A stretch of 64,000 nt of DNA from Halobacteriales archaeon QS_8_69_26 (GTDB lineage: Archaea > Halobacteriota > Halobacteria > Halobacteriales > SW-7-71-33): the NCBI GenBank assembly GCA_003023195.1, contig PXRX01000008.1, positions 186,569 to 250,568 of the forward strand, in the 5' to 3' direction. Positions within the stretch are counted from its first letter, which is position 1. Every line of letters starts with the position of its first letter. The translations under genes and the position numbers were made by a program. The notes under the pieces were generated by a model. It was not told where the DNA came from. It did not search any database and worked only from the letters and a program-made list of their open reading frames with translations. Positions 1 through 64,000 of the stretch are shown here, in pieces.

Positions 1-1
1 G

Positions 2-2411
2 ACCGGGACTCCGGGGGGCGGTCGGTTGCCGGACCTCCGGATGCGGGAGCCGGGACCGGCGGCGGGGGACCGGTCGACGACCGACCGACGAGCGACCGAC
101 CGGCCGGGGGGAGAGGGACCGGATCGGGCGGATGTGGATGCCTCCCCGACCGACCGGCCGGCGGTGGATGGACCCGACCGGCCGGGGGTTGACGGCCCGG
201 CGACCGACCGACCCGGGGTCGACGCCCCGATTCCCGACCGACCGGCGACGGATCCGGCGGGTCAGGACGCGGCCGACAGGGGTCCCAGGCCCTCCGACAC
301 CGGCGGGATCCGCCTCGGGCACGACCCACCGTCGCTCGCCCGGTCCCCCGCCGACCGGCCGGCGGCCGGGCCCCGGGCGGGTGGGCGTACGACCGGCGCG
401 ACGGGCCGATCCGCCGCGGACCGACCGGTCGCCGGGACGGGCGTTCCCGGGAGTCGTGCGGGGCGTGACGTGTCGGTCCTGCTCTCGGGGCCGTCCACGG
501 CTCCGGGAGCGCCCGGGACGGCCGGGTCGGCGAACGGCGGGCCCGCACCGTCGCCCGCCGGGTCGACCAGGCGGGTGTTCCGGCGGCCACAGTCCCCGAC
601 TCCCCCGGGCGTGGACCGCCCGCGGCGGGGTGACCGCCCGGACACCGGCGACCGTCGGGGGACCGGGGACGGTCCCGCGCGGACGCCGGATCGACCGGGG
701 ACCGGCGACCGTTCCGGCGGCGACCGTCCGCACCGGTCGAGGGCCGCCGACCGGGCGAGCGATCCCGGGTCGATGGGTGTCGGCAGTTCCGGCGGGGCGG
801 GTGGACCCGCGGACGCCGACCGGACGGGGCCCGCGACGACGCTCGACCGCCTCGTGGCCCGGCGCAGCTACACCCTGGCGTCCGGTCCCGGGGGGATCCA
901 GTCCGGGGACGGTCCCGGCGGCCGCTCCCCGGGCGTCGGTCGTCCGGGCGGTGACGCTGGCGGGTTCGCCGGCGGGGCCCGCAGGACGTTCGCGACCCCG
1001 TCCCTCGACCGGGTCGTGGTCGACCGCGAGTACGACCGGCCGCCGACGTCCGTCGGCGCGGCCGGCGAACGAGTCCACCGGAGAACCGGGGATCGCCGAC
1101 CGTCCGGGATCGGACGTCCCGTCCGGGTCGGGGCCGGGGGTCGCCGGCGGGCCGGGGGAGACACCCGGTCCCCTCGACCTGCCCGGTACCGGGCCGGGTC
1201 CCGGCGGCTCCGCAGGACGCCCCGGCGGACTGCCGGGTCCCGGCGGCCGGGTGCGAACGACGCTCCGGCGGCCGACGCCGGACCTCGCGGAGTCGCGACG
1301 CTCGCGCGCGGCCGACCGCCGGCGGGGGAGCGATACCGGTTCGAGCGCCCGCCGGTCGTCCGGGGCGACGCTCCCGGAGCGACGGCGGCGGGCGAGCGAC
1401 CGGGCGCCGGGGAGCGGTGGTACCCGGGCGAGCGGGGCCGCGAGCCGCACGGGACGGACGGGGATCGCGGGACGACCCGGGGGCGACGGTGCGATCCCGG
1501 GGTCCGGCCGTGGATCGGCCGGCGGGGTGCCATCGCCGGGTTCTACGCCCCGCCTGGTCCAGCGGTCCCCTGCGACGCCGGCGACCCCGGACGTCGACCG
1601 CGCGGTCGAGGGCGGGACCGGGACCGACCGGCCCGGCCCCGGCGCGGGGGACGGTTCCCCGTCCGGGGTGGGCGGCCCCGCCGACGACGGGGGGATCACG
1701 GTCACCGACGCGGGGGCGTCCATCTCGCGGATCGCGACGGGCCGCGACGGGCTCTCGGACGGCTCCGTGAGCAGGTTGGTCCGGGCGGGCGACTCGCCGG
1801 GCGGGGCGACGGCGCCGACGGTCCTCGCGACCGGTGCCACCGGACCGGCCGGTGTGGGCGACGGCGAGACCGGTCCCGGCACCGACGCCGAATTGGGGGT
1901 GCCCCAACCGGTGGAAAAAAGTAGTGGGAGTGCGCACGTCCCACAGGACCCCACAGGGGCCGTGTCCGATATGCCATCGCTCACCCTGAACCGCGACGCC
2001 AGCGCGGGCGACGACGGTGACCGCGTCGGTCCGCGCGGTCCCGACGCCGGCCCCGACGGCCCGGGTCCGGTCGGCGGAACCGGGGACACCCTCCCCGGAT
2101 TCAGCTTCAACCGCGACTCGTCGGGCGGCGACCGCGCCGAGGCGTCCGGCGAGGAGGCGGTCGGGGAGGTCGACCGGACGGGGGGAACGACGGCCGGCGC
2201 GAGCGACGGCCGGACGGAGCGGCAGTCGAGGAGCGTCGATCCGGGCGAGGGGGAGTCCACCGAGGACGTCTCCCCGGGGGTCGACGAACTCCTCTCGCCC
2301 GAAGGGCCGGAACTGCTCGCGTACGACGCCGACGTCGACCGCGTGGTCGACAGGCTCTACCGCGAACTGGAACGGAAGATGCGGATCGAGCGAGAACGGA
2401 GGGGACTCTAA
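2..2411 (+). CDS. Low-complexity CIS-associated protein, 5'-truncated and apparently frameshifted
   Basis: An open frame enters from the left edge without a convincing start. In frame 2 it reads as Asp-Arg-Pro-Gly-rich low-complexity protein with repeats such as DRPAVDGPDRPGVDGPATDRP. From at least about position 1,560 the coding signal is in frame 3 and continues to 2411. Its C-terminus (DVDRVVDRLYRELERKMRIE) is a predicted amphipathic helix, as I recall from proteins just upstream of LysM genes in bacterial eCIS loci. The stop abuts the LysM start (TAAATG), so they form one operon. The frame change lies somewhere between about 1,075 and 1,560 and I cannot place it better. A GTG at 1527 in frame 3 could start a shorter protein. 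Function unknown; perhaps a baseplate or assembly factor with a disordered N-terminus. Confidence 0.55.
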   Translation, partial: PGLRGAVGCRTSGCGSRDRRRGTGRRPTDERPTGRGERDRIGRMWMPPRPTGRRWMDPTGRGLTARRPTDPGSTPRFPTDRRRIRRVRTRPTGVPGPPTPAGSASGTTHRRSPGPPPTGRRPGPGRVGVRPARRADPPRTDRSPGRAFPGVVRGVTCRSCSRGRPRLRERPGRPGRRTAGPHRRPPGRPGGCSGGHSPRLPRAWTARGGVTARTPATVGGPGTVPRGRRIDRGPATVPAATVRTGRGPPTGRAIPGRWVSAVPAGRVDPRTPTGRGPRRRSTASWPGAATPWRPVPGGSSPGTVPAAAPRASVVRAVTLAGSPAGPAGRSRPRPSTGSWSTASTTGRRRPSARPANESTGEPGIADRPGSDVPSGSGPGVAGGPGETPGPLDLPGTGPGPGGSAGRPGGLPGPGGRVRTTLRRPTPDLAESRRSRAADRRRGSDTGSSARRSSGATLPERRRRASDRAPGSGGTRASGAASRTGRTGIAGRPGGDGAIPGSGRGSAGGVPSPGSTPRLVQRSPATPATPDVDRAVEGGTGTDRPGPGAGDGSPSGVGGPADDGGITVTDAGASISRIATGRDGLSDGSVSRLVRAGDSPGGATAPTVLATGATGPAGVGDGETGPGTDAELGVPQPVEKSSGSAHVPQDPTGAVSDMPSLTLNRDASAGDDGDRVGPRGPDAGPDGPGPVGGTGDTLPGFSFNRDSSGGDRAEASGEEAVGEVDRTGGTTAGASDGRTERQSRSVDPGEGESTEDVSPGVDELLSPEGPELLAYDADVDRVVDRLYRELERKMRIERERRGL

Positions 2412-3038
2412 ATGGTCGAGAAGGCAGAAATAAAGATACTCAAAGGCAAGCGATCCGGCGACGTGATAAAGTGTCGGTTCAATCCACCGGAGTACAGCGT
2501 CAAGAGTTCGGTCAACTACGAGGACAACAAGGCCTCACAGAACGAGAAGTCGGAACTGCAGTTCGGGAGCCGGGAGTCGGACCAGCTCTCGATGGAGCTG
2601 TTCTTCGACACGTCCGAGGAGCAGTCCGACGTCCGGAAGAAGTACGTCGAGAAGTTGACCTACCTCACCCGGGTCGACACCTCCTACAAGGCACCGCCGC
2701 CGGTACAGTTCGTGTGGGGCTCGGGTATCTGTTTCACCGCGCTCGTCGAAAGCGTGGACAAGACGTTCACGATGTTCCTGCCCGACGGGACGCCCGTCCG
2801 GGCCCGGGCCAACGTCACGTTCAAGGAAGTCAACCCGAAGAAGTACAGCGGCGGTGGTGGCGGCGGTGGTGGCGGCGGGTCCAAGACCCACACCGTCAAG
2901 GAGGGGGACACCCTCTGGTTCATCGCCGCCGAGAAGCTCGGCGACCCCTACCAGTGGGAGGCCATCGCCGACGAGAACGGCATCAGTGACCCGCGAGAGC
3001 TCGAACCGGGAACCACCTTGACGATCCCCACCGGGTGA
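2412..3038 (+). CDS. LysM-containing baseplate hub protein (Afp7/gp53-like)
   Basis: Protein of 208 residues. Residues 1-145 match the N-terminal domain of CIS tube/hub-associated LysM proteins (start MVEKAEIKILKG, then FNPPEYSVKSSVNYED). A run of ten glycines follows, then a C-terminal LysM domain of about 45 residues (HTVKEGDTLWFIAAEKLGDP ending in LTIPTG). In Afp/PVC particles this family sits where the inner tube meets the central spike; the LysM part is thought to work structurally or in peptidoglycan contact. An archaeal host has no murein, so a structural role is more likely here. The start ATG follows the previous stop directly. The gene ends in an overlapping GTGA, with the next gene starting a few bases later. 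Confidence 0.9.
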   Translation: MVEKAEIKILKGKRSGDVIKCRFNPPEYSVKSSVNYEDNKASQNEKSELQFGSRESDQLSMELFFDTSEEQSDVRKKYVEKLTYLTRVDTSYKAPPPVQFVWGSGICFTALVESVDKTFTMFLPDGTPVRARANVTFKEVNPKKYSGGGGGGGGGGSKTHTVKEGDTLWFIAAEKLGDPYQWEAIADENGISDPRELEPGTTLTIPTG

Positions 3039-3043
3039 TCGGG

Positions 3044-4096
3044 ATGCCGGAAGTCAAAGACGTCAAGCAGGAGTCGAAACCGCCCCAGCACCTCAAGTTC
3101 ACCGTCGACATCGAGGGCACCAAGTACCAGGAGCAGGACCAGCGGATCACCGACCTGATCGTCGAGTCGGTCCTGGACGGTGCCGACCGGTTCGCCATCA
3201 CCCTGAACTACAACTTCAGCCGGGAGCAGGACGCTTTCGAGGAGTTCTCGCCGGGCGACTTCAAGGCCGGGAAGTCGATCACGATCAAGATGGGCTGGCA
3301 GAAACGGAACAACGAGCAGAAGACGTTCACCGGGACGATCCAGAACATGCAGTCGGAGTTCGGCCAGGGACGGGGCCCGACGGTCGGCATCTCCGGCTAC
3401 GGGCTGCTCCACGACATGATGCGGGGGACCCCCGACGACTCCTGGGAGGAGAGCGACAGCAAGAAGGTCAAGCTCAAGGACCCGGTCGAGGAGAAACTGG
3501 GGGAGTACTTCGGGGAGATGGACGTCCGGAAGGCGGACCTGGAGCGACACAAGATCGTCCAGCACGACGAGAGCGACTACCTGTTCGTCAAGCGCCTCGC
3601 GGACAAGTACGGCTTCCAGTTCTACACGGAGCGGGACAAGGTCTTCTTCATCCCGCGGACGGACCTGGGGGACAAGGGGCCCGTCGCGACGCTCGACCAG
3701 GACAAGGTCGAGAGCATCACGGGCGAAATCAACGAGTCCGACGAGGTGAAAGAGGTCGAGGTGCGGTGCTGGGACATGAGCAACGAGGAGGAGATAGTGG
3801 GGAGCGACAAGAAAAGCGAGGCCAAGAACAGCAAGAAGAAGGTCTACCGGATCCCCTGCGAGTCCAAGGCCGAGGCGGACAAGATCGCGGCCCACAAACT
3901 CGGCCAGCTCTCGAAGGAGCGACCCACCGTCCACGTCGAGACCAGCCGCGGCAAGCCGGACATCAAGGCCAACGAGGTGGTCAAACTGGAGCAGTTCGGG
4001 GACAAGTTCTCGACGGAGTACTACGTGACGAGAGCCACCCACCGGATCAGCGACTCGGGCTACCGGACCTCGTTCGAGGGAACGGAGGTGCCCTGA
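3044..4096 (+). CDS. Baseplate hub protein, phage late-control gpD/gp27-like
   Basis: Protein of 350 residues from ATG 3044; the track's GTG at 3035 overlaps the preceding stop and is less likely. It resembles the phage_GPD/gp27 family: an N-terminal beta domain (GMxW-type segment IKMGWQKRN near residue 85), a central stretch with ESDYLFVKRLADKYGFQFY typical of gpD hub proteins, and a C-terminal DIKANEVVKLEQFGDKFS segment. It would form the trimeric hub that connects tube and spike. In many eCIS the hub and OB/spike parts are fused (Afp8/VgrG-like); here the spike is a separate downstream gene overlapping by one base (TGATG), which suggests translational coupling. Confidence 0.88.
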   Translation: MPEVKDVKQESKPPQHLKFTVDIEGTKYQEQDQRITDLIVESVLDGADRFAITLNYNFSREQDAFEEFSPGDFKAGKSITIKMGWQKRNNEQKTFTGTIQNMQSEFGQGRGPTVGISGYGLLHDMMRGTPDDSWEESDSKKVKLKDPVEEKLGEYFGEMDVRKADLERHKIVQHDESDYLFVKRLADKYGFQFYTERDKVFFIPRTDLGDKGPVATLDQDKVESITGEINESDEVKEVEVRCWDMSNEEEIVGSDKKSEAKNSKKKVYRIPCESKAEADKIAAHKLGQLSKERPTVHVETSRGKPDIKANEVVKLEQFGDKFSTEYYVTRATHRISDSGYRTSFEGTEVP

Positions 4097-4848
4097 TGGA
4101 GCGAACGGAGTTCTTCGGTGGCGAACCCGAGGACGACATCAGCAAGATCCAGGGGCTGATGGTCGGCCAGGTCGCCGCCAACAGCGGCAAGGAGGACCCC
4201 GAAACCATCGGACAGGTGAAGGTCACGTTCCCCTTCCGGGACAAGGACGACGAGAGCTGGTGGGCGCGGGTCGCCACTGAGATGGCGAGCAGCGACTACG
4301 GGACGTGGTTCCTGCCCGAGGTCGGTGACGAGGTGGTCGTCGGGTTCGAGAACGGCGACATGCGCTACCCGGTCGTCCTGGGGTCGCTGTACACCGGCAA
4401 CAAGAAGCCGCCCTACAACAACGAGAACGAGGAGAACAACCACCGGGCGATCAAGTCCCGGTACGGTCACCTGCTGGACTTCCACGACAAGGACGGCAAG
4501 GAGAAGATCACGCTCAAGACGGGGGCGGACACCCCCCGGAAGCTCCTGATGGAGGACAAGGACGAGAAGATCACCCTCGACGACGGGACGAACACCATCG
4601 TGATGGACGGCAAGGGCGGGAAAATAGAGATCGACGCGGACAAGGAGATCAGTCTCACCTCGAAGAAGATCAAGCTCGAGGCGGACCAGAAGGTCGACAT
4701 CTCGGCGAAGCAGGAGGTGAACGTCTCGGCGAAGACGAAGATAGAGGTCTCCTCGAAGGGGCAACTCAAGGTGAAGACCTCGGGGATGGGAAAGATCGAG
4801 TCGTCCGGGATCCTGCAAATAAAAGGATCTCTGGTTCAAATAAACTGA
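4096..4848 (+). CDS. Spike protein, gp5/VgrG OB-fold plus beta-helix
   Basis: Protein of 250 residues from ATG 4096, not the longer track ORF that begins at 3766 inside the previous gene. Residues about 17-110 are the phage_base_V/gp5 OB-fold (QGLMVGQVAAN, GQVKVTFPF, WWARVATEMA, GTWFLPEVGDEVVVGFENGD, PVVLGSLY). The rest is a triple-helical beta-spike built of short repeats such as KEISLTSKKIKLEADQKVDI. This is the puncturing needle of the particle, and the PAAR tip is encoded just downstream. The gene is close in content to VgrG but lacks the gpD half, which is the preceding gene. Confidence 0.92.
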   Translation: MERTEFFGGEPEDDISKIQGLMVGQVAANSGKEDPETIGQVKVTFPFRDKDDESWWARVATEMASSDYGTWFLPEVGDEVVVGFENGDMRYPVVLGSLYTGNKKPPYNNENEENNHRAIKSRYGHLLDFHDKDGKEKITLKTGADTPRKLLMEDKDEKITLDDGTNTIVMDGKGGKIEIDADKEISLTSKKIKLEADQKVDISAKQEVNVSAKTKIEVSSKGQLKVKTSGMGKIESSGILQIKGSLVQIN

Positions 4849-4854
4849 ACAACA

Positions 4855-5151
4855 ATGCCACCAGCAGCGAGAGTCGGAGACAACACGGCGCACGGCACCC
4901 CCCTCGGGCCCGGTCCGGGGAGCGCGAACGTGCTCATCGGCAAGATGCCGGCCTGGCGGGTCGGGTCGGACACCCACGCCTGTCCGATGACCACCCCGGC
5001 GGGAACGCCCCACGGGGCCGAGATCTGTCCGATGGGGAGCACCACGGTGCTGATAAACAACATGCCGGCCGCCCGGATGGGCGACACCCTCCAGGGGGCC
5101 GGGTCGCCGAACAGCATCGTTAAGGGGGAACCCACTGTCTTGATCGGGTAA
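4855..5151 (+). CDS. PAAR-domain spike tip protein
   Basis: Protein of 98 residues with the PAAR signature: MPPAARVGDNTAHGTPLGPG at the start and NNMPAARMGDTLQG in the second half. His and Cys residues (THACPM, EICPMG) are placed to bind the metal at the cone tip. PAAR proteins cap the trimeric spike and sharpen it; in some systems they carry a fused toxin, but here there is no extension. The gene lies 6 bases after the spike gene and 6 before the gp25 gene, tightly packed in the operon. Confidence 0.95.
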   Translation: MPPAARVGDNTAHGTPLGPGPGSANVLIGKMPAWRVGSDTHACPMTTPAGTPHGAEICPMGSTTVLINNMPAARMGDTLQGAGSPNSIVKGEPTVLIG

Positions 5152-5157
5152 TAACAC

Positions 5158-5556
5158 ATGGCACGGGACTTTCTCGGAAGCGGCTGGAGCTTTCCGGTCG
5201 AGACCGACCACAGAGGGAACATCGAACTGACGACCGACGACACCAGCATCCACCAGTCGATCCGGTTCATCCTGGGGACGGCCCAGGGGGAACGGGTGAT
5301 GCGTCCCGAGTTCGGCTGTGGGATCCACGAGTACATCTTCTCGTCGGTCGACCCGAAGACGCTGAACCTGATGGAGGAGGCCGTCTACGACGCGTTGACC
5401 CGGTGGGAACCGCGGATCGACGTCGAGGAGGTCGACGCCGAGGAGGACCCCAACAATCCCGGGCGGGTGCTCATCGAGATCCAGTACTGGGTCCGGAACA
5501 CCAACAGCCGGGAGAACATGGTCTATCCCTTCTACGTCGAAGAGGGTGAGGGATGA
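5158..5556 (+). CDS. Baseplate wedge protein, gp25/GPW-like
   Basis: Protein of 132 residues of the gp25/gpW-like lysozyme family (Afp9-type). The segment IHQSIRFILGTAQGERVMRP and the following PEFGCGIHEYIF are the family hallmark, including the conserved EFG. Gp25 joins the inner baseplate to the first sheath disc and primes sheath assembly. The gene overlaps the next one by 4 bases (ATGA), consistent with coupled translation of wedge components. Confidence 0.95.
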   Translation: MARDFLGSGWSFPVETDHRGNIELTTDDTSIHQSIRFILGTAQGERVMRPEFGCGIHEYIFSSVDPKTLNLMEEAVYDALTRWEPRIDVEEVDAEEDPNNPGRVLIEIQYWVRNTNSRENMVYPFYVEEGEG

Positions 5557-8500
5557 GGAACGGGCCAGTCGTCGACGGTCGATCACGGGAGGAACTGCTC
5601 GCGGAACTCAGGCGGGTCGCCGCTAACTACACCGAGGAGTGGGACCCCCACACCGAGGACTCCGGGACGACGCTGATGGAGATCGCCTCCCGGTTCGAGA
5701 CGGAGGTCGTCCAGCGACTCGACAGCGTCCCCGAGAAACACCGGGTCGCGTTCCTCGACGCACTGGACTTCGACAGGCGGCCGCCCCAGTCGGCGCGGGT
5801 GCCCCTGACGTTCGAGACGATAGACGGGACGGGACAGAACGTCGTCGTCCCGGGGGGAACGCAGGCGCTGGCCGAGACCGAGGAGGGCGACACGACCATC
5901 TTCGAACTCCCCCAGGACGGCGGGTTCGAGGCCACGCCGGCGGGACTCTCGGCGGCCTACGGCGTCGACCCGACGGCCGACCACCTGTTCGACCACCACG
6001 ACACCTTGACGAGCGGCGACGACGAACGGACCACGCTGTTCGGGGGCGAGGACCTCCAGGAGCACGTCCTCTACCTGGGCCACGACGACTTGCTCAACCT
6101 CAACGAGGGGTCGACGATAACCCTGGACATACTGACGAACGCGACCCGGGGAGTCATCGACGACTGCATCGAGTGGGAGTACTACGGCGAGGCCGCGGAC
6201 GCGACCGAGGGGGACCGGAACACCGAGGGGTGGCACCCGCTCCCCACGGAGACCAGCGAGACGCTGGACCCCGACGACGCCGACCTCGAGGAACTCACCG
6301 AGGCGGTCGGCGAACGGATCCGCGAGGTCGGCGGCGAGGTCATGGACGCGGGGGACAAACCGATCGAACTCTCCTTTACCGTCCCGGGGTCGGTCACCGC
6401 TCACGAGGTCGACGGCACCGAGAGCCGGTGGATCCGGGGCCGGGCGACCGGCGACGAGGAGACGTTCTTCGACATCGAGGTCGACGCGGTGTCGGTGAGC
6501 GTCGAACACGGCGACGAGGAGGCGGGGATCCCTCCCGACAACCTGTTCAACAACGACGTCCCGATCGAGTTCGACCAGGAGGAGGGCGAGGGGATGTACG
6601 GCGGGGACTTCTTCCCGCTGGGCAAGGTCCCACAGCCCCCCTCGACCATGTACGTCGCCTCCGAGGAGGCGTTCACGAAGAAGGGGTCGACCGTCGACAT
6701 CCGGCTCACCCCTCCCAAGGGGAAGAACAAGCGCGAACGCGTCGTCCTCCGCGGCGAGGGCGCGAGCTTCGGCGAGGCGACCGGGACGGTCTGGGTCGTC
6801 GACGACCTGCAGGACGTCCACCAGATCCGCGAGGGCGACATCGTGGTCACGGACATGACGACCACGAACATGGAACCGGACATCGAGCGCGCGGGTGCGA
6901 TCATCACCGAGGAGGGGGACCCGGACAGCCACGGTGCCAGGCTCGCCCGCGACCTGGAGATACCGGCGGTCGTCGGTGCGGAGGACGCCACCGAGGAACT
7001 GGAGGACGAACAGATCGTCACCGTCGACGGCGAGCGCGGCCGGGTGACGATCACCGAGTACATCGACGAGTTCGAGGACGACGAGACCGAGGAGGAGGCC
7101 GAGGACGACTGGGAGGAGTTCGGCGGTCAGATAGACCGCATGCCGGGGATGCTCGGGGGTCCCCCCGACATCTCCTGGGAGTACTGGGACGGCAACGGGT
7201 GGTCCCGGCTACCGCTGATCGTCGACGAGACCGAGGACCTCCAGGAGCCGGGACTGGTGAGCTTCGTCGTCCCGGAGGACCTGGACGAGACCTCCGTGGC
7301 GGGCCACGACAAGTTCTGGATCCGCGCACGACTGGTCAGCGGGGACTACGGCCAGCTCCAGTACGAGATGGGCGAGAACCTGGACGATCGACAGGGGTTC
7401 GACTCCCGACCGGAGCCGCCCCGGTTCCACGACATCTCCGTCTTCTACGGCCAGAGCCGCCAGCCCTTCCAGCACGTCGTCACCTACAACAACGCCGCGT
7501 ACGACTGGGTCCCCGACCCCGACGACGGGCCGCGGTTTTTCGTGCCGTTCGAGCCCGCCAGGGACGACACCCAGACGGTGTACCTGGGGTTCGACGACCG
7601 GCTCCACGACGGACCGATCAAGTTGCACGTGCCCATGCGCGACGACACCTACCCCCGGAGCTTCGACCCGGACATCCGGTGGGAGTACTGCCCGGACCCC
7701 GAGGACGGCGACTGGCGGCGCCTGGACGCCCACGACGGCACCGAAGGGTTCACCGAACGGGGGATCGTCAGCCTCAACTTCCAGGAGGGAACGGAGGCGT
7801 TCTCGAAGTTCGGCGAGGAACACCACTGGGTCCGCGCCCGGGTGACCGGCGACGAGTTCAGCCCCGGCCCGACGGGGCCGGCCATCCGCAGGGTGAACGG
7901 ACGGATCCTCGAACGCAAGCCCGAGGACCGGACCCGGGCCCAGGGGTCGACGACGCCGCCGGCCCTGGAGGGGATCCACCCGAACACCCAGTGGGCGCAC
8001 AACTCCGAGACGATAGAGGAGGAGATACTCGGCTCCAGCGACGGGACCCACGGCCAGGAGTTCACCTGCTACAACACACCCGTCACCGAGATAGAGGTGT
8101 GGGTCGACGAGGTGTCCTCGCTGTCGCGAAAGGAGATGCAGGAACTCGAGGAGACCCGTCCCGAGGACGTCGACCGGCTTCCGGAGACGGACGAACCGGT
8201 CGAGTTCTGGGTCCGGTGGGAGGAGGTCTCGGACTTCCTCGAGTCGGACTCGTCGTCCCGCCACTACCGGGTCGACCGCACCAGCGGGACCGTCACCTTC
8301 GGGGACGGCCAGCGCGGCAAGATACCGCCCCGGGCGGAGAACAACCTCAGGGTGACCTACAAGACCGGCGGCGGGAGCGAGGGGAACGTCGACGCCGGGG
8401 CCGTCGGCGACCTCAGGACGCCCATCTCGCGGATCGACGAGGTCACCAACCTGCGCCCGAGCGACGGCGGGGCGGACGCCGAGTCGATGGACACGGTCGT

Positions 8501-9179
8501 CGACAGGGCACCGAAGCGGATCAGGAACAGGGACCGCGCGGTCACCCCGGCGGACTTCGAACAGGTGGCGAAGGCGGCCTCCCGGGAACTGGCCAAGGCC
8601 AACTGCGAACCCGAACGCGACGAGAACGGCAACCGCAACCCCGGGTACGTGACCCTGCTCATCGTCCCACGGGAGCGCCGGGAGCGTCCGACGCCGTCGA
8701 CCGAACTCCGGACCCGGGTGCTGGAGGCGATTCGGGAGCGGGCGCCGGCGACGCTCGTCGGCCCCGAGCAACAGCGGATCATCGTCAGGGGGCCCAGCTA
8801 CGCGGAGGTGTCCGTGGAGGCGGACGTCTACACCCACGGGGTCGAGAGCGTCTCGATGCTCAAGTCGGAGATCGAATCGGAGGTGGACGACTACCTCCAC
8901 CCGCTGACCGGCAACGAGGAGGGCAACGGGTGGGAGTTCGGGGAGGCCCCCCGGCTCTCGCAGCTCATCTCGCTCATCGAGGACGTCCGCGGCGTCGAGA
9001 CGGTCGAGGACCTGGTCGTCTCGGTCGGGACGCGGGGCCGCCGGATCAAGATCCGCGACGAGGGCGCCTCGCCGGACCTGGCCTGGGACACGCTGGTCTC
9101 GACCGGTACGCACGAAATCGCCGTCGACATGGCGGGGGAGCACGAGGTGCAGGTCAAGATGACGGAGGTCGAGGAATGA
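5553..9179 (+). CDS. Large baseplate wedge protein (Afp11/gp6, baseplate-J type) with embedded PEP-synthase-like swivel domain
   Basis: Protein of 1,208 residues. The N-terminus (NYTEEWDPHTEDSGTTLMEI) and C-terminal third (VTFGDGQRGKIPP, KRIRNRDRAVTPADFEQVAK) are typical of putative baseplate assembly proteins of the J/gp6 group. Three WEY...W...L...WxRAR modules occur near residues 207, 542 and 709, probably repeated beta-domains. Inserted at about 405-500 is a clear phosphohistidine swivel domain of PEP-utilising enzymes (IREGDIVVTDMTT, DSHGARLARDLEIPAVVG) with the acceptor His near residue 460. An acidic linker follows. The PEP-binding and ATP-binding parts of such enzymes are absent. The protein would be part of the baseplate wedge; the insert's role is unknown. 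Confidence 0.88.
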   Translation: MRNGPVVDGRSREELLAELRRVAANYTEEWDPHTEDSGTTLMEIASRFETEVVQRLDSVPEKHRVAFLDALDFDRRPPQSARVPLTFETIDGTGQNVVVPGGTQALAETEEGDTTIFELPQDGGFEATPAGLSAAYGVDPTADHLFDHHDTLTSGDDERTTLFGGEDLQEHVLYLGHDDLLNLNEGSTITLDILTNATRGVIDDCIEWEYYGEAADATEGDRNTEGWHPLPTETSETLDPDDADLEELTEAVGERIREVGGEVMDAGDKPIELSFTVPGSVTAHEVDGTESRWIRGRATGDEETFFDIEVDAVSVSVEHGDEEAGIPPDNLFNNDVPIEFDQEEGEGMYGGDFFPLGKVPQPPSTMYVASEEAFTKKGSTVDIRLTPPKGKNKRERVVLRGEGASFGEATGTVWVVDDLQDVHQIREGDIVVTDMTTTNMEPDIERAGAIITEEGDPDSHGARLARDLEIPAVVGAEDATEELEDEQIVTVDGERGRVTITEYIDEFEDDETEEEAEDDWEEFGGQIDRMPGMLGGPPDISWEYWDGNGWSRLPLIVDETEDLQEPGLVSFVVPEDLDETSVAGHDKFWIRARLVSGDYGQLQYEMGENLDDRQGFDSRPEPPRFHDISVFYGQSRQPFQHVVTYNNAAYDWVPDPDDGPRFFVPFEPARDDTQTVYLGFDDRLHDGPIKLHVPMRDDTYPRSFDPDIRWEYCPDPEDGDWRRLDAHDGTEGFTERGIVSLNFQEGTEAFSKFGEEHHWVRARVTGDEFSPGPTGPAIRRVNGRILERKPEDRTRAQGSTTPPALEGIHPNTQWAHNSETIEEEILGSSDGTHGQEFTCYNTPVTEIEVWVDEVSSLSRKEMQELEETRPEDVDRLPETDEPVEFWVRWEEVSDFLESDSSSRHYRVDRTSGTVTFGDGQRGKIPPRAENNLRVTYKTGGGSEGNVDAGAVGDLRTPISRIDEVTNLRPSDGGADAESMDTVVDRAPKRIRNRDRAVTPADFEQVAKAASRELAKANCEPERDENGNRNPGYVTLLIVPRERRERPTPSTELRTRVLEAIRERAPATLVGPEQQRIIVRGPSYAEVSVEADVYTHGVESVSMLKSEIESEVDDYLHPLTGNEEGNGWEFGEAPRLSQLISLIEDVRGVETVEDLVVSVGTRGRRIKIRDEGASPDLAWDTLVSTGTHEIAVDMAGEHEVQVKMTEVEE

Positions 9180-9213
9180 CCCGGGCGGCCGGACTGGCAG
9201 GAGGTGACCGGCA

Positions 9214-11115
9214 GTGACCCTGGAGGTACCCGACCTCAACGACAGGGACTACGAGGAGCTGGTCGAGGAGGCACGGAAGCTGATCCCGGCCTACTCCGAC
9301 GAGTGGACCAACCACAACCCGAGCGACCCGGGGATGGCCATCCTGGAGATGCTGGCGTGGATCACCGAGACCTACACCTACCAGCTCGACCAGGTGACCG
9401 ACGAGCACCGCCGGAAGTACCTCCAGTTGATGGGCGAGCAGCCCCGCCCCCCGACCCCCGCCTCGGCGAAGGTCGAACTCCACCCGCCCGAGGGTGTGTC
9501 GGGGGCGACGGTCCCGGCGAGTGTCGCGCTGGTGGTCTCGGAGTCGGCCGACGGCAACTGGACCGACCACTCCCACGCCAACGGGGCGGACGGGATGTTC
9601 TACCGCGCGTTCGGGGACGACCCGTCGGCGGGCGACGAGTTCTACCTCGGGTTCGACGCCGACCCGCTGGCCGGCGGTGACACCCTGTCGGTGACGGTCG
9701 ACTTCCACGACGACGACCTCCCGGAACCGGCCAGCCACGGCGACGAGGCGTCGATGTTCGACCCCTCGGTCGAGGTGGTCTGGGAGTACTGCCGGAACTA
9801 CTACGCGCTGGACCACGAGGACGCGTGGGGCGAGTTCGAGGTGGTCTCGGACGACACGAACGCCTTCTACCGGGGCGGGACCGTCACGCTCGCGGCCCCC
9901 GACGAGTGGGACCCCGAGAAGTGGGGCGTCGACGAGCACGGCCTCTTCGACGTCGACCCCGGCACCGTGTGGATCCGGTGCCGGCTGGTGGAGGCCGGCT
10001 ACGAGATCCCGCCGCAGTTCGACTCGGTCAAGGTGAACGTCGTCGAGACGGTCCACCAGGAGACGATCCGCGGGGAGGTACTCCAGCAACACCGCACCAA
10101 CGAGGGACCCGAGAACCTCTCGGACCAACGCTACCAGTTCGAGCACGCCCCGGTGCTGGAGGCCGAGATAACGGTGGACGACGAGCCCTGGACCGAGGTC
10201 GAGGGGTTCGAGGCGTCCGGCCCGACCGACCGGCACTACGTCCTCGACCGCGCCGAAGGGGAGGTCCGGTTCGGCGACGGGGTCAGGGGGAAGATGCCCG
10301 ACCCCGACCGGACGGTCGTCGCCGAGCGGTACGTCCGCGGCGGTGGTCGGGCGGGGAACGTCCCTGCGTCGTCGACCGTCCGGTTCGCGGACGTGGACAA
10401 GACGGTCGGCGACGACGTCCGGTTGCTCGACGTCGACCTCTCCCTGGAGGGCGACGCCACCGGCGGCCGCGACGCGGAGTCGATAGACGAGGCGTTCCGG
10501 CGGGTCAAGCGGGACCTCGCGACGCCGTACCGGGCCGTGACCGCCGACGACATCAAGTACGTTGCGACCAACACCCCGGGAGTCCGGTTCGGCCGGGCGA
10601 CGGTGCTGGTCGACAGCAGGGAGTCGGGGCCGCCGGAGGTGAACGTCGTGGTCGTGCCGTACGTCCCCCCGGACGTCGGGCGGGCCGACCCGAGCGAGGG
10701 GTTCATCGACGCCGTCCAGCGCCACGTCGACAAGCACAGGCTGTTGACCGACCGGGTGACCGTCCGGGAACCCACCTACGTCGGCCTCGACCTGGAGGTC
10801 GACGTGGTCGCGACCGGCTGGCAACTCCAGGCCGAGGGCGAGGACGCCATCGAGTCGGCCATCCAGGAGTACGTCGACCCGATCCACGGGTACGAGGGCG
10901 ACGGCTGGCCGTTCGGCCGGACCCTCTACAAGGAAGAACTGCTGGAGATCCTGGAGGACCTGGACTGGATCGACACGGTTCGCGAGGTGTCCGTGACCGC
11001 CCGCGGGAACGCGACCCTGGACAGCGAGGAGAACGTCAAGATAGGCGACGACTCGCTGTTCTACCTGGACAACCTCGTCGCGGACATCGCGACGATAAAC
11101 CGGAACGGGAGGTGA
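9214..11115 (+). CDS. Second baseplate wedge protein, baseplate-J type (Afp12-like)
   Basis: Protein of 633 residues starting at GTG 9214, chosen because it follows a strong ribosome-binding sequence (AGGAGGTGACC) and gives the conserved N-terminus EVPDLNDRDYEELVEEARKL. As in the preceding protein, the first 70 residues form a helical segment (DEWTNHNPSDPGMAILEMLA). It has one WEY...WIRCRL module, then the J-type core LDRAEGEVRFGDGVRGKMPD near 342 and VKRDLATPYRAVTADDIKYV near 427. It likely pairs with the larger protein as the wedge heterodimer of the baseplate, like gp6-gp7 in T4. A 34-base gap separates it from the previous gene; it is 6 bases from the next. Confidence 0.88.
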   Translation: MTLEVPDLNDRDYEELVEEARKLIPAYSDEWTNHNPSDPGMAILEMLAWITETYTYQLDQVTDEHRRKYLQLMGEQPRPPTPASAKVELHPPEGVSGATVPASVALVVSESADGNWTDHSHANGADGMFYRAFGDDPSAGDEFYLGFDADPLAGGDTLSVTVDFHDDDLPEPASHGDEASMFDPSVEVVWEYCRNYYALDHEDAWGEFEVVSDDTNAFYRGGTVTLAAPDEWDPEKWGVDEHGLFDVDPGTVWIRCRLVEAGYEIPPQFDSVKVNVVETVHQETIRGEVLQQHRTNEGPENLSDQRYQFEHAPVLEAEITVDDEPWTEVEGFEASGPTDRHYVLDRAEGEVRFGDGVRGKMPDPDRTVVAERYVRGGGRAGNVPASSTVRFADVDKTVGDDVRLLDVDLSLEGDATGGRDAESIDEAFRRVKRDLATPYRAVTADDIKYVATNTPGVRFGRATVLVDSRESGPPEVNVVVVPYVPPDVGRADPSEGFIDAVQRHVDKHRLLTDRVTVREPTYVGLDLEVDVVATGWQLQAEGEDAIESAIQEYVDPIHGYEGDGWPFGRTLYKEELLEILEDLDWIDTVREVSVTARGNATLDSEENVKIGDDSLFYLDNLVADIATINRNGR

Positions 11116-11121
11116 CACTGG

Positions 11122-13368
11122 ATGGAGTTCTCTCACGTCACGACGCTGGACTCGGAAGAGTGGGACGAGTGGACCGGCCGCAACTTCGAGGTCCACGACG
11201 GGGGTATCGGCCTGGCGACCGAGCCACGGGTCTCCTACAGCGACCTCGGGTTCGAGGCCCTGGACGTCGACATCGACCGGGACGAGAACGTCTTCGCTCT
11301 GCGCCCGACGGGGGACCTGAACAAGTACGACGAGCAACGGGAGTTCGCCGAACGGGTCTGGACGAACGAGGGCGACGAGGCCGTCGAGGACCCCCGCGCG
11401 CTGTGTGTCGCGGGTGACCGGATCTACGTCGCCGACGGGGAGACCGGCGACGTGGTGGTCGTCTCGGACCGCCTGGGCGAGGTCGTCGGTCGCCTCGACG
11501 CCGGCCTCGAGGTCCCCGTCGACCTGGTCAGCGGCAACCGGAAGATCTACGTCCTCGACCGGGGGACGGGTCAGACCAGCGGCGAGGTCGCGACCCTCCA
11601 GCGCCGGGGGAACGTCCAGACGGTCCTCCGGGGGCTGGAGTCGCCCGAGGACCTCGCCGTCGACGACTCGGGTAACGTCTACGTCCTCGAACGCGAGGAG
11701 GACGGACCGCTGGTCAGCATCTACGAGGCCCGCTACGTCGAGTCGCCGAACGCATTCCCCTACCGGCAGACGATAGAGGAGTTCCCGGTCGGGGAGGACG
11801 ACGAACTCGACCCCTCGGTGGTCGAGGCGCTCACCGAGGACGAACTGGTGATAAACGGCCGGCTCTCCGACGGGGACCCGGCGACGGTACACTACCTCTC
11901 CGACGGGGCGGGCGAGGGGACCTTCGAGCGCCGCTCCGGGGAGGACCGGCTCTACTCGAAGCTCCGCCGGGGCACGTACGCGGAGGGCGGCCGTCACCCG
12001 AGGTACTACGGGGTCGGATTCGAGGACGACCGGGTTTACGCCGTCAGGGAGACCAAGCGACACAAGCGCAACTCCGGCGGCACGCTCTACGACGCCCAGG
12101 CGTTCCGGCGGTTCGACTCGGGAGCGCTGGACACCGAGTGGCACCGGATCACCGTCGACTTCGAGAGCCTGCCCTCGAACACGCAGGTGCGGGTGAGTTA
12201 CTTCACGAGCAACGACACCCAGGTCGTTCCCAACGGCGTCGAGGCAATCGAGAGCATTACCGACGAGGAGGCCGTCGACCTCCGGGTCGCCGGCATCGAG
12301 GCGATCTGGGACCTGATCGAGCACGACCCCGAAGAGATCGCGGACATCGTCGAGTACGCCAACGTCGACCGCGCCGAGGAATGGCTGGACCGGGCGTTCG
12401 ACATCGTCGACGAGGAGTGGAGCGACCGGTGGAAGTCGGTCCGGACCTCGAACCCCCGTGACGCCCTCCTCGACGGCGCGTCCGGCCGGTTCCTGCACGT
12501 GCGCCTGGAGATGATAGGGGAGGTCGAGACCTCGCCGCGGATCGGTGCGTTCCGGGCGTACTGTCCCCGGAAGACCTACCTGCGGTACCTGCCCGAGGTG
12601 TTCCAGGGCAACGGGAGCAGCACGGCCTTCCTCGAACGGTTCCTCTCGACGTTCGAGAGCGGGTTCGTCGACATCGAGGAGCAGATAGAGACGATAACGC
12701 GGTACTTCGATCCCGAGGGGGTCCCGAGTGACTACCTGCCGTGGCTGGGCCAGTGGCTCGCCATCCAGTTCGACCGTGGCTGGCCCGAGTCGGCCAAGCG
12801 GGAGTTCCTCGCCCGGGCTCCGACCCTGTTCAAGAAACGCGGAACCAAGGAGGGGCTCCGGGAGATCCTCAGGCTGTACCTGAACCACGTCGACCAGCCC
12901 GACACCTCCTGGATGCTCGACTGGCACCGCGACCGGCTCCGCCAGCGGACGGAGGACGGGTACCTCACCGAGGAGGAACTGCAGGTTTACCTCGCCGAAC
13001 TCGACGAGCTAGAGCGGGGCGACGAGGACGGCCACCTCCTCTTTTTCTTCGAGCACCTCGACATGGACGGCATGGACAGCGAGGAGGCAAAGCGCCCCTA
13101 CACGACGAACATGCACGGCGAGCGGTCGTTCACCGTGTTCGCCGGCCCGTTCAACCACCGGACACAGAAGCGGGTGGTCGACCGGATGACCGCGACGGAA
13201 CGGCCCGCCCACACCGACTACGGCGTCGTCGAACTCCGCCAGCACTGCAAACTCGCCGGGAACTCCTTCCTGGGGATCAACAGCACGCTCACGCCCCGGA
13301 GCTTCGCCCTGGGGCGTTCGACGCTGGGCGGGGACACCGTTCTCAAGGAGCGCGAACCCTTCTCGTAA
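11122..13368 (+). CDS. Tail protein of the gpI/TIGR02242 type with N-terminal NHL-like region
   Basis: Protein of 748 residues. The N-terminal part contains NHL-like strands (PRALCVAGDRIYVADGETGD, ESPEDLAVDDSGNVYVLERE), suggesting a partial or full beta-propeller. Residues about 485-600 match phage tail proteins of the P2 gpI-like group: YLRYLPEVFQGNGSSTAFLE, then DYLPWLGQWLAIQFDRGW and FKKRGTKEGLREILRLYL. Such proteins sit at the outer baseplate and attach fibres. The propeller-type domain could bind a partner or surface. It is the last gene of the first tight gene run; a 157-base gap with its own promoter follows. Confidence 0.85.
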   Translation: MEFSHVTTLDSEEWDEWTGRNFEVHDGGIGLATEPRVSYSDLGFEALDVDIDRDENVFALRPTGDLNKYDEQREFAERVWTNEGDEAVEDPRALCVAGDRIYVADGETGDVVVVSDRLGEVVGRLDAGLEVPVDLVSGNRKIYVLDRGTGQTSGEVATLQRRGNVQTVLRGLESPEDLAVDDSGNVYVLEREEDGPLVSIYEARYVESPNAFPYRQTIEEFPVGEDDELDPSVVEALTEDELVINGRLSDGDPATVHYLSDGAGEGTFERRSGEDRLYSKLRRGTYAEGGRHPRYYGVGFEDDRVYAVRETKRHKRNSGGTLYDAQAFRRFDSGALDTEWHRITVDFESLPSNTQVRVSYFTSNDTQVVPNGVEAIESITDEEAVDLRVAGIEAIWDLIEHDPEEIADIVEYANVDRAEEWLDRAFDIVDEEWSDRWKSVRTSNPRDALLDGASGRFLHVRLEMIGEVETSPRIGAFRAYCPRKTYLRYLPEVFQGNGSSTAFLERFLSTFESGFVDIEEQIETITRYFDPEGVPSDYLPWLGQWLAIQFDRGWPESAKREFLARAPTLFKKRGTKEGLREILRLYLNHVDQPDTSWMLDWHRDRLRQRTEDGYLTEEELQVYLAELDELERGDEDGHLLFFFEHLDMDGMDSEEAKRPYTTNMHGERSFTVFAGPFNHRTQKRVVDRMTATERPAHTDYGVVELRQHCKLAGNSFLGINSTLTPRSFALGRSTLGGDTVLKEREPFS

Positions 13369-13480
13369 CGCCCGCTCCGGCGGTTCGGCCTCGTCCGTTC
13401 GGTCCGGGCCGTACGTCGCCAGCTCCGATTTCCCTGCAGGATCACGTACCTACGTATTTACCGCGAACACTTCCATCGAA

Positions 13481-13490
13481 GTTATATGAG
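13481..13490 (+). promoter_or_regulatory. TATA box for the 13526 gene
   Basis: GTTATATGAG in an otherwise G+C-rich gap, about 41 bases before ATG 13526. That spacing would give a transcript with a leader of about 15 bases. Confidence 0.5.
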
Positions 13491-13525
13491 AGCGTCCAGA
13501 TCTTGGGCAACAAGAACCGCAGACG

Positions 13526-14746
13526 ATGTCCCAGGACCAAGATTCACTCAACAGTGAGGGGGAGTTGAGTCAGTTCGAGAAGAACAAGTACTTCCACGGA
13601 AAGCTGATGACCGCTCGGGACATGCAGACCGAGCAACAGTACCACGCCGAGCGACTGCACACGCTCAACAGGTTCGCTATCGGCCGGGGGATCCTGTACG
13701 GAGTGGAGATCAGCGAGGTCGAGGAGGTCGACGACGAACTCGAAGTCACGCTGGAGCCGGGGGTCGTCATCGACGGCTACGGTCGACCGATCGTCATCGA
13801 GCACACGACGACCAAAACGCTCCCCTCGCCCTCCGGTGACGAGATCTACCTGTTCTTGCGGTACAACGAGACCGAACTGGAGTCGGTGCCGGTGCCGGAA
13901 GTGCGGGGGGCGAGCGACAGCGAGTACATGTCCAACCGGACGGTCGAGGCCTTCGAGTTGACCTACCAGGAGTCGCCGCCCGAGGAGTACGACGAGATTT
14001 CCGAGGTGGACACCGACATCGCGGACGCCGGCGACGACGACAAGACGCTCCGGGCGCTGGCCAACAGGTTCCACCAGCGACACCGGACGCCCGTCGAACC
14101 GGTCGACGACCCCTCCATCTTCATCGGCGCCTTCGAGCGAACCCGGGACGGGAGCTGGGTCAAGGGTGGCGAGACCGTTCGTCGGAACCTCGTCTACGAC
14201 AACGACATGCTGTACGCCGCCCTCATTCAGCACATCACGGACACCGAGAACCCCCACAACTTCACGGGCGGGGCCGGAGGCGTCGGCGGCGACATGGAGG
14301 AGGTCGAGTCGATACAGCGTCAGGTCCGGACGCTGACCGATCAACTCGACACCGTCACGAGCTACCTGATGCGCAAGTCCCTCAAGGACAAGATCCGGTT
14401 CTTCGACGACGTCTCGGCCCGGTTCGACACCCACGAACCCGACGCGAGCCGGATCTCCCAGGAGATAGTCGAGAAGGCCAAGGACGGGATCAGACAGGGC
14501 GTCCACGAGGACGACGAGGAGTTCGCCGACCACGTCGGGGAGATGCTCCAGCTAGACATCAACCTGGGCGAGGCGCTCGACGAGGCCGCGACCGAGGAGA
14601 GCCTCGAACGGTACGTCAAGGCGGTCAACCGCCTCCAGGAGACCCTCGTCGGCGAGACTGACCCGATCCGGATCGCCGAGGCACAGGACGCCGTCTGCGA
14701 GGCGGCCGACTCCCTGGAGGTCCTCTACGACATCGTTCCGGAGTAA
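13526..14746 (+). CDS. CIS-conserved protein with tail-fibre-like NPHNFTG motif
   Basis: Protein of 406 residues. The N-terminus (KNKYFHGKLMTARDMQTEQQ, then HTLNRFAIGRGILYGVEI) is a pattern I recall from conserved uncharacterised proteins in eCIS loci. It is followed by beta-rich sequence (VTLEPGVVIDGYGRPIVIE). Near residue 235 is HITDTENPHNFTGG, which resembles the NPHGVT repeats of phage tail fibres and collar proteins. The C-terminal 150 residues are predicted mostly helical. A structural or fibre-anchoring role at the baseplate is an inference. It has its own promoter and is separated from the sheath gene by 411 bases. Confidence 0.7.
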   Translation: MSQDQDSLNSEGELSQFEKNKYFHGKLMTARDMQTEQQYHAERLHTLNRFAIGRGILYGVEISEVEEVDDELEVTLEPGVVIDGYGRPIVIEHTTTKTLPSPSGDEIYLFLRYNETELESVPVPEVRGASDSEYMSNRTVEAFELTYQESPPEEYDEISEVDTDIADAGDDDKTLRALANRFHQRHRTPVEPVDDPSIFIGAFERTRDGSWVKGGETVRRNLVYDNDMLYAALIQHITDTENPHNFTGGAGGVGGDMEEVESIQRQVRTLTDQLDTVTSYLMRKSLKDKIRFFDDVSARFDTHEPDASRISQEIVEKAKDGIRQGVHEDDEEFADHVGEMLQLDINLGEALDEAATEESLERYVKAVNRLQETLVGETDPIRIAEAQDAVCEAADSLEVLYDIVPE

Positions 14747-15157
14747 CGCACCTGACCCGGCTACCGCTAGGGCCGTTCTCTCGCTCGTCTCGTCGCTCCC
14801 GACCACTGTTCCTTCGCGTGCGCGATTCAACATATCGAGTGGCGCTCGGCGGTCCCGGCGTCGCGAACCGCGTGTGACCGGTTCTCAAATGGAAACAATC
14901 GGGATCCGTATATTTACTGGCCGTCGGTGGATGCTCCGGATCGGTCGGTATACGGCGAAATCGTCAAGTAGGTCCTGAAACGGCTCTTTTTGGAGTCACG
15001 GAACGAGTGGTGTCAGAGATCACCGCCACGGAAGGAGTCACGTATTTGTGGTATTTATTTTTATTCTATAGGTCAGATACCGTTAGGATGCACAATCTTA
15101 TATATGGCCGATTTATCTTCGGGGATGTTCGGTACTCGAACGAACGAGTGAAGAATA
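14747..15157. other. Intergenic region between baseplate and sheath genes
   Basis: No convincing gene. It is strikingly A+T-rich in its second half. T-rich runs at 14985-14991 (CTCTTTTT) and 15052-15066 (TATTTATTTTTATTC) could terminate upstream transcripts. A TATA box for the sheath gene lies at 15097. A second TATA-like stretch, GTATATTTAC, lies near 14908. The track ORF 15007-15327 has no protein-like composition and overlaps the sheath start. Confidence 0.6.
15097..15104 (+). promoter_or_regulatory. TATA box of the sheath operon
   Basis: CTTATATA about 57 bases before the sheath ATG at 15158; transcription would begin near 15125-15130, leaving a leader of about 30 bases. It follows directly on a T-rich possible terminator, so sheath and tube genes are probably transcribed apart from the baseplate operon. 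Confidence 0.6.
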
Positions 15158-16870
15158 ATGCCAGAGTACCTATCACCAGGCGTCTACGTCGAAGAAGTGG
15201 ACGCCGGCGCCAAGGCAGTAGAGGGGGTCAGTACAAGCACTGCCGCGTTCCTCGGTCCGACGGAGCGCGGTCCAGTCGAACCGAGGCTCGTCACGAGCTG
15301 GGGTCAGTTCACCCGGATTTACGGTAAGAGTCCGGGCTCGAACCTCGACGTCGCCGTCGACGGGTTCTTCAAGAACGGCGGTGCCCGGGCCTACATCACC
15401 CGGGTGACGCCGGACGATCCCGACGACGTCGCGAAGGCGACGGTCACGGACGGGAGCGGCGACCCGGTCATGGACGTCGGGGCCATCGGCCCCGGCGACT
15501 GGGCCAACACCGTCGCCATCATCGTCGAGGACAGCGCGATGTACACGGAGGGCGAGAACCAGCTGTTCGACGTCACGGTCCGATACTGGTCGAAGGACCG
15601 CGACGAGATCAGCGAGCCGGCCTCCGCGGACCCGTCGCCGTCCCCGGACGCTTCCGCGACCTACGACGAGCTGACGCCGGATCCCTCGTCGAGTTCGCAC
15701 TTCGCGAAGCAGATGGCCAACGACGTGCTCGTCGACGTCGAGGCGGCCGGCGACGGCCGTCCCGAGACGGGCATCACCTGGCTCGGCGACGACAGCGGCG
15801 GCAACAACTCCACCAACGGGTCCAGCAGCGACGGGGACGACGAGGACGGAATCCCCGACGACGACGAACTGGACGACATGACGTACAACGAGCTCCGCGA
15901 CCTGGCGGAGCCGTACGACATCGACCGGACCCAGAAAAAAGACGAGATCAAGGAGGATCTCCAGCGGGTTCGCGACAGCGGCGAGGCCGCCACCGACGGC
16001 GGGACCGACGAACTCTCGCTGAGCGACTACCAGGGCCAGGACATCACCGGCGAGCGTACCGGTATGGCCGCGCTCAAGGAGCACGACAACGTCTCGCTCG
16101 TGGTCGTTCCCGACGAGAACGACATCCGCGGCCTGACCGAGGCCGTCGTCACCCACTGTGAGAACCAGGGCGACCGGTTCGCCGTCCTCTCGTGCCCCCA
16201 GAACGCGGGACGGGTCTCGAACATCCACACGCCCGTCGACTCCTCGTACGCGGCGTACTACTACCCGTGGATCGAGACGAAGGACCCGATCACGAACGAG
16301 GAGAAGGTCGTCCCGCCGGCCGGTCACATGGCCGGTATCTACGCCCGCAACGACAACACCGAGGGCGTCTGGGGTTCCCCCGCGAACATGGTCGTCCGCG
16401 GGGCGCTCGACCTCCAGCACGACATCACCAAGGGCGAGCAGGACGTGCTCAACCCGCGCGGCGTCAACTGCATCCGCGCCTTCCAGGGCCGCGGGATCAG
16501 GGTCTGGGGTGCCCGGACCTGTTCCAGCGACCCGAGCTGGAAGTACATCAACGTCCGCCGGCTGTTCCTCTTCATCGAGCAGTCCATCGAGGAGGGGACC
16601 CAGTGGGCGGTCTTCGAGGCCAACGACAGGGAACTGTGGGACCGCGTCGAGCAGTCGGTCCGGATGTTCCTGACGACGGTCTGGCGCGACGGTGGCCTGA
16701 TGGGGACGAGCCCGGACGAGGCGTTCTTCGTCAACTGTGGCGAGTCCACGATGACCCAGGACGACATCGAGAACGGACGCCTGATCTGCGAGATCGGCGT
16801 GGCGCCGGTCAAGCCGGCCGAATTCGTCATCTTCCGCATCCAGCAGTGGACGGAGGAGGCCGCGCCATAA
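15158..16870 (+). CDS. Contractile tail sheath protein
   Basis: Protein of 570 residues. The N-terminus (MPEYLSPGVYVEEVDAGAK, STAAFLGPTERGP) and the C-terminal domain (GVNCIRAFQGRGIRVWGART, WKYINVRRLFLFIEQSIEEG, ending PAEFVIFRIQQW) are diagnostic for phage/CIS sheath proteins. Sheath subunits stack around the tube and contract to drive it out. Between the conserved parts is a long variable, Asp/Ser-rich surface region, and inside it near residues 239-272 a short SAP/HeH-like helical unit (MTYNELRDLAEPYDIDRTQK). Only one sheath gene is visible, against up to three paralogues in Afp/PVC. It is followed after 32 bases by the tube gene, which has its own TATA box. Confidence 0.95.
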   Translation: MPEYLSPGVYVEEVDAGAKAVEGVSTSTAAFLGPTERGPVEPRLVTSWGQFTRIYGKSPGSNLDVAVDGFFKNGGARAYITRVTPDDPDDVAKATVTDGSGDPVMDVGAIGPGDWANTVAIIVEDSAMYTEGENQLFDVTVRYWSKDRDEISEPASADPSPSPDASATYDELTPDPSSSSHFAKQMANDVLVDVEAAGDGRPETGITWLGDDSGGNNSTNGSSSDGDDEDGIPDDDELDDMTYNELRDLAEPYDIDRTQKKDEIKEDLQRVRDSGEAATDGGTDELSLSDYQGQDITGERTGMAALKEHDNVSLVVVPDENDIRGLTEAVVTHCENQGDRFAVLSCPQNAGRVSNIHTPVDSSYAAYYYPWIETKDPITNEEKVVPPAGHMAGIYARNDNTEGVWGSPANMVVRGALDLQHDITKGEQDVLNPRGVNCIRAFQGRGIRVWGARTCSSDPSWKYINVRRLFLFIEQSIEEGTQWAVFEANDRELWDRVEQSVRMFLTTVWRDGGLMGTSPDEAFFVNCGESTMTQDDIENGRLICEIGVAPVKPAEFVIFRIQQWTEEAAP

Positions 16871-16873
16871 CAG

Positions 16874-16880
16874 TTATATA
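16874..16880 (+). promoter_or_regulatory. Leaderless promoter for the tube gene
   Basis: TTATATA in the 32-base gap after the sheath stop, centred 26 bases before the tube ATG at 16903. This is the expected spacing for a leaderless archaeal transcript that starts at the A of ATG, so the tube could be made at a higher level than the sheath. Confidence 0.6.
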
Positions 16881-16902
16881 GCGACCAACTGAGCATAAAA
16901 CA

Positions 16903-17376
16903 ATGGCAGACAGAGACGCCATCAATGCGCCAGCGAGGACGACCCGTTTCGAGGTCGAACTCGAACTGGACGGCGGAGCAGTACAGGGTTGGAAGACGAT
17001 CGAGCTACCATCGGTGTCGACCGAGGAGGTCAGCTACCGGGAAGGTAACGAGCAGGTCGCCTACGACCACCCGCTGTGGGGGCGTCACGAGTACGACAAC
17101 CTCACGATGACCCGTGGCGCGAAGACGGGCGAGACGATGCTGTGGGACTGGCGACAGAAGGTCATCGACGGGAACCTCGACGAGGCCCGCAAGTCGATCG
17201 CGGTGACCATCTTCGACGTCGCCAACAGCGCCTCCCTGCTCCGCTACGAGTTCGAGGGTGCCTGGCCGGTCAACTACAGCCCGCCCACTCTCGACGCCTC
17301 CGCCGTCGGCGGCGAGTCCGCCCTGGCAGAGGAAGAGATCGAGATCGCCTACGAGAAGTACGAGCGCTCGGCCTGA
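16903..17376 (+). CDS. Inner tube protein (gp19/Hcp-like fold)
   Basis: Protein of 157 residues of the T4 gp19-like tail tube family. Recognisable parts are the N-terminal strand RTTRFEVELELDGGAVQGWK, the central HPLWGRHEYDNLTMTRGAKT, the helix METMLWDWRQK-like segment (TMLWDWRQKVIDGNLDEARK) and the C-terminal AEEEIEIAYEKYERS. Hexameric rings of this protein form the tube that the sheath propels. It has its own promoter. A gap of 111 bases follows. Confidence 0.93.
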   Translation: MADRDAINAPARTTRFEVELELDGGAVQGWKTIELPSVSTEEVSYREGNEQVAYDHPLWGRHEYDNLTMTRGAKTGETMLWDWRQKVIDGNLDEARKSIAVTIFDVANSASLLRYEFEGAWPVNYSPPTLDASAVGGESALAEEEIEIAYEKYERSA

Positions 17377-17487
17377 TCCGGCCGGGGCTCCTCCCGAGGT
17401 TTCGCATTTTTCCCGCCGGACGGCGCGATATCAGGGCACCAGACACCGTAGGTATTACTTACCCAGACGTGAAACGGGTGGGATAGT

Positions 17488-18039
17488 ATGGCAGGCAAAC
17501 TCCAGACCGAATTCGAGTTCACGCTCCCGCAGGGGTACGTCGACGACGAGGGGAACCTCCACAAGGAGGGGCGCATGCGACTCGCGACGGCCTCGGACGA
17601 GATCGAACCGCTCCAGGACCGGCGCGTCCAGCAGAACTCGTCGTACCTGACTATCGCCTTGCTCTCCCGGGTCGTCACCCAGCTCGGGGACTACGAGGGA
17701 TCCCAGGTGACACCGGCGATCATCGAGGACCTGTTCGTGGCCGACCTGGACTACCTCCAGCGGCTCTACGAGCGGGTCAACAACCGGGGTGCGAACGTCG
17801 TCGCGACCGCGTGTCCCGAGTGTGGCCTGGAGTTCGACGTCGACGCCGAGACCGGAGGCGTCCGCGAGATGTCCGCGATGGAGAGCGCGCCGGGCGGTGG
17901 CGGCGGTGGCGGTCCACAGGTGTCGATCGCCGGGGAGGACCTCACCGAGGCCATCGAAGGGGGGAACATGGACATCCCCGACCACGAACCGAACGTCCCC
18001 GACCGGGAACCCGACGTGGACGGTGATCCGGGAAATTAG
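17488..18039 (+). CDS. CIS-conserved CxxC protein, likely tail assembly chaperone
   Basis: Protein of 183 residues. The N-terminus (TEFEFTLPQGYVDDEGNLHK, then GRMRLATASDEIEPL) and helical segment (YLTIALLSRVVTQLG) resemble phage tail assembly chaperones of the gpE/gp41 group, which often lie beside tube genes. A CPECG pair occurs near residue 111 but only one CxxC is present, so a zinc site would need a partner. The C-terminal 60 residues are Gly- and acid-rich and probably disordered. With the following DUF6760 gene (5-base gap) it forms a pair that I recall between tube genes of eCIS loci. Confidence 0.7.
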   Translation: MAGKLQTEFEFTLPQGYVDDEGNLHKEGRMRLATASDEIEPLQDRRVQQNSSYLTIALLSRVVTQLGDYEGSQVTPAIIEDLFVADLDYLQRLYERVNNRGANVVATACPECGLEFDVDAETGGVREMSAMESAPGGGGGGGPQVSIAGEDLTEAIEGGNMDIPDHEPNVPDREPDVDGDPGN

Positions 18040-18044
18040 ACCCG

Positions 18045-18278
18045 ATGATCGAGGTCTACCCCCTCGGACGGCTCTACGAGGAAATAGCGTTCGTCGCCTA
18101 CCACTTCCAGTGGAACGAGGAGGAGATCCTCGAGATGCCACACTGGGTTCGCCAGCGTTGGTGCGAGGAAATAAGTAAGATCAACGAAGAACTAAACAAG
18201 GAAGCCCGCGAATCGAGCGATCAGGGGGGAACCACCACGATCCGCCTCGACGGTCCCGATTCGCCGTTCGGAGTGTGA
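18045..18278 (+). CDS. DUF6760-family small CIS protein
   Basis: Protein of 77 residues: YPLGRLYEEIAFVAYHFQWN followed by a helix ending RQRWCEEISKINEEL. I recognise this as the small family named DUF6760, regularly found next to the CxxC protein in eCIS loci. It may be the second half of a chaperone pair, like gpG/gpGT in phages, but no frameshift signal joins it to the previous gene, which ends in a clean TAG. Role not established. Confidence 0.75.
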   Translation: MIEVYPLGRLYEEIAFVAYHFQWNEEEILEMPHWVRQRWCEEISKINEELNKEARESSDQGGTTTIRLDGPDSPFGV

Positions 18279-18281
18279 CAA

Positions 18282-18881
18282 ATGGCAAAAAAGAACACGA
18301 AGTACTGGGGCAAGGAACCGACGAAGAACCCCTTCAGGAACTTCAAGTTCCGGGTCGAGCGATTCGAGTCCGGCGGCGGCTGGTCGGAGTTCGCCGGGTT
18401 CAACAGCGTCTCCGGGATGTCCGTGGAGATGGAACCCGAGACCTACGAGGAGGGCGGGGTCAACGGGTACGTCCACGAACTCCCGAAACAGATCTCCTAC
18501 TCGAACCTGCAGCTCGAACGGGGGTTGACCCAGCAGACGGTACTCATCGAGTGGATGGAGGAAGTAAAGCAGGCGACGAGCGGTCAGGGGTCGAGCTTCC
18601 GCGAGTCGCCGAACATCACCGGATCGGCGCTGCACCCGGTTTCCGGCGGGAGCTGGGAACAGATAACGAAGGACGTCCCGCCGACGACCGGCGCCAGGAA
18701 GCACGTCCGGGTGGTCGTCGACGACCACCAGGGCAACATGGGCTGGGGCTGGGTCTTCGTCAACGCCTACCCCGTGAAGTGGGAGGGGCCCGACCTGGAC
18801 GCCTCCTCGGCCGACGTGGCCAACCAGTCGCTGGAGCTGTCCTACGACACCTTCGCGAAGGGCGTCAGCCAGGAGCAGTAG
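18282..18881 (+). CDS. Second tube protein (tube initiator, Afp5/gp54-like or gp19-like)
   Basis: Protein of 199 residues of the gp19-like tube family: NFKFRVERFESGGGWSEFAG, SGMSVEMEPETYEEGG, SYSNLQLERGLTQQTVLIEW, and a C-terminus SLELSYDTFAKG. It is longer than the first tube protein, with an insertion near residues 90-125. Second tube proteins in eCIS usually form the first ring between hub and main tube. It starts 3 bases after the DUF6760 stop. It ends 13 bases before the tail terminator gene, which is convergent. Confidence 0.88.
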   Translation: MAKKNTKYWGKEPTKNPFRNFKFRVERFESGGGWSEFAGFNSVSGMSVEMEPETYEEGGVNGYVHELPKQISYSNLQLERGLTQQTVLIEWMEEVKQATSGQGSSFRESPNITGSALHPVSGGSWEQITKDVPPTTGARKHVRVVVDDHQGNMGWGWVFVNAYPVKWEGPDLDASSADVANQSLELSYDTFAKGVSQEQ

Positions 18882-18894
18882 GTCCCCCTCCGAA

Positions 18895-19515
18895 TCAGGT
18901 GTCCGACGGCGTGAAGCTGACTTCCCACTCGCCGGTCCGCTCGCCGGAGGGGTACTTGGGGGTCTCGTCCTCGCCGCTTATCACCACGGGGCCGACGAAG
19001 TAGGTCACCGAGGGGTGGAGCGAGGCGTCCTGCATCGAGTGATAGAGGTCCTCGATCCGGTCGATGTCCTGGCGCTCGAGGGCGATGGAGAGCTTGTTGT
19101 CGCCCATCCCTTCCGGGAGTTCGTACTTGCCGATGATCGCGTTCTGGTGCATGACCTGCATCGCCAGCCCCAGGACGCGTTGCTGGTCGATGCTGTTCGC
19201 GGTCTGGTCGTTCCCGCCGGTGGAGGGGTAGGCGGTCATCAGGTACTGGAGGGTGAGCGCGAGCGGTCGCTCCGTCCGTCCGCCGATCTCCACTTCGTGG
19301 TGCTGGTCGACCTGGCGGTGTTCCTGGATCCCGTAGAGGTACAGCCCCAGTCTGACGTCGGACTCCGCGCCGACGTCGTCGGGCGAGACGAGTTCTATCT
19401 CGTTCCTGTCGACGTTGACGACGTCGCTTCGCTCGGTGATCCGGTCCCTGAGGAGTTCGAGGATCGCCTCGCTGGTGTGGGCGATCGTCGAGTACGACCC
19501 GTACTGCTTGCTCAT
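18895..19515 (-). CDS. Tail terminator/cap protein, Pvc16 (DUF4255) family
   Basis: Protein of 206 residues. The N-terminal helix (AHTSEAILELLRDRITERSD) and the core LGLYLYGIQEHRQ, RPLALTLQYLMTAYPST, DQQRVLGLAMQVMHQNAI match the Pvc16 N-terminal domain family. These proteins cap the distal end of tube and sheath. I chose the ATG at 19515 (MSKQYGSYS) rather than the 711-residue track ORF, whose upstream part is a shadow of the kinase gene. It converges on the second tube gene with a 13-base gap. It lies in the same direction as, and downstream of, the kinase-FHA gene. Confidence 0.9.
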   Translation of the reverse strand: MSKQYGSYSTIAHTSEAILELLRDRITERSDVVNVDRNEIELVSPDDVGAESDVRLGLYLYGIQEHRQVDQHHEVEIGGRTERPLALTLQYLMTAYPSTGGNDQTANSIDQQRVLGLAMQVMHQNAIIGKYELPEGMGDNKLSIALERQDIDRIEDLYHSMQDASLHPSVTYFVGPVVISGEDETPKYPSGERTGEWEVSFTPSDT

Positions 19516-19579
19516 GGCCGATCCCACGTCGTCCACTCCCTTCACTTTATTGCCGCCGGATCGCCCTCGGAATCGTGGT

Positions 19580-19721
19580 CTTCGATCCGGGCGGTCCGGG
19601 TTTCCGATCCGGGTGGTCGGGGTCTCCGGGTCGGCATCGCCGCCGGGGTTTCCGATCCGGGTGGTCTGGGTCCCCGGGTCGGTATCGCCGCCGGGGTCTC
19701 GATCGGGGATCGCCGCCGGGG
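19580..19721. repeat. Tandem repeat, about 48-bp unit, 2.5 copies
   Basis: Units begin CCGATCCGGGTGGTC and end GCCGCCGGGGT, at about 19604, 19652 and a partial copy to 19721. They fill the space between the end of the kinase-FHA gene and the start of the tail terminator gene, both on the minus strand. Confidence 0.8.
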
Positions 19722-20918
19722 TCACCCCGGCTCCGGGACGGTCAACCGGAGTTCGATCCCGTAGTCGGGGTGGACGGGTGCGACCATCGCGGTCCCGGGG
19801 ACCACCGTCGCGGTCGGCGGCGCGTCGTCCGGGTCGACGTCGGGGTGCTGTCTCGCGCCTTCCTCGCTGAGGACCCAGGTCCAGTCGTCGTGTTCGCCGA
19901 CGTAGGTGCCGTTGATGCTGTTGTCCTCGACGATCCAGCCGGCGTGGCTGTGCTCGAACCGGACGTGTTCGGGGGAGACGTGCTGTTGAGGGTCCGGCAG
20001 GACGACCCAGGGGACCTGTGCGTCCCCGACCAGTCGCCCCATCGTGTGGCCGTCGGTGATCGAACACTTCACGTTGGAGTCGAGGTGCGAGAGCAGGGCC
20101 CGGGGTCCACGGCGGGTGGCCTCCGCGACGGCGTCCCGGAGGGCGGGACCGTCCTCGTATCGCTCCCCGACGTCCGGGATGGTCGCCGTCCGGATCACTT
20201 CCGCCAGTTCGCGGGAACAGGACGCCCCGAAGTTGATGGGGTCGACGCCCCGGTCGGGGACGTGTTCGGTGGGCACCTTGGCCCCGGTCAGCAGGTAGAA
20301 GGCGAACTTCCCCCAGGAGTAGACGTCGGAGTGGGGGCCGGCACTGGCGGGGTCGCCGGTCTCGGGGATCAGTTCCGGCGGCTTGTAGTGGTCCGGTTCG
20401 AACAGGGTCTCGACGTCGTCGCGGGTGTCGACGGCGGTGTTGAAGTCGATGAGCACCGGCCGCCGGGACCGCTGGCGCAGGACCACGTTCTCGGGCTTCA
20501 GGTCGAGGTAAACCACGCCGTTGCGGTGCAGGAAGTCGAGCGTCTCCGAGAGGTCGATGACGATCCGTCGGCGCACTGCCGTTCCCAGCGAACCGGTCCC
20601 GAGGATCCCGGAGAGTTCGTCGCCGGGGAGGTACTCCAGGGCGATGTACCGCGGGTCCGAGCGGATGTCCTCGTCGAGGAACCGGACGACGCCCGAGGGC
20701 GTGATGCCGCCGGCGAAGCGGCCGAGCGTCTCGACCTCTCGCTCGAACCGCCTGTGGACCTCCTCGGTGTCGTGGGTCGCCAGGTCCGGGCACTTCAGGG
20801 CGACGTCGCGGTCGTACTCGCGGTCGTGGGCACGCCAGACGATAGAGAACCCACCCGTCCCGACCTGCTCCCGGACCTCGAACCGGCCAGCGACGGTGTC
20901 TCCGACGGATAACGTCAT
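19722..20918 (-). CDS. Ser/Thr protein kinase fused to FHA domain
   Basis: Protein of 398 residues from ATG 20918 (MTLSVGDTVAGRFEV); the longer track start adds 61 unlikely residues. The kinase domain spans about 10-270: Gly-rich loop VGTGGFSIVW, Lys in VALKCP, catalytic loop YLDLKPENVV, and LIDFNTA in place of DFG. The usual HRD Arg is Leu, but the catalytic Asp and Asn are kept. The C-terminal FHA domain follows (MGRLVGD, SPEHVRFEHS, NSINGTYV). It is divergent from the zinc-ribbon/FHA gene. Together with a second kinase and a PP2C nearby it implies Thr phosphorylation control of the adjacent CIS. Confidence 0.85.
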   Translation of the reverse strand: MTLSVGDTVAGRFEVREQVGTGGFSIVWRAHDREYDRDVALKCPDLATHDTEEVHRRFEREVETLGRFAGGITPSGVVRFLDEDIRSDPRYIALEYLPGDELSGILGTGSLGTAVRRRIVIDLSETLDFLHRNGVVYLDLKPENVVLRQRSRRPVLIDFNTAVDTRDDVETLFEPDHYKPPELIPETGDPASAGPHSDVYSWGKFAFYLLTGAKVPTEHVPDRGVDPINFGASCSRELAEVIRTATIPDVGERYEDGPALRDAVAEATRRGPRALLSHLDSNVKCSITDGHTMGRLVGDAQVPWVVLPDPQQHVSPEHVRFEHSHAGWIVEDNSINGTYVGEHDDWTWVLSEEGARQHPDVDPDDAPPTATVVPGTAMVAPVHPDYGIELRLTVPEPG

Positions 20919-21123
20919 CGGTCGTTCCCACGAACGACCCTGATGCTGATAAACCCTGCTGGCCCGCCCCGCCGGGCCAGGGCGAGGATCCGCCCGTTGG
21001 ATCGCCGGTGCACTCCAGGGTGGCCGGCACTGCGGGGGATCGCCGACCCGGTGGGGCGAGGACGTGGTCGATTCGGGGAACCTAGCGAAAGAATTTTTCA
21101 CACCTGCGGTCGATTAAGAGGTA

Positions 21124-22122
21124 ATGCCGGAGGACATCCCCGAAAACTCTCTGACGAAGACTTGTCCGAACTGCGGCAAGGACGTCAGGGTCGACGCGAA
21201 CTTCTGTAAGTACTGTGCGAACCAGTTCGACGAGGACGAGGGGGAATCCGAGGAAGAGGATCCGATCGAGGAAGGGGACTCGAGCGAACTCGACGAGTGT
21301 CCCGACTGTGGGGCGGACCTCTCGCGGATCCCGTCCGAGCGACTCTCGGACTGTCCCATCTGTGGGACGGACCTCGCGCACATCCTGGAGGAACCGGAGG
21401 AGGCGATGCTCACCCCGGCCGACCTGGAGCAGTGTCCGGACTGCGCGGAGGACCTGACCTCCATTCCCGAGGACATGCGACTGGTCTGTCCCAACTGCCG
21501 GGTCGACCTCGAGGAGGCCATCGACGCCGCGATGGAGTCCCACGACGCCGGCGAACCGGAGGTCGGCACTGGCGGTGGGGGTGGGGCCGCCTCCGGCAGG
21601 GGCAGTACCGGCACGGGTGGGTCCGGCAGGGACGCGGGCGCCGGCAGGGGCAGATCCACCGGAGGCGGTACCGGAAGGGGTGGGACCGGGAGAGCCTCCG
21701 GGGGGTCCCGGCGGGCCGAGGGGGCCGCCCAGGAGGACATCGACGCCGCGGTCAACGACGTCGGCGGGGGTCGGCGTGCGGGCGGCGGGGTCGACCGCGA
21801 GCCCCGGGTCCAGCGCGAACCCGAGGAGATAATCTTCGAGGTCATGGGCCAGGAGATCCGGGCCCGTGGCGGGGACAAGGTCGGCCGCGAGATCCGGACT
21901 GCCATGGTCGAGGCGGGCGCCTCCGAGGACGACGCGGTCTACATCCACCGCGAGCACGCCCGGGTCGACAAGGAGGGGGACGAGTTCTACCTCGCCCGGA
22001 TCGGGGAGAACAGCCTGAAGGTGAACGGAAAGCTCGTCGGCGAGAACCAGCGGATGCCGGTCTCGGACGGCGACCAGGTGGCGTTCTCGGAGGTCGTCAC
22101 CGCGAACGTTCGCATAGTGTGA
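21124..22122 (+). CDS. Zinc-ribbon protein with C-terminal FHA domain
   Basis: Protein of 332 residues. Several Cys pairs fall in the first 130 residues (CPNCGKD, CKYCANQ, CPDCGAD, CPICGTD, CPDCAED, CPNCRVD), enough for about three zinc ribbons. A Gly/Arg-rich linker of about 70 residues follows. The last 100 residues are an FHA domain with intact key residues (KVGREIR, IHREHARV, ENSLKVNG). FHA domains bind phosphothreonine, so this could be a reader for the two neighbouring kinases, similar in concept to Fha1 in T6SS control. It is transcribed away from the first kinase, with a 205-base shared upstream region. Confidence 0.82.
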   Translation: MPEDIPENSLTKTCPNCGKDVRVDANFCKYCANQFDEDEGESEEEDPIEEGDSSELDECPDCGADLSRIPSERLSDCPICGTDLAHILEEPEEAMLTPADLEQCPDCAEDLTSIPEDMRLVCPNCRVDLEEAIDAAMESHDAGEPEVGTGGGGGAASGRGSTGTGGSGRDAGAGRGRSTGGGTGRGGTGRASGGSRRAEGAAQEDIDAAVNDVGGGRRAGGGVDREPRVQREPEEIIFEVMGQEIRARGGDKVGREIRTAMVEAGASEDDAVYIHREHARVDKEGDEFYLARIGENSLKVNGKLVGENQRMPVSDGDQVAFSEVVTANVRIV

Positions 22123-22251
22123 CGGGCGGAACGCACCGCGGAGTCGGGGGACCGACCGGCTCCGCGAACGGGTGGACGGGTCGACGCCCGGTTCGAGGGT
22201 CCACGACCCTCGGTGCCGTCGCCACGACCGAACCGGATCGCTCGGGGGACG

Positions 22252-23412
22252 ATGGTTGAGATCACTACCCAGGTCGACAGGCCGAACGTTCCACCGCGAC
22301 GGACGGCGGTGAAGGCGTCGATAACGATCCAGCCGGGCGTCCAGCGGACCGACGTCGTCCGGCACGTGGCGCTGTGTGTCGACACCAGCGGGTCGATGAC
22401 GGGCGAGAAGATGGCGCAGGTCCGGGAGGGGATACTCTGGACCTTCGGCTACCTGGACCCCGACGACTACGTCAGCGTGGTGTCGTTCGACGACGAGGCG
22501 GAGGTCGTGCTCCCGGCGACGAGGTGGGGCGACCTGGACCGCGACGCCGCCGAGGCGGCCATCGAGGGGATGGAGGCCAGCGGCGGGACCGACGTCATGG
22601 CCGGGCTACGGACGGCCCACGAGACGCTCTCGGAGTTGCCGACCGGCGGCGACGTCGCCCGGCGGATCCTTCTGCTGTCGGACGGCCGGGACGACACCCC
22701 GCCGGAGACGTTCGCCGACGTGGCACGCCGGATCCGCATCGAGGACGACGTGTCCATCCCGGCGGCGGGCATCGGCGACTACTACGACGAGGACGTCATC
22801 CGGGCGGTCGGGACTGCCTCGGAGGGGGAGTGGATCCACCTCTCCGAGCCCTCGGACATCGAGGACTTCTTCGGGCGGAAGGTCGAGGGCATCTCGACGG
22901 TCGTCGCGCCCCAGCCACACCTGGAACTGTCGCTGGCCGAGGGGGTCGAGGTCCGGGAGGTCCTCATCCGCCAGCCACAGGTCCAGGCCGCCAACTACGA
23001 CAGCCACGACGACACCGTGCGGATCTACCTGCCGGACCTGCTGGAGTTCAAGGAACAGGAGGTCGTCCTGGAGGCCCGGACGCCCGCCTGGCGGCCCGGC
23101 CGAACGGTCGCCCTCGCCGACGTCGTCCTCCGGGCCGAGGGCCGGGGGGAGCGGGGAACGATCGTGGTCAGGTGTACCGACGACCCCGACGAGTTGGCCG
23201 TGACCAACGACGACGTCGGCGTCCGGCACGTCGAGACGAAGGTCCGCAAGGCGGCGGGCGAGGGCGACATCGAGGCCGCCGAGACGCTGGTCGACCACGC
23301 CACCGAGGTCCACGACGAGGAGAACCTCTCGACGCTGCGGACGGTCGTGGAGAAGGCCAAGCAAGGGGGCATCGAGCAACAGTACACGACGACGAAGGTG
23401 AAGGACAACTAG
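22252..23412 (+). CDS. VWA-domain protein
   Basis: Protein of 386 residues from ATG 22252 (MVEITTQVDRPN). A von Willebrand A domain spans about 45-215 with a complete MIDAS motif: DTSGSM, the Thr in GGTDVM, and the Asp in LLSDGRDD. The C-terminal half is beta-rich (VREVLIRQPQVQAANY, RVRIYLP-like strands) with a helical end. VWA domains mediate metal-dependent protein contacts, and VWA proteins commonly accompany kinase/FHA/PP2C sets. It ends 4 bases before the second kinase, so they are probably cotranscribed. The target is unknown. Confidence 0.85.
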   Translation: MVEITTQVDRPNVPPRRTAVKASITIQPGVQRTDVVRHVALCVDTSGSMTGEKMAQVREGILWTFGYLDPDDYVSVVSFDDEAEVVLPATRWGDLDRDAAEAAIEGMEASGGTDVMAGLRTAHETLSELPTGGDVARRILLLSDGRDDTPPETFADVARRIRIEDDVSIPAAGIGDYYDEDVIRAVGTASEGEWIHLSEPSDIEDFFGRKVEGISTVVAPQPHLELSLAEGVEVREVLIRQPQVQAANYDSHDDTVRIYLPDLLEFKEQEVVLEARTPAWRPGRTVALADVVLRAEGRGERGTIVVRCTDDPDELAVTNDDVGVRHVETKVRKAAGEGDIEAAETLVDHATEVHDEENLSTLRTVVEKAKQGGIEQQYTTTKVKDN

Positions 23413-23416
23413 GCCA

Positions 23417-24649
23417 ATGAGCTACCAACCACAGGATGGCGACGTCATCGCCGACAAGTACCAGCTAGACCAGTTCGTCGACGAGGGGGGCATCTCGAAG
23501 GTCTGGGTCGGGCACGACGTCTCCAGCGGACGCAAGGTCGCCATCAAGCACCCGAACTACGACTCGACGAACGACCCGGCGATCATCGACGAGAGCCTCC
23601 GGAGCGAACTGGAGATCCTGGAGTCGATCAGCGACGCGGGCGGGCACCCGAACGTGATGACCCTCATCGAGGGGATGGAACACGAGGACCTGCTCTTTCT
23701 CGTCGTCGACTTCATCGAGGGCGAGGACATGCACAAGGTCGTCGAGCGCCGCAACGGCATCACGGACCCGGGCGACATCCGGCGGGTCGGTATCGACCTC
23801 TCGGAGGCGATGTCCTTCCTCCACCAGAACGAGATCATCTACCGGGACCTGAAGCCGGACAACGTGATGTTGAAGCGGGACCTGACGCCGGTGCTGATCG
23901 ACTTCAACACCGCGAAGGGGTTCGAACCGGACGACGGCGAGTCCGACGCCACCTCCGGGACGGTCATCCCCAACCCGACGTACAAGCCCCCGGAACTGAA
24001 CAACGACCCGGAGCTCATCGGCTACCGGCAGGGGCCCTGGTCGGACGTCTACTCCATCGGGAAGTTGCTGATGTACATGCTCTCGGGCAGCGGCGTCCGG
24101 AAGGACGCCGTCGACCCGCGGGACTTCCCCGGCACGCGGTCGGTCCCGGCCTACCTCGCGGAGATAATCGAGAACGCCACCCAGAAGCACAAGGACGACC
24201 GGTACCCGAACGCGACGGTCCTGGCGCGCGTCCTGGAGAGCCGCGACCCACAGCCCCCGGAGGTCGGACAGTTGGTCCACCTCCAGGAGGGCGAGACCTA
24301 CGAGATATTCCCCGGTGACACGGTCGGGCGCAAGGACGCCGACGGTCCCCAGGCATCGATCACGCTGGACGACCCGGACAACTACATCTCGGCGGTCCAG
24401 GTCCAGTTCGACATCGACGAGAACGGGGACTGGGTGCTCGACGACCGGAGCCTGAACGGGACCTGGGTGAACACGGGCGACGGGTGGAACCGGGTACTCG
24501 GCTCGGAGGGCCTCGAACGGCTCCTGGAGAAGGGCGAGGACCCCCGCGAGGACGGGAAGATGCCCCCGGAACGCATGGTGATAGAGGAGGGCGACCGGAT
24601 CGCGCTGGTTCACCCGCGCTACGGGGTCTGGCTACGCTTCGACGGGTGA
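23417..24649 (+). CDS. Second Ser/Thr protein kinase fused to FHA-like domain
   Basis: Protein of 410 residues. The kinase domain spans about 15-280: Lys 41 in KVAIKHPN, catalytic loop YRDLKPDNVM near 141, then LIDFNTAKGF (DFN in place of DFG, as in the first kinase). Residues about 300-405 form an FHA-like domain (VGRKDADG, NYISAVQVQFDID, DDRSLNGTWV). The usual Ser-x-x-His is degenerate, so phosphate binding is uncertain. It lies 4 bases after the VWA gene and 6 before the PP2C gene, forming a kinase-phosphatase operon. Confidence 0.87.
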   Translation: MSYQPQDGDVIADKYQLDQFVDEGGISKVWVGHDVSSGRKVAIKHPNYDSTNDPAIIDESLRSELEILESISDAGGHPNVMTLIEGMEHEDLLFLVVDFIEGEDMHKVVERRNGITDPGDIRRVGIDLSEAMSFLHQNEIIYRDLKPDNVMLKRDLTPVLIDFNTAKGFEPDDGESDATSGTVIPNPTYKPPELNNDPELIGYRQGPWSDVYSIGKLLMYMLSGSGVRKDAVDPRDFPGTRSVPAYLAEIIENATQKHKDDRYPNATVLARVLESRDPQPPEVGQLVHLQEGETYEIFPGDTVGRKDADGPQASITLDDPDNYISAVQVQFDIDENGDWVLDDRSLNGTWVNTGDGWNRVLGSEGLERLLEKGEDPREDGKMPPERMVIEEGDRIALVHPRYGVWLRFDG

Positions 24650-24655
24650 GAGACA

Positions 24656-26110
24656 ATGCAGTATGCAACCGCATTCGACATCGGCAAACGGAAGCGCGAG
24701 CAGGGCGGGATCAACGAGGACAGCGTCGCGGTCGACCTGCTCAACGACGGGCACCGGGACTCCGAGCGCCGGGCCGCCGTCTTCACCCTCGCGGACGGGG
24801 CGGGCGGGGCCAAGGCCGGCGACGTCGCCTCCTACGTCATCACCGTGGAGGTGACCCGCCGGCTCACCGAGAAGCTCTGGAACACCCGGAGACTCGGCGA
24901 AATCATCGACGCGGGGTCGCGCCAGGGGGCCACCATGGGGACCCGTGGGCTGGGCGATTCGGTCACGAACGATCCCCTCGCCGAAATCACCGACGACGGC
25001 GTCCACATCATCATCGAGGAGGCCATCCAGGAGGCCCACACCCGGCTGATCGAGGTCATCAACGAGTACGACCTGGAGAGCGCCTACTCGACGGTCGTCG
25101 CCGGGATCAAGATCGGTGACACGTTCCACTACGGCTGGGTGGGCGACAGCCGCGCCTACGTCGTCAACACGGCCGAGGAGCGCGACGAGGACCAGCGGGT
25201 CAGCCTCCTGACCAAGGACCACTCGGTCGTCGAGCGCCTCGTCAACGAGGGCGAGATAGACGAGGTCGAGGCCTACGTCCACAGGCGAGGCAACCGCGTC
25301 ACGCGGGCGCTCGGGGGCAACCGCGGCGAGGACCCCGAAGCCAGCCGGGTCGACGTCGACACCAACTCCATCCAGCTCTACGGCGACGACGTCCTCCTGA
25401 TCACCAGCGACGGACTGATCGACGCCTACACCGGCGCGCCCGAACTCCACAAGCAGTACGAACAGGCCGACGACACCGAACAGATCGAGGAGGCCATCCT
25501 GGAGAAGTCCGTCACCGACGACGAGATACGGGACGTGATCCTCGAGGCCGCTACCCTGGACGCGGCCGCACAGGAGTTCGTCGACCTCTCGAACGAGCGC
25601 GGCGGGAAGGACAACGTCTCGCTCGTTCTCTTTCGCGACGGGAACCTCCCGCGGTCGCCGGTCGGCGGGTTGCCCGTCCGACTGTACGACCCCGACCCCG
25701 AGGAGATATACGACTGGGAGACGGTCCTGATGCACTCGGAGGACGACGCCGACAAGCCGGTCGCCTCCGCCGAGAGCGGCGGGGGCGGGACCGCCTCGGC
25801 TGCCGCGACGGCCGCCGAACCGGAGGCCGCCTCGGCGGCCGCGTCCCCCGACGCCGAGGGGACGACCGCCGACGTCGCCGCGGGTGCCGACGCCGACCCG
25901 GACGAATCCGTCGCGGAGGAGGTGGACGAGGACGCGGAGTCGGCCACCGAGTCCGAGACGGAGGGGACGGGCTCGGAGACGGAGGAGACGGACGCCGACA
26001 CGGAGGAGTCGACAGCCGGGGACGACGGATCCGGGGATGACGAGGGTGGCGACGACTCCGGGCCCGATGCCTCCGACTTCGAGTTCTCGTTCAGTTCCGA
26101 CTCCGAGTGA
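24656..26110 (+). CDS. PP2C-family Ser/Thr phosphatase with acidic tail
   Basis: Protein of 484 residues. Residues 1-325 carry the PP2C motifs: NEDS near 21, LADGAGG near 45, STVVAGI, GWVGDSRAYV near 160, LTKDHSVV, LLITSDGL near 248 and GGKDNVSLVLF near 317. The Asp residues that bind the two metals are present. From about 368 the protein is a Glu/Asp/Ala/Thr-rich, probably disordered tail. It should reverse the phosphorylations made by the two kinases. The next gene is convergent, 9 bases away. Confidence 0.9.
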   Translation: MQYATAFDIGKRKREQGGINEDSVAVDLLNDGHRDSERRAAVFTLADGAGGAKAGDVASYVITVEVTRRLTEKLWNTRRLGEIIDAGSRQGATMGTRGLGDSVTNDPLAEITDDGVHIIIEEAIQEAHTRLIEVINEYDLESAYSTVVAGIKIGDTFHYGWVGDSRAYVVNTAEERDEDQRVSLLTKDHSVVERLVNEGEIDEVEAYVHRRGNRVTRALGGNRGEDPEASRVDVDTNSIQLYGDDVLLITSDGLIDAYTGAPELHKQYEQADDTEQIEEAILEKSVTDDEIRDVILEAATLDAAAQEFVDLSNERGGKDNVSLVLFRDGNLPRSPVGGLPVRLYDPDPEEIYDWETVLMHSEDDADKPVASAESGGGGTASAAATAAEPEAASAAASPDAEGTTADVAAGADADPDESVAEEVDEDAESATESETEGTGSETEETDADTEESTAGDDGSGDDEGGDDSGPDASDFEFSFSSDSE

Positions 26111-26119
26111 CTGCCCGGC

Positions 26120-27364
26120 TCACCCGATTTCGGTGCCGCAGGCCGGACAGAAGGCGCCCTCGGGGTCGACCGGTTCGCCGCAGTTCGAGCAACTGACCTC
26201 CCCGGGTTCGTCGTTCTCGTCGACGTCCTCCAGGTCGACGGCCCCGGACTCGACGAGGGTGACCGCCCGCTCGGCGGCCGCACGGAGTCCGTCGGGGGCC
26301 TCCTCCTCGGCGGCCAGCCCCCGGAGGTCGCCCAGTCTGAGCCCCGCCGGGGGGTCCCGCTCGTCGAGGTTCTCAAGGATGCCGACGAGGCCGTCGCGGG
26401 CGGCCTCGACGTCCTCCGGGAACTCCTCGGCTAGCGCCGAGAGCGCCCCCAGCGAGTTGTGCCGGACCGCCCGGTCCTCGTCGGCCACCCGTCGGGTCAA
26501 AAGATCCACCGTCGGCCTGGGGGCCTCGGGGTTCTCCTCTGCCAGGTAGGCCAGCGCGAACGTGACGTGGCGCTTGACCCCGGTGTCGTCGTGGTCGAGT
26601 CGTTCGAGCAGCGACTGGGCGGTGTCCGCGTGACGGCCCGACGGCTGGCGGGTGGGGTACCCCAGCGCGTAGGCCGCGGCCGCGCGGACCTCCGGGTCGT
26701 CGTGGTCGGTCAGTTCGATCAACCGCTCGGCGGCGTCGAGGACGTCCTCCGGGGAGGCCACCCCCACGTTGCCCAGGGCGTAGGCGGCGTTCTTGAGGAC
26801 CGCCTCGGAGTCGTCCTCGAGTCGTTCGCGGAGCCCCTCGCCCCCCTCGGCGACGGCCTCGGGGTCGGCACCGGCGATGTCGCCCAGCGTCTTGGTGACG
26901 TTGACCCGCACCTCGGCCGTCTCGTCGTCCAGGAGCGAGAACAGCCGTTCCAGTACGCCCTCCTGGGCCAGCGCCTCGGGGTCGGCCTCGGCGATGGACT
27001 CCAGGGCGTAGGTGACGTTCACCCGGATGGTCCCCTCCTCGTCGATGACCGCGACCAGTGCCGGCAGGACCGCCGCCACCTCCCCGGGGTCCTCGTCGGC
27101 CACGTTCCCCAGTGCCAGTGCGGCGTCGTCCTGCAGGTGGTCGTCGTTCAGACACTCCGTCAGCGGGTCGACGAGCGCGACCCCGTCCCCCGGATAGCTC
27201 TCGGTCAGCCGCACGACCGTCCGCAACGCCCGCCCCCGAACGTAGTCGCTCTCGGCAGTCAGGAGGTCCGCCAGTTCCGAGACGTGCCCCCGGAGTTCCG
27301 GAAGCCGGGTCTCGGCCATCCTCGCCAACTCGTCGGCCTTCGATCGCGCTTCGCTCTCGGCCAT
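26120..27364 (-). CDS. HEAT-repeat protein with C-terminal zinc ribbon
   Basis: Protein of 414 residues. Residues about 20-330 are HEAT-like helical repeats of about 38-40 residues, each with an L..LAxxxPE-type turn (ALGNVADEDPGEVAAVLPAL, YALESIAEADPEAL, KTLGDIAGADPEAV, YALGNVGVASPEDV). The last 25 residues are a zinc ribbon (CSNCGEPVDPEGAFCPACGT). Such repeats are scaffolds for protein binding. It lies convergent to the PP2C gene within the signalling block and shares the repeat type with the giant membrane protein encoded at 29148-33302. Confidence 0.85.
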   Translation of the reverse strand: MAESEARSKADELARMAETRLPELRGHVSELADLLTAESDYVRGRALRTVVRLTESYPGDGVALVDPLTECLNDDHLQDDAALALGNVADEDPGEVAAVLPALVAVIDEEGTIRVNVTYALESIAEADPEALAQEGVLERLFSLLDDETAEVRVNVTKTLGDIAGADPEAVAEGGEGLRERLEDDSEAVLKNAAYALGNVGVASPEDVLDAAERLIELTDHDDPEVRAAAAYALGYPTRQPSGRHADTAQSLLERLDHDDTGVKRHVTFALAYLAEENPEAPRPTVDLLTRRVADEDRAVRHNSLGALSALAEEFPEDVEAARDGLVGILENLDERDPPAGLRLGDLRGLAAEEEAPDGLRAAAERAVTLVESGAVDLEDVDENDEPGEVSCSNCGEPVDPEGAFCPACGTEIG

Positions 27365-27494
27365 GTATTCGTCCGGTTCGACGGTAACACAAAAAACTGT
27401 TCGGGGCGCGGCCGAGAGGCCGGACGACGTGTCGCTCGCCCCGTGGATCGACCGCGTGGGGCCACCCTGTCCCGGTGAGCCGGGTCGACGCCGG

Positions 27495-28967
27495 TCAGGC
27501 CGCGGCCCGCGTGACGTCCCGGTAGTAGGTCAGCAGCGACCCGACGAGCAGTATCCCGGCCCCGGTCCGGACGATGGGGTGGCCGAGACCACGCAGGAGC
27601 CGTCGGATCCACGGCGGCAGCCACCGGGGGCCGGATGCGTAGTCCGGTTCGACCGGTCTCGCCACCCGGACGTTCACCCGGAACCTGTCGGCTTTCACCC
27701 GGCTCCCGGTCCAGTCCTCGACCCGGCGCTCGGCCTGGCGCTGGCTGGGCGGTGGCTCCCCGCGACGGTCCCTGTCGTTGGCCCACGCCAGGAGGTCGCC
27801 GACGGTCCTGTCGTGGTCGGACAGCATCGCCGCCAGCCGGGACAGCACCGCCGCCCCGCGGAGCCGGCCCGCCTCGGAGTCGGTCCCGTCGGCCAGCAGG
27901 CGGTGTTCGGTCTCGCCCCCCTTCGCGAGGACCCCGTCGTGGTCGCGCGGGGCCGCCAGCCCCTGTTCGAGCGCCAGCCGTACCGAGAGGTAGCTCGCGC
28001 TGGCCTCCCGGAACCACCCGAACTCCTCGCCGGAGAGGTTCCCCTGCCGGGTGTGGACGTACTCGTGGATCCAGACGTTCCAGGCCGCCGACAGCCGTGC
28101 CCCGGCGTAGACGACGAACTCGTTCGCCCGGGCCTGCCCCGCGACGGTGCCGTTGGGCAGCCCCGGCATCGCGAACACCCGCACGTCGCGGTAGACGTGA
28201 CCCACGTCGAGGCGGCGGGCGCTCTCCGCCAGCGTCCGGAGGACCCGGTCCGGGTCGGCCAGCCGTTCCCGGTCGACGGCGTCCGGCACCACCAGCGTGA
28301 TGGTCTGGCACCCGACGGTCGTCCGGTACCGGTCGACCCCGTCCAGCACCAGGAACCGTGCACCGATCACGCCCTCCCCGGCCGGTCGCAGTTCCACGTC
28401 CGGGCCGGTCCGGAGCACTCGCCCCACGAGGTGGTCCTCGCCGCTGGGGAACGGGAACGCCCGGCCCTCCAGGGTTCGTCCGGTCGTCCGGACCCGGACC
28501 CGGGGGTTCTCGGTCGACCCGTCCCAGGCGAACTCGCCGTCCCCGGTGGGCCCGAAGCCGTCGGCGGAGACGACCTCTGCCCCGGGAACGTCGCCGACGG
28601 TGAAGGTCCGGGACCGCGAGGCCGGGACCCGGAACTCGACGAGGTACACCGACCGGTTGAGCGCGGCCTGGCGCACGACCCCCACCACTCCGTCCCCCTC
28701 GGCCGCCGTCGCCTCCGCCCGGTCGTCCTCGCCACCGGTGAATCCCCTACTTTCGTACTCCGCCTCCGGGCTCCCGATGCACTCCTCCGGGGGACCGTCG
28801 TCGGGGTATCGCTCCTCGACGACGCCCGTGCCGGAACTGAGCGCCGGCGCGGCGACGATGGTACAGCAAAGGATCGCCACGAGGACGGGGACGGCCCCGG
28901 TCCGGAGCCGCCGGAGTCCCGCCCTGAGTTCGGCGCGGATCCCGTTGGGGGGTGTTCCCTCCTCCAT
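27495..28967 (-). CDS. Membrane-anchored HExxH metallopeptidase-like protein
   Basis: Protein of 490 residues from ATG 28967 (MEEGTPPNG). There is one hydrophobic segment near the N-terminus (GAVPVLVAILCCTIVAAPAL) and another close to the C-terminus (GAGILLVGSLLTYY), so the bulk should lie outside the membrane. WNVWIHEYVHTRQG is a zincin HExxH motif, and EASASYLSVRLAL about 25 residues later could supply the third ligand, as in gluzincins. The substrate is unknown. It sits between two HEAT-repeat genes in the signalling block, but a link to the CIS is only suggested by position. Confidence 0.75.
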   Translation of the reverse strand: MEEGTPPNGIRAELRAGLRRLRTGAVPVLVAILCCTIVAAPALSSGTGVVEERYPDDGPPEECIGSPEAEYESRGFTGGEDDRAEATAAEGDGVVGVVRQAALNRSVYLVEFRVPASRSRTFTVGDVPGAEVVSADGFGPTGDGEFAWDGSTENPRVRVRTTGRTLEGRAFPFPSGEDHLVGRVLRTGPDVELRPAGEGVIGARFLVLDGVDRYRTTVGCQTITLVVPDAVDRERLADPDRVLRTLAESARRLDVGHVYRDVRVFAMPGLPNGTVAGQARANEFVVYAGARLSAAWNVWIHEYVHTRQGNLSGEEFGWFREASASYLSVRLALEQGLAAPRDHDGVLAKGGETEHRLLADGTDSEAGRLRGAAVLSRLAAMLSDHDRTVGDLLAWANDRDRRGEPPPSQRQAERRVEDWTGSRVKADRFRVNVRVARPVEPDYASGPRWLPPWIRRLLRGLGHPIVRTGAGILLVGSLLTYYRDVTRAAA

Positions 28968-29147
28968 CGACGGCGCTCCACCCGGTTTCCGGCGTGGTGC
29001 TTCCCCCACTAATGTCCGGGGATCTGTCGAGGGACTGTGGGATCCGACGGTGGAGGACGGCACTCCGTGGGGTGGTCGTGGGCGGATCCGCCAGGGAACC
29101 GTGGGAGAAAGCCAGTCCGTCGGGGGAGGACGGCCCCGGGAAACGGA

Positions 29148-32100
29148 TCAGTCGTCGCCGTCGCTCGGTTCGGGTTGTTCGCTCTCGGTAGCGGCGTCGT
29201 CGGCGTCGTCCTCGTCCTCGCCGGGTTGCATGATGATGGTCTCGGAGGTCTCGTCGTCCTCGTCGTCGGCGTCGGGGTCCATGATCAGCGTCTCCGAGGT
29301 CTCGTCGTCCTCGTCGTCGCCGGGTTGCATGATGATGGTTTCGGAGGTCTCGTCGTCGTCGGCCGCGTCCCCCTCCTCGTCGGCGTCGCCGGCACCGGTC
29401 TCTTCGTCGGCGTCCCCGGCCTCGCTCTCGTCGTCCCCGTCGTCGCCGGGTTGCATGATGATCGTTTCGGAGGTTTCGTCGTCGCCCTCCGCGACGGCGT
29501 CTCCCTCGTCCCCGGCCTCGCTCTCGTCGTCGCCGGGTTGCATGATGATGGTCTCTGAGGTCTCGTCGTCGGCGTCGGCCTCGTCCCCTGCATCGTCGTC
29601 GCCGGGTTGCATGATGATGGTCTCGGAGGACTCGTCGTCGGCCTCGGGTTCGTCGCCCTCGTCCACTGCGTCTGCCCCCTCGTCGGCGTCGCCGTCGTCG
29701 TCGCCCGGTTCCATGATGATGGTTTCCGAGGACTCGTCGCCGTCGCCGGCGTCGGCCTCCGTCTCCGGGCTCTCGCTCCCGTCGTCCTCGTCGCCGCCGG
29801 GTTCCATGATCAGCGTCTCGGCGTCCTCGTCGTCTTCGTCCTCGGCCTCGACGCGGGTTTCCTCCTCGCCGACGGCGCCGAAGTCGAACTCGCCCTCGTC
29901 CATCTCGTCGAGATCGTCGCCGCCCTCCATCGGGTCGAACACGCGGGTGTCGCCGGAACTGCCGGCCTCGTCGGCGTCCTCGACGTTCCAGACCTGGGTC
30001 TCCTCGCCGGCGGGACCCTCGGGTTCGGTCCCACCGGTGGGGGTGCCGGTCTGGACGGCGCTGGCGGCCGACTGGAGGGTCTCGCCCTCGATGTCGACCG
30101 CGGGGTCGCGCTGGAGGCGCCGGAGGCGGTCCGAGGCCTCGGCGGCCGGGTCGACCAGGCCCGGATCACGCTCCGCGAGGGTCACGATGACCTCCGCGGC
30201 CCGCTCCCTGACGATGGAGGAGTCGTCGTCCAGGCGGCCGATCACCCGGCGGATGTCGGAGGCGATTGCGGCGGGTTCGTGGGCCGCGAGTTCGTCCAGG
30301 GCGTCCAGCGCGGTCGCCCGGGTCCGGGTGTCGCTGTCGTCGATGACGACCGCCAGGTTCTCCGCGACGGGTTCGACCGCGCTGGGGTTGTGGTCGGCGA
30401 CGTTCGCGAGCACCTCGGCGGCGTTGCGCCGCACCCGGACGCTCCCCTCCTCAAGCGCGGCCGTGACGGCCGGGATGGCCTCCCGCGAGGCCTCGGGGAA
30501 CTCCTCGGAGAGGTTCGCCAGCGACTGGAACACCGCCTCGCGGGTCGCTCCGCCGACGTTGCCGGCGATGTTGACCAGCGGTTCGATCAGGTTGTCGCCG
30601 CGGCTCACGCCGTGGTCGGTGACGTCGCCGACGAGTTCGGCGGTCACCTCGCTGACGTTCTTGCCAGCGATCATCGCGCCGGCGTACTGGCGCGAGACCG
30701 GGGTCGGGTTCCCCAGGCCGGCGGCCATCTCCGGGAGGACCTCGGTCCCGTAGCCGGGGTACTCGTCGAGGACCCGCGAGAGGCCGCTGATGGCCATCTC
30801 GCCGACCGTGCCGGAGGTTCCGAGGTTCAACACGAGTCCCTCGACGAACGGGCGGCCGTCGTCGGGCGAGGCGGCGATGACCGTCGCCGCCGCCGCGACG
30901 CAGTGCTCCCGGACCGTCTCGCTCTGGTGGGTCAGTCCCGACTCGATGGCGGTCATGACCCTGTCGTCGTGGCGCTCCTCGGGGTTGAACTGGATGAGGT
31001 CCTTCAGGACCTGCGCGGCCGGTTCGCTGACGGTCGCGTCCTCCACCGGGACGTACTCCGCGACGATGCCGGTCGCGTCGGGATACTCGGCGAGCTGGTC
31101 CGGTGGGACGAGTTCCAGCGCCCGCAGCAGTGCGGACTCGGCGGTGCCGGCGAGCGCGGAGTCCTGGTTGGAGAGGTGGGCGACGATGTCCTCGACGACG
31201 GCACCGCGGCGCTCCTCCGAGGCGGCCTCGACGAACGCGAACACCGCCTCTGCGGCCTGTCCCCGCGACTGCTCGTCGGGGTCGTCCAGCATCCCAAGCA
31301 GCCGGTTGGGGTCGATCCGGTTGGCGTGGCGTGACATCGAGGACTCCAGGACGTGGGCGGCCATGTACCGGACCAGCGGCTCGTCGCTCTCGACGCCCGA
31401 GAGTACCGTGTCCAGGCCGCTCGTCTCGACTATCGCCGTGTCGCTCGTCAGTGCGTACGCGGCCGCCGCGCGCGCTTCCCCGTCGGTGAACTCCGACCAC
31501 CTGACCAGGTCGACCAGGATCCGTTGCTCGTCCTCGCTCCCCAGGACCGTCCCCAGGTCGGCCCGGGCGTACCGGCTCTCGTCGGTGGCCCGGTGGGCGG
31601 TGTACCAGAGGCGAGCGAATGCCTTCACGACCGAACTCGTCAGGTCGATGTCGGCGGGTTCGTCGCCCAGGATCTCCTCGATCCGCTCGATGGGGAGGTC
31701 CTCGACCTCGTCCAGTGGCGGGCGCTCGACTTCCTGGCTCGTGTACCCGATCAGCAGGATCCGGGCGTATGCTTCGACGCCCAGTTCGCGGGTGGTCCGG
31801 TCCTCGCCGTCCAGGTGCTTCTGGACGGCCGCGAGGACGGCCTCGTCGGTGAGGCGGTCGACTGTCTCCAGGGCGCGCTCCCCACGCAGGAGTTCGACGA
31901 CGCCCATCAGGGCTGGCCGTGCGAACTTCTCGTCGTCGAGGTACAGCGCCCCGACGAACTCCTCCAGGGCCTCGTCCTCGCGGTACAGCGACGCCCCGGC
32001 GGCGATCGCCAGCCCCTCGAGGGCCGTCGAGCGGAGGCCGTCGTCGCGGGCGCGAACGTACGCGAGCAGGCGGTCGATCTCGCCTTCGGTGATCGAGGAC

Positions 32101-33302
32101 GGGTCCTCCTCGACGCGCTCTATCATCCCCTCTATCTCGTTCGTCTTGAGGACGCTGGAGACGCGGTTCGCGCCGTAGCCGAGCGGTAGCGCGACGACCG
32201 GCAACAGGAACGCCGCCCGGACGGTGAAGTCCTGGAGCACGCCGACGACGACGTCGAGGAGGACCAGGCCGACCATCACGTAGCCGCCACAGACGAGACC
32301 GACCAGGACGGCGTCGCCACCGATCCCGGGGATCGAACTGCCGGGGCCGCTCGCGAACCTCGTGGTCGCGCCCCGGGGGTCGACGGCGCCGGCGATGGCG
32401 ACGATAACCGAGACGAACAGCATCAGGTGGAGGACCGCGCCTTGCGTGTAGGTGATCACGAGCACCGAGTAGAGGAGGAAGACGCCGACGGGAACGACCA
32501 CGTTCCCGACGATGGAGGGGGTCCGGGTGGGCGGGTACAGCCCCCGGTAGCCGAGCACCTCCGGGATCGTATTCCCCTCGGAGTACTTCGCGTAGTGGAC
32601 GGCGAGGAACGCGCCCACGACGACCAGCGGGAGCAGGTGGCCGGCGTCGACCGTCGGGGAGTAGACGCCGGCGAGGACGGGCGTGAACCCGTCCGAGGCG
32701 TTGACGTTCACGCCGATGGCCCCCCCGAGTTGCTCGGGGACGACCTTCCAGACGCGGTAGACGGGGTTGATGGAGAACAGGGCCGCCCACAGCAGGTAGA
32801 CCGGGACCCTGGCGAGACTCTCCCAGAGGGCCGCTCGCCTCGCCGCGTCGTCGGAGTCGACCCCGATCAGGAGCCGTTCGCGGAACTGCGATCCCACGTA
32901 CGCGACCGCGAGCGCCGGCAGCGCCAGTACCGTCCCGATGACCAGAAGCGGGAGTAGCTGGTCCGTCAGCCACTCGGCGGAACTCAGGTTCAGGACGAGT
33001 TCCTCCATGAGCTTCCTCCGCCGGTTCGCCCAGTCGCCCTGGAAGACGGTCACGGCCGCCGCCCTGGTCCCGACGTACAGTCCGACGAACGCGAGCGCCG
33101 ACGCCCCGAGCCACTGACCCATCGCGAGACGTTCGCCCTCGCCCGTGTACGTGCCGATCCGGTTCCGGTGGTAGCGTAACTTGTACCCGGCGTAGACGAT
33201 GGCGAACGCCGGGAACACCAGTTCCCATGGGAAGAAGGCCAGTCCGAGCGCGATCAGGAACGCGATCAGGGCCCCCTTTACCGCTCTGACCTCAAGCACC
33301 AT
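29148..33302 (-). CDS. Giant membrane HEAT-repeat protein with repeated SETIIMxPG tail
   Basis: Protein of 1,384 residues. The first 400 residues hold about eight to ten predicted membrane helices (for example ALIAFLIALGLAFFPWELVF). Residues about 400-1,080 are HEAT-like repeats. From about 1,085 the chain is acidic and disordered and carries short Thr motifs: ETQVWNV, DTRVFDP, ETRVEAE, then eight copies of (S/A)ET(I/L)IM(E/Q/D)P separated by Asp/Glu/Gly runs. The motifs look like Ser/Thr-kinase substrate and FHA-binding sites, and the neighbouring genes encode two kinases, FHA proteins and a PP2C. I infer a membrane scaffold or docking platform. No enzyme domain is visible. Confidence 0.8.
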   Translation of the reverse strand: MVLEVRAVKGALIAFLIALGLAFFPWELVFPAFAIVYAGYKLRYHRNRIGTYTGEGERLAMGQWLGASALAFVGLYVGTRAAAVTVFQGDWANRRRKLMEELVLNLSSAEWLTDQLLPLLVIGTVLALPALAVAYVGSQFRERLLIGVDSDDAARRAALWESLARVPVYLLWAALFSINPVYRVWKVVPEQLGGAIGVNVNASDGFTPVLAGVYSPTVDAGHLLPLVVVGAFLAVHYAKYSEGNTIPEVLGYRGLYPPTRTPSIVGNVVVPVGVFLLYSVLVITYTQGAVLHLMLFVSVIVAIAGAVDPRGATTRFASGPGSSIPGIGGDAVLVGLVCGGYVMVGLVLLDVVVGVLQDFTVRAAFLLPVVALPLGYGANRVSSVLKTNEIEGMIERVEEDPSSITEGEIDRLLAYVRARDDGLRSTALEGLAIAAGASLYREDEALEEFVGALYLDDEKFARPALMGVVELLRGERALETVDRLTDEAVLAAVQKHLDGEDRTTRELGVEAYARILLIGYTSQEVERPPLDEVEDLPIERIEEILGDEPADIDLTSSVVKAFARLWYTAHRATDESRYARADLGTVLGSEDEQRILVDLVRWSEFTDGEARAAAAYALTSDTAIVETSGLDTVLSGVESDEPLVRYMAAHVLESSMSRHANRIDPNRLLGMLDDPDEQSRGQAAEAVFAFVEAASEERRGAVVEDIVAHLSNQDSALAGTAESALLRALELVPPDQLAEYPDATGIVAEYVPVEDATVSEPAAQVLKDLIQFNPEERHDDRVMTAIESGLTHQSETVREHCVAAAATVIAASPDDGRPFVEGLVLNLGTSGTVGEMAISGLSRVLDEYPGYGTEVLPEMAAGLGNPTPVSRQYAGAMIAGKNVSEVTAELVGDVTDHGVSRGDNLIEPLVNIAGNVGGATREAVFQSLANLSEEFPEASREAIPAVTAALEEGSVRVRRNAAEVLANVADHNPSAVEPVAENLAVVIDDSDTRTRATALDALDELAAHEPAAIASDIRRVIGRLDDDSSIVRERAAEVIVTLAERDPGLVDPAAEASDRLRRLQRDPAVDIEGETLQSAASAVQTGTPTGGTEPEGPAGEETQVWNVEDADEAGSSGDTRVFDPMEGGDDLDEMDEGEFDFGAVGEEETRVEAEDEDDEDAETLIMEPGGDEDDGSESPETEADAGDGDESSETIIMEPGDDDGDADEGADAVDEGDEPEADDESSETIIMQPGDDDAGDEADADDETSETIIMQPGDDESEAGDEGDAVAEGDDETSETIIMQPGDDGDDESEAGDADEETGAGDADEEGDAADDDETSETIIMQPGDDEDDETSETLIMDPDADDEDDETSETIIMQPGEDEDDADDAATESEQPEPSDGDD
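29200..29830. repeat. Coding repeat array for the SETIIMxPG motif
   Basis: Within the C-terminal coding region, blocks such as CCGGGTTGCATGATGATGGT (minus-strand coding) recur eight times at irregular spacings of about 50-110 bases. Spacers vary in length and sequence while the encoded motif is constant, which points to selection on the motif and not only to recent slippage. Confidence 0.8.
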
Positions 33303-33734
33303 GCCTCCGACACCTCTCTCTCACCTCGTCGTTCCGGCGACCCGATACTGCCCCCCAGTCGGTAGCCCGGTATCCGATACGCGTCATGGTTATATCACCT
33401 GCTGTTCGCTTAATTTATGGCATCGATAGAGAGTGCCATCAAAGTTCCCCTTCGGCGTCCCGCGGGTCTCGCCATCGCGGTCCCCCGGATCCGGATTCGT
33501 CGCGTGGCGGGGAGTGCGCCCTGGACGGCCGGGTTCGGGACCCACGCCTCGCCGACGGATGGAACTGGACGCGACCGGTTCGAACCGGACCAGGTCGGAT
33601 CCGGGTGACCCACCGGCACCCGTGGGCCGGCGTTCTCGTCGAGTTACAGTAAACTTACTGTAATTGTGCCTCTCACCGCCTGGGTGCTCCCACGATTGTC
33701 GGGGTTTAACTGGCGCGTCGGCGTACCTCCCGAC
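33303..33734. other. Intergenic region with divergent promoters and palindrome
   Basis: No convincing gene; the small ORFs here have no protein-like pattern. A+T-rich sequence near 33388-33420 (GGTTATATCACC, CTTAATTTATGG) may hold the promoter of the minus-strand HEAT protein. The 20-bp palindrome at 33644-33663 lies 71 bases before the next plus-strand gene. Confidence 0.5.
33644..33663. promoter_or_regulatory. 20-bp palindrome TTACAGTAA-AC-TTACTGTAA (copy 1)
   Basis: Perfect inverted repeat with 9-base arms and a 2-base centre. The same element recurs at 43562 and, with two changes, at 63598. The form suits a dimeric regulator's operator. It lies upstream of the 33735 gene. Confidence 0.6.
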
Positions 33735-34019
33735 ATGTCGGATCCAGGGGACGACGCCGTCCGGGTGTGGCTGGTCGAACGGACGTACTCCGACGACGAG
33801 CAGAACATCATCGTCCTCACGTACGCCACCCCGGACGGCGGGCGGTACCTCCGCCAGGAACGAGCCCTGACGAGTTTCGACGACGCGCCGGAGACGCCCG
33901 TTGCCGTCGACGCGGATCCGATCAACCTCGGGACGGTGGAGGACGCCGACCGCCGGGAGCGATACGCCGCCGAGGCCCGGCGGATGGCGGCGGCCAACGA
34001 CCCGGACGACGTGCTCTGA
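33735..34019 (+). CDS. Conserved haloarchaeal hypothetical protein
   Basis: Protein of 94 residues from ATG 33735 (MSDPGDDAVRVWLVERTYSD). It has alternating strands (IIVLTYATPDGGRYLRQERA), then AVDADPINLGTVEDADRRER and a C-terminal helix. I recall similar short proteins across haloarchaea but no function. The longer track start at 33666 would run through the space next to the palindrome and is unlikely. It stands alone, with the palindrome 71 bases upstream. Confidence 0.65.
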   Translation: MSDPGDDAVRVWLVERTYSDDEQNIIVLTYATPDGGRYLRQERALTSFDDAPETPVAVDADPINLGTVEDADRRERYAAEARRMAAANDPDDVL

Positions 34020-34180
34020 GGCGGGCCGGACGGGTCGGCGACGTGGGGAACCGCCCTTCGATGGCGAGCGGATCGTCGGGTGTCTGGCCGGCCGTCGGGT
34101 GGTGGAACCCCTCGTCCGGTGATGCGACCGGTCCCCGGATGGCGATGTCTGCCCTCCGCTGACGGAACCGGTTCGGGCGG

Positions 34181-34723
34181 TCAGTCGGCGTCGTCCAGCA
34201 CTCCCGACTCGCCCAGTTCCACGAGGGCGTCGTCGAGGAGTTCGCGGACGACGAACTCCTCGTAGTGCTGGGTCTCGCAGTACTCGCAGGGCCGCATCTC
34301 CCTGGCGACGGCCTCGATGGCGTCGCCGTGGTCGTCGTACAGCGTCGCGACGAGTTCCCCGAGTTCCCCGGTCACCGTCGCCCGGGCCTCCGCGAGTCGT
34401 TCCTCGCTCCCCTCCGGGAGGTCGTACGAGAACACCCGGGTGTTCGACGCGTAGTACTTGCGGGTTCCCCCTCCGGCCTCCTCCAGGCGAGCGACCTCCA
34501 CCAGGTCCGCCTCGCGGAGGACGTTCAGGTGGTGCCGGACCGTCGTCTCGGCCCTCGGGTCGCCGCGCCGTTCCAGTTCCGCCCTGATCTCCCCGACAGT
34601 GAGTTCCTCGTCGGCGAGGGCGTCGAGTACCTTCGCCCGCAGGTCGTTCTCCAGGGCCTTCGCCGTTTCCGGGTCGGTGGTCACGACCTCGCGGATGGGG
34701 ACGTCGGAGTCGAACAGGGCCAT
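34181..34723 (-). CDS. Winged-helix (ArsR-like) regulator, likely of the copper locus
   Basis: Protein of 180 residues from ATG 34723 (MALFDSDVPIREVV). Residues 15-95 form a winged helix-turn-helix (AKVLDALADEELTVGEIRAE, ETTVRHHLNVLREADLVEV). The C-terminal part has CEYCETQHYEEFVV, whose Cys and His residues could bind a metal. It is divergent from the copper-type ATPase gene, and the shared upstream region contains a 16-bp palindrome. This arrangement is usual for metal-responsive regulators; copper sensing is inferred. Confidence 0.8.
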   Translation of the reverse strand: MALFDSDVPIREVVTTDPETAKALENDLRAKVLDALADEELTVGEIRAELERRGDPRAETTVRHHLNVLREADLVEVARLEEAGGGTRKYYASNTRVFSYDLPEGSEERLAEARATVTGELGELVATLYDDHGDAIEAVAREMRPCEYCETQHYEEFVVRELLDDALVELGESGVLDDAD

Positions 34724-34820
34724 CGGCCCCGGTCTACGTACACGACACCCGTAAGAGTACCGGTACAACTATAATAGTACCTGTATATCTAGAACGATAT
34801 TCGTACAGATGTAGTATCAC

Positions 34821-34836
34821 TACGACAGCTGTCGTA
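34821..34836. promoter_or_regulatory. 16-bp palindrome upstream of copper ATPase
   Basis: TACGACAGCTGTCGTA is a perfect palindrome 34 bases before the ATPase start. TATA-like stretches (ACTATAATAG near 34768, CTGTATATCT at 34781) and repeated GTAC-containing words lie beside it. It is a good candidate operator for the divergent regulator. Confidence 0.55.
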
Positions 34837-34870
34837 ACAGTTACGTACCTGCCGCACCGAGTCTTCCCCG

Positions 34871-37291
34871 ATGGGGACGACACAAGAACGGTTCGCCGTC
34901 GGCGGGATGGCCTGCTCGTTCTGCGCCGAGAGCATCGAGACCGCGTACGACCGGACCGAGGGGGTCGAGGCGGCCGACGTGAGTCTCGCCCACGAGGAGG
35001 TGCTCGTCCGCTACGACGACCAGCGGATCGGTGCGGTCGAGGTCAGGGACACGCTCCGGGACCTGGGGTACACGATCCGCGACCCGGACAAGGAGCGGCG
35101 GTACGAACAACAGCAGGCGGAACTCGCGGCCGCCAGGCGGACGCTCCTGTTCGCCGGCGGGGCGTCGGCCATCACGGCGGGGCTGATGCTGTGGATGGTC
35201 GTCGTCGTGGGGCGGTTCGAGTCGTCGTCGGTCGCGATGGACCTGGCCACGCTGGGGCTCGCACTCGCGACGATGTTCGGTCCCGGACGGTACATCACGG
35301 GGAAGGCCTACCAGAGCCTCCGGCGGGGGATCCTCAACCAGCACGTCCTCCTGGAGGCGGGTGCGTTCGCCGGCCTGCTGGGAGGGTGTCTGGGGTTGCT
35401 CGGCGTCCCCGGCTTCCCGACGGTCCACTTCTTCGCCGTCGCCGTGTTCGTCACGACCTACCACGTCCTCTCGGAGTACACCAGTCTGGTCGTGCGCACG
35501 CGCGCGAGCCGTGCCGTCCGGAACCTGCTCGACCTCCGCCCCGAGACGGCACGACGGGTCACCGGGGACCGCGAAGCGCGGAACGCCTCGGAACGGGCGA
35601 GCGGGCGGAGCCCGCCAGCGGAGGCCGTGGAGGAGGTGCCCGTCGACGACCTCGCGGTCGGCGACCGCGTGCGGGTCGAGCCCGGGGAGGCCGTCCCCAC
35701 CGACGGGGTGGTCGTCGACGGCGAGTCGGCAGTCGACGAATCGGCCGCCACCGGCGAACCGATCCCCGAGGAGAAAACGGAGGGGGACGAGGTGGTTGGG
35801 GGGAGCGTCAACGGGACGGGGACGCTCCTCGTCGAGGTCACGGCGACCGGCGAGGACGCGTTCCTGAACCGGGTCGCCCGGGAAATCGAGGAGGCCCGCG
35901 CGGCCAAGCCCGGGATCGTTCGCCTCGCCGACCGCGTCCTCCGGTACTTCGTCCCGGGGGTCCTCGCCGTTGCCGCGCTGTCGGTCGCGTTCTGGCTGGT
36001 CGCGCCGCTCGCCTGGGGCGGCGACCCGGACCTCCGGCGGGGCGCCTTCGCCGCGCTCGCGGTCCTGGTCCTCGGCTACCCGTGTGCCCTCGGGATGGCC
36101 ACGCCGCTCGCCCTGATCCGCGGGGGCGGTCGGGCCGCCAGCCGCGGAATCCTGCTGCGGTCGGGCGACGCATTCCAGGTCTTCCCCGACGTCGACCACG
36201 TCGTCCTGGACAAGACCGGGACGATCACCGTCGGCGACCCCGCCGTCAGCGAAGTAATACCTATTACAGATGAGGCGCCTATTCTGGATAAGGTAGATGG
36301 TGTAGACCAGGTGATCGGGACGGCCGCCAGCGCGGAGGCGTTCTCGGAACACCCGCTGGCGGACGCCGTCCTCGACGCCGCCGCAGACCGCGGCGTCGAC
36401 TACCCCGATCCCCTGGGGTTCGAGTCGGTGACCGGCAGGGGCGTCCGCGCGACGGTGGACTGGGCGGCGCTCCCCACCGCCGACGGATCGAGCGACGACG
36501 GCAGGGTGCCGGGTGACACCGTCGGGGAACCGGGGGGCACGGACGAGGTGCTTGTCGGCAAGCCAGGGTGGCTACGGAGCGAAGGGATCGACCTGACCCG
36601 TGGCCGCGACGCGATCGATCGGCTCCAGGGCCGCGGTCTGACGGTGTCGGGCGTCGCCCGCGACGGGGTCCTCGTCGGCCTGGTCGGGGTCGGCGACGAG
36701 GTCAAGGACGACGCCGCCGACACGGTCCGGCGAATGCGGGACGCCGGGGTTACGCCGGTGATGATAACCGGGGACGACGGGCGGACCGCCCGCGCCGTCG
36801 CCGACGAGGTGGGGATCGACCGGGTGCTGGCCGACGTACTCCCCGACGAGAAGCGAACCGAGGTGCGCCGCCTGCAGGATGAGGGCCACCGCGTCGCGGT
36901 GGTCGGGGACGGCATCAACGACGCGCCGGCGCTCGCGCAGGCGGACGTCGGCGTGGCCATCGGTGCCGGGACTGACGTCGCCATCGAGTCGGCCGACGTC
37001 GTGTTGCTGGGCGACCGGATCGGTGGCGTGATGGACGCCTACGGGATCGCTCGGGAGAGCTACCGCACGACGCGCCAGAACCTCGTCACCGCCTTCTCGT
37101 TCAACGGCGTCGGCGTCGCGGCGGCGACGACGGGCCTCGTCCACCCTGTCTGGGCGATGATAGCAATGGTCCTGTCGGTGACGGCGGTGCTGGCGAACAG
37201 CTTCGCCGGGGGAATTCTCTCGGGGGAGAGCGTCACTACGGGCTTCTCGGTCGACGACGAGGACCGGATCGCCGACGGAACCGCGGACTAG
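34871..37291 (+). CDS. P1B-type heavy-metal (copper-like) transporting ATPase
   Basis: Protein of 806 residues. It has an N-terminal HMA domain with GMACSFC near 14-20; membrane helices; the actuator motif TGEP near 296; phosphorylation site DKTGTIT near 446; EHPL in the nucleotide domain; and GDGINDAPAL near 678. In the membrane metal site the usual CPC reads YPC (LGYPCALG), the TM7 YN is FN, and the TM8 MxxSS is MVLSV, so the specificity may differ from classic CopA. A stretch of about 60 bases at 36251-36309 is unusually A+T-rich and uses rare codons. It overlaps the convergent chaperone gene by 4 bases. Confidence 0.9.
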   Translation: MGTTQERFAVGGMACSFCAESIETAYDRTEGVEAADVSLAHEEVLVRYDDQRIGAVEVRDTLRDLGYTIRDPDKERRYEQQQAELAAARRTLLFAGGASAITAGLMLWMVVVVGRFESSSVAMDLATLGLALATMFGPGRYITGKAYQSLRRGILNQHVLLEAGAFAGLLGGCLGLLGVPGFPTVHFFAVAVFVTTYHVLSEYTSLVVRTRASRAVRNLLDLRPETARRVTGDREARNASERASGRSPPAEAVEEVPVDDLAVGDRVRVEPGEAVPTDGVVVDGESAVDESAATGEPIPEEKTEGDEVVGGSVNGTGTLLVEVTATGEDAFLNRVAREIEEARAAKPGIVRLADRVLRYFVPGVLAVAALSVAFWLVAPLAWGGDPDLRRGAFAALAVLVLGYPCALGMATPLALIRGGGRAASRGILLRSGDAFQVFPDVDHVVLDKTGTITVGDPAVSEVIPITDEAPILDKVDGVDQVIGTAASAEAFSEHPLADAVLDAAADRGVDYPDPLGFESVTGRGVRATVDWAALPTADGSSDDGRVPGDTVGEPGGTDEVLVGKPGWLRSEGIDLTRGRDAIDRLQGRGLTVSGVARDGVLVGLVGVGDEVKDDAADTVRRMRDAGVTPVMITGDDGRTARAVADEVGIDRVLADVLPDEKRTEVRRLQDEGHRVAVVGDGINDAPALAQADVGVAIGAGTDVAIESADVVLLGDRIGGVMDAYGIARESYRTTRQNLVTAFSFNGVGVAAATTGLVHPVWAMIAMVLSVTAVLANSFAGGILSGESVTTGFSVDDEDRIADGTAD

Positions 37292-37494
37292 GCCGCCACG
37301 TCGTAGCCCGCGTCCTCGATGGTCGCTTCGACGTCCTCGTCCGTGACGTCGTCATCGGCGACGACCTCGACGGCTCCTTCCTCGTGGTCGGCGTCGACCC
37401 TGGTGACCCCCTCGACCTTCCCCAGGGCGCTCTCGACGTTCTGTTCACAGCCGCCACACGCCATGCCGGTCACCCGGATGGTCCGTCGGTTCAT
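37288..37494 (-). CDS. Heavy-metal-associated domain protein, CopZ-like chaperone
   Basis: Protein of 68 residues forming one HMA domain: RTIRVTGMACGGCEQNVESA with the GMxCxxC metal site, and a C-terminal EDAGYDVAA. Such proteins carry Cu(I) to the ATPase or act as scavengers. It is convergent with the ATPase gene and overlaps it by 4 bases. Confidence 0.92.
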   Translation of the reverse strand: MNRRTIRVTGMACGGCEQNVESALGKVEGVTRVDADHEEGAVEVVADDDVTDEDVEATIEDAGYDVAA

Positions 37495-37722
37495 GTGTCT
37501 CCCTCCGGCCTCGACGGCGAAGTCCGTTTCGGCTTCCGGGTCACGGGAGCGGATCCGCCGATCGGAGGCACCGATGACCCGTCCCCAGAACGGGGGAAGC
37601 GATCCCGGAGATTCGATATAGCGATATTTGGTTTATGGGGGTCGCCGATCCGGACGGCCGATTCCACGGAAACCGGTGCTCAGAGACGATATAACCGGTG
37701 AATTTCGAGAAGAAGGGGGGTG

Positions 37723-38625
37723 CTACGAGAGCTCCCGGACGGACGCGAACGCACCCTCGCTGATGGCCTCCGCGACGGCACGCTCGTCGACCTCGGGCGT
37801 CTCGTCTGGGTGCTTCCGCCGGAAGTACCCGACCGCGTTACTGACGTCCCGCTCTAAGAGTTCGCCGGCGTTCTCGTGGCCGGTTTCGACGGCCTGGGGC
37901 CAGTCGAACAGGGTGACGCCGTCGGGCCGGACGAAGACGTTGTACTCGCTCATGTCGGCGTGGACCCATCCCTCGTCGTGGGCGGCCGCGAGTTCCCGGA
38001 GGATCGCGTCGAGGACGGTGACTGCGCCGTCCTGGAGTTCGGCACGGGAGAGTTCGACGCCCTCCATCTTCTCCATGACGATCGCGTGGCGGTTGTGGTC
38101 GACCGGCCGCGGGACCGACACTTCGGGGTACAGCGACCTGAGAGTCTCGTACTCCCGTTCGGCGGCCTTCCTGGCGGTGTACACGTCCGAGACGTGCTCG
38201 CGGTCGGACGTGTAGCTCCGCCCGCGGCGGACCTCCCGGAAGTTGGTGATCCCTTCCCGGTGGTACTTCAGGGCCATCGGCTTGTACGAGCGGACCTCGT
38301 AGACGTCGGACTCCTTACCCACTCCGAGGGGTGCGCCCACCGCGTCGATGGTGTCCCGCTCCGAGAGCGTGTGTAGCGCGAGTGCGTCGTACCCCTCGAA
38401 GGTCAGCCGGTACCCCTCGTACTGGATGGTCTTCTTCTCTATCAGTTCGCGCTTGAGACACCGCTCCAGGCGGTAGTCGATGTCCTCGGGATCCAGCCCC
38501 GCGAACTCCGGGAGCTTCCCGCGGTCGACCCACTCCGAGAACCGCATCCCCTGCTCGACGCCCGACAGCAGGTAGAAGTCTCCCCCCTCGAGTTCCCCCA
38601 TCAGCCCGGCGACGTTGTCGACCAT
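37723..38625 (-). CDS. rio2: RIO2-type atypical protein kinase
   Basis: Protein of 300 residues. An N-terminal winged helix (1-90) is followed by a RIO kinase domain with the loop GVGKESDVYEV, Lys in MALKYHREG, catalytic loop HADMSEYNVFV, and metal-binding LFDWPQ. This is the RIO2 subfamily, which works in maturation of the small ribosomal subunit in archaea and eukaryotes. It is a housekeeping gene, transcribed alone, with gaps of about 230 bases on either side that show no other gene. Confidence 0.95.
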   Translation of the reverse strand: MVDNVAGLMGELEGGDFYLLSGVEQGMRFSEWVDRGKLPEFAGLDPEDIDYRLERCLKRELIEKKTIQYEGYRLTFEGYDALALHTLSERDTIDAVGAPLGVGKESDVYEVRSYKPMALKYHREGITNFREVRRGRSYTSDREHVSDVYTARKAAEREYETLRSLYPEVSVPRPVDHNRHAIVMEKMEGVELSRAELQDGAVTVLDAILRELAAAHDEGWVHADMSEYNVFVRPDGVTLFDWPQAVETGHENAGELLERDVSNAVGYFRRKHPDETPEVDERAVAEAISEGAFASVRELS

Positions 38626-38864
38626 ACGATCCCTTGCCGGCGGGCGGGTTTAAGCCCCCCGCGTCCCGGCGATAAACCGTTATTCGCTATATGATCTGGT
38701 TCGACTTCGGTTCCGCTTCGGCCGCCTCCCGGTCGTGGCGACGTCGGTACTCGTGAAGAACCGGCCCGGCGCGGACCTGGGTCTTGCTTACCGTGGTCCG
38801 GCAGACCTGGAGGAGCGCCCGACGAGCATTGGGGAACACGGTTTGCGTGGGTGACCGCCGCGGA

Positions 38865-39929
38865 TCACTCGTGCCCGGCCTCGCCGACCAGCCACCGGCA
38901 GGCCACAAGCGCGGGGAGCGCGAACCCGAAGGCGTTGAGGGTGCCGTGCCAGGTCACCATCCGTTCGATCCCCACCAGCCGTCCGGTCGCGGGGTACGCC
39001 GAGTAGCCGTAGGCAAGCGCGAGCGCCATGGTCGCGAATAACGAGAGGGCGGCCAGAGCCAGCAACGCGGCCGGCACCCCCGGCAGGTCGGGGACCACCC
39101 GGCGGAGGACGACCGCCGCGAAGAGCGCGACGGCGACGGTGAACGCCGCGACGGCGAGCACCTCGACCAGCGGGGAGAACGTTATCCCGACCGCTATCAG
39201 CCCGACGTTGACGACGATCACGAGCAGTGCCCCCGCCGTGAGCCGTCCCGCGGGACCGTCGCCGAACCGCCCGGCCTCGTCGGTCAGGTGCCGGGAGACG
39301 ACACCCGCAACCAGCGGCAGGGCGAACCCGGCGTAGTGGAAGTGCACCGCCGTCAGCAGGACGATCAGCGGGTCGAACCGGAGGCTGATCCCGGCGGCGT
39401 GGAGGACCAGGGCGACCCCGGCGACCGGGACGTACAGCAGTGCGGCGTCGACGGCCAGTGCCGGGAGGGGCCGTGGTCCACGCGCCAGGAGGCGGGCGAG
39501 GCCCACCACCGCGAGCGCACCGGTGACGACGAGCCACGGGAGGACCAGCACCACCCTCGCGGCCGTCCCGGCGGGAAGCCCGAGGCCGACGACTGCGGCG
39601 AGTGCGGCAGGGAACTGTCCGACTGCGGCGACCCGGAACGCCTGCGCCGCCGGGAGGGCGGTCGATCGGCTCCCGTCGTCCTCCCGTCTACCGAAGCGAT
39701 CGCGGGGGGAGAGCAGTCCCAGTCCCAGTGGGACCACCACCAGGACGGCGAGGCCGACGAACAGGTCCACCCGTCCCAGTGCCACGGTCCCGGAGGTGTC
39801 CAGGGCGGCGAGGGCCACCCAGACCGCTCCCCCGACCACCGCGCTCCGGTCGACGACCCACCGACTGCCGGGCGATCCCGACCGGGAGCGTTCCGGGTCG
39901 GTCGCCGTCGAGGCGTCGGATCCGCTCAT
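38865..39929 (-). CDS. YndJ-like membrane protein
   Basis: Protein of 354 residues from ATG 39929 (MSGSDASTATDPE), chosen over the 567-residue track ORF whose start lies in another gene. After a short hydrophilic N-terminus there are about ten predicted membrane helices. The segment LLTAVHFHYAGFALPLVAG with conserved His, and WHGTLNAFGFALPAL near the C-terminus, are features of YndJ-like proteins. Function is not established. It starts 2 bases after the stop of the DUF4166 gene and is the last gene of a three-gene operon with an SDR epimerase. Confidence 0.75.
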   Translation of the reverse strand: MSGSDASTATDPERSRSGSPGSRWVVDRSAVVGGAVWVALAALDTSGTVALGRVDLFVGLAVLVVVPLGLGLLSPRDRFGRREDDGSRSTALPAAQAFRVAAVGQFPAALAAVVGLGLPAGTAARVVLVLPWLVVTGALAVVGLARLLARGPRPLPALAVDAALLYVPVAGVALVLHAAGISLRFDPLIVLLTAVHFHYAGFALPLVAGVVSRHLTDEAGRFGDGPAGRLTAGALLVIVVNVGLIAVGITFSPLVEVLAVAAFTVAVALFAAVVLRRVVPDLPGVPAALLALAALSLFATMALALAYGYSAYPATGRLVGIERMVTWHGTLNAFGFALPALVACRWLVGEAGHE

Positions 39930-39931
39930 CG

Positions 39932-40603
39932 CTACCCGTCCGGCAGCCGGACGCCCCCGAGCCTGGAGGTGGTCTCGCGGTCCGGCGACACCTCGCGGGA
40001 CTCGCTCTCGAAGGTCCCCTCGTAGCCGAACACCGTCCCGATCAGCGGGTTTTCTATCTCGGCGGCGACGGTGAACCGCCCGGCCTCGTCGTCGTACCAG
40101 TCGTAGAGGGTGCCGCCGGCCGCCAGGGGGCCCGGGACGGGGACGTACCGCCCGCCGACCCGGAGCCACTGCCGGCCGATGGAGAGCGCCAGGCGGTCGC
40201 CCTCGCTCTCCAGGTGCACGTCGGAGACCATCCAGCCGCTCCGGCCGAACATGTCGGTGACGCAGTCCCGGTGGGGGTTCCAGCGGAGCGTGTCGACGAA
40301 CTCTCTGGTACGGGCCAGTTCGAAGCGCCGGCGGAGGAACAGCGCCTCGTACCCCTCGTCGTCGACGAACGCCTCCGTCGTGATGGTGAAGGGGACGTCG
40401 GTTCCCGACTCGGGGAACACGAAGTCGTCGAACGTCCCGAGCCACAGGGCGGGGAGCGCCAGGGTGCTCCGTCGGAGCCGCGACATCTCCCCCTCCCCGA
40501 CGACCTCGCGGTCGTCGCCCGCGACCACCCCGTACCGGTCGCGGATCCGGGGGTGGAGGTCGTCCCACGCGTCGCCCAGTGCCCGCTCGAACAGTCCCGA
40601 CAT
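39932..40603 (-). CDS. DUF4166-domain protein
   Basis: Protein of 223 residues from ATG 40603 (MSGLFERALGDAWDDLHPRI). The opening HPRIRDRYG and later PFTITTEAFVDDEGYEALFL with WNPHRDCVTDMFG fit the DUF4166 family, which in bacteria is often next to or fused with SDR-type proteins and YndJ. The pairing here with both supports the call. No catalytic function is known. Confidence 0.75.
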   Translation of the reverse strand: MSGLFERALGDAWDDLHPRIRDRYGVVAGDDREVVGEGEMSRLRRSTLALPALWLGTFDDFVFPESGTDVPFTITTEAFVDDEGYEALFLRRRFELARTREFVDTLRWNPHRDCVTDMFGRSGWMVSDVHLESEGDRLALSIGRQWLRVGGRYVPVPGPLAAGGTLYDWYDDEAGRFTVAAEIENPLIGTVFGYEGTFESESREVSPDRETTSRLGGVRLPDG

Positions 40604-40703
40604 GTCCCGATCCCTGGGGGCTTCGGAGCCGGGGGTAATCAGGGTTCGCCTCGTGGGGACGCCCACGGTGCCGGGCGGTTGGTCCGACAGGTCCGCCCCG
40701 GTG

Positions 40704-41576
40704 TCAGGGGGTCGCCCCCGACAGGTACTCGTCCAGCGTCAGGAGGTCGGCCTCGCCGATGCCGAAGGCGGCCACGTCGTTGTCCGCCACCGTGTTGTCC
40801 AGCGCGAACACCCGGTACTGGTCGGATCCGACGGGGCTCCCCGGCACGTACCCCGCGACGGCCGCGCCCAGTCTCGCCAGGGGCATCGGCACCGGCACGA
40901 CGACGGCGTCCGGCCGGACCAGGCGCACCACTTCGGCCATGGTGAGCCGTTCGGGGCCACCGACCTCGTAGGTGTCGCCGGCCCGCTCTCCGTCCTCGAC
41001 GCCGTCGGCGAGGGGCCCCGCGAGGTCCCCGACCCACATCGGCTGGATCCGCAGGTCACCGCCGCCGGGGAGCGGGACGACCCGCGCCGACGCGAGCCGT
41101 TCGACGAACGGGAGGAAGGCACAGCCGTCGCCGAACACGACCGACGGCCGGTAGATCACCCAGTCCAGGTCCGAGTCCCGGACGGCCCGTTCCGCGCCGC
41201 GCTTGGCCGCGAAGTAGGCGGTCCGGACTCCGCTGTCCACGCCCAGGGCGCTCATCTGGACGAACCGGTCGACGCCGGCCGCCTCGCTCGCCCGGACGAG
41301 GTGTTCGGTGCCCGCGAGGTGAACCGCCCGGTGGCTCCGACCCCGCGGCCGGACGTGCGATGGCAGGGCGACGAGGTTCACGACGGCGTCGGCCCCCCCG
41401 ACGAGTCCCGACAGGTCCGGCTCGGTCACGTCGACCCGTACCGTCTCGACGCCCTCGGGCAGGTCGACTCCATCGGGCGACCGCGAGGCGGCGGTGACGT
41501 CGTGGCCTCGTTCGTGGAGTTCCCGGCACAGGGGCCGCCCGACGAACCCGGTCCCGCCGGCGACGACGACGTTCAC
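40704..41576 (-). CDS. NAD(P)-dependent SDR/epimerase-like protein
   Basis: Protein of 290 residues starting at GTG 41576 (MNVVVAGGTGFVGRPLCREL); the longer track ORF adds a repeat-derived leader (STTHSHRPN three times) and is wrong. The Rossmann motif GGTGFVG is at the N-terminus, then ADAVVNLVALPSH and VDRFVQMSALGVD with AYFAAKRGAERAV (atypical SDR, YxxxK-like position with FAAK). It belongs to the complex-I NDUFA9/YbjT-like group of extended or atypical SDRs. First gene of an operon with DUF4166 and YndJ. Confidence 0.85.
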   Translation of the reverse strand: MNVVVAGGTGFVGRPLCRELHERGHDVTAASRSPDGVDLPEGVETVRVDVTEPDLSGLVGGADAVVNLVALPSHVRPRGRSHRAVHLAGTEHLVRASEAAGVDRFVQMSALGVDSGVRTAYFAAKRGAERAVRDSDLDWVIYRPSVVFGDGCAFLPFVERLASARVVPLPGGGDLRIQPMWVGDLAGPLADGVEDGERAGDTYEVGGPERLTMAEVVRLVRPDAVVVPVPMPLARLGAAVAGYVPGSPVGSDQYRVFALDNTVADNDVAAFGIGEADLLTLDEYLSGATP

Positions 41577-41601
41577 GCCACCCGGTTCACTCTCCGGACC
41601 C

Positions 41602-41709
41602 TTGGGCCTGTGGGAGTGGGTCGTCGATCCCTCCGGGTTGGGCCTGTGGGAGTGGGTCGTCGATCCCTCCGGGTTGGGCCTGTGGGAGTGGGTCGTCGAT
41701 CCCTCCGGG
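41602..41709. repeat. Three perfect 36-bp tandem repeats
   Basis: Unit TTGGGCCTGTGGGAGTGGGT followed by CGTCGATCCCTCCGGG, repeated at 41602, 41638 and 41674. The array fills most of the 182-base space between the divergent SDR gene and the lipoate ligase gene, where their promoters should lie. Confidence 0.95.
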
Positions 41710-41758
41710 AACGCCGTGGTGTCGCAACCGCTTTGGAACCCCGGTCGCAAGGCGGGAC

Positions 41759-42493
41759 ATGGACCTGGCCGACCGCGAGTGGCGCCTGATCCCCGAGGAG
41801 CGACGGCCGGGGCCGGTGCTGATGGCCCTGGAGGAGGTGGCCGCCCGGACCGCCGTCGCGGGGGGTCCCCGCACCGTCCGGGTGTACACCTGGCCCGACA
41901 CCCTCTCGCTGGGCTACCGCCAGGACCCGGCGACCGTCGACTGGGACTACTGCGAGCGCGAGGGCGTCGGCGTCACCCGCCGCCAGACCGGCGGCGGCGG
42001 CATCTACCACGACGCCCACGCCGACGTGTCGTACGGGATCACTGCCCCGGCCGACGAACTGCCGGGCGATCTGATGGCGTCCTACGAGCTGCTCTGCGAG
42101 CCATTGCTCGACTTCTTCGACCGGGCGGGCGTCGACGCCGGCTTCGCCGAGGCGGAACGGCCGGCGGTCCACCAGCCGGCGTGCTACCTGCGGGCGGTCC
42201 ACCCCGCCCACGACGTCGTGGCGGGGGATCGGAAGGTGAGCGGCAACGCCCAGTACCGCCAGCGAGACGCCGTGATCCAGCACGGCTCTCTTTCCTTCGA
42301 CCTGGCGACCGATCGCCACCTGGGGGTGTTCGGCGACCCGGTGTCCGCCGAGGAGTTCGAGGGGCGGGTCACGTCGGTCCGGGAGCACGCCGACGTGACC
42401 GACGAGGAACTCGACGCCGCCCGCGACCTGGCCGAGCGAAAGTACGCCACCGACGCCTGGACCCGGGACCGCGAGGATCCGGTCGAGGCCTGA
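41759..42493 (+). CDS. Lipoate-protein ligase A family protein
   Basis: Protein of 244 residues of the BPL/LplA/LipB family: RRQTGGGGIYHDAHADVSYG (lipoyl-binding RRxTGGG region), KVSGNAQYRQRDAVIQHGSL with the catalytic Lys, and a C-terminal helix (VTDEELDAARDLAERKYATD). It should activate and transfer lipoate, octanoate or a related acid to a carrier domain. Lipoyl partners are not in the window; haloarchaea use lipoate for 2-oxoacid dehydrogenase and glycine cleavage complexes. The start ATG at 41759 lies about 50 bases after the 36-bp repeat array. Confidence 0.88.
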   Translation: MDLADREWRLIPEERRPGPVLMALEEVAARTAVAGGPRTVRVYTWPDTLSLGYRQDPATVDWDYCEREGVGVTRRQTGGGGIYHDAHADVSYGITAPADELPGDLMASYELLCEPLLDFFDRAGVDAGFAEAERPAVHQPACYLRAVHPAHDVVAGDRKVSGNAQYRQRDAVIQHGSLSFDLATDRHLGVFGDPVSAEEFEGRVTSVREHADVTDEELDAARDLAERKYATDAWTRDREDPVEA

Positions 42494-42542
42494 TCCGTCG
42501 CGGCCCGACGCCACGGGACCGGTCGGGTTCGGCGTCGAGCGG

Positions 42543-43491
42543 TCACTGCTCCGGGGGATCGTAGTTCCCGGACGCGACGACCCTCCGGCCGTCGGCCTCG
42601 GCCGAGAGGTCCGGGTAGCGCCGGCGGAGGAACTCCAGTTCCTTGACGGCCCCGGGGTCGGCGGCGTCGGCGTCCTCGAAGACCGCGACGAACCGGCCCC
42701 GGACCCCGGCGTCGGCCTCGAACCGGTTCTCGCCGAACGCGACGACGCCCTCGACGGGCGGGTCCTCGATGCTGGGCCGGCCATCGACCAGCATCCCGTC
42801 GCCCAGCGCCGAGACGAGGGCCTCGCCGTCCTCGCTCCGGGCGAGGTAGCCGTCCGCGGCCCCGGTCCCGACGTCGACCGCTCGCTCCAAGGCGGGGTCG
42901 AACCGAGTGCCGTCCTCGATTCCCTGCGGAACCCGGGCCTGGACGAACACGTCGTCGCCGACCGCCCACCCCCGGGCGGCGAAGCCGTCGCGGGCCAGGA
43001 GGGTGTAGCCGCGGTGGTCGCTCCGGACCCAGTCGTCGCCGAACTCGTCTGCGAGGGCCTCGCGGTCGTAGTCGACGCGGTAGACGCTCGCCGAGAGGAA
43101 CTCGGACGCCGCCTCGGCCCCGGTGGCGACGGTCGTCTGTCCCTCGACGTCCTCCGGTTCGATCCCCAGGTCGCCGAAGTCCAGCGACTCCCTGACTACC
43201 TCGACCCGTCGCTCGCGAAAGGCCGACTCGTTGTCGAACACGGCCGGCGGCACCAGGTGCCCGAACCGGAACGACGCAGGGCCGCCGGCGTTCCTCGAGG
43301 ACCTCGTCGGCCGGCGGTCGGTGGAGCCAGCGGGCGTAGCCCGGGCTGTCACTCCCGCCCGGGAGGAGGTCCCGGACCCGCTGGCATCCCGCGGTCGCGG
43401 CGAGGCCGCCGGCCGCCGCCGCGCCGCCCACCCGCCGGAGGAACGCCCGCCTCCCCGCCCGTTGGCTGCCGGACAGGTCTCTCCCGGCCAT
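42543..43491 (-). pseudogene. Frameshifted Tat/lipoprotein gene
   Basis: The N-terminal 60 residues from ATG 43491 read as a Tat lipoprotein signal (RRAFLRRVGGAAAAGGL, lipobox TAGC) followed by SPGYARWLHRPPADEVLEER. After that this frame becomes Arg-rich nonsense. The +1 shifted frame carries on with normal acidic haloarchaeal sequence (FGHLVPPAVFDNESAFRERR) to the stop at 42543. The shift lies near 43,270-43,310, within GAACGCCGGCGGCCCTGCG, and corresponds to one extra base. The product would be a secreted lipoprotein of about 315 residues, function unknown. Either a recent pseudogene or a sequencing error. Confidence 0.75.
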
Positions 43492-43561
43492 GGCCGGTCG
43501 TTGGACGGGGATCCGCCGAATAACTTTGGGCCGTCCGGGAAACCCGGGGCGAGCGTCCGGG

Positions 43562-43581
43562 TTACAGTAAAATTACTGTAA
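43562..43581. promoter_or_regulatory. 20-bp palindrome TTACAGTAA-AA-TTACTGTAA (copy 2)
   Basis: Perfect 9-base arms identical to copy 1. It lies 71 bases upstream of the minus-strand lipoprotein start (43491) and 116 upstream of endonuclease IV (43697), between two divergent genes. Confidence 0.6.
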
Positions 43582-43696
43582 CACCGGCCGGCCCGGAGGA
43601 TCCCCGGGGTCGGGGTGCCGGTCCCGGTGCCGTGGCGGGACGCCGACCGACCTTCGGTTCGAAGGCCATTTGCCGGTCGCGGTCGCACCCGGTGGC

Positions 43697-44533
43697 ATGA
43701 GTCTGCGCGTCGGAGCGCACGCCTCCATCGCCGGTGGCGTCGACAACGCGGTCGAGGAGCAACTGGACTACGGCGGCAACTGCGGACAGATCTTCACCCA
43801 CTCGCCGCAGGTCTGGCAGGACCCGAACGTCGGGGAGGAGGAGGCCGAACTGTTCCGGGAGGGGACTGCGGCCAACGGGATCGGACCCTGGGTGATCCAC
43901 TCCTCGTACCTGGTGAACCTGGCGACGCCCAAGAACGACCTCCGTGAGAAGTCGATAGCGAGCATGCAGGCGGAGGTCGAGGCCGCCGACCAACTGGGGA
44001 TCGACTACGTGAACGTCCACCTCGGCGCCCACACCGGCGCGGGGGTCGAGGCCGGCCTCGACAACGCCGCGAGCGCCCTGGACGAACTCGACGTCCCCGA
44101 CGGCGTGACGGTGCTGGTCGAGTCCGACGCGGGCTCCGGGACGAAACTCGGTGGCGAGTTCGAGCACCTGGCGGCGGTGCTGGACCGGAGCGATGCGAAC
44201 CTGGGGATCTGCCTGGACACCGCCCACGCGTTCGCGGCCGGCTACGACCTCTCGACGCCCGAGGGGGTCGAGGAGACGGTCGCCGAGTTCGACGACGTCG
44301 TCGGCCTGGAGCACCTGGAGTGCGTCCACCTCAACGACTCCAAGCACGGGTGTGGCACGAACAAGGACGAACACGCCCACGTCGGCGAGGGGCTGATCGG
44401 GGGTGACGGCATGCGGGCCGTCGTCAACCACCCCGACCTGCGGGACCTGCCCCTGGTACTGGAGACGCCCACCGAGGACGGCAAGAGCTTCGAGTGGAAC
44501 GTCCGGCGGGTGAAGGAACTGCGCGGGGACTGA
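43697..44533 (+). CDS. nfo: Endonuclease IV (AP endonuclease)
   Basis: Protein of 278 residues from ATG 43697 ([20 protein letters not shown]). It has the TIM-barrel metal-site motifs of the Nfo family: [46 protein letters not shown] and [20 protein letters not shown]. It cleaves at abasic sites in base-excision repair, using three zinc ions. The first glutamate region reads LVESDAGSG in place of the common LENTAGQG, a conservative change. Single gene. Confidence 0.95.
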
Positions 44534-44555
44534 GGGGCCTCGTTCTCCCCTCGGC

Positions 44556-44608
44556 CATCGACGCCAGTTTGACGGAGCCCACCCAGTCATCGACGCCAGT
44601 TTGACGGA
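44556..44608. repeat. Direct repeat of 21 bp, two copies
   Basis: CATCGACGCCAGTTTGACGGA at 44556-44576 and again at 44588-44608, in the space between nfo and the PEBP lipoprotein gene, with 32-base spacing. Confidence 0.85.
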
Positions 44609-44630
44609 TCGCCGGAGCGGACACTCCGAC

Positions 44631-45239
44631 ATGGAGAGCGCGACCCGGCGACTGTTCCTCTCGGCGGCGGTCGGCGCGGTGACGGCCGCGACCGGGTGCC
44701 TCGACGGTGGGGACTCGTCGGGGGACGACGGCGACCTGTACGGCGGCGACTCGTCCGGAACGACCGTCGAAGACGGGTTCGAGTTCGTGACCGGTGCCTT
44801 CGAGGACGGCGGGACCGTTCCAGTCCGGCACACCTGCGACGGCGAGGACGTCTCTCCTGCCCTGTCGTTCGACGGACTACCCGACGCGGCCGAGACGCTG
44901 GCGGTGGTCGTCGACGACCCCGACGCCGGGGGGTTCGCCCACTGGCTGCTGTGGAACGTCCCCGCCGACGCCGGGTCGATCCCCGGCGGGATCGAACGCG
45001 CCGACACCGTGTCGGAACTGGACGGGGCCCGGCAGGGGACCAACGGCTTCGACGAGGTGGGCTACCGCGGTCCGTGCCCGCCGCGGGGGGACGACCCCCA
45101 CACCTACCGGTTCACCGCCTACGCGGTGGAGACGACGCTGGACCTCGACCCCGGTGCGGAGAAGGGGGAACTGCTCGACGCACTCGACGGGCCGACGCTG
45201 GCGACCGCCCGGTTAACCGGCGAGTACGGGCGGAGCTGA
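44631..45239 (+). CDS. PEBP/YbhB-family lipoprotein
   Basis: Protein of 202 residues from ATG 44631. The N-terminus has a Tat-like signal and lipobox (RRLFLSAAVGAVTAATGC), so it should be anchored outside the cell membrane. The rest is the YbhB/YbcL (phosphatidylethanolamine-binding-like) domain: HTCDGEDVSPALSF, VVVDDPDAGGFAHWLLWNVP, YRGPCPPRGDDPHTYRFTAY. The biological ligand of archaeal members is unknown. Confidence 0.9.
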   Translation: MESATRRLFLSAAVGAVTAATGCLDGGDSSGDDGDLYGGDSSGTTVEDGFEFVTGAFEDGGTVPVRHTCDGEDVSPALSFDGLPDAAETLAVVVDDPDAGGFAHWLLWNVPADAGSIPGGIERADTVSELDGARQGTNGFDEVGYRGPCPPRGDDPHTYRFTAYAVETTLDLDPGAEKGELLDALDGPTLATARLTGEYGRS

Positions 45240-45247
45240 AACGATCC

Positions 45248-45313
45248 GGGATCGCTACCGGGCTGGTGGACCGGGATCGCTACCGGGCTGGTGGACCGGG
45301 ATCGCTACCGGGA
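45248..45313. repeat. Tandem repeat, 25-bp unit, 2.6 copies
   Basis: GGGATCGCTACCGGGCTGGTGGACC at 45248 and 45273, with a partial third copy at 45298, in the convergent space between the PEBP and halocyanin-like genes. Confidence 0.9.
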
Positions 45314-45374
45314 CGCGGAATCGAGAGTACTGGAGCGACGGCGTCGGGAAACGGTCGGGGATCCGCCCCGTCGG

Positions 45375-45818
45375 TCACTCCTCGGGACGGCCGCCGCCGT
45401 ACTTGATGAAGGTGTAGGCCAGCGCCAGCGTCGAAACCATCGCGGCGACGGTGGCGACGACGATGGTCCTGGCGCTGTCGGTGACGGCGGGGCCGGTGGC
45501 CTCGCCACCGCCGGTGTCCTGGGCGACCTCGATGGATCCGACCATGCCGGCGCCCTCGTGGGGGATGCAGAAGTACTCGTAGGTCCCCTCGACCTCGAAG
45601 GTGTGTTCGTAGGTCTCGCCCCCTGCGACGACGCCCTCGTCGTCCCAGGCGCCCCGGGCGGCGGACTCGCTCTCGAAGCCGCCGGAGGCCCAGTCGCTCC
45701 CACCGCCGTCCTCCTGGGCGCTCGCGCTCCCCGAGGCGACCGCTACGGCCCCGGCGGCGGCCGCCGTCCGCATGAGGTCGCGCCGGGAGAGCCCGTCCGT
45801 CGCGTCAGTCTCGTCCAT
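45375..45818 (-). CDS. Halocyanin-like cupredoxin, possibly with incomplete copper site
   Basis: Protein of 147 residues from ATG 45818. It has a Tat signal (SRRDLMRTAAAAGAVAVASG), a short cupredoxin domain ending TYEYFCIPHEGAGMVGSIEV (Cys-x2-His-x4-Met of the type 1 copper site), and a C-terminal membrane helix (TIVVATVAAMVSTLALAYTF). In halocyanins the first His ligand sits in a GxHN segment; I see only GGFESESAARGAW there, so that ligand may be missing or replaced. It would be membrane-bound and face outward, in electron transfer if it binds copper. Confidence 0.8.
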   Translation of the reverse strand: MDETDATDGLSRRDLMRTAAAAGAVAVASGSASAQEDGGGSDWASGGFESESAARGAWDDEGVVAGGETYEHTFEVEGTYEYFCIPHEGAGMVGSIEVAQDTGGGEATGPAVTDSARTIVVATVAAMVSTLALAYTFIKYGGGRPEE

Positions 45819-45926
45819 GTCGGTCGCTGGGAACCCCACGGTACTGAATACTTTGATTCGTGTCGGCGGGGATCCGCGATTCCTCCCGACCAACGACGGC
45901 CCCGCACGACTCCCGATACGGTGCCC

Positions 45927-46982
45927 TCAGAGCGTGTAGTCGTTCTCCCCGGTCTCGCTCTCCAGGAACGCCGTCAGCAGGTCGATGGCGGCCGCGACGT
46001 CGGCGTGGTGGGCGCTCTCGGTGACCGTGTGGAGGTACCGGGTCGGGATGGAGATGGCCCCGACGGGCTTGGCGCCGAACTGGTTCTGGAAGGCGGCGGT
46101 GTCCGTGCCGCCGGCGGGCAACACCTCCAGTTGGTGGTCGATGTCCTCGTCCCCGGCGACGGCCTTCATCCGGCGGTGGACCTTCGGGTTGGTGATCACG
46201 GAGGAGTCCTTGAGCTTGATCGCCGCGCCGTCGCCCAGTTCGGTGACGTGGTCGCCCGGTTCGAAGCCGGGGACGTCGTTGGCGACGGTCACGTCCAGCG
46301 CGACCGCGAGGTCGGGGTCGAGGTCGACCCCCAGCGCCCGGGCGCCCCGGAGGCCGACCTCCTCCTGGGTGGTGGCCGCGAAGTGGACCGTCACCTCGGG
46401 GTCGTCGATCCGGCGGGCGGCCTCCAGCATCGTGAACACGCAGACGCGGTCGTCCAGTGCCTTCCCGGTGACGTGTTCGCCGACCGCGGTCGTGCTCTGC
46501 TCCATCGTGACCAGGTCGCCCGGCGAGACGCGGTCCTTGACCTCCCCGGCGGGGAGGCCCATGTCGACGTGGACGTCCTCGACCTCCGGTTCCTCGTCGG
46601 GGTCGTCGAGGGTGTGGGGCGGGACGGAGCCGATCACCCCTGTCAGGTCGCCGTCCTCGGTGTGGACGGTGACTCGCTGGGCCTTCAGGACCCGGGGGTC
46701 CCACCCGCCCAGGGCGTCTAGCTGGACGAACCCCTCGTCGGTGACGTGGCGGACCATGAACCCGATCTCGTCCATGTGTGCCGCGACGGCGACGGAGTAG
46801 TCGGAGTCGCCCTCGACGGTGCCGACGACGTTGCCCATCGCGTCCGACCGTACCCGGTCGGCGTGTTCCTCGAACTCCCGGCGGACGACCTCGCGGATCC
46901 GGTCCTCGTAGCCGGGGACGCCGCTCTTCTCGGTCAGTTCGGCGAGCAGGTCGTAGTCGAACGCGAACTCGTCGGGATCCAT
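45927..46982 (-). CDS. M42-family aminopeptidase/endoglucanase-like peptidase
   Basis: Protein of 351 residues from ATG 46982 (MDPDEFAFDYDLLAELTEKS). Metal-site motifs of family M42 are present: VAVAAHMDEIGFMV, GKALDDRVCVFTML, TTQEEVGLRGARAL, VALDVTVANDVPG and the C-terminal TESAHHADV. These di-metal peptidases form tetrahedral complexes that degrade peptides in archaea. Single gene between the halocyanin-like gene and the Lrp-type regulator gene, all on the minus strand. Confidence 0.93.
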   Translation of the reverse strand: MDPDEFAFDYDLLAELTEKSGVPGYEDRIREVVRREFEEHADRVRSDAMGNVVGTVEGDSDYSVAVAAHMDEIGFMVRHVTDEGFVQLDALGGWDPRVLKAQRVTVHTEDGDLTGVIGSVPPHTLDDPDEEPEVEDVHVDMGLPAGEVKDRVSPGDLVTMEQSTTAVGEHVTGKALDDRVCVFTMLEAARRIDDPEVTVHFAATTQEEVGLRGARALGVDLDPDLAVALDVTVANDVPGFEPGDHVTELGDGAAIKLKDSSVITNPKVHRRMKAVAGDEDIDHQLEVLPAGGTDTAAFQNQFGAKPVGAISIPTRYLHTVTESAHHADVAAAIDLLTAFLESETGENDYTL

Positions 46983-47093
46983 GCCCGTCGGTGCGGCCGT
47001 CCACACCAAAAGCCTGCGGCTATCGGAAGCGGCGGGTGACCGGTGGGTGAAATCCGCGGAAAGAGGAGCCGGGGACGGAGGAGCGCGGTCGGG

Positions 47094-47522
47094 TCACTTC
47101 AGGCGTTCCTGGAGGAACGAGGGGTGGGCGGCGGTGACCCCGTCGATGTCGAGGATCCCTTCGCTGATCACGTCGCCGAGTTCGTCGCCGTCCTCGGCGC
47201 GGACCTCGGCCATCAACATGTGGTCGCCGCTGGAGGTGAACAGTGCCTCGATCTCGGGGAGGTCCTTGAGGTCCCGGGTGGCCTCGACGTACTGCTCGCT
47301 CGCGACGTCGATCCCGACCAGCGCGATGGACTGGCCCGGGAGCTTTTTCGGGTCGACGTCGGCCGAGTAGCCGACGATCACCCCCTCGTCCTCCAGGCGG
47401 CGGATGTACTTCCGCACCGTCGGCTTGGAGACGTCGGCCCGGTCGGCGATCTCGGCGTAGGAGGCCTGCGCGTCCTCTTCGAGAACCGACAGGATGCGCT
47501 CCTCCGTCGACTGCGTGCTCAT
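47094..47522 (-). CDS. Lrp/AsnC-family transcription regulator
   Basis: Protein of 142 residues. It has an N-terminal HTH (ILSVLEEDAQASYAEIADRA, SKPTVRKYIRRLEDEGVIVG) followed by the RAM ligand-binding domain (PGQSIALVGIDVASEQYVEA, FTSSGDHMLMAEVRAEDGD). ATG 47522 has a TATA-like sequence (GTATTTTTT, 47544-47552) centred about 27 bases upstream on the coding strand, the spacing of a leaderless transcript. It lies downstream of korAB on the same strand and might control amino-acid or 2-oxoacid metabolism. Confidence 0.92.
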   Translation of the reverse strand: MSTQSTEERILSVLEEDAQASYAEIADRADVSKPTVRKYIRRLEDEGVIVGYSADVDPKKLPGQSIALVGIDVASEQYVEATRDLKDLPEIEALFTSSGDHMLMAEVRAEDGDELGDVISEGILDIDGVTAAHPSFLQERLK

Positions 47523-47701
47523 ACCGTACGATTTAACGCCCGTGAAAAAATACCTTTTGAACCCGAAAACGAAGGATCGGGGACCCGAACCCCGCCTCCG
47601 GTCGGTCGAACGAGGGCGAGGATCCGCCCGAGGACGGCGGGTATTCCGGCTGCCCGGATCCGTACGATGGCGGCGGGACGGGATCGGCGTCGGGGGTTCG
47701 C

Positions 47702-48637
47702 CTACCGGTGGCGGTGCATCAGGTCGGCCGAGCGCTCCCAGTCGGCGTCCTCGTCGAAGTACCGTTCCGCGGCCGGTTCCTCGGGGAGCGCGCCGGTGTC
47801 GCGCTTCTCCTGGGTGTACGACGGGCGGTCCTCGTCGACGTAGTAGCGGCCGGTGAGGACGGTGCCCTCGTACAGCGCGGACTCCGTCTCGTGCATCATG
47901 TCGGCGGCCTCGCGGCGGTCGGTCACGTCGAAATCGTAGTCGTCGGAGTCCTGGACGTCCACGTAGGGGACGTAGGACTTGGCGTCCTTGTTCCAGGTGG
48001 GACACTGGGTGAGGAAGTCGACGTGGGCGAAGCCGTCGTGCTCGATGGCCTCGGTCAGTATCTCCTTGGCCTGGTTGGGGTTGACGGCGGCGGTCCGGGC
48101 GATGTAGGACGCCCCGGAGGCCAGCGCCAGCGAGAGGGGCCGCACCGGTGCCTTCGCGTTCCCGCCGGGCTGGATCTTCGACTCGTGGCCCTTCGGGCTG
48201 GTGGGCGAGGACTGGCCCTTGGTGAGGCCGAAGACCTCGTTGTTGAACACGATGTAGACCATGTCGTGGTTCTCCCGGGCGGTGTGCATGAAGTGGTTCC
48301 CGCCGATGCCGTAGCCGTCGCCGTCGCCGCCGGCGGCGATGACCTCCAGTTCCGGGTTTGCCAGTTTGGCCGCCCGGGCGACGGGCAGGGCCCGCCCGTG
48401 GATCGAGTGGAAGCCGTAGCTCTCGAAGTAGCTCGAGAGCTTGCCCGAACAGCCGATCCCCGTGACGAGCAGGGTCTCGTCGGGGGTGCGGCCCACCTGG
48501 GGCATCGCCCCCTTGAGGGCCTTGAGGACGCCGAAGTCCCCACAGCCCGGACACCACGTCGGTTGCGGTTCGAGCCCCGGCGTGAATTCGTCCTGGTCTA
48601 TCTCCCGTTCCTCGCCGATCGCGCTGAATGCACTCAT
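47702..48637 (-). CDS. korB: 2-oxoacid:ferredoxin oxidoreductase beta subunit
   Basis: Protein of 311 residues. TPP-binding features: TWCPGCGDFGVLKALKGAMP, GIGCSGKLSSYF, GDGDGYGIGGNHFMHTARE and NNEVFGLTKGQSSPT. Such subunits, with the alpha/gamma subunit encoded 15 bases upstream, oxidise 2-oxoglutarate (or pyruvate) to the acyl-CoA with ferredoxin as acceptor, replacing NAD-linked complexes in haloarchaea. I name it korB from its similarity to the haloarchaeal oxoglutarate enzyme; por cannot be excluded. Confidence 0.88.
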   Translation of the reverse strand: MSAFSAIGEEREIDQDEFTPGLEPQPTWCPGCGDFGVLKALKGAMPQVGRTPDETLLVTGIGCSGKLSSYFESYGFHSIHGRALPVARAAKLANPELEVIAAGGDGDGYGIGGNHFMHTARENHDMVYIVFNNEVFGLTKGQSSPTSPKGHESKIQPGGNAKAPVRPLSLALASGASYIARTAAVNPNQAKEILTEAIEHDGFAHVDFLTQCPTWNKDAKSYVPYVDVQDSDDYDFDVTDRREAADMMHETESALYEGTVLTGRYYVDEDRPSYTQEKRDTGALPEEPAAERYFDEDADWERSADLMHRHR

Positions 48638-48652
48638 TGTGTTGTCACCTCG

Positions 48653-50542
48653 TTAGTCCCCCGCAGCGGGTTCCGTGCGGGTGGTTTCGGGCGCCGCGCT
48701 CGCGTCGCCGTCGTGCTGTGCCTCGAACCCCTCGACGATCTCCGCCGGTTCGAAGGGGTTGCCGTTGTACTTGAGCAGGCTGGTCAACTTGTCGCCGTAC
48801 CGCCCGAGTTCCCGCTGAATGTGCCCGCGGAACTGGCCGGTGGCGTTCATCTCGACGACCATCGCCTCCTCGACGCCCTCGATGAACCCGGCCATCTCCT
48901 CGCGCGGGAACGGCATGATCTGGCTGACGCCGACGGCCTGGACCGAGTGGCCGGCCGCCAGCAGTCGGTCGACGGCCTCCTCGACGGTGTCCTGCTGGCT
49001 GCCCCACGAGACGATGCCGTACTCGGCGTCCTCCTCGCCGTAGTAGGTCTGGAGGTCCCGGCCGTTCAGGTCCTCGCGGATCGACTCCAGTTTCCGGAGC
49101 CGGCGGTCGACCTGTGCGACCCGGAGGTCGGGGTCCTCCGTGATGTGGCCCGACTGGGTGTGCTCGTTGCCCGAGGCGAGGTAGCGCCCGCCCTTCTGGC
49201 CCGGGATGGACCGCGGGCTCACCCCGTTCTCGGGGTCGTACTGGAACCGGTGGAACTTCCCGGAGGCGTCGTGGGCGGCCTCGGCGAGTTCCTCCTCGGT
49301 GAGGGTGCTCCCCAGGTCCGGCGAGGGCTCCCGGTCGAAGAAGCTCTCGGGGACGGTCCGGTTCTCCGCGCCGAGCTTCTGGTCGTACAGCAGGATCGTC
49401 GGGATCTGGTAGTCGTAGGCGACGTCGAAGGAGATCCGGCTCTGCTCGTAGGCCTCGCGGACGTTCCCGGGGGCCAGCACCACCCGGTTGGAGTCGCCCT
49501 GGCTGGTGTAGAGGACGTGTTCGAGGTCGGCCTGCTCGGTCTTGGTCGGCATCCCCGTCGAGGGGCCGGCCCGCTGGGCCTCGACGAGCACCAGCGGCGT
49601 CTCGGTCATCTCGGCCATCCCCAGCGGTTCGCTCATCAGCGCGAACCCGCCGCCCGAGGACCCGGACATCGCCTTCACCCCGGCGTGTGAGGCCCCCACG
49701 GCCAGGGAGGCGGCCGCGATCTCGTCCTCGACCTGCTCCGAGATGCCACCCACGTCGGGCAGGTTCTGGGACATGATCGTGAACACGTCGGTCCAGGGGG
49801 TCATCGGGTAGCCCGAGATGAACCGACACCCCGAATCGAGGGCACCGTAGGCCACGGCGTGGGACCCGCTCACCATCACCTGCTGTTCGTCGTGTCCGCC
49901 CTCGGGGAACGACAGGTCGTGGGTGAACTCCAGGTCGGCGGCCGACTCGTAGGCGTCGGTCAGGACCTGCAGGTTCGCCTCCAGGACGTCACCGCGCATC
50001 CCCTCGCGCATTATCTCCTCGAAGGGGTCCAGGTCGGCCCCGAGCAACGCGGCCGTCGCGCCCACGCCGGCCGTGTTCCGCATCACCTCACGCCCGTGCT
50101 CGCGGGCGGTCCCCCGGAGGTCGATCCCGTAGACGTGCCAGTCGTTCTCCTCCGCTCGCTCGTGGAGGCCGACCTCCTCGACGTCCTCCTCGTCGAACAG
50201 GCCCGTGTCGTAGATGATCACGCCCCCCTCGCGGAGTTCGTCGAGGTTCTCGGCCAGCGGTTTGATCTCCTCGTCCCCGTAGTACGCTCCCTCCTGGGGG
50301 TTCCGGGCGAACGAGTCGCCGAGCGCCACCAGGAAGTTGTAGCCGTCGCCCCGGGACTTCACCGGTTCGGGTGCCGCACGTACCTCCACGTACATGTGTC
50401 CGCCCCGGATCCGGGACGGGTAGTGCTGGTGGGTAAACACGTGCAACCCGGACCGCATCAGCGCCCGAGCGAAGTTCTTGCTCGTCGAGTCCGCACCGTC
50501 GCCGGACCCCCCGGCGATGCGCCAGATGAGTTCGTCGCTCAT
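48653..50542 (-). CDS. korA: 2-oxoacid:ferredoxin oxidoreductase alpha (gamma-alpha fusion) subunit
   Basis: Protein of 629 residues. The N-terminal gamma-like domain (IAGGSGDGADSTSKNFARAL) is fused to the alpha domain (VSGSHAVAYGALDSGCRFIS, GYPMTPWTDVF, then the C-terminal Rossmann-like MPFPREEMAGFIEGVEEAM). This domain order is typical of the two-subunit haloarchaeal enzymes. It is the first gene of the korAB operon. Two direct copies of AACGATCGTGAG lie about 80-110 bases upstream of its start. Confidence 0.9.
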   Translation of the reverse strand: MSDELIWRIAGGSGDGADSTSKNFARALMRSGLHVFTHQHYPSRIRGGHMYVEVRAAPEPVKSRGDGYNFLVALGDSFARNPQEGAYYGDEEIKPLAENLDELREGGVIIYDTGLFDEEDVEEVGLHERAEENDWHVYGIDLRGTAREHGREVMRNTAGVGATAALLGADLDPFEEIMREGMRGDVLEANLQVLTDAYESAADLEFTHDLSFPEGGHDEQQVMVSGSHAVAYGALDSGCRFISGYPMTPWTDVFTIMSQNLPDVGGISEQVEDEIAAASLAVGASHAGVKAMSGSSGGGFALMSEPLGMAEMTETPLVLVEAQRAGPSTGMPTKTEQADLEHVLYTSQGDSNRVVLAPGNVREAYEQSRISFDVAYDYQIPTILLYDQKLGAENRTVPESFFDREPSPDLGSTLTEEELAEAAHDASGKFHRFQYDPENGVSPRSIPGQKGGRYLASGNEHTQSGHITEDPDLRVAQVDRRLRKLESIREDLNGRDLQTYYGEEDAEYGIVSWGSQQDTVEEAVDRLLAAGHSVQAVGVSQIMPFPREEMAGFIEGVEEAMVVEMNATGQFRGHIQRELGRYGDKLTSLLKYNGNPFEPAEIVEGFEAQHDGDASAAPETTRTEPAAGD

Positions 50543-50620
50543 GGTATGTCACGGCCCTCTCGGACCCTCACCCGACCTTACGCCGGAACTGACTAAAGAC
50601 TTTGCTAGAGATTGGCAAGG

Positions 50621-50652
50621 AACGATCGTGAGGGTGTGGAAACGATCGTGAG
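50621..50652. repeat. Direct repeat AACGATCGTGAG upstream of korA
   Basis: Two copies at 50621-50632 and 50641-50652, exactly 20 bases apart, each containing the palindrome CGATCG. Spacing near two helical turns fits a regulator site, but no regulator is known to me. Confidence 0.45.
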
Positions 50653-50756
50653 AGTGCCCGAGGGACGGTGGGCCCGTCTGGTGCGGGAGGTGATAGACAA
50701 ATTATGGATATACCTCACCTGTGGGTGGGTGGCCGGTCGGGACGGCCTCGCCCGGG

Positions 50757-51113
50757 TCACCCGCTGAGGTCGTCCCAGAGGGAGGCGAACCGCTCGGGGG
50801 CGTTCTCCTTGCGGTAGATCCGGACGTCGTACTCGTCGTCCTCGAGGCGAATGACGGTACTGTCGAAGTTCGACTCGTAGACCTCGTAGTGGTTCCCGTC
50901 GTCGGCGACGAGGGTCCGGGACTTGATCAGGTCGTTCTCCTCGAGGAGTTCGATCCGCCGGTAGATCGTCGGCAAGGACATCTCCAGTGACTCGCCGAGT
51001 TCCTTTGCCGAGTGGGGATCCTCGCTGATGGCCGCGAGGACGTCCCGTGCCTTCTCGTCCCCGATGGTGTCGAGGATCGCCTCTATCGGTCGCTCGTCGT
51101 CCACGTTCCTCAC
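50757..51113 (-). CDS. Winged-helix transcription regulator
   Basis: Protein of 118 residues. Residues about 12-75 form a winged HTH: DEKARDVLAAISEDPHSAKE, SLEMSLPTIYRRIELLEEND, LIKSRTL. A short beta-rich C-terminus (HYEVYESNFDSTVIRLEDDE) follows. It looks like the ArsR/TrmB-like small regulators common in haloarchaea, with no visible metal-binding Cys. The gene downstream is korA, but a 214-base gap with possible regulatory repeats separates them. Confidence 0.8.
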   Translation of the reverse strand: MRNVDDERPIEAILDTIGDEKARDVLAAISEDPHSAKELGESLEMSLPTIYRRIELLEENDLIKSRTLVADDGNHYEVYESNFDSTVIRLEDDEYDVRIYRKENAPERFASLWDDLSG

Positions 51114-51322
51114 GACGGTGGTCCGGTTCTTAAGGTTTTCTCACGACCCGACCCCGGTGTCCCCCCCGGACCGGGTCGGTCGTGCTCGATTCACGACCCG
51201 TCCATCTCCGGCCTGGCCGTTACACCCCGATCCGCGCCGGACAGTAACCGGGAAATTCGCCCGGATAAGGTGGGAAGTAATCGATCCACGGGGGCGTTTT
51301 CAGAGCCAGAAAACGCTCAAGG

Positions 51323-51333
51323 GTAGTTATGTG
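51323..51333 (+). promoter_or_regulatory. TATA-like box for the 51356 gene
   Basis: GTAGTTATGTG centred about 28 bases before ATG 51356, fitting a leaderless transcript. Confidence 0.4.
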
Positions 51334-51355
51334 AGTAGGCCCGTAAAGCGGTAGT

Positions 51356-51556
51356 ATGGCAACGACCAGGGACTCATTCGACGGCTTAACCGAGTACTGC
51401 GAGGAGTGCGAGATGGAGACGCTCCACCAGGTTTCCGTCCAGATGCGCACCGAGAGCACGAAACAGGAGAACGCCCAGTTCTCCCGCGAGCCCTACCGCG
51501 TCACCGAGTGCCAGCGCTGTGGCACCCGGTCGAGCCAGCGGATGAACGACGTCTAG
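51356..51556 (+). CDS. Small haloarchaeal zinc beta-ribbon protein, copy 1
   Basis: Protein of 66 residues with CEECE near 14-18 and CQRCG near 53-57, which together could bind one zinc. The middle (SVQMRTESTKQENAQFSREP) is shared nearly word for word with the second copy at 51963. I recall many such small zinc-finger proteins in haloarchaea; their roles are mostly unknown. Confidence 0.82.
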   Translation: MATTRDSFDGLTEYCEECEMETLHQVSVQMRTESTKQENAQFSREPYRVTECQRCGTRSSQRMNDV

Positions 51557-51962
51557 GCCACCCTCCCCGCCCGACCCCCGCCGGGGCCCCGGTTCTTCTC
51601 GTCCCCGAGTGACGACGTCGCGTGTCCCCCCTCGAACCTCCGAACCGATCCCCACTGGCCGGCCCGGTCGTGTGGGACCTCCGGACCGATCCCCAGTTGA
51701 GCGGGACCTCCGGACCGATCCCACCGGTCGAGCGGGCCCCCGAACCGATCCCCACCGGTTGACCCGGTCCAGCGCGGTGTACGCGCGGATCGATCCCCGC
51801 TCGTCGCTCCCCGGGGTCCGTCGCGAACGGCTTGGCGTTCCAACCGGGGTCGGTTCCCGGTTCCAGCACCACCCCGACGCAGTCGGGCGATAATTCGGCT
51901 AAACTCGGGTCAACGATCGTCTAATTATACCTTACTGCACCGGTAAGTAGTAGTTACAGGTC
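51557..51962. other. Intergenic region with dispersed repeats between zinc-ribbon paralogues
   Basis: No gene. From 51636 to 51770 four copies of CCGGACCGATCCC or CCGAACCGATCCCC occur at 30-45-base spacing, with linking words such as GAGCGGG. A TATA-like box (CTAATTATAC, 51921-51930) precedes the second paralogue by about 37 bases. Confidence 0.7.
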
Positions 51963-52163
51963 ATGGCAACGACAGACGACTCATTCGACGGGATGTGCGA
52001 GTGGTGTGGTTCCTGCGACTCCGAGACGCTCCACCAGATTTCGATACAGATGCGGACCGAGAGTTCCGAGACGGAGAACGCCCAGTTCTCCCGGGAGCCC
52101 TACCGCGTCGCCGAGTGCCAGCGCTGTGGCGACCGCAGCAGCAAGCGGATGAACGACCGGTAG
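51963..52163 (+). CDS. Small haloarchaeal zinc beta-ribbon protein, copy 2
   Basis: Protein of 66 residues, a paralogue of the 51356 product: same length, same N-terminal MATT-DSFDG start, four candidate zinc Cys (WCGSC, CQRCG) and C-terminus KRMNDR against QRMNDV. The first Cys pair is shifted by one residue between the copies (CEECE against CGSCD). Probably a tandem duplication, with the intervening repeats as a by-product or cause. Confidence 0.82.
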   Translation: MATTDDSFDGMCEWCGSCDSETLHQISIQMRTESSETENAQFSREPYRVAECQRCGDRSSKRMNDR

Positions 52164-52182
52164 TCCGGTACTCGGGTGGGGG

Positions 52183-53082
52183 TCAGTCGCTCCGCGTCGT
52201 GACCTCACAGCCGTCCGGCGTGACGATGATGGTGTGTTCCTTCTGACTGACCATCTTCCCTTCGTCCTCCTTGAGCACCGGGTAGCCGTGGACGACGCTC
52301 TGGCTCTTCAGCCGCCGCAACGCCATCGACGGGCGGGGACCGTCGAGCCACCGGGTTGCGAACGGGAGGGTCCGGAACTCCTCCGTGATCTGTTCGAGGG
52401 CCGTGCGGGCCGCCCTGTCGCGGACGTTGCGTTCGTGCTCTAGGGCGAAGATCTCCTCCTCGGCGCCCTCGGTGACCTTGCCGGTCCCGTCGGTGGCGAA
52501 CGGTTCGATGGCGACGACGTCGCCCACCTCCAGGGTCTCGGACTGCGCGACCGCACGGTTCGGGATGTTGGGTTCGGTGTGTTGCTCGTAGTGGCCCAGG
52601 CCGTGCCCCGAGAGGTTCACGACGGGGTTGAACCCGTACCCCTCGATGACCTCCTCGATGGCGGCCCCGACCTCGCCGGTCTCGACCCCCGGCTCGACCG
52701 TCTCGATGGCCGCCTCCAGGGCCTCGGCGCTCGCGGCCGTCAGTTCGTCGTGCTCGCCCGTCAGGTCGACCGTGACGGCGGTGTCCGCGAGCCAGCCGTC
52801 GATGCTGACGCCGAGGTCGATGTTGACCAGTTCCTCGCCGAACGTCGAGTCGTCGTCCGGGGCCGGGGTCGCGTGGGCGGCCTCCTCGTCGATGCTGATG
52901 TTCATCGGGAACGCCGGCTCCCCCCCGAGTTCGCGGATCCGCTCCTCGGCCCACTCGGCGAGTTCGAGGTGGGACGCCCCTACCTCGACGCGGTCGGCGG
53001 CCTCGTCGCGGACCTGGGCGAGGATCTCGCCGGCCTCGCGGTGCTTCTCGTACTGCTCGGCGTCCAGGTCGACGTCCGTCAT
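52183..53082 (-). CDS. map: Methionine aminopeptidase, type II
   Basis: Protein of 299 residues from ATG 53082 (MTDVDLDAEQYEKHREAGEI). Metal ligands are visible: two Asp in NIDLGVSIDGWLADTAVTVD, His in SGHGLGHYEQH, Glu in AIEPFATDG and Glu in EHTIIVT near the C-terminus. HATPAPDDD is the usual start of the catalytic core. The helical insert marks the type II enzymes of archaea and eukaryotes. It removes the initiator Met from new proteins. Housekeeping gene. Confidence 0.95.
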   Translation of the reverse strand: MTDVDLDAEQYEKHREAGEILAQVRDEAADRVEVGASHLELAEWAEERIRELGGEPAFPMNISIDEEAAHATPAPDDDSTFGEELVNIDLGVSIDGWLADTAVTVDLTGEHDELTAASAEALEAAIETVEPGVETGEVGAAIEEVIEGYGFNPVVNLSGHGLGHYEQHTEPNIPNRAVAQSETLEVGDVVAIEPFATDGTGKVTEGAEEEIFALEHERNVRDRAARTALEQITEEFRTLPFATRWLDGPRPSMALRRLKSQSVVHGYPVLKEDEGKMVSQKEHTIIVTPDGCEVTTRSD

Positions 53083-53429
53083 GGACCGGGATACACGGGA
53101 GGGACCCAAAGGGGTTGCGTCTACCGGCGGACGCCGGGACGCGGTCTCCCCGGTCCGATCCCCGCCAGGCAACGCCCGTGGAGCGATCCCGGCGGATCCG
53201 GTTGCCGGAGCGATCCCGACTGGATCCGGCCGGAGCGGTCCCGACTGGATCCGGCCGGAGCGATCCCGACTGGATCCGGCCGGAGATCCCGACTGGATCC
53301 GGTTGCCGGAGCGATCCCGACTGGATCCGGCCGGAGCGATCCCGACTGGATCCGGCCGGAGCGATCCCGACTGGATCCGGCCGGAGCGATCCCGACGGAC
53401 CCAAGCCCCCGGAGCCGAAGGATCGGCCG
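53083..53429. other. Divergent intergenic region filled with tandem repeats
   Basis: No gene is visible. Most of it is the 25-bp repeat array at 53180-53399; the rest is the short upstream sequence of map. No clear TATA box is left for the plus-strand nuclease gene, whose promoter must lie within or overlap the repeats. Confidence 0.7.
53180..53399. repeat. Tandem repeat, unit about 25 bp, about 8.5 copies
   Basis: Unit GGAGCGATCCCGACTGGATC + CGGCC, with minor variants (GGTTGCC in place of GGCC twice; one shortened copy GGAGATCCCGAC). The array lies directly before the beta-CASP nuclease start codon at 53430. High identity between copies suggests recent expansion. Confidence 0.95.
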
Positions 53430-54668
53430 ATGAAGGTCGAGTTCCTCGGCGGGGCCCGGGAGGTCGGTCGGAGCGCGGTCCTGGTCAACGACCGCCTCCT
53501 GCTGGACTACGGGATGGAGGCGAGCAACCCGCCGCAGTTCCCGGTGGGACGGGTCGACCCGGACGCCGTGGTCGTCAGCCACGGCCACCTCGACCACGCC
53601 GGGACGGTCCCGTCGTTGCTGTCGGGCGAGGACAGGCCGCCGGTCCACTGGACGCCGCCGACCGAACGTCTGACCCGGGTCCTCGCCAGCGACACCCTGA
53701 AACTCCACGGCGGGACCTACGACTGCCCGTTCACCGAGGCCGAGGTCAAGCGACTGACGGAGGTGTCGCACACCCACGGCTACCGGGAACCCTTCGAGGC
53801 GGCGGGCCACACCGTCACCTTCTACGACGCGGGCCACATCCCCGGCAGCGCCCACGTCCTCGTCGACGACGGCGAGACGCGACTGCTGTACTCCTCGGAC
53901 TTCCACACCACCGCCCAGCGGATCGTCCCGGCCTCGACCGCCCGGCCCGAGGCGGACGCGGTGATAGTCGAGAGCACCTACGCCGACGTCGACCGGGAGG
54001 ACCGCGCGACGATAGAGGAGCGGTTCGTCGACCTGGTCGAGCGGACCCTCTGGGAGGGCGGGACCGTCGTCGTGCCGGCCTTCGCCATCGGCCGGACCCA
54101 GGAGATGCTGCTGGTCTGTGCCGCCCACGACCTCGATCCCTACGTCGACGGGATGGGCAAGCGGGTCGCCCGGATCCTCCGGGAGTACCCCGGCTACGTC
54201 CGGGACCACGACGCGCTCCGGGGCGCCATCTCGAACGCCCGGTTCGTCACCGGCCGGGACGGCCAGCGCCGCCGGATCGCAGCGGAGAGTTCCGTCATCG
54301 TCACGACCAGCGGGATGCTCTCCGGCGGGCCCGCGATGACGTACGTGCCGGCGGTCGCCGGGGACCCGACGAACACCATCGCCCTCACCGGCTACCAGGT
54401 CGAGGGGACGCCCGGCCGGGACCTGGTCGAGACGGGGAGCGCGGAGATAGACGGTCGGCGGATCCGCGTCAGCGCCCGCGTCGAGCAGTTCGACTTCTCG
54501 GCCCACGCCGACCGCCCGGGATTGCGGTCGTTCCTCTCGTCGTACCGCGACGCCCGGGTGCTGGTCAACCACGGGGACCGGACCGAACGGTTCGCCACGG
54601 ACCTCCGCGCGGACGGCTACGACGCGAGCGCACCCGCCGTGGGCGACGTCGTGGAACTGGACGGGTGA
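53430..54668 (+). CDS. Beta-CASP metallo-beta-lactamase nuclease
   Basis: Protein of 412 residues from ATG 53430 (MKVEFLGGAREVGRSAVLVN). Metallo-beta-lactamase motifs: VVSHGHLDHAG, AGHIPGSAHV, LYSSDFHTT. Beta-CASP motifs: VIVESTYAD, PAFAIGRTQEML, SAHADRPGL and LVNHGD. There are no N-terminal KH domains, so it is not the full CPSF73-like archaeal factor aCPSF1 but one of the shorter aCPSF2/RNase-J-like proteins. It likely processes or degrades RNA. The longer track start reads through the repeats and is rejected. Confidence 0.9.
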   Translation: MKVEFLGGAREVGRSAVLVNDRLLLDYGMEASNPPQFPVGRVDPDAVVVSHGHLDHAGTVPSLLSGEDRPPVHWTPPTERLTRVLASDTLKLHGGTYDCPFTEAEVKRLTEVSHTHGYREPFEAAGHTVTFYDAGHIPGSAHVLVDDGETRLLYSSDFHTTAQRIVPASTARPEADAVIVESTYADVDREDRATIEERFVDLVERTLWEGGTVVVPAFAIGRTQEMLLVCAAHDLDPYVDGMGKRVARILREYPGYVRDHDALRGAISNARFVTGRDGQRRRIAAESSVIVTTSGMLSGGPAMTYVPAVAGDPTNTIALTGYQVEGTPGRDLVETGSAEIDGRRIRVSARVEQFDFSAHADRPGLRSFLSSYRDARVLVNHGDRTERFATDLRADGYDASAPAVGDVVELDG

Positions 54669-54702
54669 TCGCGGGCGAGGTCGTTGACGGGTGATCGAGA
54701 GA

Positions 54703-56469
54703 TCAGTCCCCGGCGGTGTCCGGCGGGTCCGCGGCGGGGAACGAGAGGGTCACGGCGGTGCCCCGTGGGTCCCTGTCCTCGATGGTGACGTCACCGCCCG
54801 AGGTCCGGACGGTCCAGTTGACGATCCACAGGCCCAGGCCGCTCCCGTGACGCAGGGGGGTCTCGGCACCCCGGGCGAGGACCTCGCGTTCCTCGTCGTG
54901 GATCCCCGGACCGTCGTCCTCGACCCGGATCCGGACGAAGTCGTCCGGTGCGGTCCCGCCATTCGGAGTCGCGGCCGGCGCGTTCTCCCGGGCCGCGGTG
55001 GCCGACGGATCCGCCGCTCCGGTCCCCGGGGCCGTCGAGACGGAGACGCGGACCCACGGCTCCGCGCTGTCGTTGTGCTGGATGGCGTTCTCCAGGAGGT
55101 TCTCGACGGCCACCTGGACGGACCGGGAGTCGACCGCGTCCACCCACGCGTCCGGGGGGAGGTCGGCCTCGACGGCCGCGTGCGGACGGACGTCCCCGAC
55201 CGACTCGATGGCCCCCTCGACGGCGGCGACGGCGTCGACCGGCGTCCGTTCGGCGGGACCGTGGTCGAGGGTCCGGACCATCTCGCGGGCCTTCTCGCCG
55301 AGGTCCGCGAGGTGGAGGGCCTCGTCCCGGACGGTCACCAGGTCCTCCTGGGCGCCGTCCTCGACCTGCCCCTCCAGGCGCTGGGCGTAGCCGTCTATCA
55401 CCGACACGCTGTTGCGGAGGTTGTGCCGGAGGAGGCGGTTGGCGACCGCGAGGCGTTGCTCGCGTTCGCGGATCCCGGTGACGTCGACCAGTCCGACGGA
55501 CCGGCCGACGTGCCGGCCGCGGTGGTCGTCGATGGGGGAGACGCGGACGTCGTAGTACCGGACCGGCCCGCCGACGGCCGTCTCCAGGACGGTTCCGTCC
55601 AGTTCGTCGAGGGCGACGGGGAACGAGGCGTCCGGTCGCTCCCCGACGGTCGGCGCGGGGTCGAGTACCTGCCCGGCGACGTCGTTGAACTCGACGACGC
55701 GGTCCTCCTCGTCCAGGACGACGATGCCGGCGTCGAGGTCCTCCAGCATGTTCCGGCGGGCCACCGGCACCAGGTTCAGCAGGTCGAACTCGAACAGCGC
55801 CAGCCCGAACAGCACCGCCGTGACGGCGAACGTGAACGACGTGAAGTCCAGTTCCGGGATCGGACTCAGCCCCAGCGTGAAGGCGACGTTGGCCACCGTC
55901 GGCACGGCCGCGCCCAGCGCGAGGACCCCCGCCTGCTTCCGGTAGACCGACGACTGCCGGCGGTAGACGTCGAGGATCAGCGCGATGCCGCCCAGGATCA
56001 GCAGGTAGGAGTAGGCGACGTGAGCGAGGTAGAGCGGCTGGAAGGTCACGTCGAGGACGGTCGGGCCCGGCCCACGTGACAACCCATTGATCGTCCAGAC
56101 CAGCCCGTGCTCGGAGTTGGTCCAGATCAGGGCGATCATGGCGAGCGGCTGGGCTGCCAGCAGCCCGGTCACCGGGCGGGTGAGGTACCCGTCGCGGCCG
56201 GAGTAGTAGAGCGCGACCACCAGCCAGAGCGTGGGGACGGTGTAGCCGAACGTGGCCGTGACGTTCGACCATAACTCCTGGGCACCGGCCGAGTCGAAGC
56301 CGATCTGGATCGCGTAGGCCAACGCCCACCCGGTCAGCCCCATCAGCATCGTCATGAACGGGACCGCGATCGGCCGGGACCGGTGGTGCCAGGCCAGAGC
56401 GAACACTCCCGCCGTTGCGAGCGCCGCGACCGCGGGAACCGCGGAGTAGACCGTCGGTTGCCAGCTCAT
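54703..56469 (-). CDS. Membrane sensor histidine kinase (7TM-PAS-HisKA-HATPase)
   Basis: Protein of 588 residues. The first 220 residues contain about seven membrane helices (for example [17 protein letters not shown]), as in histidine-kinase N-terminal 7TM regions of haloarchaea. A PAS domain follows at about 235-345 ([20 protein letters not shown]). The phosphoacceptor region is [20 protein letters not shown]. The ATPase has [15 protein letters not shown] and [11 protein letters not shown]. No response regulator is adjacent, as is common in this group. The signal is unknown. Confidence 0.92.
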
Positions 56470-56496
56470 GGATTCGACCGTCGGATGGGACGTGCC

Positions 56497-56550
56497 GTGG
56501 TCGATCCACCACCGGGAGTGGGGTCCCGACGTGGTCGATCCACCACCGGG
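56497..56550. repeat. Direct repeat GTGGTCGATCCACCACCGGG, two copies
   Basis: Copies at 56497-56516 and 56531-56550, each containing the inverted repeat GTGGTCGATCCAC. They lie between the histidine kinase start and rps6e. Confidence 0.85.
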
Positions 56551-56737
56551 CGTGAGATCGTGGTACGACCGTCGTCCCAGAGACGTTTCACGGTTACGGG
56601 AGGATCCGCTCTCCGAGGGGGTCCGCTCTCACCGCCTCGACCCGCGCCGGATCCACCGCGTTCCGCCGGATCCGCGGGGCCAGGGCGGGCCGGCGTGTTT
56701 CGACGTGTTTTTGGGCGGCGGAAGGTTCGGTGTCCAT

Positions 56738-57127
56738 ATGGCCGAGTTCACCGTCGTCGTCGGCGACCCCGACACCGGCGAGACCTACCAGCGCGACGTA
56801 GCGGACCAGAACGCCAACCGGTTCATCGGACGGGCGATAGGCGACGAGGTCGACGGGAGCGCCGTCGGCCTCGACGGCTACACCCTGGAGATCACGGGCG
56901 GGTCCGACCACACCGGCCGACCGATGCGCGAGGACGTCGACGGCAGCGGCCTCAAGGAGGTCCTCCTCACGGGCGGCGTCGGCTACCAGCCTTCCCGGGA
57001 CGGGGAGCGAAAGCGCGTCACCGTCCGCGGGAGCGAAATCAGCGACGAGATCCAGCAGATCAACGCCACCGTCGCCGAACAGGGCTCCGGGTCGGTCGGC
57101 GAACTGCTCGGCGAGGACGAGGACTGA
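56738..57127 (+). CDS. rps6e: Small ribosomal subunit protein S6e
   Basis: Protein of 129 residues. The N-terminus ([20 protein letters not shown]) and [20 protein letters not shown] with [20 protein letters not shown] are unmistakable for archaeal S6e. It lacks the long C-terminal tail of eukaryotic S6, as usual in archaea. ATG 56738 was chosen over the upstream in-frame start because the protein family begins here. Housekeeping gene, followed 30 bases later by a small haloarchaeal gene. Confidence 0.97.
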
Positions 57128-57157
57128 GCGCCCGCCCTACGGACGAGTGACTCCTCG

Positions 57158-57613
57158 ATGACCGGGCTTCCAAGCGACCACCCGTCGGTCACGACCGTCC
57201 CCGCCCGCCTGGACGCCGACGCGACCGGCCGGGTCCGGGTGGTCGTAGAGCGGGATCCGGAGTTCCCGACGGGGAGCGACGGGACCGGCGTCGGTGCCGA
57301 CGTCGTCCGGGTCGTCCTCGACGGGACCGACCGATACGCCCGCCCGCGTCGGGAACGGGCCGGCGACGGCGTCGTCGTTCCCGGCGTCTACGACGCGCCC
57401 GACGCCGCCAGGAATCCGGGCGACGCGACGGATCGCCTCGGCGAGTGGGTCGCCTCGAACGACCCGGGCGCGGGTGACCCGGTACTGGTCGACGTCCTCG
57501 ACCCCGGGGCACGCTACGGTCTCCGGGTTCCGGGCCAGCGTGTCGTCTACGACGACCGCCAGGCCGTCGACGATTCGCTGGCGTCCATCGCGCGCGACCT
57601 GGACGACGGGTGA
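57158..57613 (+). CDS. Conserved haloarchaeal hypothetical protein
   Basis: Protein of 151 residues with a beta-rich N-terminal half (SVTTVPARLDADATGRVRVV, ADVVRVVLDGTDRYARPRRE) and a second part (DPVLVDVLDPGARYGLRVPG). I recall similar proteins next to rps6e or elsewhere in haloarchaea as an uncharacterised DUF family, possibly DUF7112. No catalytic residues stand out. Probably cotranscribed with rps6e. Confidence 0.7.
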   Translation: MTGLPSDHPSVTTVPARLDADATGRVRVVVERDPEFPTGSDGTGVGADVVRVVLDGTDRYARPRRERAGDGVVVPGVYDAPDAARNPGDATDRLGEWVASNDPGAGDPVLVDVLDPGARYGLRVPGQRVVYDDRQAVDDSLASIARDLDDG

Positions 57614-57762
57614 CGCCCGGGGCGCCGGTGGGCGGGGAAACGCCAGCGCCAGTGGCGATCACGGTACTGTCCCGTACTACCGGCAACGGTTGCCTCCGGA
57701 TACCCTCCGGCTTATTTTTACATAGTTGTATACATTAACAATAATATCGACATGGCCATCAA

Positions 57763-57770
57763 CATTTTAA
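57763..57770 (+). promoter_or_regulatory. TATA-like box for lipoprotein gene 57793
   Basis: ATTTTAA centred about 26 bases before ATG 57793, the spacing of a leaderless transcript, inside a markedly A+T-rich stretch (57710-57790). Confidence 0.5.
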
Positions 57771-57792
57771 TGACTCCTAGGTAGTTCACAAT

Positions 57793-58824
57793 ATGGAACG
57801 CCGACGACTCCTGCGGTTCCTCGGCACCGCCGGCCTCGCCGCGGGTGCCGGGTGCATCAGTGGTGGTGGGGGCGGAGGACAGGACACCACCGAGACGACG
57901 ACGGAGACGCCCACGACGGCCGAGACGACCACCACGAGGACCACGACCGCGACCACGGAGACCACGGCGGGCCCGGTCGACCGGTCGATCGCGGACGCCC
58001 GGGAGAACCTCCGGTCGGTGGCGGAGCGGCTCTCGCCGTCGCCGACCCCGACCGAGAGCCAGCAGTCGATGGACTCGTTCACCGTCGACGACCTCAAGGG
58101 ACGGATCGCGGCCGCGGAGGGGAGCCTCGACGAGGCGGCCGACGGGGGGCCGGACGAGGACCAGCGCGGACGGATCGAACGACTGCGTGCCATCGCCGAC
58201 TTCCTCGGTGGCTACGTCGACTTCCTGGTGGTGGTCCGGGATGCAACCCGGGCGTTCAAGAACGCCACCTTCCAGGTCGAGTCGGGGGTGTACGACGACG
58301 CGACGTCGCTGCTGGAGTCGGCGAAGTCGAACCTCGAAACTGCCCGCGAGCAACTGGACGCCATCGACGCGAAGGCCACGGAGGTGGGGAGCTTCTACGA
58401 CCCCGGCGAGGACGTGTTCGACGGGGAACTCCGGGACCTGATGAACGAGTCCGCCGAGTGGGACACCCGGTTCGACGTGTTCGCCAGCCTCGTCGACGGC
58501 GAACTCGGCCTGGTGACGGCCCTCCAGAGTTACTCCACCGGGGTCAGTGACTACTCGAGCGAGGAGTACGGGGCGGCGGCCGAGGCCTTCTCGACCGCCG
58601 AGAACGCCGCGTCGGATGCGGTCGAGCACTACCAGCAGGCGACCTCGTCCTCCCTGGTGATGAACTTCGGGATCGATCCCGGGGCCAGGGCCTGCCGCGC
58701 CGAAAACGTCGCGGAGGCGGCCACGAACTACCACCAGGCCGCGGTCGCCGCCGGGGAGGGCAGGTCCGGGGACGCCGGGGAGGCGCGCTCGGCCGCCGAG
58801 GCCGCCTTCGAACGGGAGTGCTGA
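57793..58824 (+). CDS. Helical haloarchaeal lipoprotein
   Basis: Protein of 343 residues. It has a Tat-type signal with lipobox (RRRLLRFLGTAGLAAGAGC), a Gly run, and a Thr/Glu-rich linker of about 45 residues typical of haloarchaeal surface lipoproteins. The rest is helical (SIADARENLRSVAERL, DDATSLLESAKSNLETAREQ), with tetratricopeptide-like spacing but no clear family. It would be anchored on the outer face of the membrane. Function unknown. Confidence 0.75.
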   Translation: MERRRLLRFLGTAGLAAGAGCISGGGGGGQDTTETTTETPTTAETTTTRTTTATTETTAGPVDRSIADARENLRSVAERLSPSPTPTESQQSMDSFTVDDLKGRIAAAEGSLDEAADGGPDEDQRGRIERLRAIADFLGGYVDFLVVVRDATRAFKNATFQVESGVYDDATSLLESAKSNLETAREQLDAIDAKATEVGSFYDPGEDVFDGELRDLMNESAEWDTRFDVFASLVDGELGLVTALQSYSTGVSDYSSEEYGAAAEAFSTAENAASDAVEHYQQATSSSLVMNFGIDPGARACRAENVAEAATNYHQAAVAAGEGRSGDAGEARSAAEAAFEREC

Positions 58825-58940
58825 CGCGGGGGACGCCTCCGGCGCGGACGGTCGTCCGTTCCGATCCGGTCGCCGTCCTTCTGCCGCGCCCCGCCCCCGA
58901 GGCGACGGTCATTTCCGCCCCCGCCCCGAACCGGTCCCCG

Positions 58941-59384
58941 ATGAACGACAAGCGATCGGCGTTTCTCGCCGCCGAGCGGCCCGACGACGTGGCGATCTAC
59001 CTCTCGGACGAGGCGGTCGACGACCCCGAACGGCTCCGGTCCCACGGCGAACCCGTCGCGGGGGGCGTCGTCCTCGTCCTCGACGGCGAGCGAGGGCGGT
59101 CGGTCTTCCAGACCGCGACCGGCGTCGGCGCGATGGCCTTCGCCAGGGAAGCGATGGATCGGGACGGGCGAGTCCGCGCCGACCTGACGGGGGGCGACTG
59201 TCCGGCCGCGGGCGAGGACGACGCGGCCCACGCCGCACGGATCGTGTTCGCGTTCGTCGAACGCCAACAGCCGGACGACGACGACAGGTACGGGGAGGGC
59301 GACGTGGTCCACGCCTACGCGCGGTGTTCCTGCGGCGAGGCCTACTCCGACTGGTGGCACGCCGGGGACCGGGACGCGGAGTGA
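58941..59384 (+). CDS. Conserved haloarchaeal protein (DUF5807-like)
   Basis: Protein of 147 residues from ATG 58941. It has FLAAERPDDVAIYLSDEAVD, a strand-rich VVLVLDGERGRSVFQTATG and a C-terminal HAYARCSCGEAYSDWW. I recall this pattern from the uncharacterised haloarchaeal family DUF5807. Members I remember have a CxxC in the middle; here GGDCPAAGEDD keeps only one Cys, so a zinc site may be incomplete. Confidence 0.75.
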   Translation: MNDKRSAFLAAERPDDVAIYLSDEAVDDPERLRSHGEPVAGGVVLVLDGERGRSVFQTATGVGAMAFAREAMDRDGRVRADLTGGDCPAAGEDDAAHAARIVFAFVERQQPDDDDRYGEGDVVHAYARCSCGEAYSDWWHAGDRDAE

Positions 59385-59417
59385 CGCCAGCACACGCGAC
59401 GGGAGCGATCGAATCGT

Positions 59418-59592
59418 GCTACCGGAGCTCCGCCCTGCCACCCTGCTCATTACTGGAGCTTCGGTCCGCCACCCTGCTCATTACTGGAGCTCCGGCCCGC
59501 CACCCTGCTCATTACTGGAGCTCCGGCCCGCCACCCTGCTCATTACTGGAGCTCCGGCCCGCCACCCTGCTCACTACCGGAGCTCCGGCCCC
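59418..59592. repeat. Tandem repeat, 31-bp unit, about 5.5 copies
   Basis: Unit GCTCATTACTGGAGCTCCGG + CCCGCCACCCT, nearly identical between copies, ending about 35 bases before the TATA box of the SRP RNA gene. The small ORFs in the track here simply translate the repeat. Confidence 0.95.
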
Positions 59593-59625
59593 GTCACTGC
59601 CCCCGATCTCCGGCAGTCGAAAGGG

Positions 59626-59632
59626 ACTTAAG
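59626..59632 (+). promoter_or_regulatory. Promoter of the SRP RNA gene
   Basis: ACTTAAG about 28-31 bases before the likely RNA 5' end, a position and sequence usual for haloarchaeal stable-RNA promoters. Confidence 0.55.
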
Positions 59633-59659
59633 CACAGTCGGCTAACGAGTCGGACGGAC

Positions 59660-59961
59660 TAGGCCGGGCGGTTAGGCCCCGCTCGAAACCCGCGCTATGG
59701 TCTTTAGCGGGGGCCGAATCCCGGGTGCGTGCGGTCCGACCGGTCCGGGCCCCGGGAGTCGACGTGGAAGCCTCGTCCTCCGGGGACAGCGGTCCGCGGC
59801 GGTCGCCCGCAGGGGCGATTCGGTGCGGTTCGCCGGCGACAACGGGTCAGGCGCGGAAGCGAGCAGCCCACCGCCGGACGCCCGTCGCTCGGGGGGTCGC
59901 GGGGTGGAGTCGGCGACCGGGTCTCCCCGGTCCGGAACGCCGGGCAACCCCGGGCGTCCAC
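59660..59961 (+). ncRNA. Signal recognition particle 7S RNA
   Basis: The helix 8 core GGTCAGGCGCGGAAGCGAGC followed by AGCC is the universal SRP54-binding motif. Upstream GTGCGTGCGGTCCGACCGGT and GACGTGGAAGCCTCGTCC match the haloarchaeal 7S RNA as I remember it, and total length near 300 bases fits. Together with SRP54 and SRP19 the RNA targets membrane and secreted proteins. Both ends are estimated to within about 10 bases. Track ORFs 59672-60079 (minus) and 59697-60047 (plus) are shadows over it. Confidence 0.93.
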
Positions 59962-60120
59962 ATTCATGCGTCATCACTCCGACAGCCACCGGTCCGTCGC
60001 TCGTTCGAGGGGCGATCATCCCACGATCGTCTCCCCAGATCGGGTGACGGTCACGCCACCGTCGCCCGGTTCTCTCCACCGCCGGATCGAAGGAATTTTC
60101 CCCGCGTTTCCGAAGATCCG

Positions 60121-61182
60121 ATGATGAGACGACAACGGATCGCAGTCCTGGTCGTCGCCCTGGGGGTACTGACCGCCGGCTGTGCCGGTCTCACGGGGGA
60201 CGGCGACGGCGGGACGACGGCCGCCGAGACGACGGACGCGGGGGAGACGACCGACGCTGGGGAGACGACGGACGCTGGGGGGACTACCGGAGCGACCACC
60301 GAGACCGACGACCGCGGCCCGGCGGAGCTCCGTGACGACGCCGTCGCGGCGATGGACGACGTCGAGACCTACCGGATAGCGGTCGAACAGGAGGTCGTGG
60401 TCTCGGGCCCGGTCGCCCAGCGCCAGACCCAGTCGACGACGGGCGTCTTCGACCGCCAGAACCGCGAACTCCAGCTCGACACCACCGCCGAGAGCGGGGC
60501 GCGCACCAGCCAGCAGTCCATCTGGGTCGTCGACCGGACGCAGTACAGCAGGAGCGACCAGTACGTCCAGCAGTTCGGGTCGCGGTGGGTCGAAGTCGAC
60601 GTCTCCGACAACTTCTCCCGGTACTGGAAGTTCCAGGACACGATGACCCGTCAGCAGGCGGTCCTGGAGAACGCCACGACGCTCGAACTGGCCGGGACGG
60701 AGACGGTCAACGGCACTGACGCCCGGGTCCTGCGTGCGGACGTCAGTTCCGAGGACTACAAGGACCTCGCTGCCGGCCTGTTCGGGGTCGACGGGGAGTC
60801 CCGGGTGAACATCACGGTCCACCGCGCGAACTTCACGTTCTACCTCGCGACCGGGACCGACCTGCCGGTGCGGACCGAGGCACAGATCAACACCACGCTC
60901 TCGACCCGGGGCCAGGAGGTCGACCAGAACGTCTCCATGACCATCGACTACCACGGCTACGGCGAGCCAGCGTCGATCGAACTCCCGGAGGAGGCGGAGT
61001 CCGCGGTCAACCTCAGCAACCGGTCGACCGGGTCGCCGGCACTGGCCGCGGGGGTCGACTCCGGCGGGTCGGCCCACGTCCCGGCCGCTGACGCCGGGAA
61101 CGACCGGTGGGCGTCGCCCCCGGTCGCTGCCGTCCCGGAAGCCGTGGCGAGCGAGGCCGTGCGAACCGGCACCGCCGGGTGA
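60121..61182 (+). CDS. Haloarchaeal lipoprotein, LolA/LppX-like fold suspected
   Basis: Protein of 353 residues from ATG 60121. It has a signal peptide with lipobox (VVALGVLTAGCAG), a Thr-rich repeat linker (TTDAGE repeated three times), then a beta-rich domain (DDVETYRIAVEQEVVVSGPV, ELQLDTTAESGARTSQQSIW, TYLATGTDLPVRTEAQI-like strands). The pattern is that of large haloarchaeal families of surface lipoproteins with a LolA-like half-barrel. The last 55 residues (after AVNLSNRS) are Ala/Val-rich and unlike the rest. It is 7 bases from the next lipoprotein gene. Confidence 0.75.
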   Translation: MMRRQRIAVLVVALGVLTAGCAGLTGDGDGGTTAAETTDAGETTDAGETTDAGGTTGATTETDDRGPAELRDDAVAAMDDVETYRIAVEQEVVVSGPVAQRQTQSTTGVFDRQNRELQLDTTAESGARTSQQSIWVVDRTQYSRSDQYVQQFGSRWVEVDVSDNFSRYWKFQDTMTRQQAVLENATTLELAGTETVNGTDARVLRADVSSEDYKDLAAGLFGVDGESRVNITVHRANFTFYLATGTDLPVRTEAQINTTLSTRGQEVDQNVSMTIDYHGYGEPASIELPEEAESAVNLSNRSTGSPALAAGVDSGGSAHVPAADAGNDRWASPPVAAVPEAVASEAVRTGTAG

Positions 61183-61189
61183 CCGATCC

Positions 61190-62527
61190 GTGTCGCGCCT
61201 CGCAGCGCTGGCCGCGACGCTCCTCCTCGTGACCGCGGGGTGCGTCACGCCGACGACCAACGACCCGGAGCGGACGCCGTCCGGCGAGGACATCGAGGGG
61301 GACATCGAGGTCGACGGGCCGCCCATCGGCGTCGACCCCGACGGCGTGTACGCGCGAGTGCTGGTCGTCCTCGACGCCGACGCCGACCCGCCGGCACGGA
61401 TCCGCGTCTTCGACCCCGACGAGTTCGACGACGCTGACGACGACGGGACGGACAACGACAGTACGCAGGCGATCAGCCTGCGACCCTCCTTCTGGGAGGC
61501 GATGGGCGTCGAACGCGACCCGGAGGGGCTGGACGACCCCACGGCCATGGAGAGCGGTGCGACCAGCGCCCTGGGACAGGTCGCACTGTTCCTGGGCGAC
61601 AACGAGACGACGGCGGTCCACTACGTGCTGGCACACGAACTCGTCCACTACGTCCAGTTCGCCCAGGACCGCCACCGCTCGGTCCTGGAGTCGGTCGACG
61701 CCGACACGACCGACGGGCAGTTCGTCTACCGGAGCGTCCTCGAGGGTGCCGCGGTGTACGCCACCGACGCCTACATCCGGCGGTACGTCGACACCGACGA
61801 GACCAACTCCGGGGTCTACCCGCGGCTGGCCGAACAGCTCGAACCGGGGTCGATAGACCGGTACGGGAACGACCAGTACGTCCTCGGTCACCGGTACGTC
61901 GCCGACCGGGTCGACGACCCGCGCGACCTGCCCGCCGTCTACGAGGACCCGCCCCGGACCGCCGAACAGGTGATCCACGGCCACCCGCCGGGCGCCGAGC
62001 CACCGCGGGACCTCTCGGTGACCGTCGAGGAGGGCGACTACTTCTTCCAGGGCACCGACCGGATGGGCGAGGCCTGGCTCCGGACGGCGCTTCGCAACGG
62101 GGTCGACGAGTCGGCGGCGACCCGGGCCGCCGAGGGGTGGGGCAACGACAGCCTCCTCACCTTCCGGCCCTCGTCCGGGGAGTCGTCCTACGCGTGGGTG
62201 TTGCGGTTCGACGACGCCGAGAACAGGAGCGGGTTCGACGACGTCTTCGCGGACTACCTCGACGCCCGGGGCGATCGAACCGGCGACCGCTGGGCAGTCG
62301 AGGACTACGCCGTCGACTACCGCCCGGTCGGCGAGGACACCGCCGTGGTGCTCGTCGGCACCGAGGCGTTCGTCGACGGCGCTACAGTGGAGGGATCGTC
62401 CGGAGAGGTGACCGTCGCGGCCCCCTCCGGGACGGACGACGGTGACGGTGCCATCACACCGGACTCGTCGATGGTCGGTAACGGACCGATCCCCGCGCCA
62501 GCGCCCTCGGTTGCGATGCCCGAGTGA
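61190..62527 (+). CDS. HExxH metallopeptidase-like lipoprotein
   Basis: Protein of 445 residues from GTG 61190. N-terminal signal with lipobox (AALAATLLLVTAGC). The zinc motif AHELVHYVQFAQDRH lies near residue 149, and VLEGAAVYATDAYI about 35 residues later can supply the third (Glu) ligand. A C-terminal beta-rich part includes YAWVLRFDDAENRSGFDDVF. I recall such secreted HExxH lipoproteins in haloarchaea, of unknown substrate. It follows the previous lipoprotein gene by 7 bases and is probably cotranscribed. Confidence 0.82.
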   Translation: MSRLAALAATLLLVTAGCVTPTTNDPERTPSGEDIEGDIEVDGPPIGVDPDGVYARVLVVLDADADPPARIRVFDPDEFDDADDDGTDNDSTQAISLRPSFWEAMGVERDPEGLDDPTAMESGATSALGQVALFLGDNETTAVHYVLAHELVHYVQFAQDRHRSVLESVDADTTDGQFVYRSVLEGAAVYATDAYIRRYVDTDETNSGVYPRLAEQLEPGSIDRYGNDQYVLGHRYVADRVDDPRDLPAVYEDPPRTAEQVIHGHPPGAEPPRDLSVTVEEGDYFFQGTDRMGEAWLRTALRNGVDESAATRAAEGWGNDSLLTFRPSSGESSYAWVLRFDDAENRSGFDDVFADYLDARGDRTGDRWAVEDYAVDYRPVGEDTAVVLVGTEAFVDGATVEGSSGEVTVAAPSGTDDGDGAITPDSSMVGNGPIPAPAPSVAMPE

Positions 62528-62539
62528 GTCCCGTCGGGG

Positions 62540-63496
62540 CTACTCGACGGTCGGGACGGGAATCTCGCCGAGGACGGTCTCGATGACCTGCTCCTTCCGG
62601 ACCTCGTTGACGGTGGCGTCGGGGGTCAACACGAGGCGGTGGGCCAGGGCGGGCCGGGCGACGCGCTTGACGTCGTCGGGGGTGACGAACTCCCGGCCCT
62701 CCAGGGCGGCCCGGGAACGGGCGGCCTCGAACAGGCGCTGGGTGCCACGGGGGGAGACCCCGACCTCGACCCGGGGGTCGTCGCGGGTCGCGCGGGAGAT
62801 GGCCGCGATGTATGTCAACAGGTCCTCGTCGACCCGGACGTCCTCGGGGACGGCCCGGAGGGCCCGCACCTCGTCGGGGGTGACGACCTGGCCGACGGTC
62901 GGGACCTGGCTGTCCCTGGCGGCCCGGCGCTTGAGCAGTTCGATCTCGCCCGGTTCGTCGGGGTAGCCCATCGAGGTCTTGATCATGAACCGGTCGACCT
63001 GTGCCTCCGGCAGCGCGAAGGTCCCCTCCTGTTCGACGGGGTTCTGGGTGGCGATGACGAAGAAGGGCGTCGGCAGGTCGTGAGTCTCGCCGTCGACGGT
63101 CACCTGCCGCTCGGCCATCGCCTCCAGGAGGGCGGCCTGGGTCTTCGGCGGCGCGCGGTTTATCTCGTCGGCCAGGACGACGTTCGCGAAGATCGGTCCC
63201 TCGTTGAACTCGAAGTCCCGTTCCTGCTCGTTGAAGACGTTCGTCCCGGTGACGTCGGCCGGGAGCAGGTCCGGCGTGAACTGGATCCGCGAGAACGACA
63301 GCCCCAGCGCCGACGCGAACGCCCGTGCGGTCAGGGTCTTGCCCGTCCCGGGCACGTCCTCCAGGAGGACGTGACCCCGGCCGAGGATCCCCACCATCAC
63401 CGTCTCGAAGAACTCGCGGTCGGCGATGACCGACTCCCCGATCTCGTCGAGGATCGCCCCACACTCCTCGCTCGCACGAGTGACGTCCATGTCCAT
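62540..63496 (-). CDS. MoxR-family AAA+ ATPase
   Basis: Protein of 318 residues. Walker A EDVPGTGKTL, Walker B VVLADEINRAPPKTQ, sensor 1 IATQNPVEQEGTFALPEAQ and a C-terminal lid. MoxR ATPases act as chaperone-like activators, usually beside DUF58 and VWA genes. None lies directly downstream here, since the next gene is convergent 12 bases away. A copy of the palindrome lies about 100 bases upstream. A link with the VWA protein at 22252 is possible but 40 kb away. Confidence 0.93.
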   Translation of the reverse strand: MDMDVTRASEECGAILDEIGESVIADREFFETVMVGILGRGHVLLEDVPGTGKTLTARAFASALGLSFSRIQFTPDLLPADVTGTNVFNEQERDFEFNEGPIFANVVLADEINRAPPKTQAALLEAMAERQVTVDGETHDLPTPFFVIATQNPVEQEGTFALPEAQVDRFMIKTSMGYPDEPGEIELLKRRAARDSQVPTVGQVVTPDEVRALRAVPEDVRVDEDLLTYIAAISRATRDDPRVEVGVSPRGTQRLFEAARSRAALEGREFVTPDDVKRVARPALAHRLVLTPDATVNEVRKEQVIETVLGEIPVPTVE

Positions 63497-63597
63497 GTTC
63501 GCCCCGGCGGGAGCAGTCGGCTTATGACTGGCGGTCTCGGGTCGCCGGTCCGACAGGTCCGGTCCGGAGTGGATCCGGCCGCCGTCTCTCGGCCAAT

Positions 63598-63617
63598 TTA
63601 CGGTAAAGTTACTGTAG
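63598..63617. promoter_or_regulatory. 20-bp palindrome, diverged copy 3
   Basis: TTACGGTAA-AG-TTACTGTAG differs from copies 1 and 2 at two arm positions. It lies about 102 bases upstream of the moxR start and 118 before tRNA-Ser. Confidence 0.5.
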
Positions 63618-63734
63618 GCGGTGTCGGATGCCGTCCGATACCGGTCGGACGGGGCGATCCCTCGCGCCGACGGTGGCGGTGGGATCGAGCAAACCGAAAC
63701 CGATAAATCCCGGACGTTCCCGAGTTAGAGGTGA

Positions 63735-63819
63735 GCCGAGGTAGCCTAGCCCGGCCAAGGCGGTTGCCTCGAGAGCAACTGTCCGCAAGGACTCAGGAGT
63801 TCAAATCTCCTCCTCGGCG
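63735..63819 (+). tRNA. tRNA-Ser (CGA)
   Basis: 85 bases. Acceptor GCCGAGG pairs with CCTCGGC, discriminator G. The anticodon arm GTTGC-CTCGAGA-GCAAC gives anticodon CGA (codon UCG). The long variable arm GTCC-GCAA-GGAC marks a class II tRNA. The T arm is AGGAG-TTCAAAT-CTCCT. CCA is not encoded. A short T run (CTTTTCCC) follows as terminator. Downstream copies of its 3' end suggest use as an integration site. Confidence 0.96.
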
Positions 63820-63872
63820 CTTTTCCCGTCACTACCCGGCGAGCGGCGCGTAGCGTCGCGGGCCATCGGACG

Positions 63873-63977
63873 GGAAAAGCGCCGTCGAGATTTGAACCAG
63901 AGAGAGCGCAGTCTCGCGAGCACCGCGAGCGAGGAAGCGATCGACCGTGGTTCGAATCTCCTCCTCGGCGCTTCTCC
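63873..63977. repeat. Copies of the tRNA-Ser 3' end (possible attachment-site remnants)
   Basis: At 63873-63898 an inverted partial copy reads, on the minus strand, GGTTCAAATCTC-GA-CGGCGCTTTTCC. At 63949-63977 a direct copy reads GGTTCGAATCTCCTCCTCGG followed by CGCTTCTCC, differing from the tRNA end at a few positions. No complete second tRNA is present. Confidence 0.75.
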
Positions 63978-64000
63978 GCACCAGACCCGTGAGCGCCGCG

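Follow-up and report, generated by a model that had tools for sequence, protein, structure and literature searches.

Gene-free, structured cassettes carrying copies of the tRNA 3′ end lie behind tRNA genes in haloarchaea

The tRNA-Ser(CGA) locus and its downstream copies

The window, i.e. the whole stretch of haloarchaeal DNA that was analysed (64,000 nucleotides), contains a tRNA-Ser(CGA) gene near its right-hand end. ARAGORN called this gene at 63735–63820 on the plus strand, and the discriminator base is at 63819. The gene and the features downstream of it are as follows.

63735–63819, plus strand: tRNA-Ser(CGA) gene (ARAGORN; orthologue in 93 of 98 relatives)
63799–63819, plus strand: repeated block, the final 21 nt of the tRNA (positions 53–73)
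63815–63884, plus strand: hairpin A, a 16-bp perfect stem of 63815–63830 with 63869–63884 (fold z, inverted-repeat search)
63886–63897, minus strand: T−, the tRNA's T-loop plus a portion of its 3′ T-stem, copied in inverted orientation (11/12)
63888–63959, plus strand: unit scored by covariance model R1, the T−/hairpin B/T+ core (E = 1.1e-4 genome-wide; locus outside the training set)
about 63898–63949, plus strand: hairpin B proper
63950–63970, plus strand: T+, direct copy of tRNA positions 53–73, 20/21 (sequence reading, genome search, boundary analysis)
63971–64000, plus strand: beginning of the next trailer/hairpin A copy, which runs past the window edge

The direct copy T+ (GTTCGAATCTCCTCCTCGGCG) was compared with the end of its own tRNA (63799–63819) and agreed at 20 of 21 positions; beyond it, a weak similarity runs on into the trailer, which accounts for the longer copy (63949–63977) described in an earlier, sequence-only reading of this DNA. 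T− (GAGATTTGAAC) matched the reverse complement of GTTCAAATCTCC at 11 of 12 positions. The inverted match exceeds the length given in that reading, because CGGCGCTTTTCCCGTC (63815–63830), comprising the acceptor end and trailer, also pairs perfectly with GACGGGAAAAGCGCCG (63869–63884). The stem of hairpin A begins on the acceptor 3′ strand and the trailer CTTTTC of the tRNA. The copies sit in two consecutive hairpins, the first with the 16-bp stem and the second with a 13-bp stem formed by T− and T+. The folding z-score of the right-hand segment was −4.6 relative to 200 shuffles, and in the minimum-energy fold of the whole region T− was paired with the tRNA's own T arm.

To the right of the window, an assembly gap of 102 N is followed by a repeat of T−, hairpin B and T+ (L005:1103–1185). 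Here the same 113-nt stretch was found at 92% identity, bearing a third direct copy of the tRNA end, and R1 scored this second local unit (C8:250671–250742) with a genome-wide E value of 7.9e-5, again outside the training set. A search of the right-hand segment against the whole genome found the tRNA 3′ end at E = 5.6e-5 and the second 113-nt copy past the gap at E = 1.8e-41, indicating that the copies at this locus are not due to chance. The inverted T-arm copy and the direct 3′-end copy pointed out in the sequence-only reading were borne out by the sequence, the genome search, the fold and R1. The same reading had suggested that a mobile island may lie to the right, to be recognised by an integrase and a further copy of the tRNA end. 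The further copy was found past the gap, whereas the 20-kb locus contained no integrase and no additional copy. The next 18 kb carry housekeeping genes, among them genes for an M32 peptidase, ThiF, glycosyltransferases, GatD and a Cdc48-like ATPase, and on the basis of this gene content and the repeat search we rejected an island on this side.

Assembly N gaps were seen inside tRNA-tail arrays both here (L005:1001–1102) and in the downstream flank of L071, so draft haloarchaeal genomes probably under-count such arrays. A palindromic motif, TTAC(A/G)GTAA(A/G)NTTACTGTA, occurred three times in the window (33644–33663, 43562–43581 and 63598–63617; none expected from shuffles), with similar copies near several tRNAs (L056, L068, L073, L078 and L108), and is possibly a candidate transcription-factor operator. 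Tandem arrays unrelated to the cassettes described below were observed at 53180–53399 (25-bp unit, 8.6 copies) and 59420–59591 (31-bp unit, 5.5 copies).

Anatomy, tRNA specificity and structure of the cassettes

The copies are parts of a non-coding, palindromic cassette of about 100–220 bp, sometimes present as two or more in tandem, in the order tRNA 3′ end (positions 53–73), trailer/hairpin A, T− (12 nt of T-loop and T-stem sequence in inverted orientation), hairpin B and T+. In 114 units, T+ extended exactly from G53, the first base of GTTC, to the discriminator base 73; per-position identity to the own tRNA was 0.81–0.98 within this block and fell to background at −1 and +21. The acceptor part of T+ was 91.8% identical to the own tRNA, compared with 48.2% when the tRNAs were permuted (permuted maximum, 54%). 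T−, with a length of about 12 nt, was likewise specific to its own tRNA (88.9% vs 83.0% permuted; permuted maximum, 84.6%) and, at positions where the tRNA and T+ differ, sided with the tRNA 13:1. The idea that T− is the whole acceptor end in inverted form was considered; it holds at a few loci (L066, L196 and the window), not generally.

Hairpin B has a core, AGTCGCAGCC..loop..GGACCGTCT, with a T·T mismatch and a CAG/AC internal loop, which is kept across families. Compensatory change was observed at six pairs in an alignment of 17 units, and double changes at 17 of 22 and 15 of 22 pairs in two larger alignments. In the latter, covariation was 0.284 vs 0.114 and 0.329 vs 0.137, exceeding all of 500 shuffles and all slid controls; both alignments were fitted to R1 and are biased towards its structure, although the difference is wide. 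Covariation was present in the T−/T+ helix, the inner stem and the terminal stem. R1 itself was trained without the Ser-CGA locus, and its E values are genome-wide. The inner stems contained nine G·U and two A·C combinations; G·U pairs made up 0.8% of pairs in unit stems, and were also infrequent (2–4.6%) in the tRNA stems of the same genomes. Among 4227 Rfam covariance models, only tRNA attained its gathering score.

At the Ser-CGA locus of another genome (G058, L025), a nested inverted-repeat insert, TACTACCGGCTGT..ACAGCCGGCAGTA, lies within the variable loop of hairpin B, which suggests that this loop tolerates insertions. The hairpin B core also occurs by itself, without adjoining tRNA or T-arm copies (L107:1004–1048; L109, minus strand, about 1017–1053; L241–L245, L253, L260, L261 and L263), the flanks often being CGGA..TCCGGTGG. 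These stand-alone cores apparently represent a second repeat family that has the hairpin in common with the cassettes.

Occurrence and change among haloarchaea

A census of this genome built on RF00005 loci comprised 35 tRNA genes. T+ (at least 17/21) was found within 500 nt downstream of 19 of them and upstream of none, and in a cross-control the tails of other tRNAs matched in 42 of 1190 tail/downstream pairs. At the loose threshold of 9/12, 27 of the 35 genes had at least a T− match. Cassettes lay behind tRNAs for Lys, Ile, Gly, Arg, Val, Glu, Met, Ser, Leu and His.

Units were detected by R1 in 82 of 98 haloarchaeal genomes, with up to 34 per genome. In a 295-genome sample of the phylum, all 50 positives belonged to one order, that of the haloarchaeal host, and no units were found in other members. 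Scanning 84,980 prokaryote species for the exact pattern returned 21 matches, all in Halobacteria (hosts include Halomicrococcus, Natrinema, Natronorubrum, Halovivax, Haloferax massiliensis and Salinarchaeum), and 20 of these lay directly behind a tRNA on the same strand. Similarly, 29 of 30 R1 matches examined in five related genomes of one genus adjoined a tRNA. Three matches were on plasmids, and both of those read in detail have a preceding tRNA or tRNA-like gene. On a Natrinema thermotolerans megaplasmid (CP031304.1, L271:1343–1590), a tRNA-Glu-like gene missed by ARAGORN was accompanied by a full unit and a perfect 21-nt T+. A complete unit was also observed in Salinarchaeum laminariae (L104:274–350 of the reverse complement), where neither ARAGORN nor Rfam found the adjoining tRNA; the neighbouring gene is perhaps an intron-containing, decayed or cut-off tRNA. 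A viral origin was considered and rejected: phage records gave no matches to the unit, the strict pattern had none in IMG/VR, and the 36 IMG/VR matches to a relaxed pattern were chance-like on inspection, with neither the structure nor T-arm copies. A literature search that covered mainly open-access papers turned up no earlier account, and the cassettes are apparently an undescribed, haloarchaea-wide family.

At the Ser-CGA locus, T+ copies were present in 29 of 90 genomes with patchy occupancy inside genera, and they matched the own genome's tRNA even where families differ in tail sequence. Comparison of G084 with G068, which belong to the same genus and have near-identical upstream flanks, revealed a clean filled/empty difference of 173 bp with the T+ repeat at its borders, the flank being back in register after the insertion/deletion. 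This pair is compatible with gain or loss, as precise loss through recombination between the 21-bp direct repeats would look identical. In the sister species G022 and G053, the trailer hairpins behind the tRNA and behind T+ were exchanged, which is a sign of recombination inside arrays. At two loci from genomes without a cassette there (L030 and L034), TnpB-like ORFs, recognised by eye in translation, start about 100–150 nt behind tRNA-Ser.

Archaeal integrases have a preference for the 3′ ends of tRNAs, where fragments of the tRNA are left behind (PMC8371274, PMC9897764), in line with the earlier proposal that the copies are independent scars of integrative viruses or plasmids at tRNA-Ser, next to a mobile island. 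We regard this as highly improbable: the next 18 kb contain neither integrase nor island, the same structured unit stands behind most tRNA types and in 82 of 98 genomes, and scars of unrelated elements would not have hairpin B or an inverted T-arm copy in common. What survives of the integration-site idea is the resemblance of T+ to a displaced tRNA 3′ end with a precise T-loop-to-discriminator boundary; independent scars do not. Repeated integration and excision likewise gains from the precise filled/empty difference and from copy numbers that vary among relatives, but not in the form of separate scars. As for the opposite possibility allowed for in that reading, a structure conserved in all relatives, T− and the hairpin between the copies do form a conserved, covarying structure, which accompanies the majority of tRNA types and was seen in the majority of the sampled haloarchaeal families; it is, however, facultative and not universal.

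The position of the units on the tRNA sense strand, directly 3′ of the tRNA, together with the strong covariation and the conserved T·T mismatch and CAG/AC internal loop, would suit an element acting at the RNA level. In a read-through transcript, alternative pairings of T− with the tRNA T arm or with T+, along with hairpins A and B, might then serve in termination, 3′ processing or tRNA-level control, the element being optional and its arrays varying by recombination. The minimum-energy pairing of T− with the tRNA's own T arm and the 13:1 preference of T− for the tRNA over T+ point in the same direction. The ratio of G·U to A·C in the inner stems leans weakly to the sense strand, but discriminates poorly between RNA and DNA because G·U amounts to only 2–4.6% in the tRNA stems of these genomes as well. 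Nevertheless, roughly half of the tRNA genes and entire genomes do without the cassettes, and in close relatives their absence is precise. The cassettes are not needed; the exact 53–73 boundary of T+ has no evident RNA rationale, and the hairpin B core is found away from tRNAs too. On balance, we consider an RNA-level role somewhat unlikely.

The compensatory changes are Watson–Crick swaps with G·U nearly absent (0.8%), a pattern that could also be produced by mutation alone, i.e. by template switching and unequal recombination at highly transcribed, hairpin-prone tRNA ends, with quasi-palindrome correction perfecting the stems and with neither mobility nor function. Tandem arrays, hairpin swaps and assembly gaps within arrays agree with such an origin, and loss is readily explained through repeat recombination. 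It is unlikely in view of the hairpin B core, AGTCGCAGCC..GGACCGTCT, being conserved across families, the repeat boundary being constant at positions 53–73 in 114 units, and the confinement of the cassettes to one order when tRNA genes are universal.

Possible mechanism and comparison with known systems

Mobile DNA in prokaryotes docks at tRNA 3′ ends more often than at most other sites. The reading that we favour, tentatively and as somewhat short of probable, is that the cassettes are non-autonomous and were inserted via T-loop-type site-specific recombination, T+ being the displaced tRNA end. Units would be gained and lost by a crossover in the T-loop: an arriving unit would provide the tRNA with a fresh, intact 3′ end, and the previous end would be displaced and left as T+. 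Entry of a circular molecule (tRNA end, A, T−, B) into the tRNA would generate the observed order and allow tandem growth, and arrays could form by repeated insertion or by unequal exchange between the 21-bp T+ repeats. The folded T−/B/T+ strand would be the recognition site of a recombinase, which must act in trans because the cassettes are without genes. The exact 53–73 block is predicted by a T-loop crossover combined with the need to rebuild the tRNA. That T− follows the tRNA is expected if the tRNA end and T− came in one unit, although simple decay of T+ would also account for it. No recombinase linked to the units was found, and no gene cargo was seen in them. As each unit matches its own tRNA, a classical element would require either numerous lineages, each specific to one tRNA, or retargeting in place.

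Gene-free structured cassettes behind about half of a genome's tRNA genes, across an archaeal class, are seemingly new. If mobile, they would constitute a minimal family of tRNA-targeting elements, comparable with integrons and casposons; were they functional RNA, a new layer would be added to tRNA trailer biology. Either way, they offer an explanation for spurious ORFs, for tRNA 'fragments' and for assembly gaps close to haloarchaeal tRNA genes.

Like tRNA-targeted integrative elements and islands, the cassettes have an intact tRNA at one end, a displaced 3′ fragment at the other, and precise filled and empty sites. As in elements of the T-loop class, the direct repeat begins at the T-loop and extends to the end of the tRNA (exactly 53–73 in 114 units) and relatives provide a precise empty site (G084 vs G068 and G052; change unpolarised), but an integrase is not encoded, the unit being too short and the 18 kb to the right containing none. 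Unlike tRNA-integrated islands, the cassettes measure about 100–220 bp, have neither genes nor integrase, are present at many tRNA types simultaneously and build up tandem arrays; they also contain a T-arm copy in inverted orientation as well as a conserved hairpin. Casposons also target tRNA 3′ ends and duplicate the target sequence, and are large and self-coding; a 21-nt T+ together with an inverted T− is ill-suited to the simple target-site duplication of casposon or Cas1-type integration.

The tyrT repeats of E. coli and Salmonella (RtT RNA) are about 178 bp long, lie downstream of tRNA-Tyr and each start with the last 19 bp of the tRNA. The cassette repeats resemble them in following the tRNA immediately and in having its 3′ end as their first segment. 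The tyrT repeats, however, occupy one enterobacterial locus, and we know of no family-wide conserved hairpin or inverted T-arm copy for them at many tRNAs. Salmonella rtT is a 175-bp VNTR whose copy number differs between strains (PMC2658671). In Methanopyrus kandleri, half of the tRNA genes are followed, after about 10 bp, by a palindrome (PMC5217627); it is likewise fixed behind many tRNA genes, but is short and of fixed sequence, and no copies of tRNA sequence have been reported for it.

PATEs, IS605 elements and REP-like hairpins share with the cassettes a short, palindromic, non-coding and multi-copy nature, although PATEs have no tie to tRNAs. PATEs with near-terminal palindromes are known in haloarchaea (PMC3119063) and the hairpin B core does occur alone, so that hairpins of this kind, mobilised by IS200/IS605-type Y1 transposases and targeting tRNA T-loops, might be proposed. 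PATE/IS605 insertion, however, generates no target duplication (PMC3119063), yet the units come with the T+ duplication. Moreover, the number of Y1 transposase (PF01797) matches did not correlate with the number of units: the unit-rich genomes G089 (34), G037 (29), G025 (25) and G040 (25) had no Y1_Tnp match, and G059 had 10 Y1 matches and no unit. The lack of correlation led us to reject Y1/HUH-type mobilisation (PATE, RAYT), and this origin is very unlikely.

The folded architecture of the units is similar to that of integron attC sites: an imperfect hairpin with paired ends (T−/T+), an unpaired spacer, an inner stem with unpaired bases and a variable terminal loop, in an array beside a fixed site, with covariation supporting all three helices. 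The attC R boxes (RYYYAAC/GTTRRRY) are not present, the unit ends being GATTTGAAC and GTTCAAATC and the fourth base of GTTC being C, not a purine; unlike those of integrons, the unit ends are tRNA T-loop sequence, and there are no gene cassettes. The integron integrase model TIGR02249 had no match over its cut-off in 98 genomes and none at E ≤ 0.001 in the own genome, on which grounds we rejected membership of integrons or CALINs, and the main text of a 2022 survey of archaeal integrons makes no mention of haloarchaea. We put forward only as speculation, and an improbable one, that haloarchaea possess an integron-like, genome-wide cassette system whose fixed site is the tRNA T-loop, with a recombinase capturing and releasing a circular dumbbell (tRNA end, A, T−, B) at tRNA 3′ ends via the folded T−/B/T+. 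The combination of an exact 53–73 repeat, an inverted T-arm copy, a conserved hairpin and genome-wide occupancy sets the cassettes apart, as far as we know, from all of these precedents.
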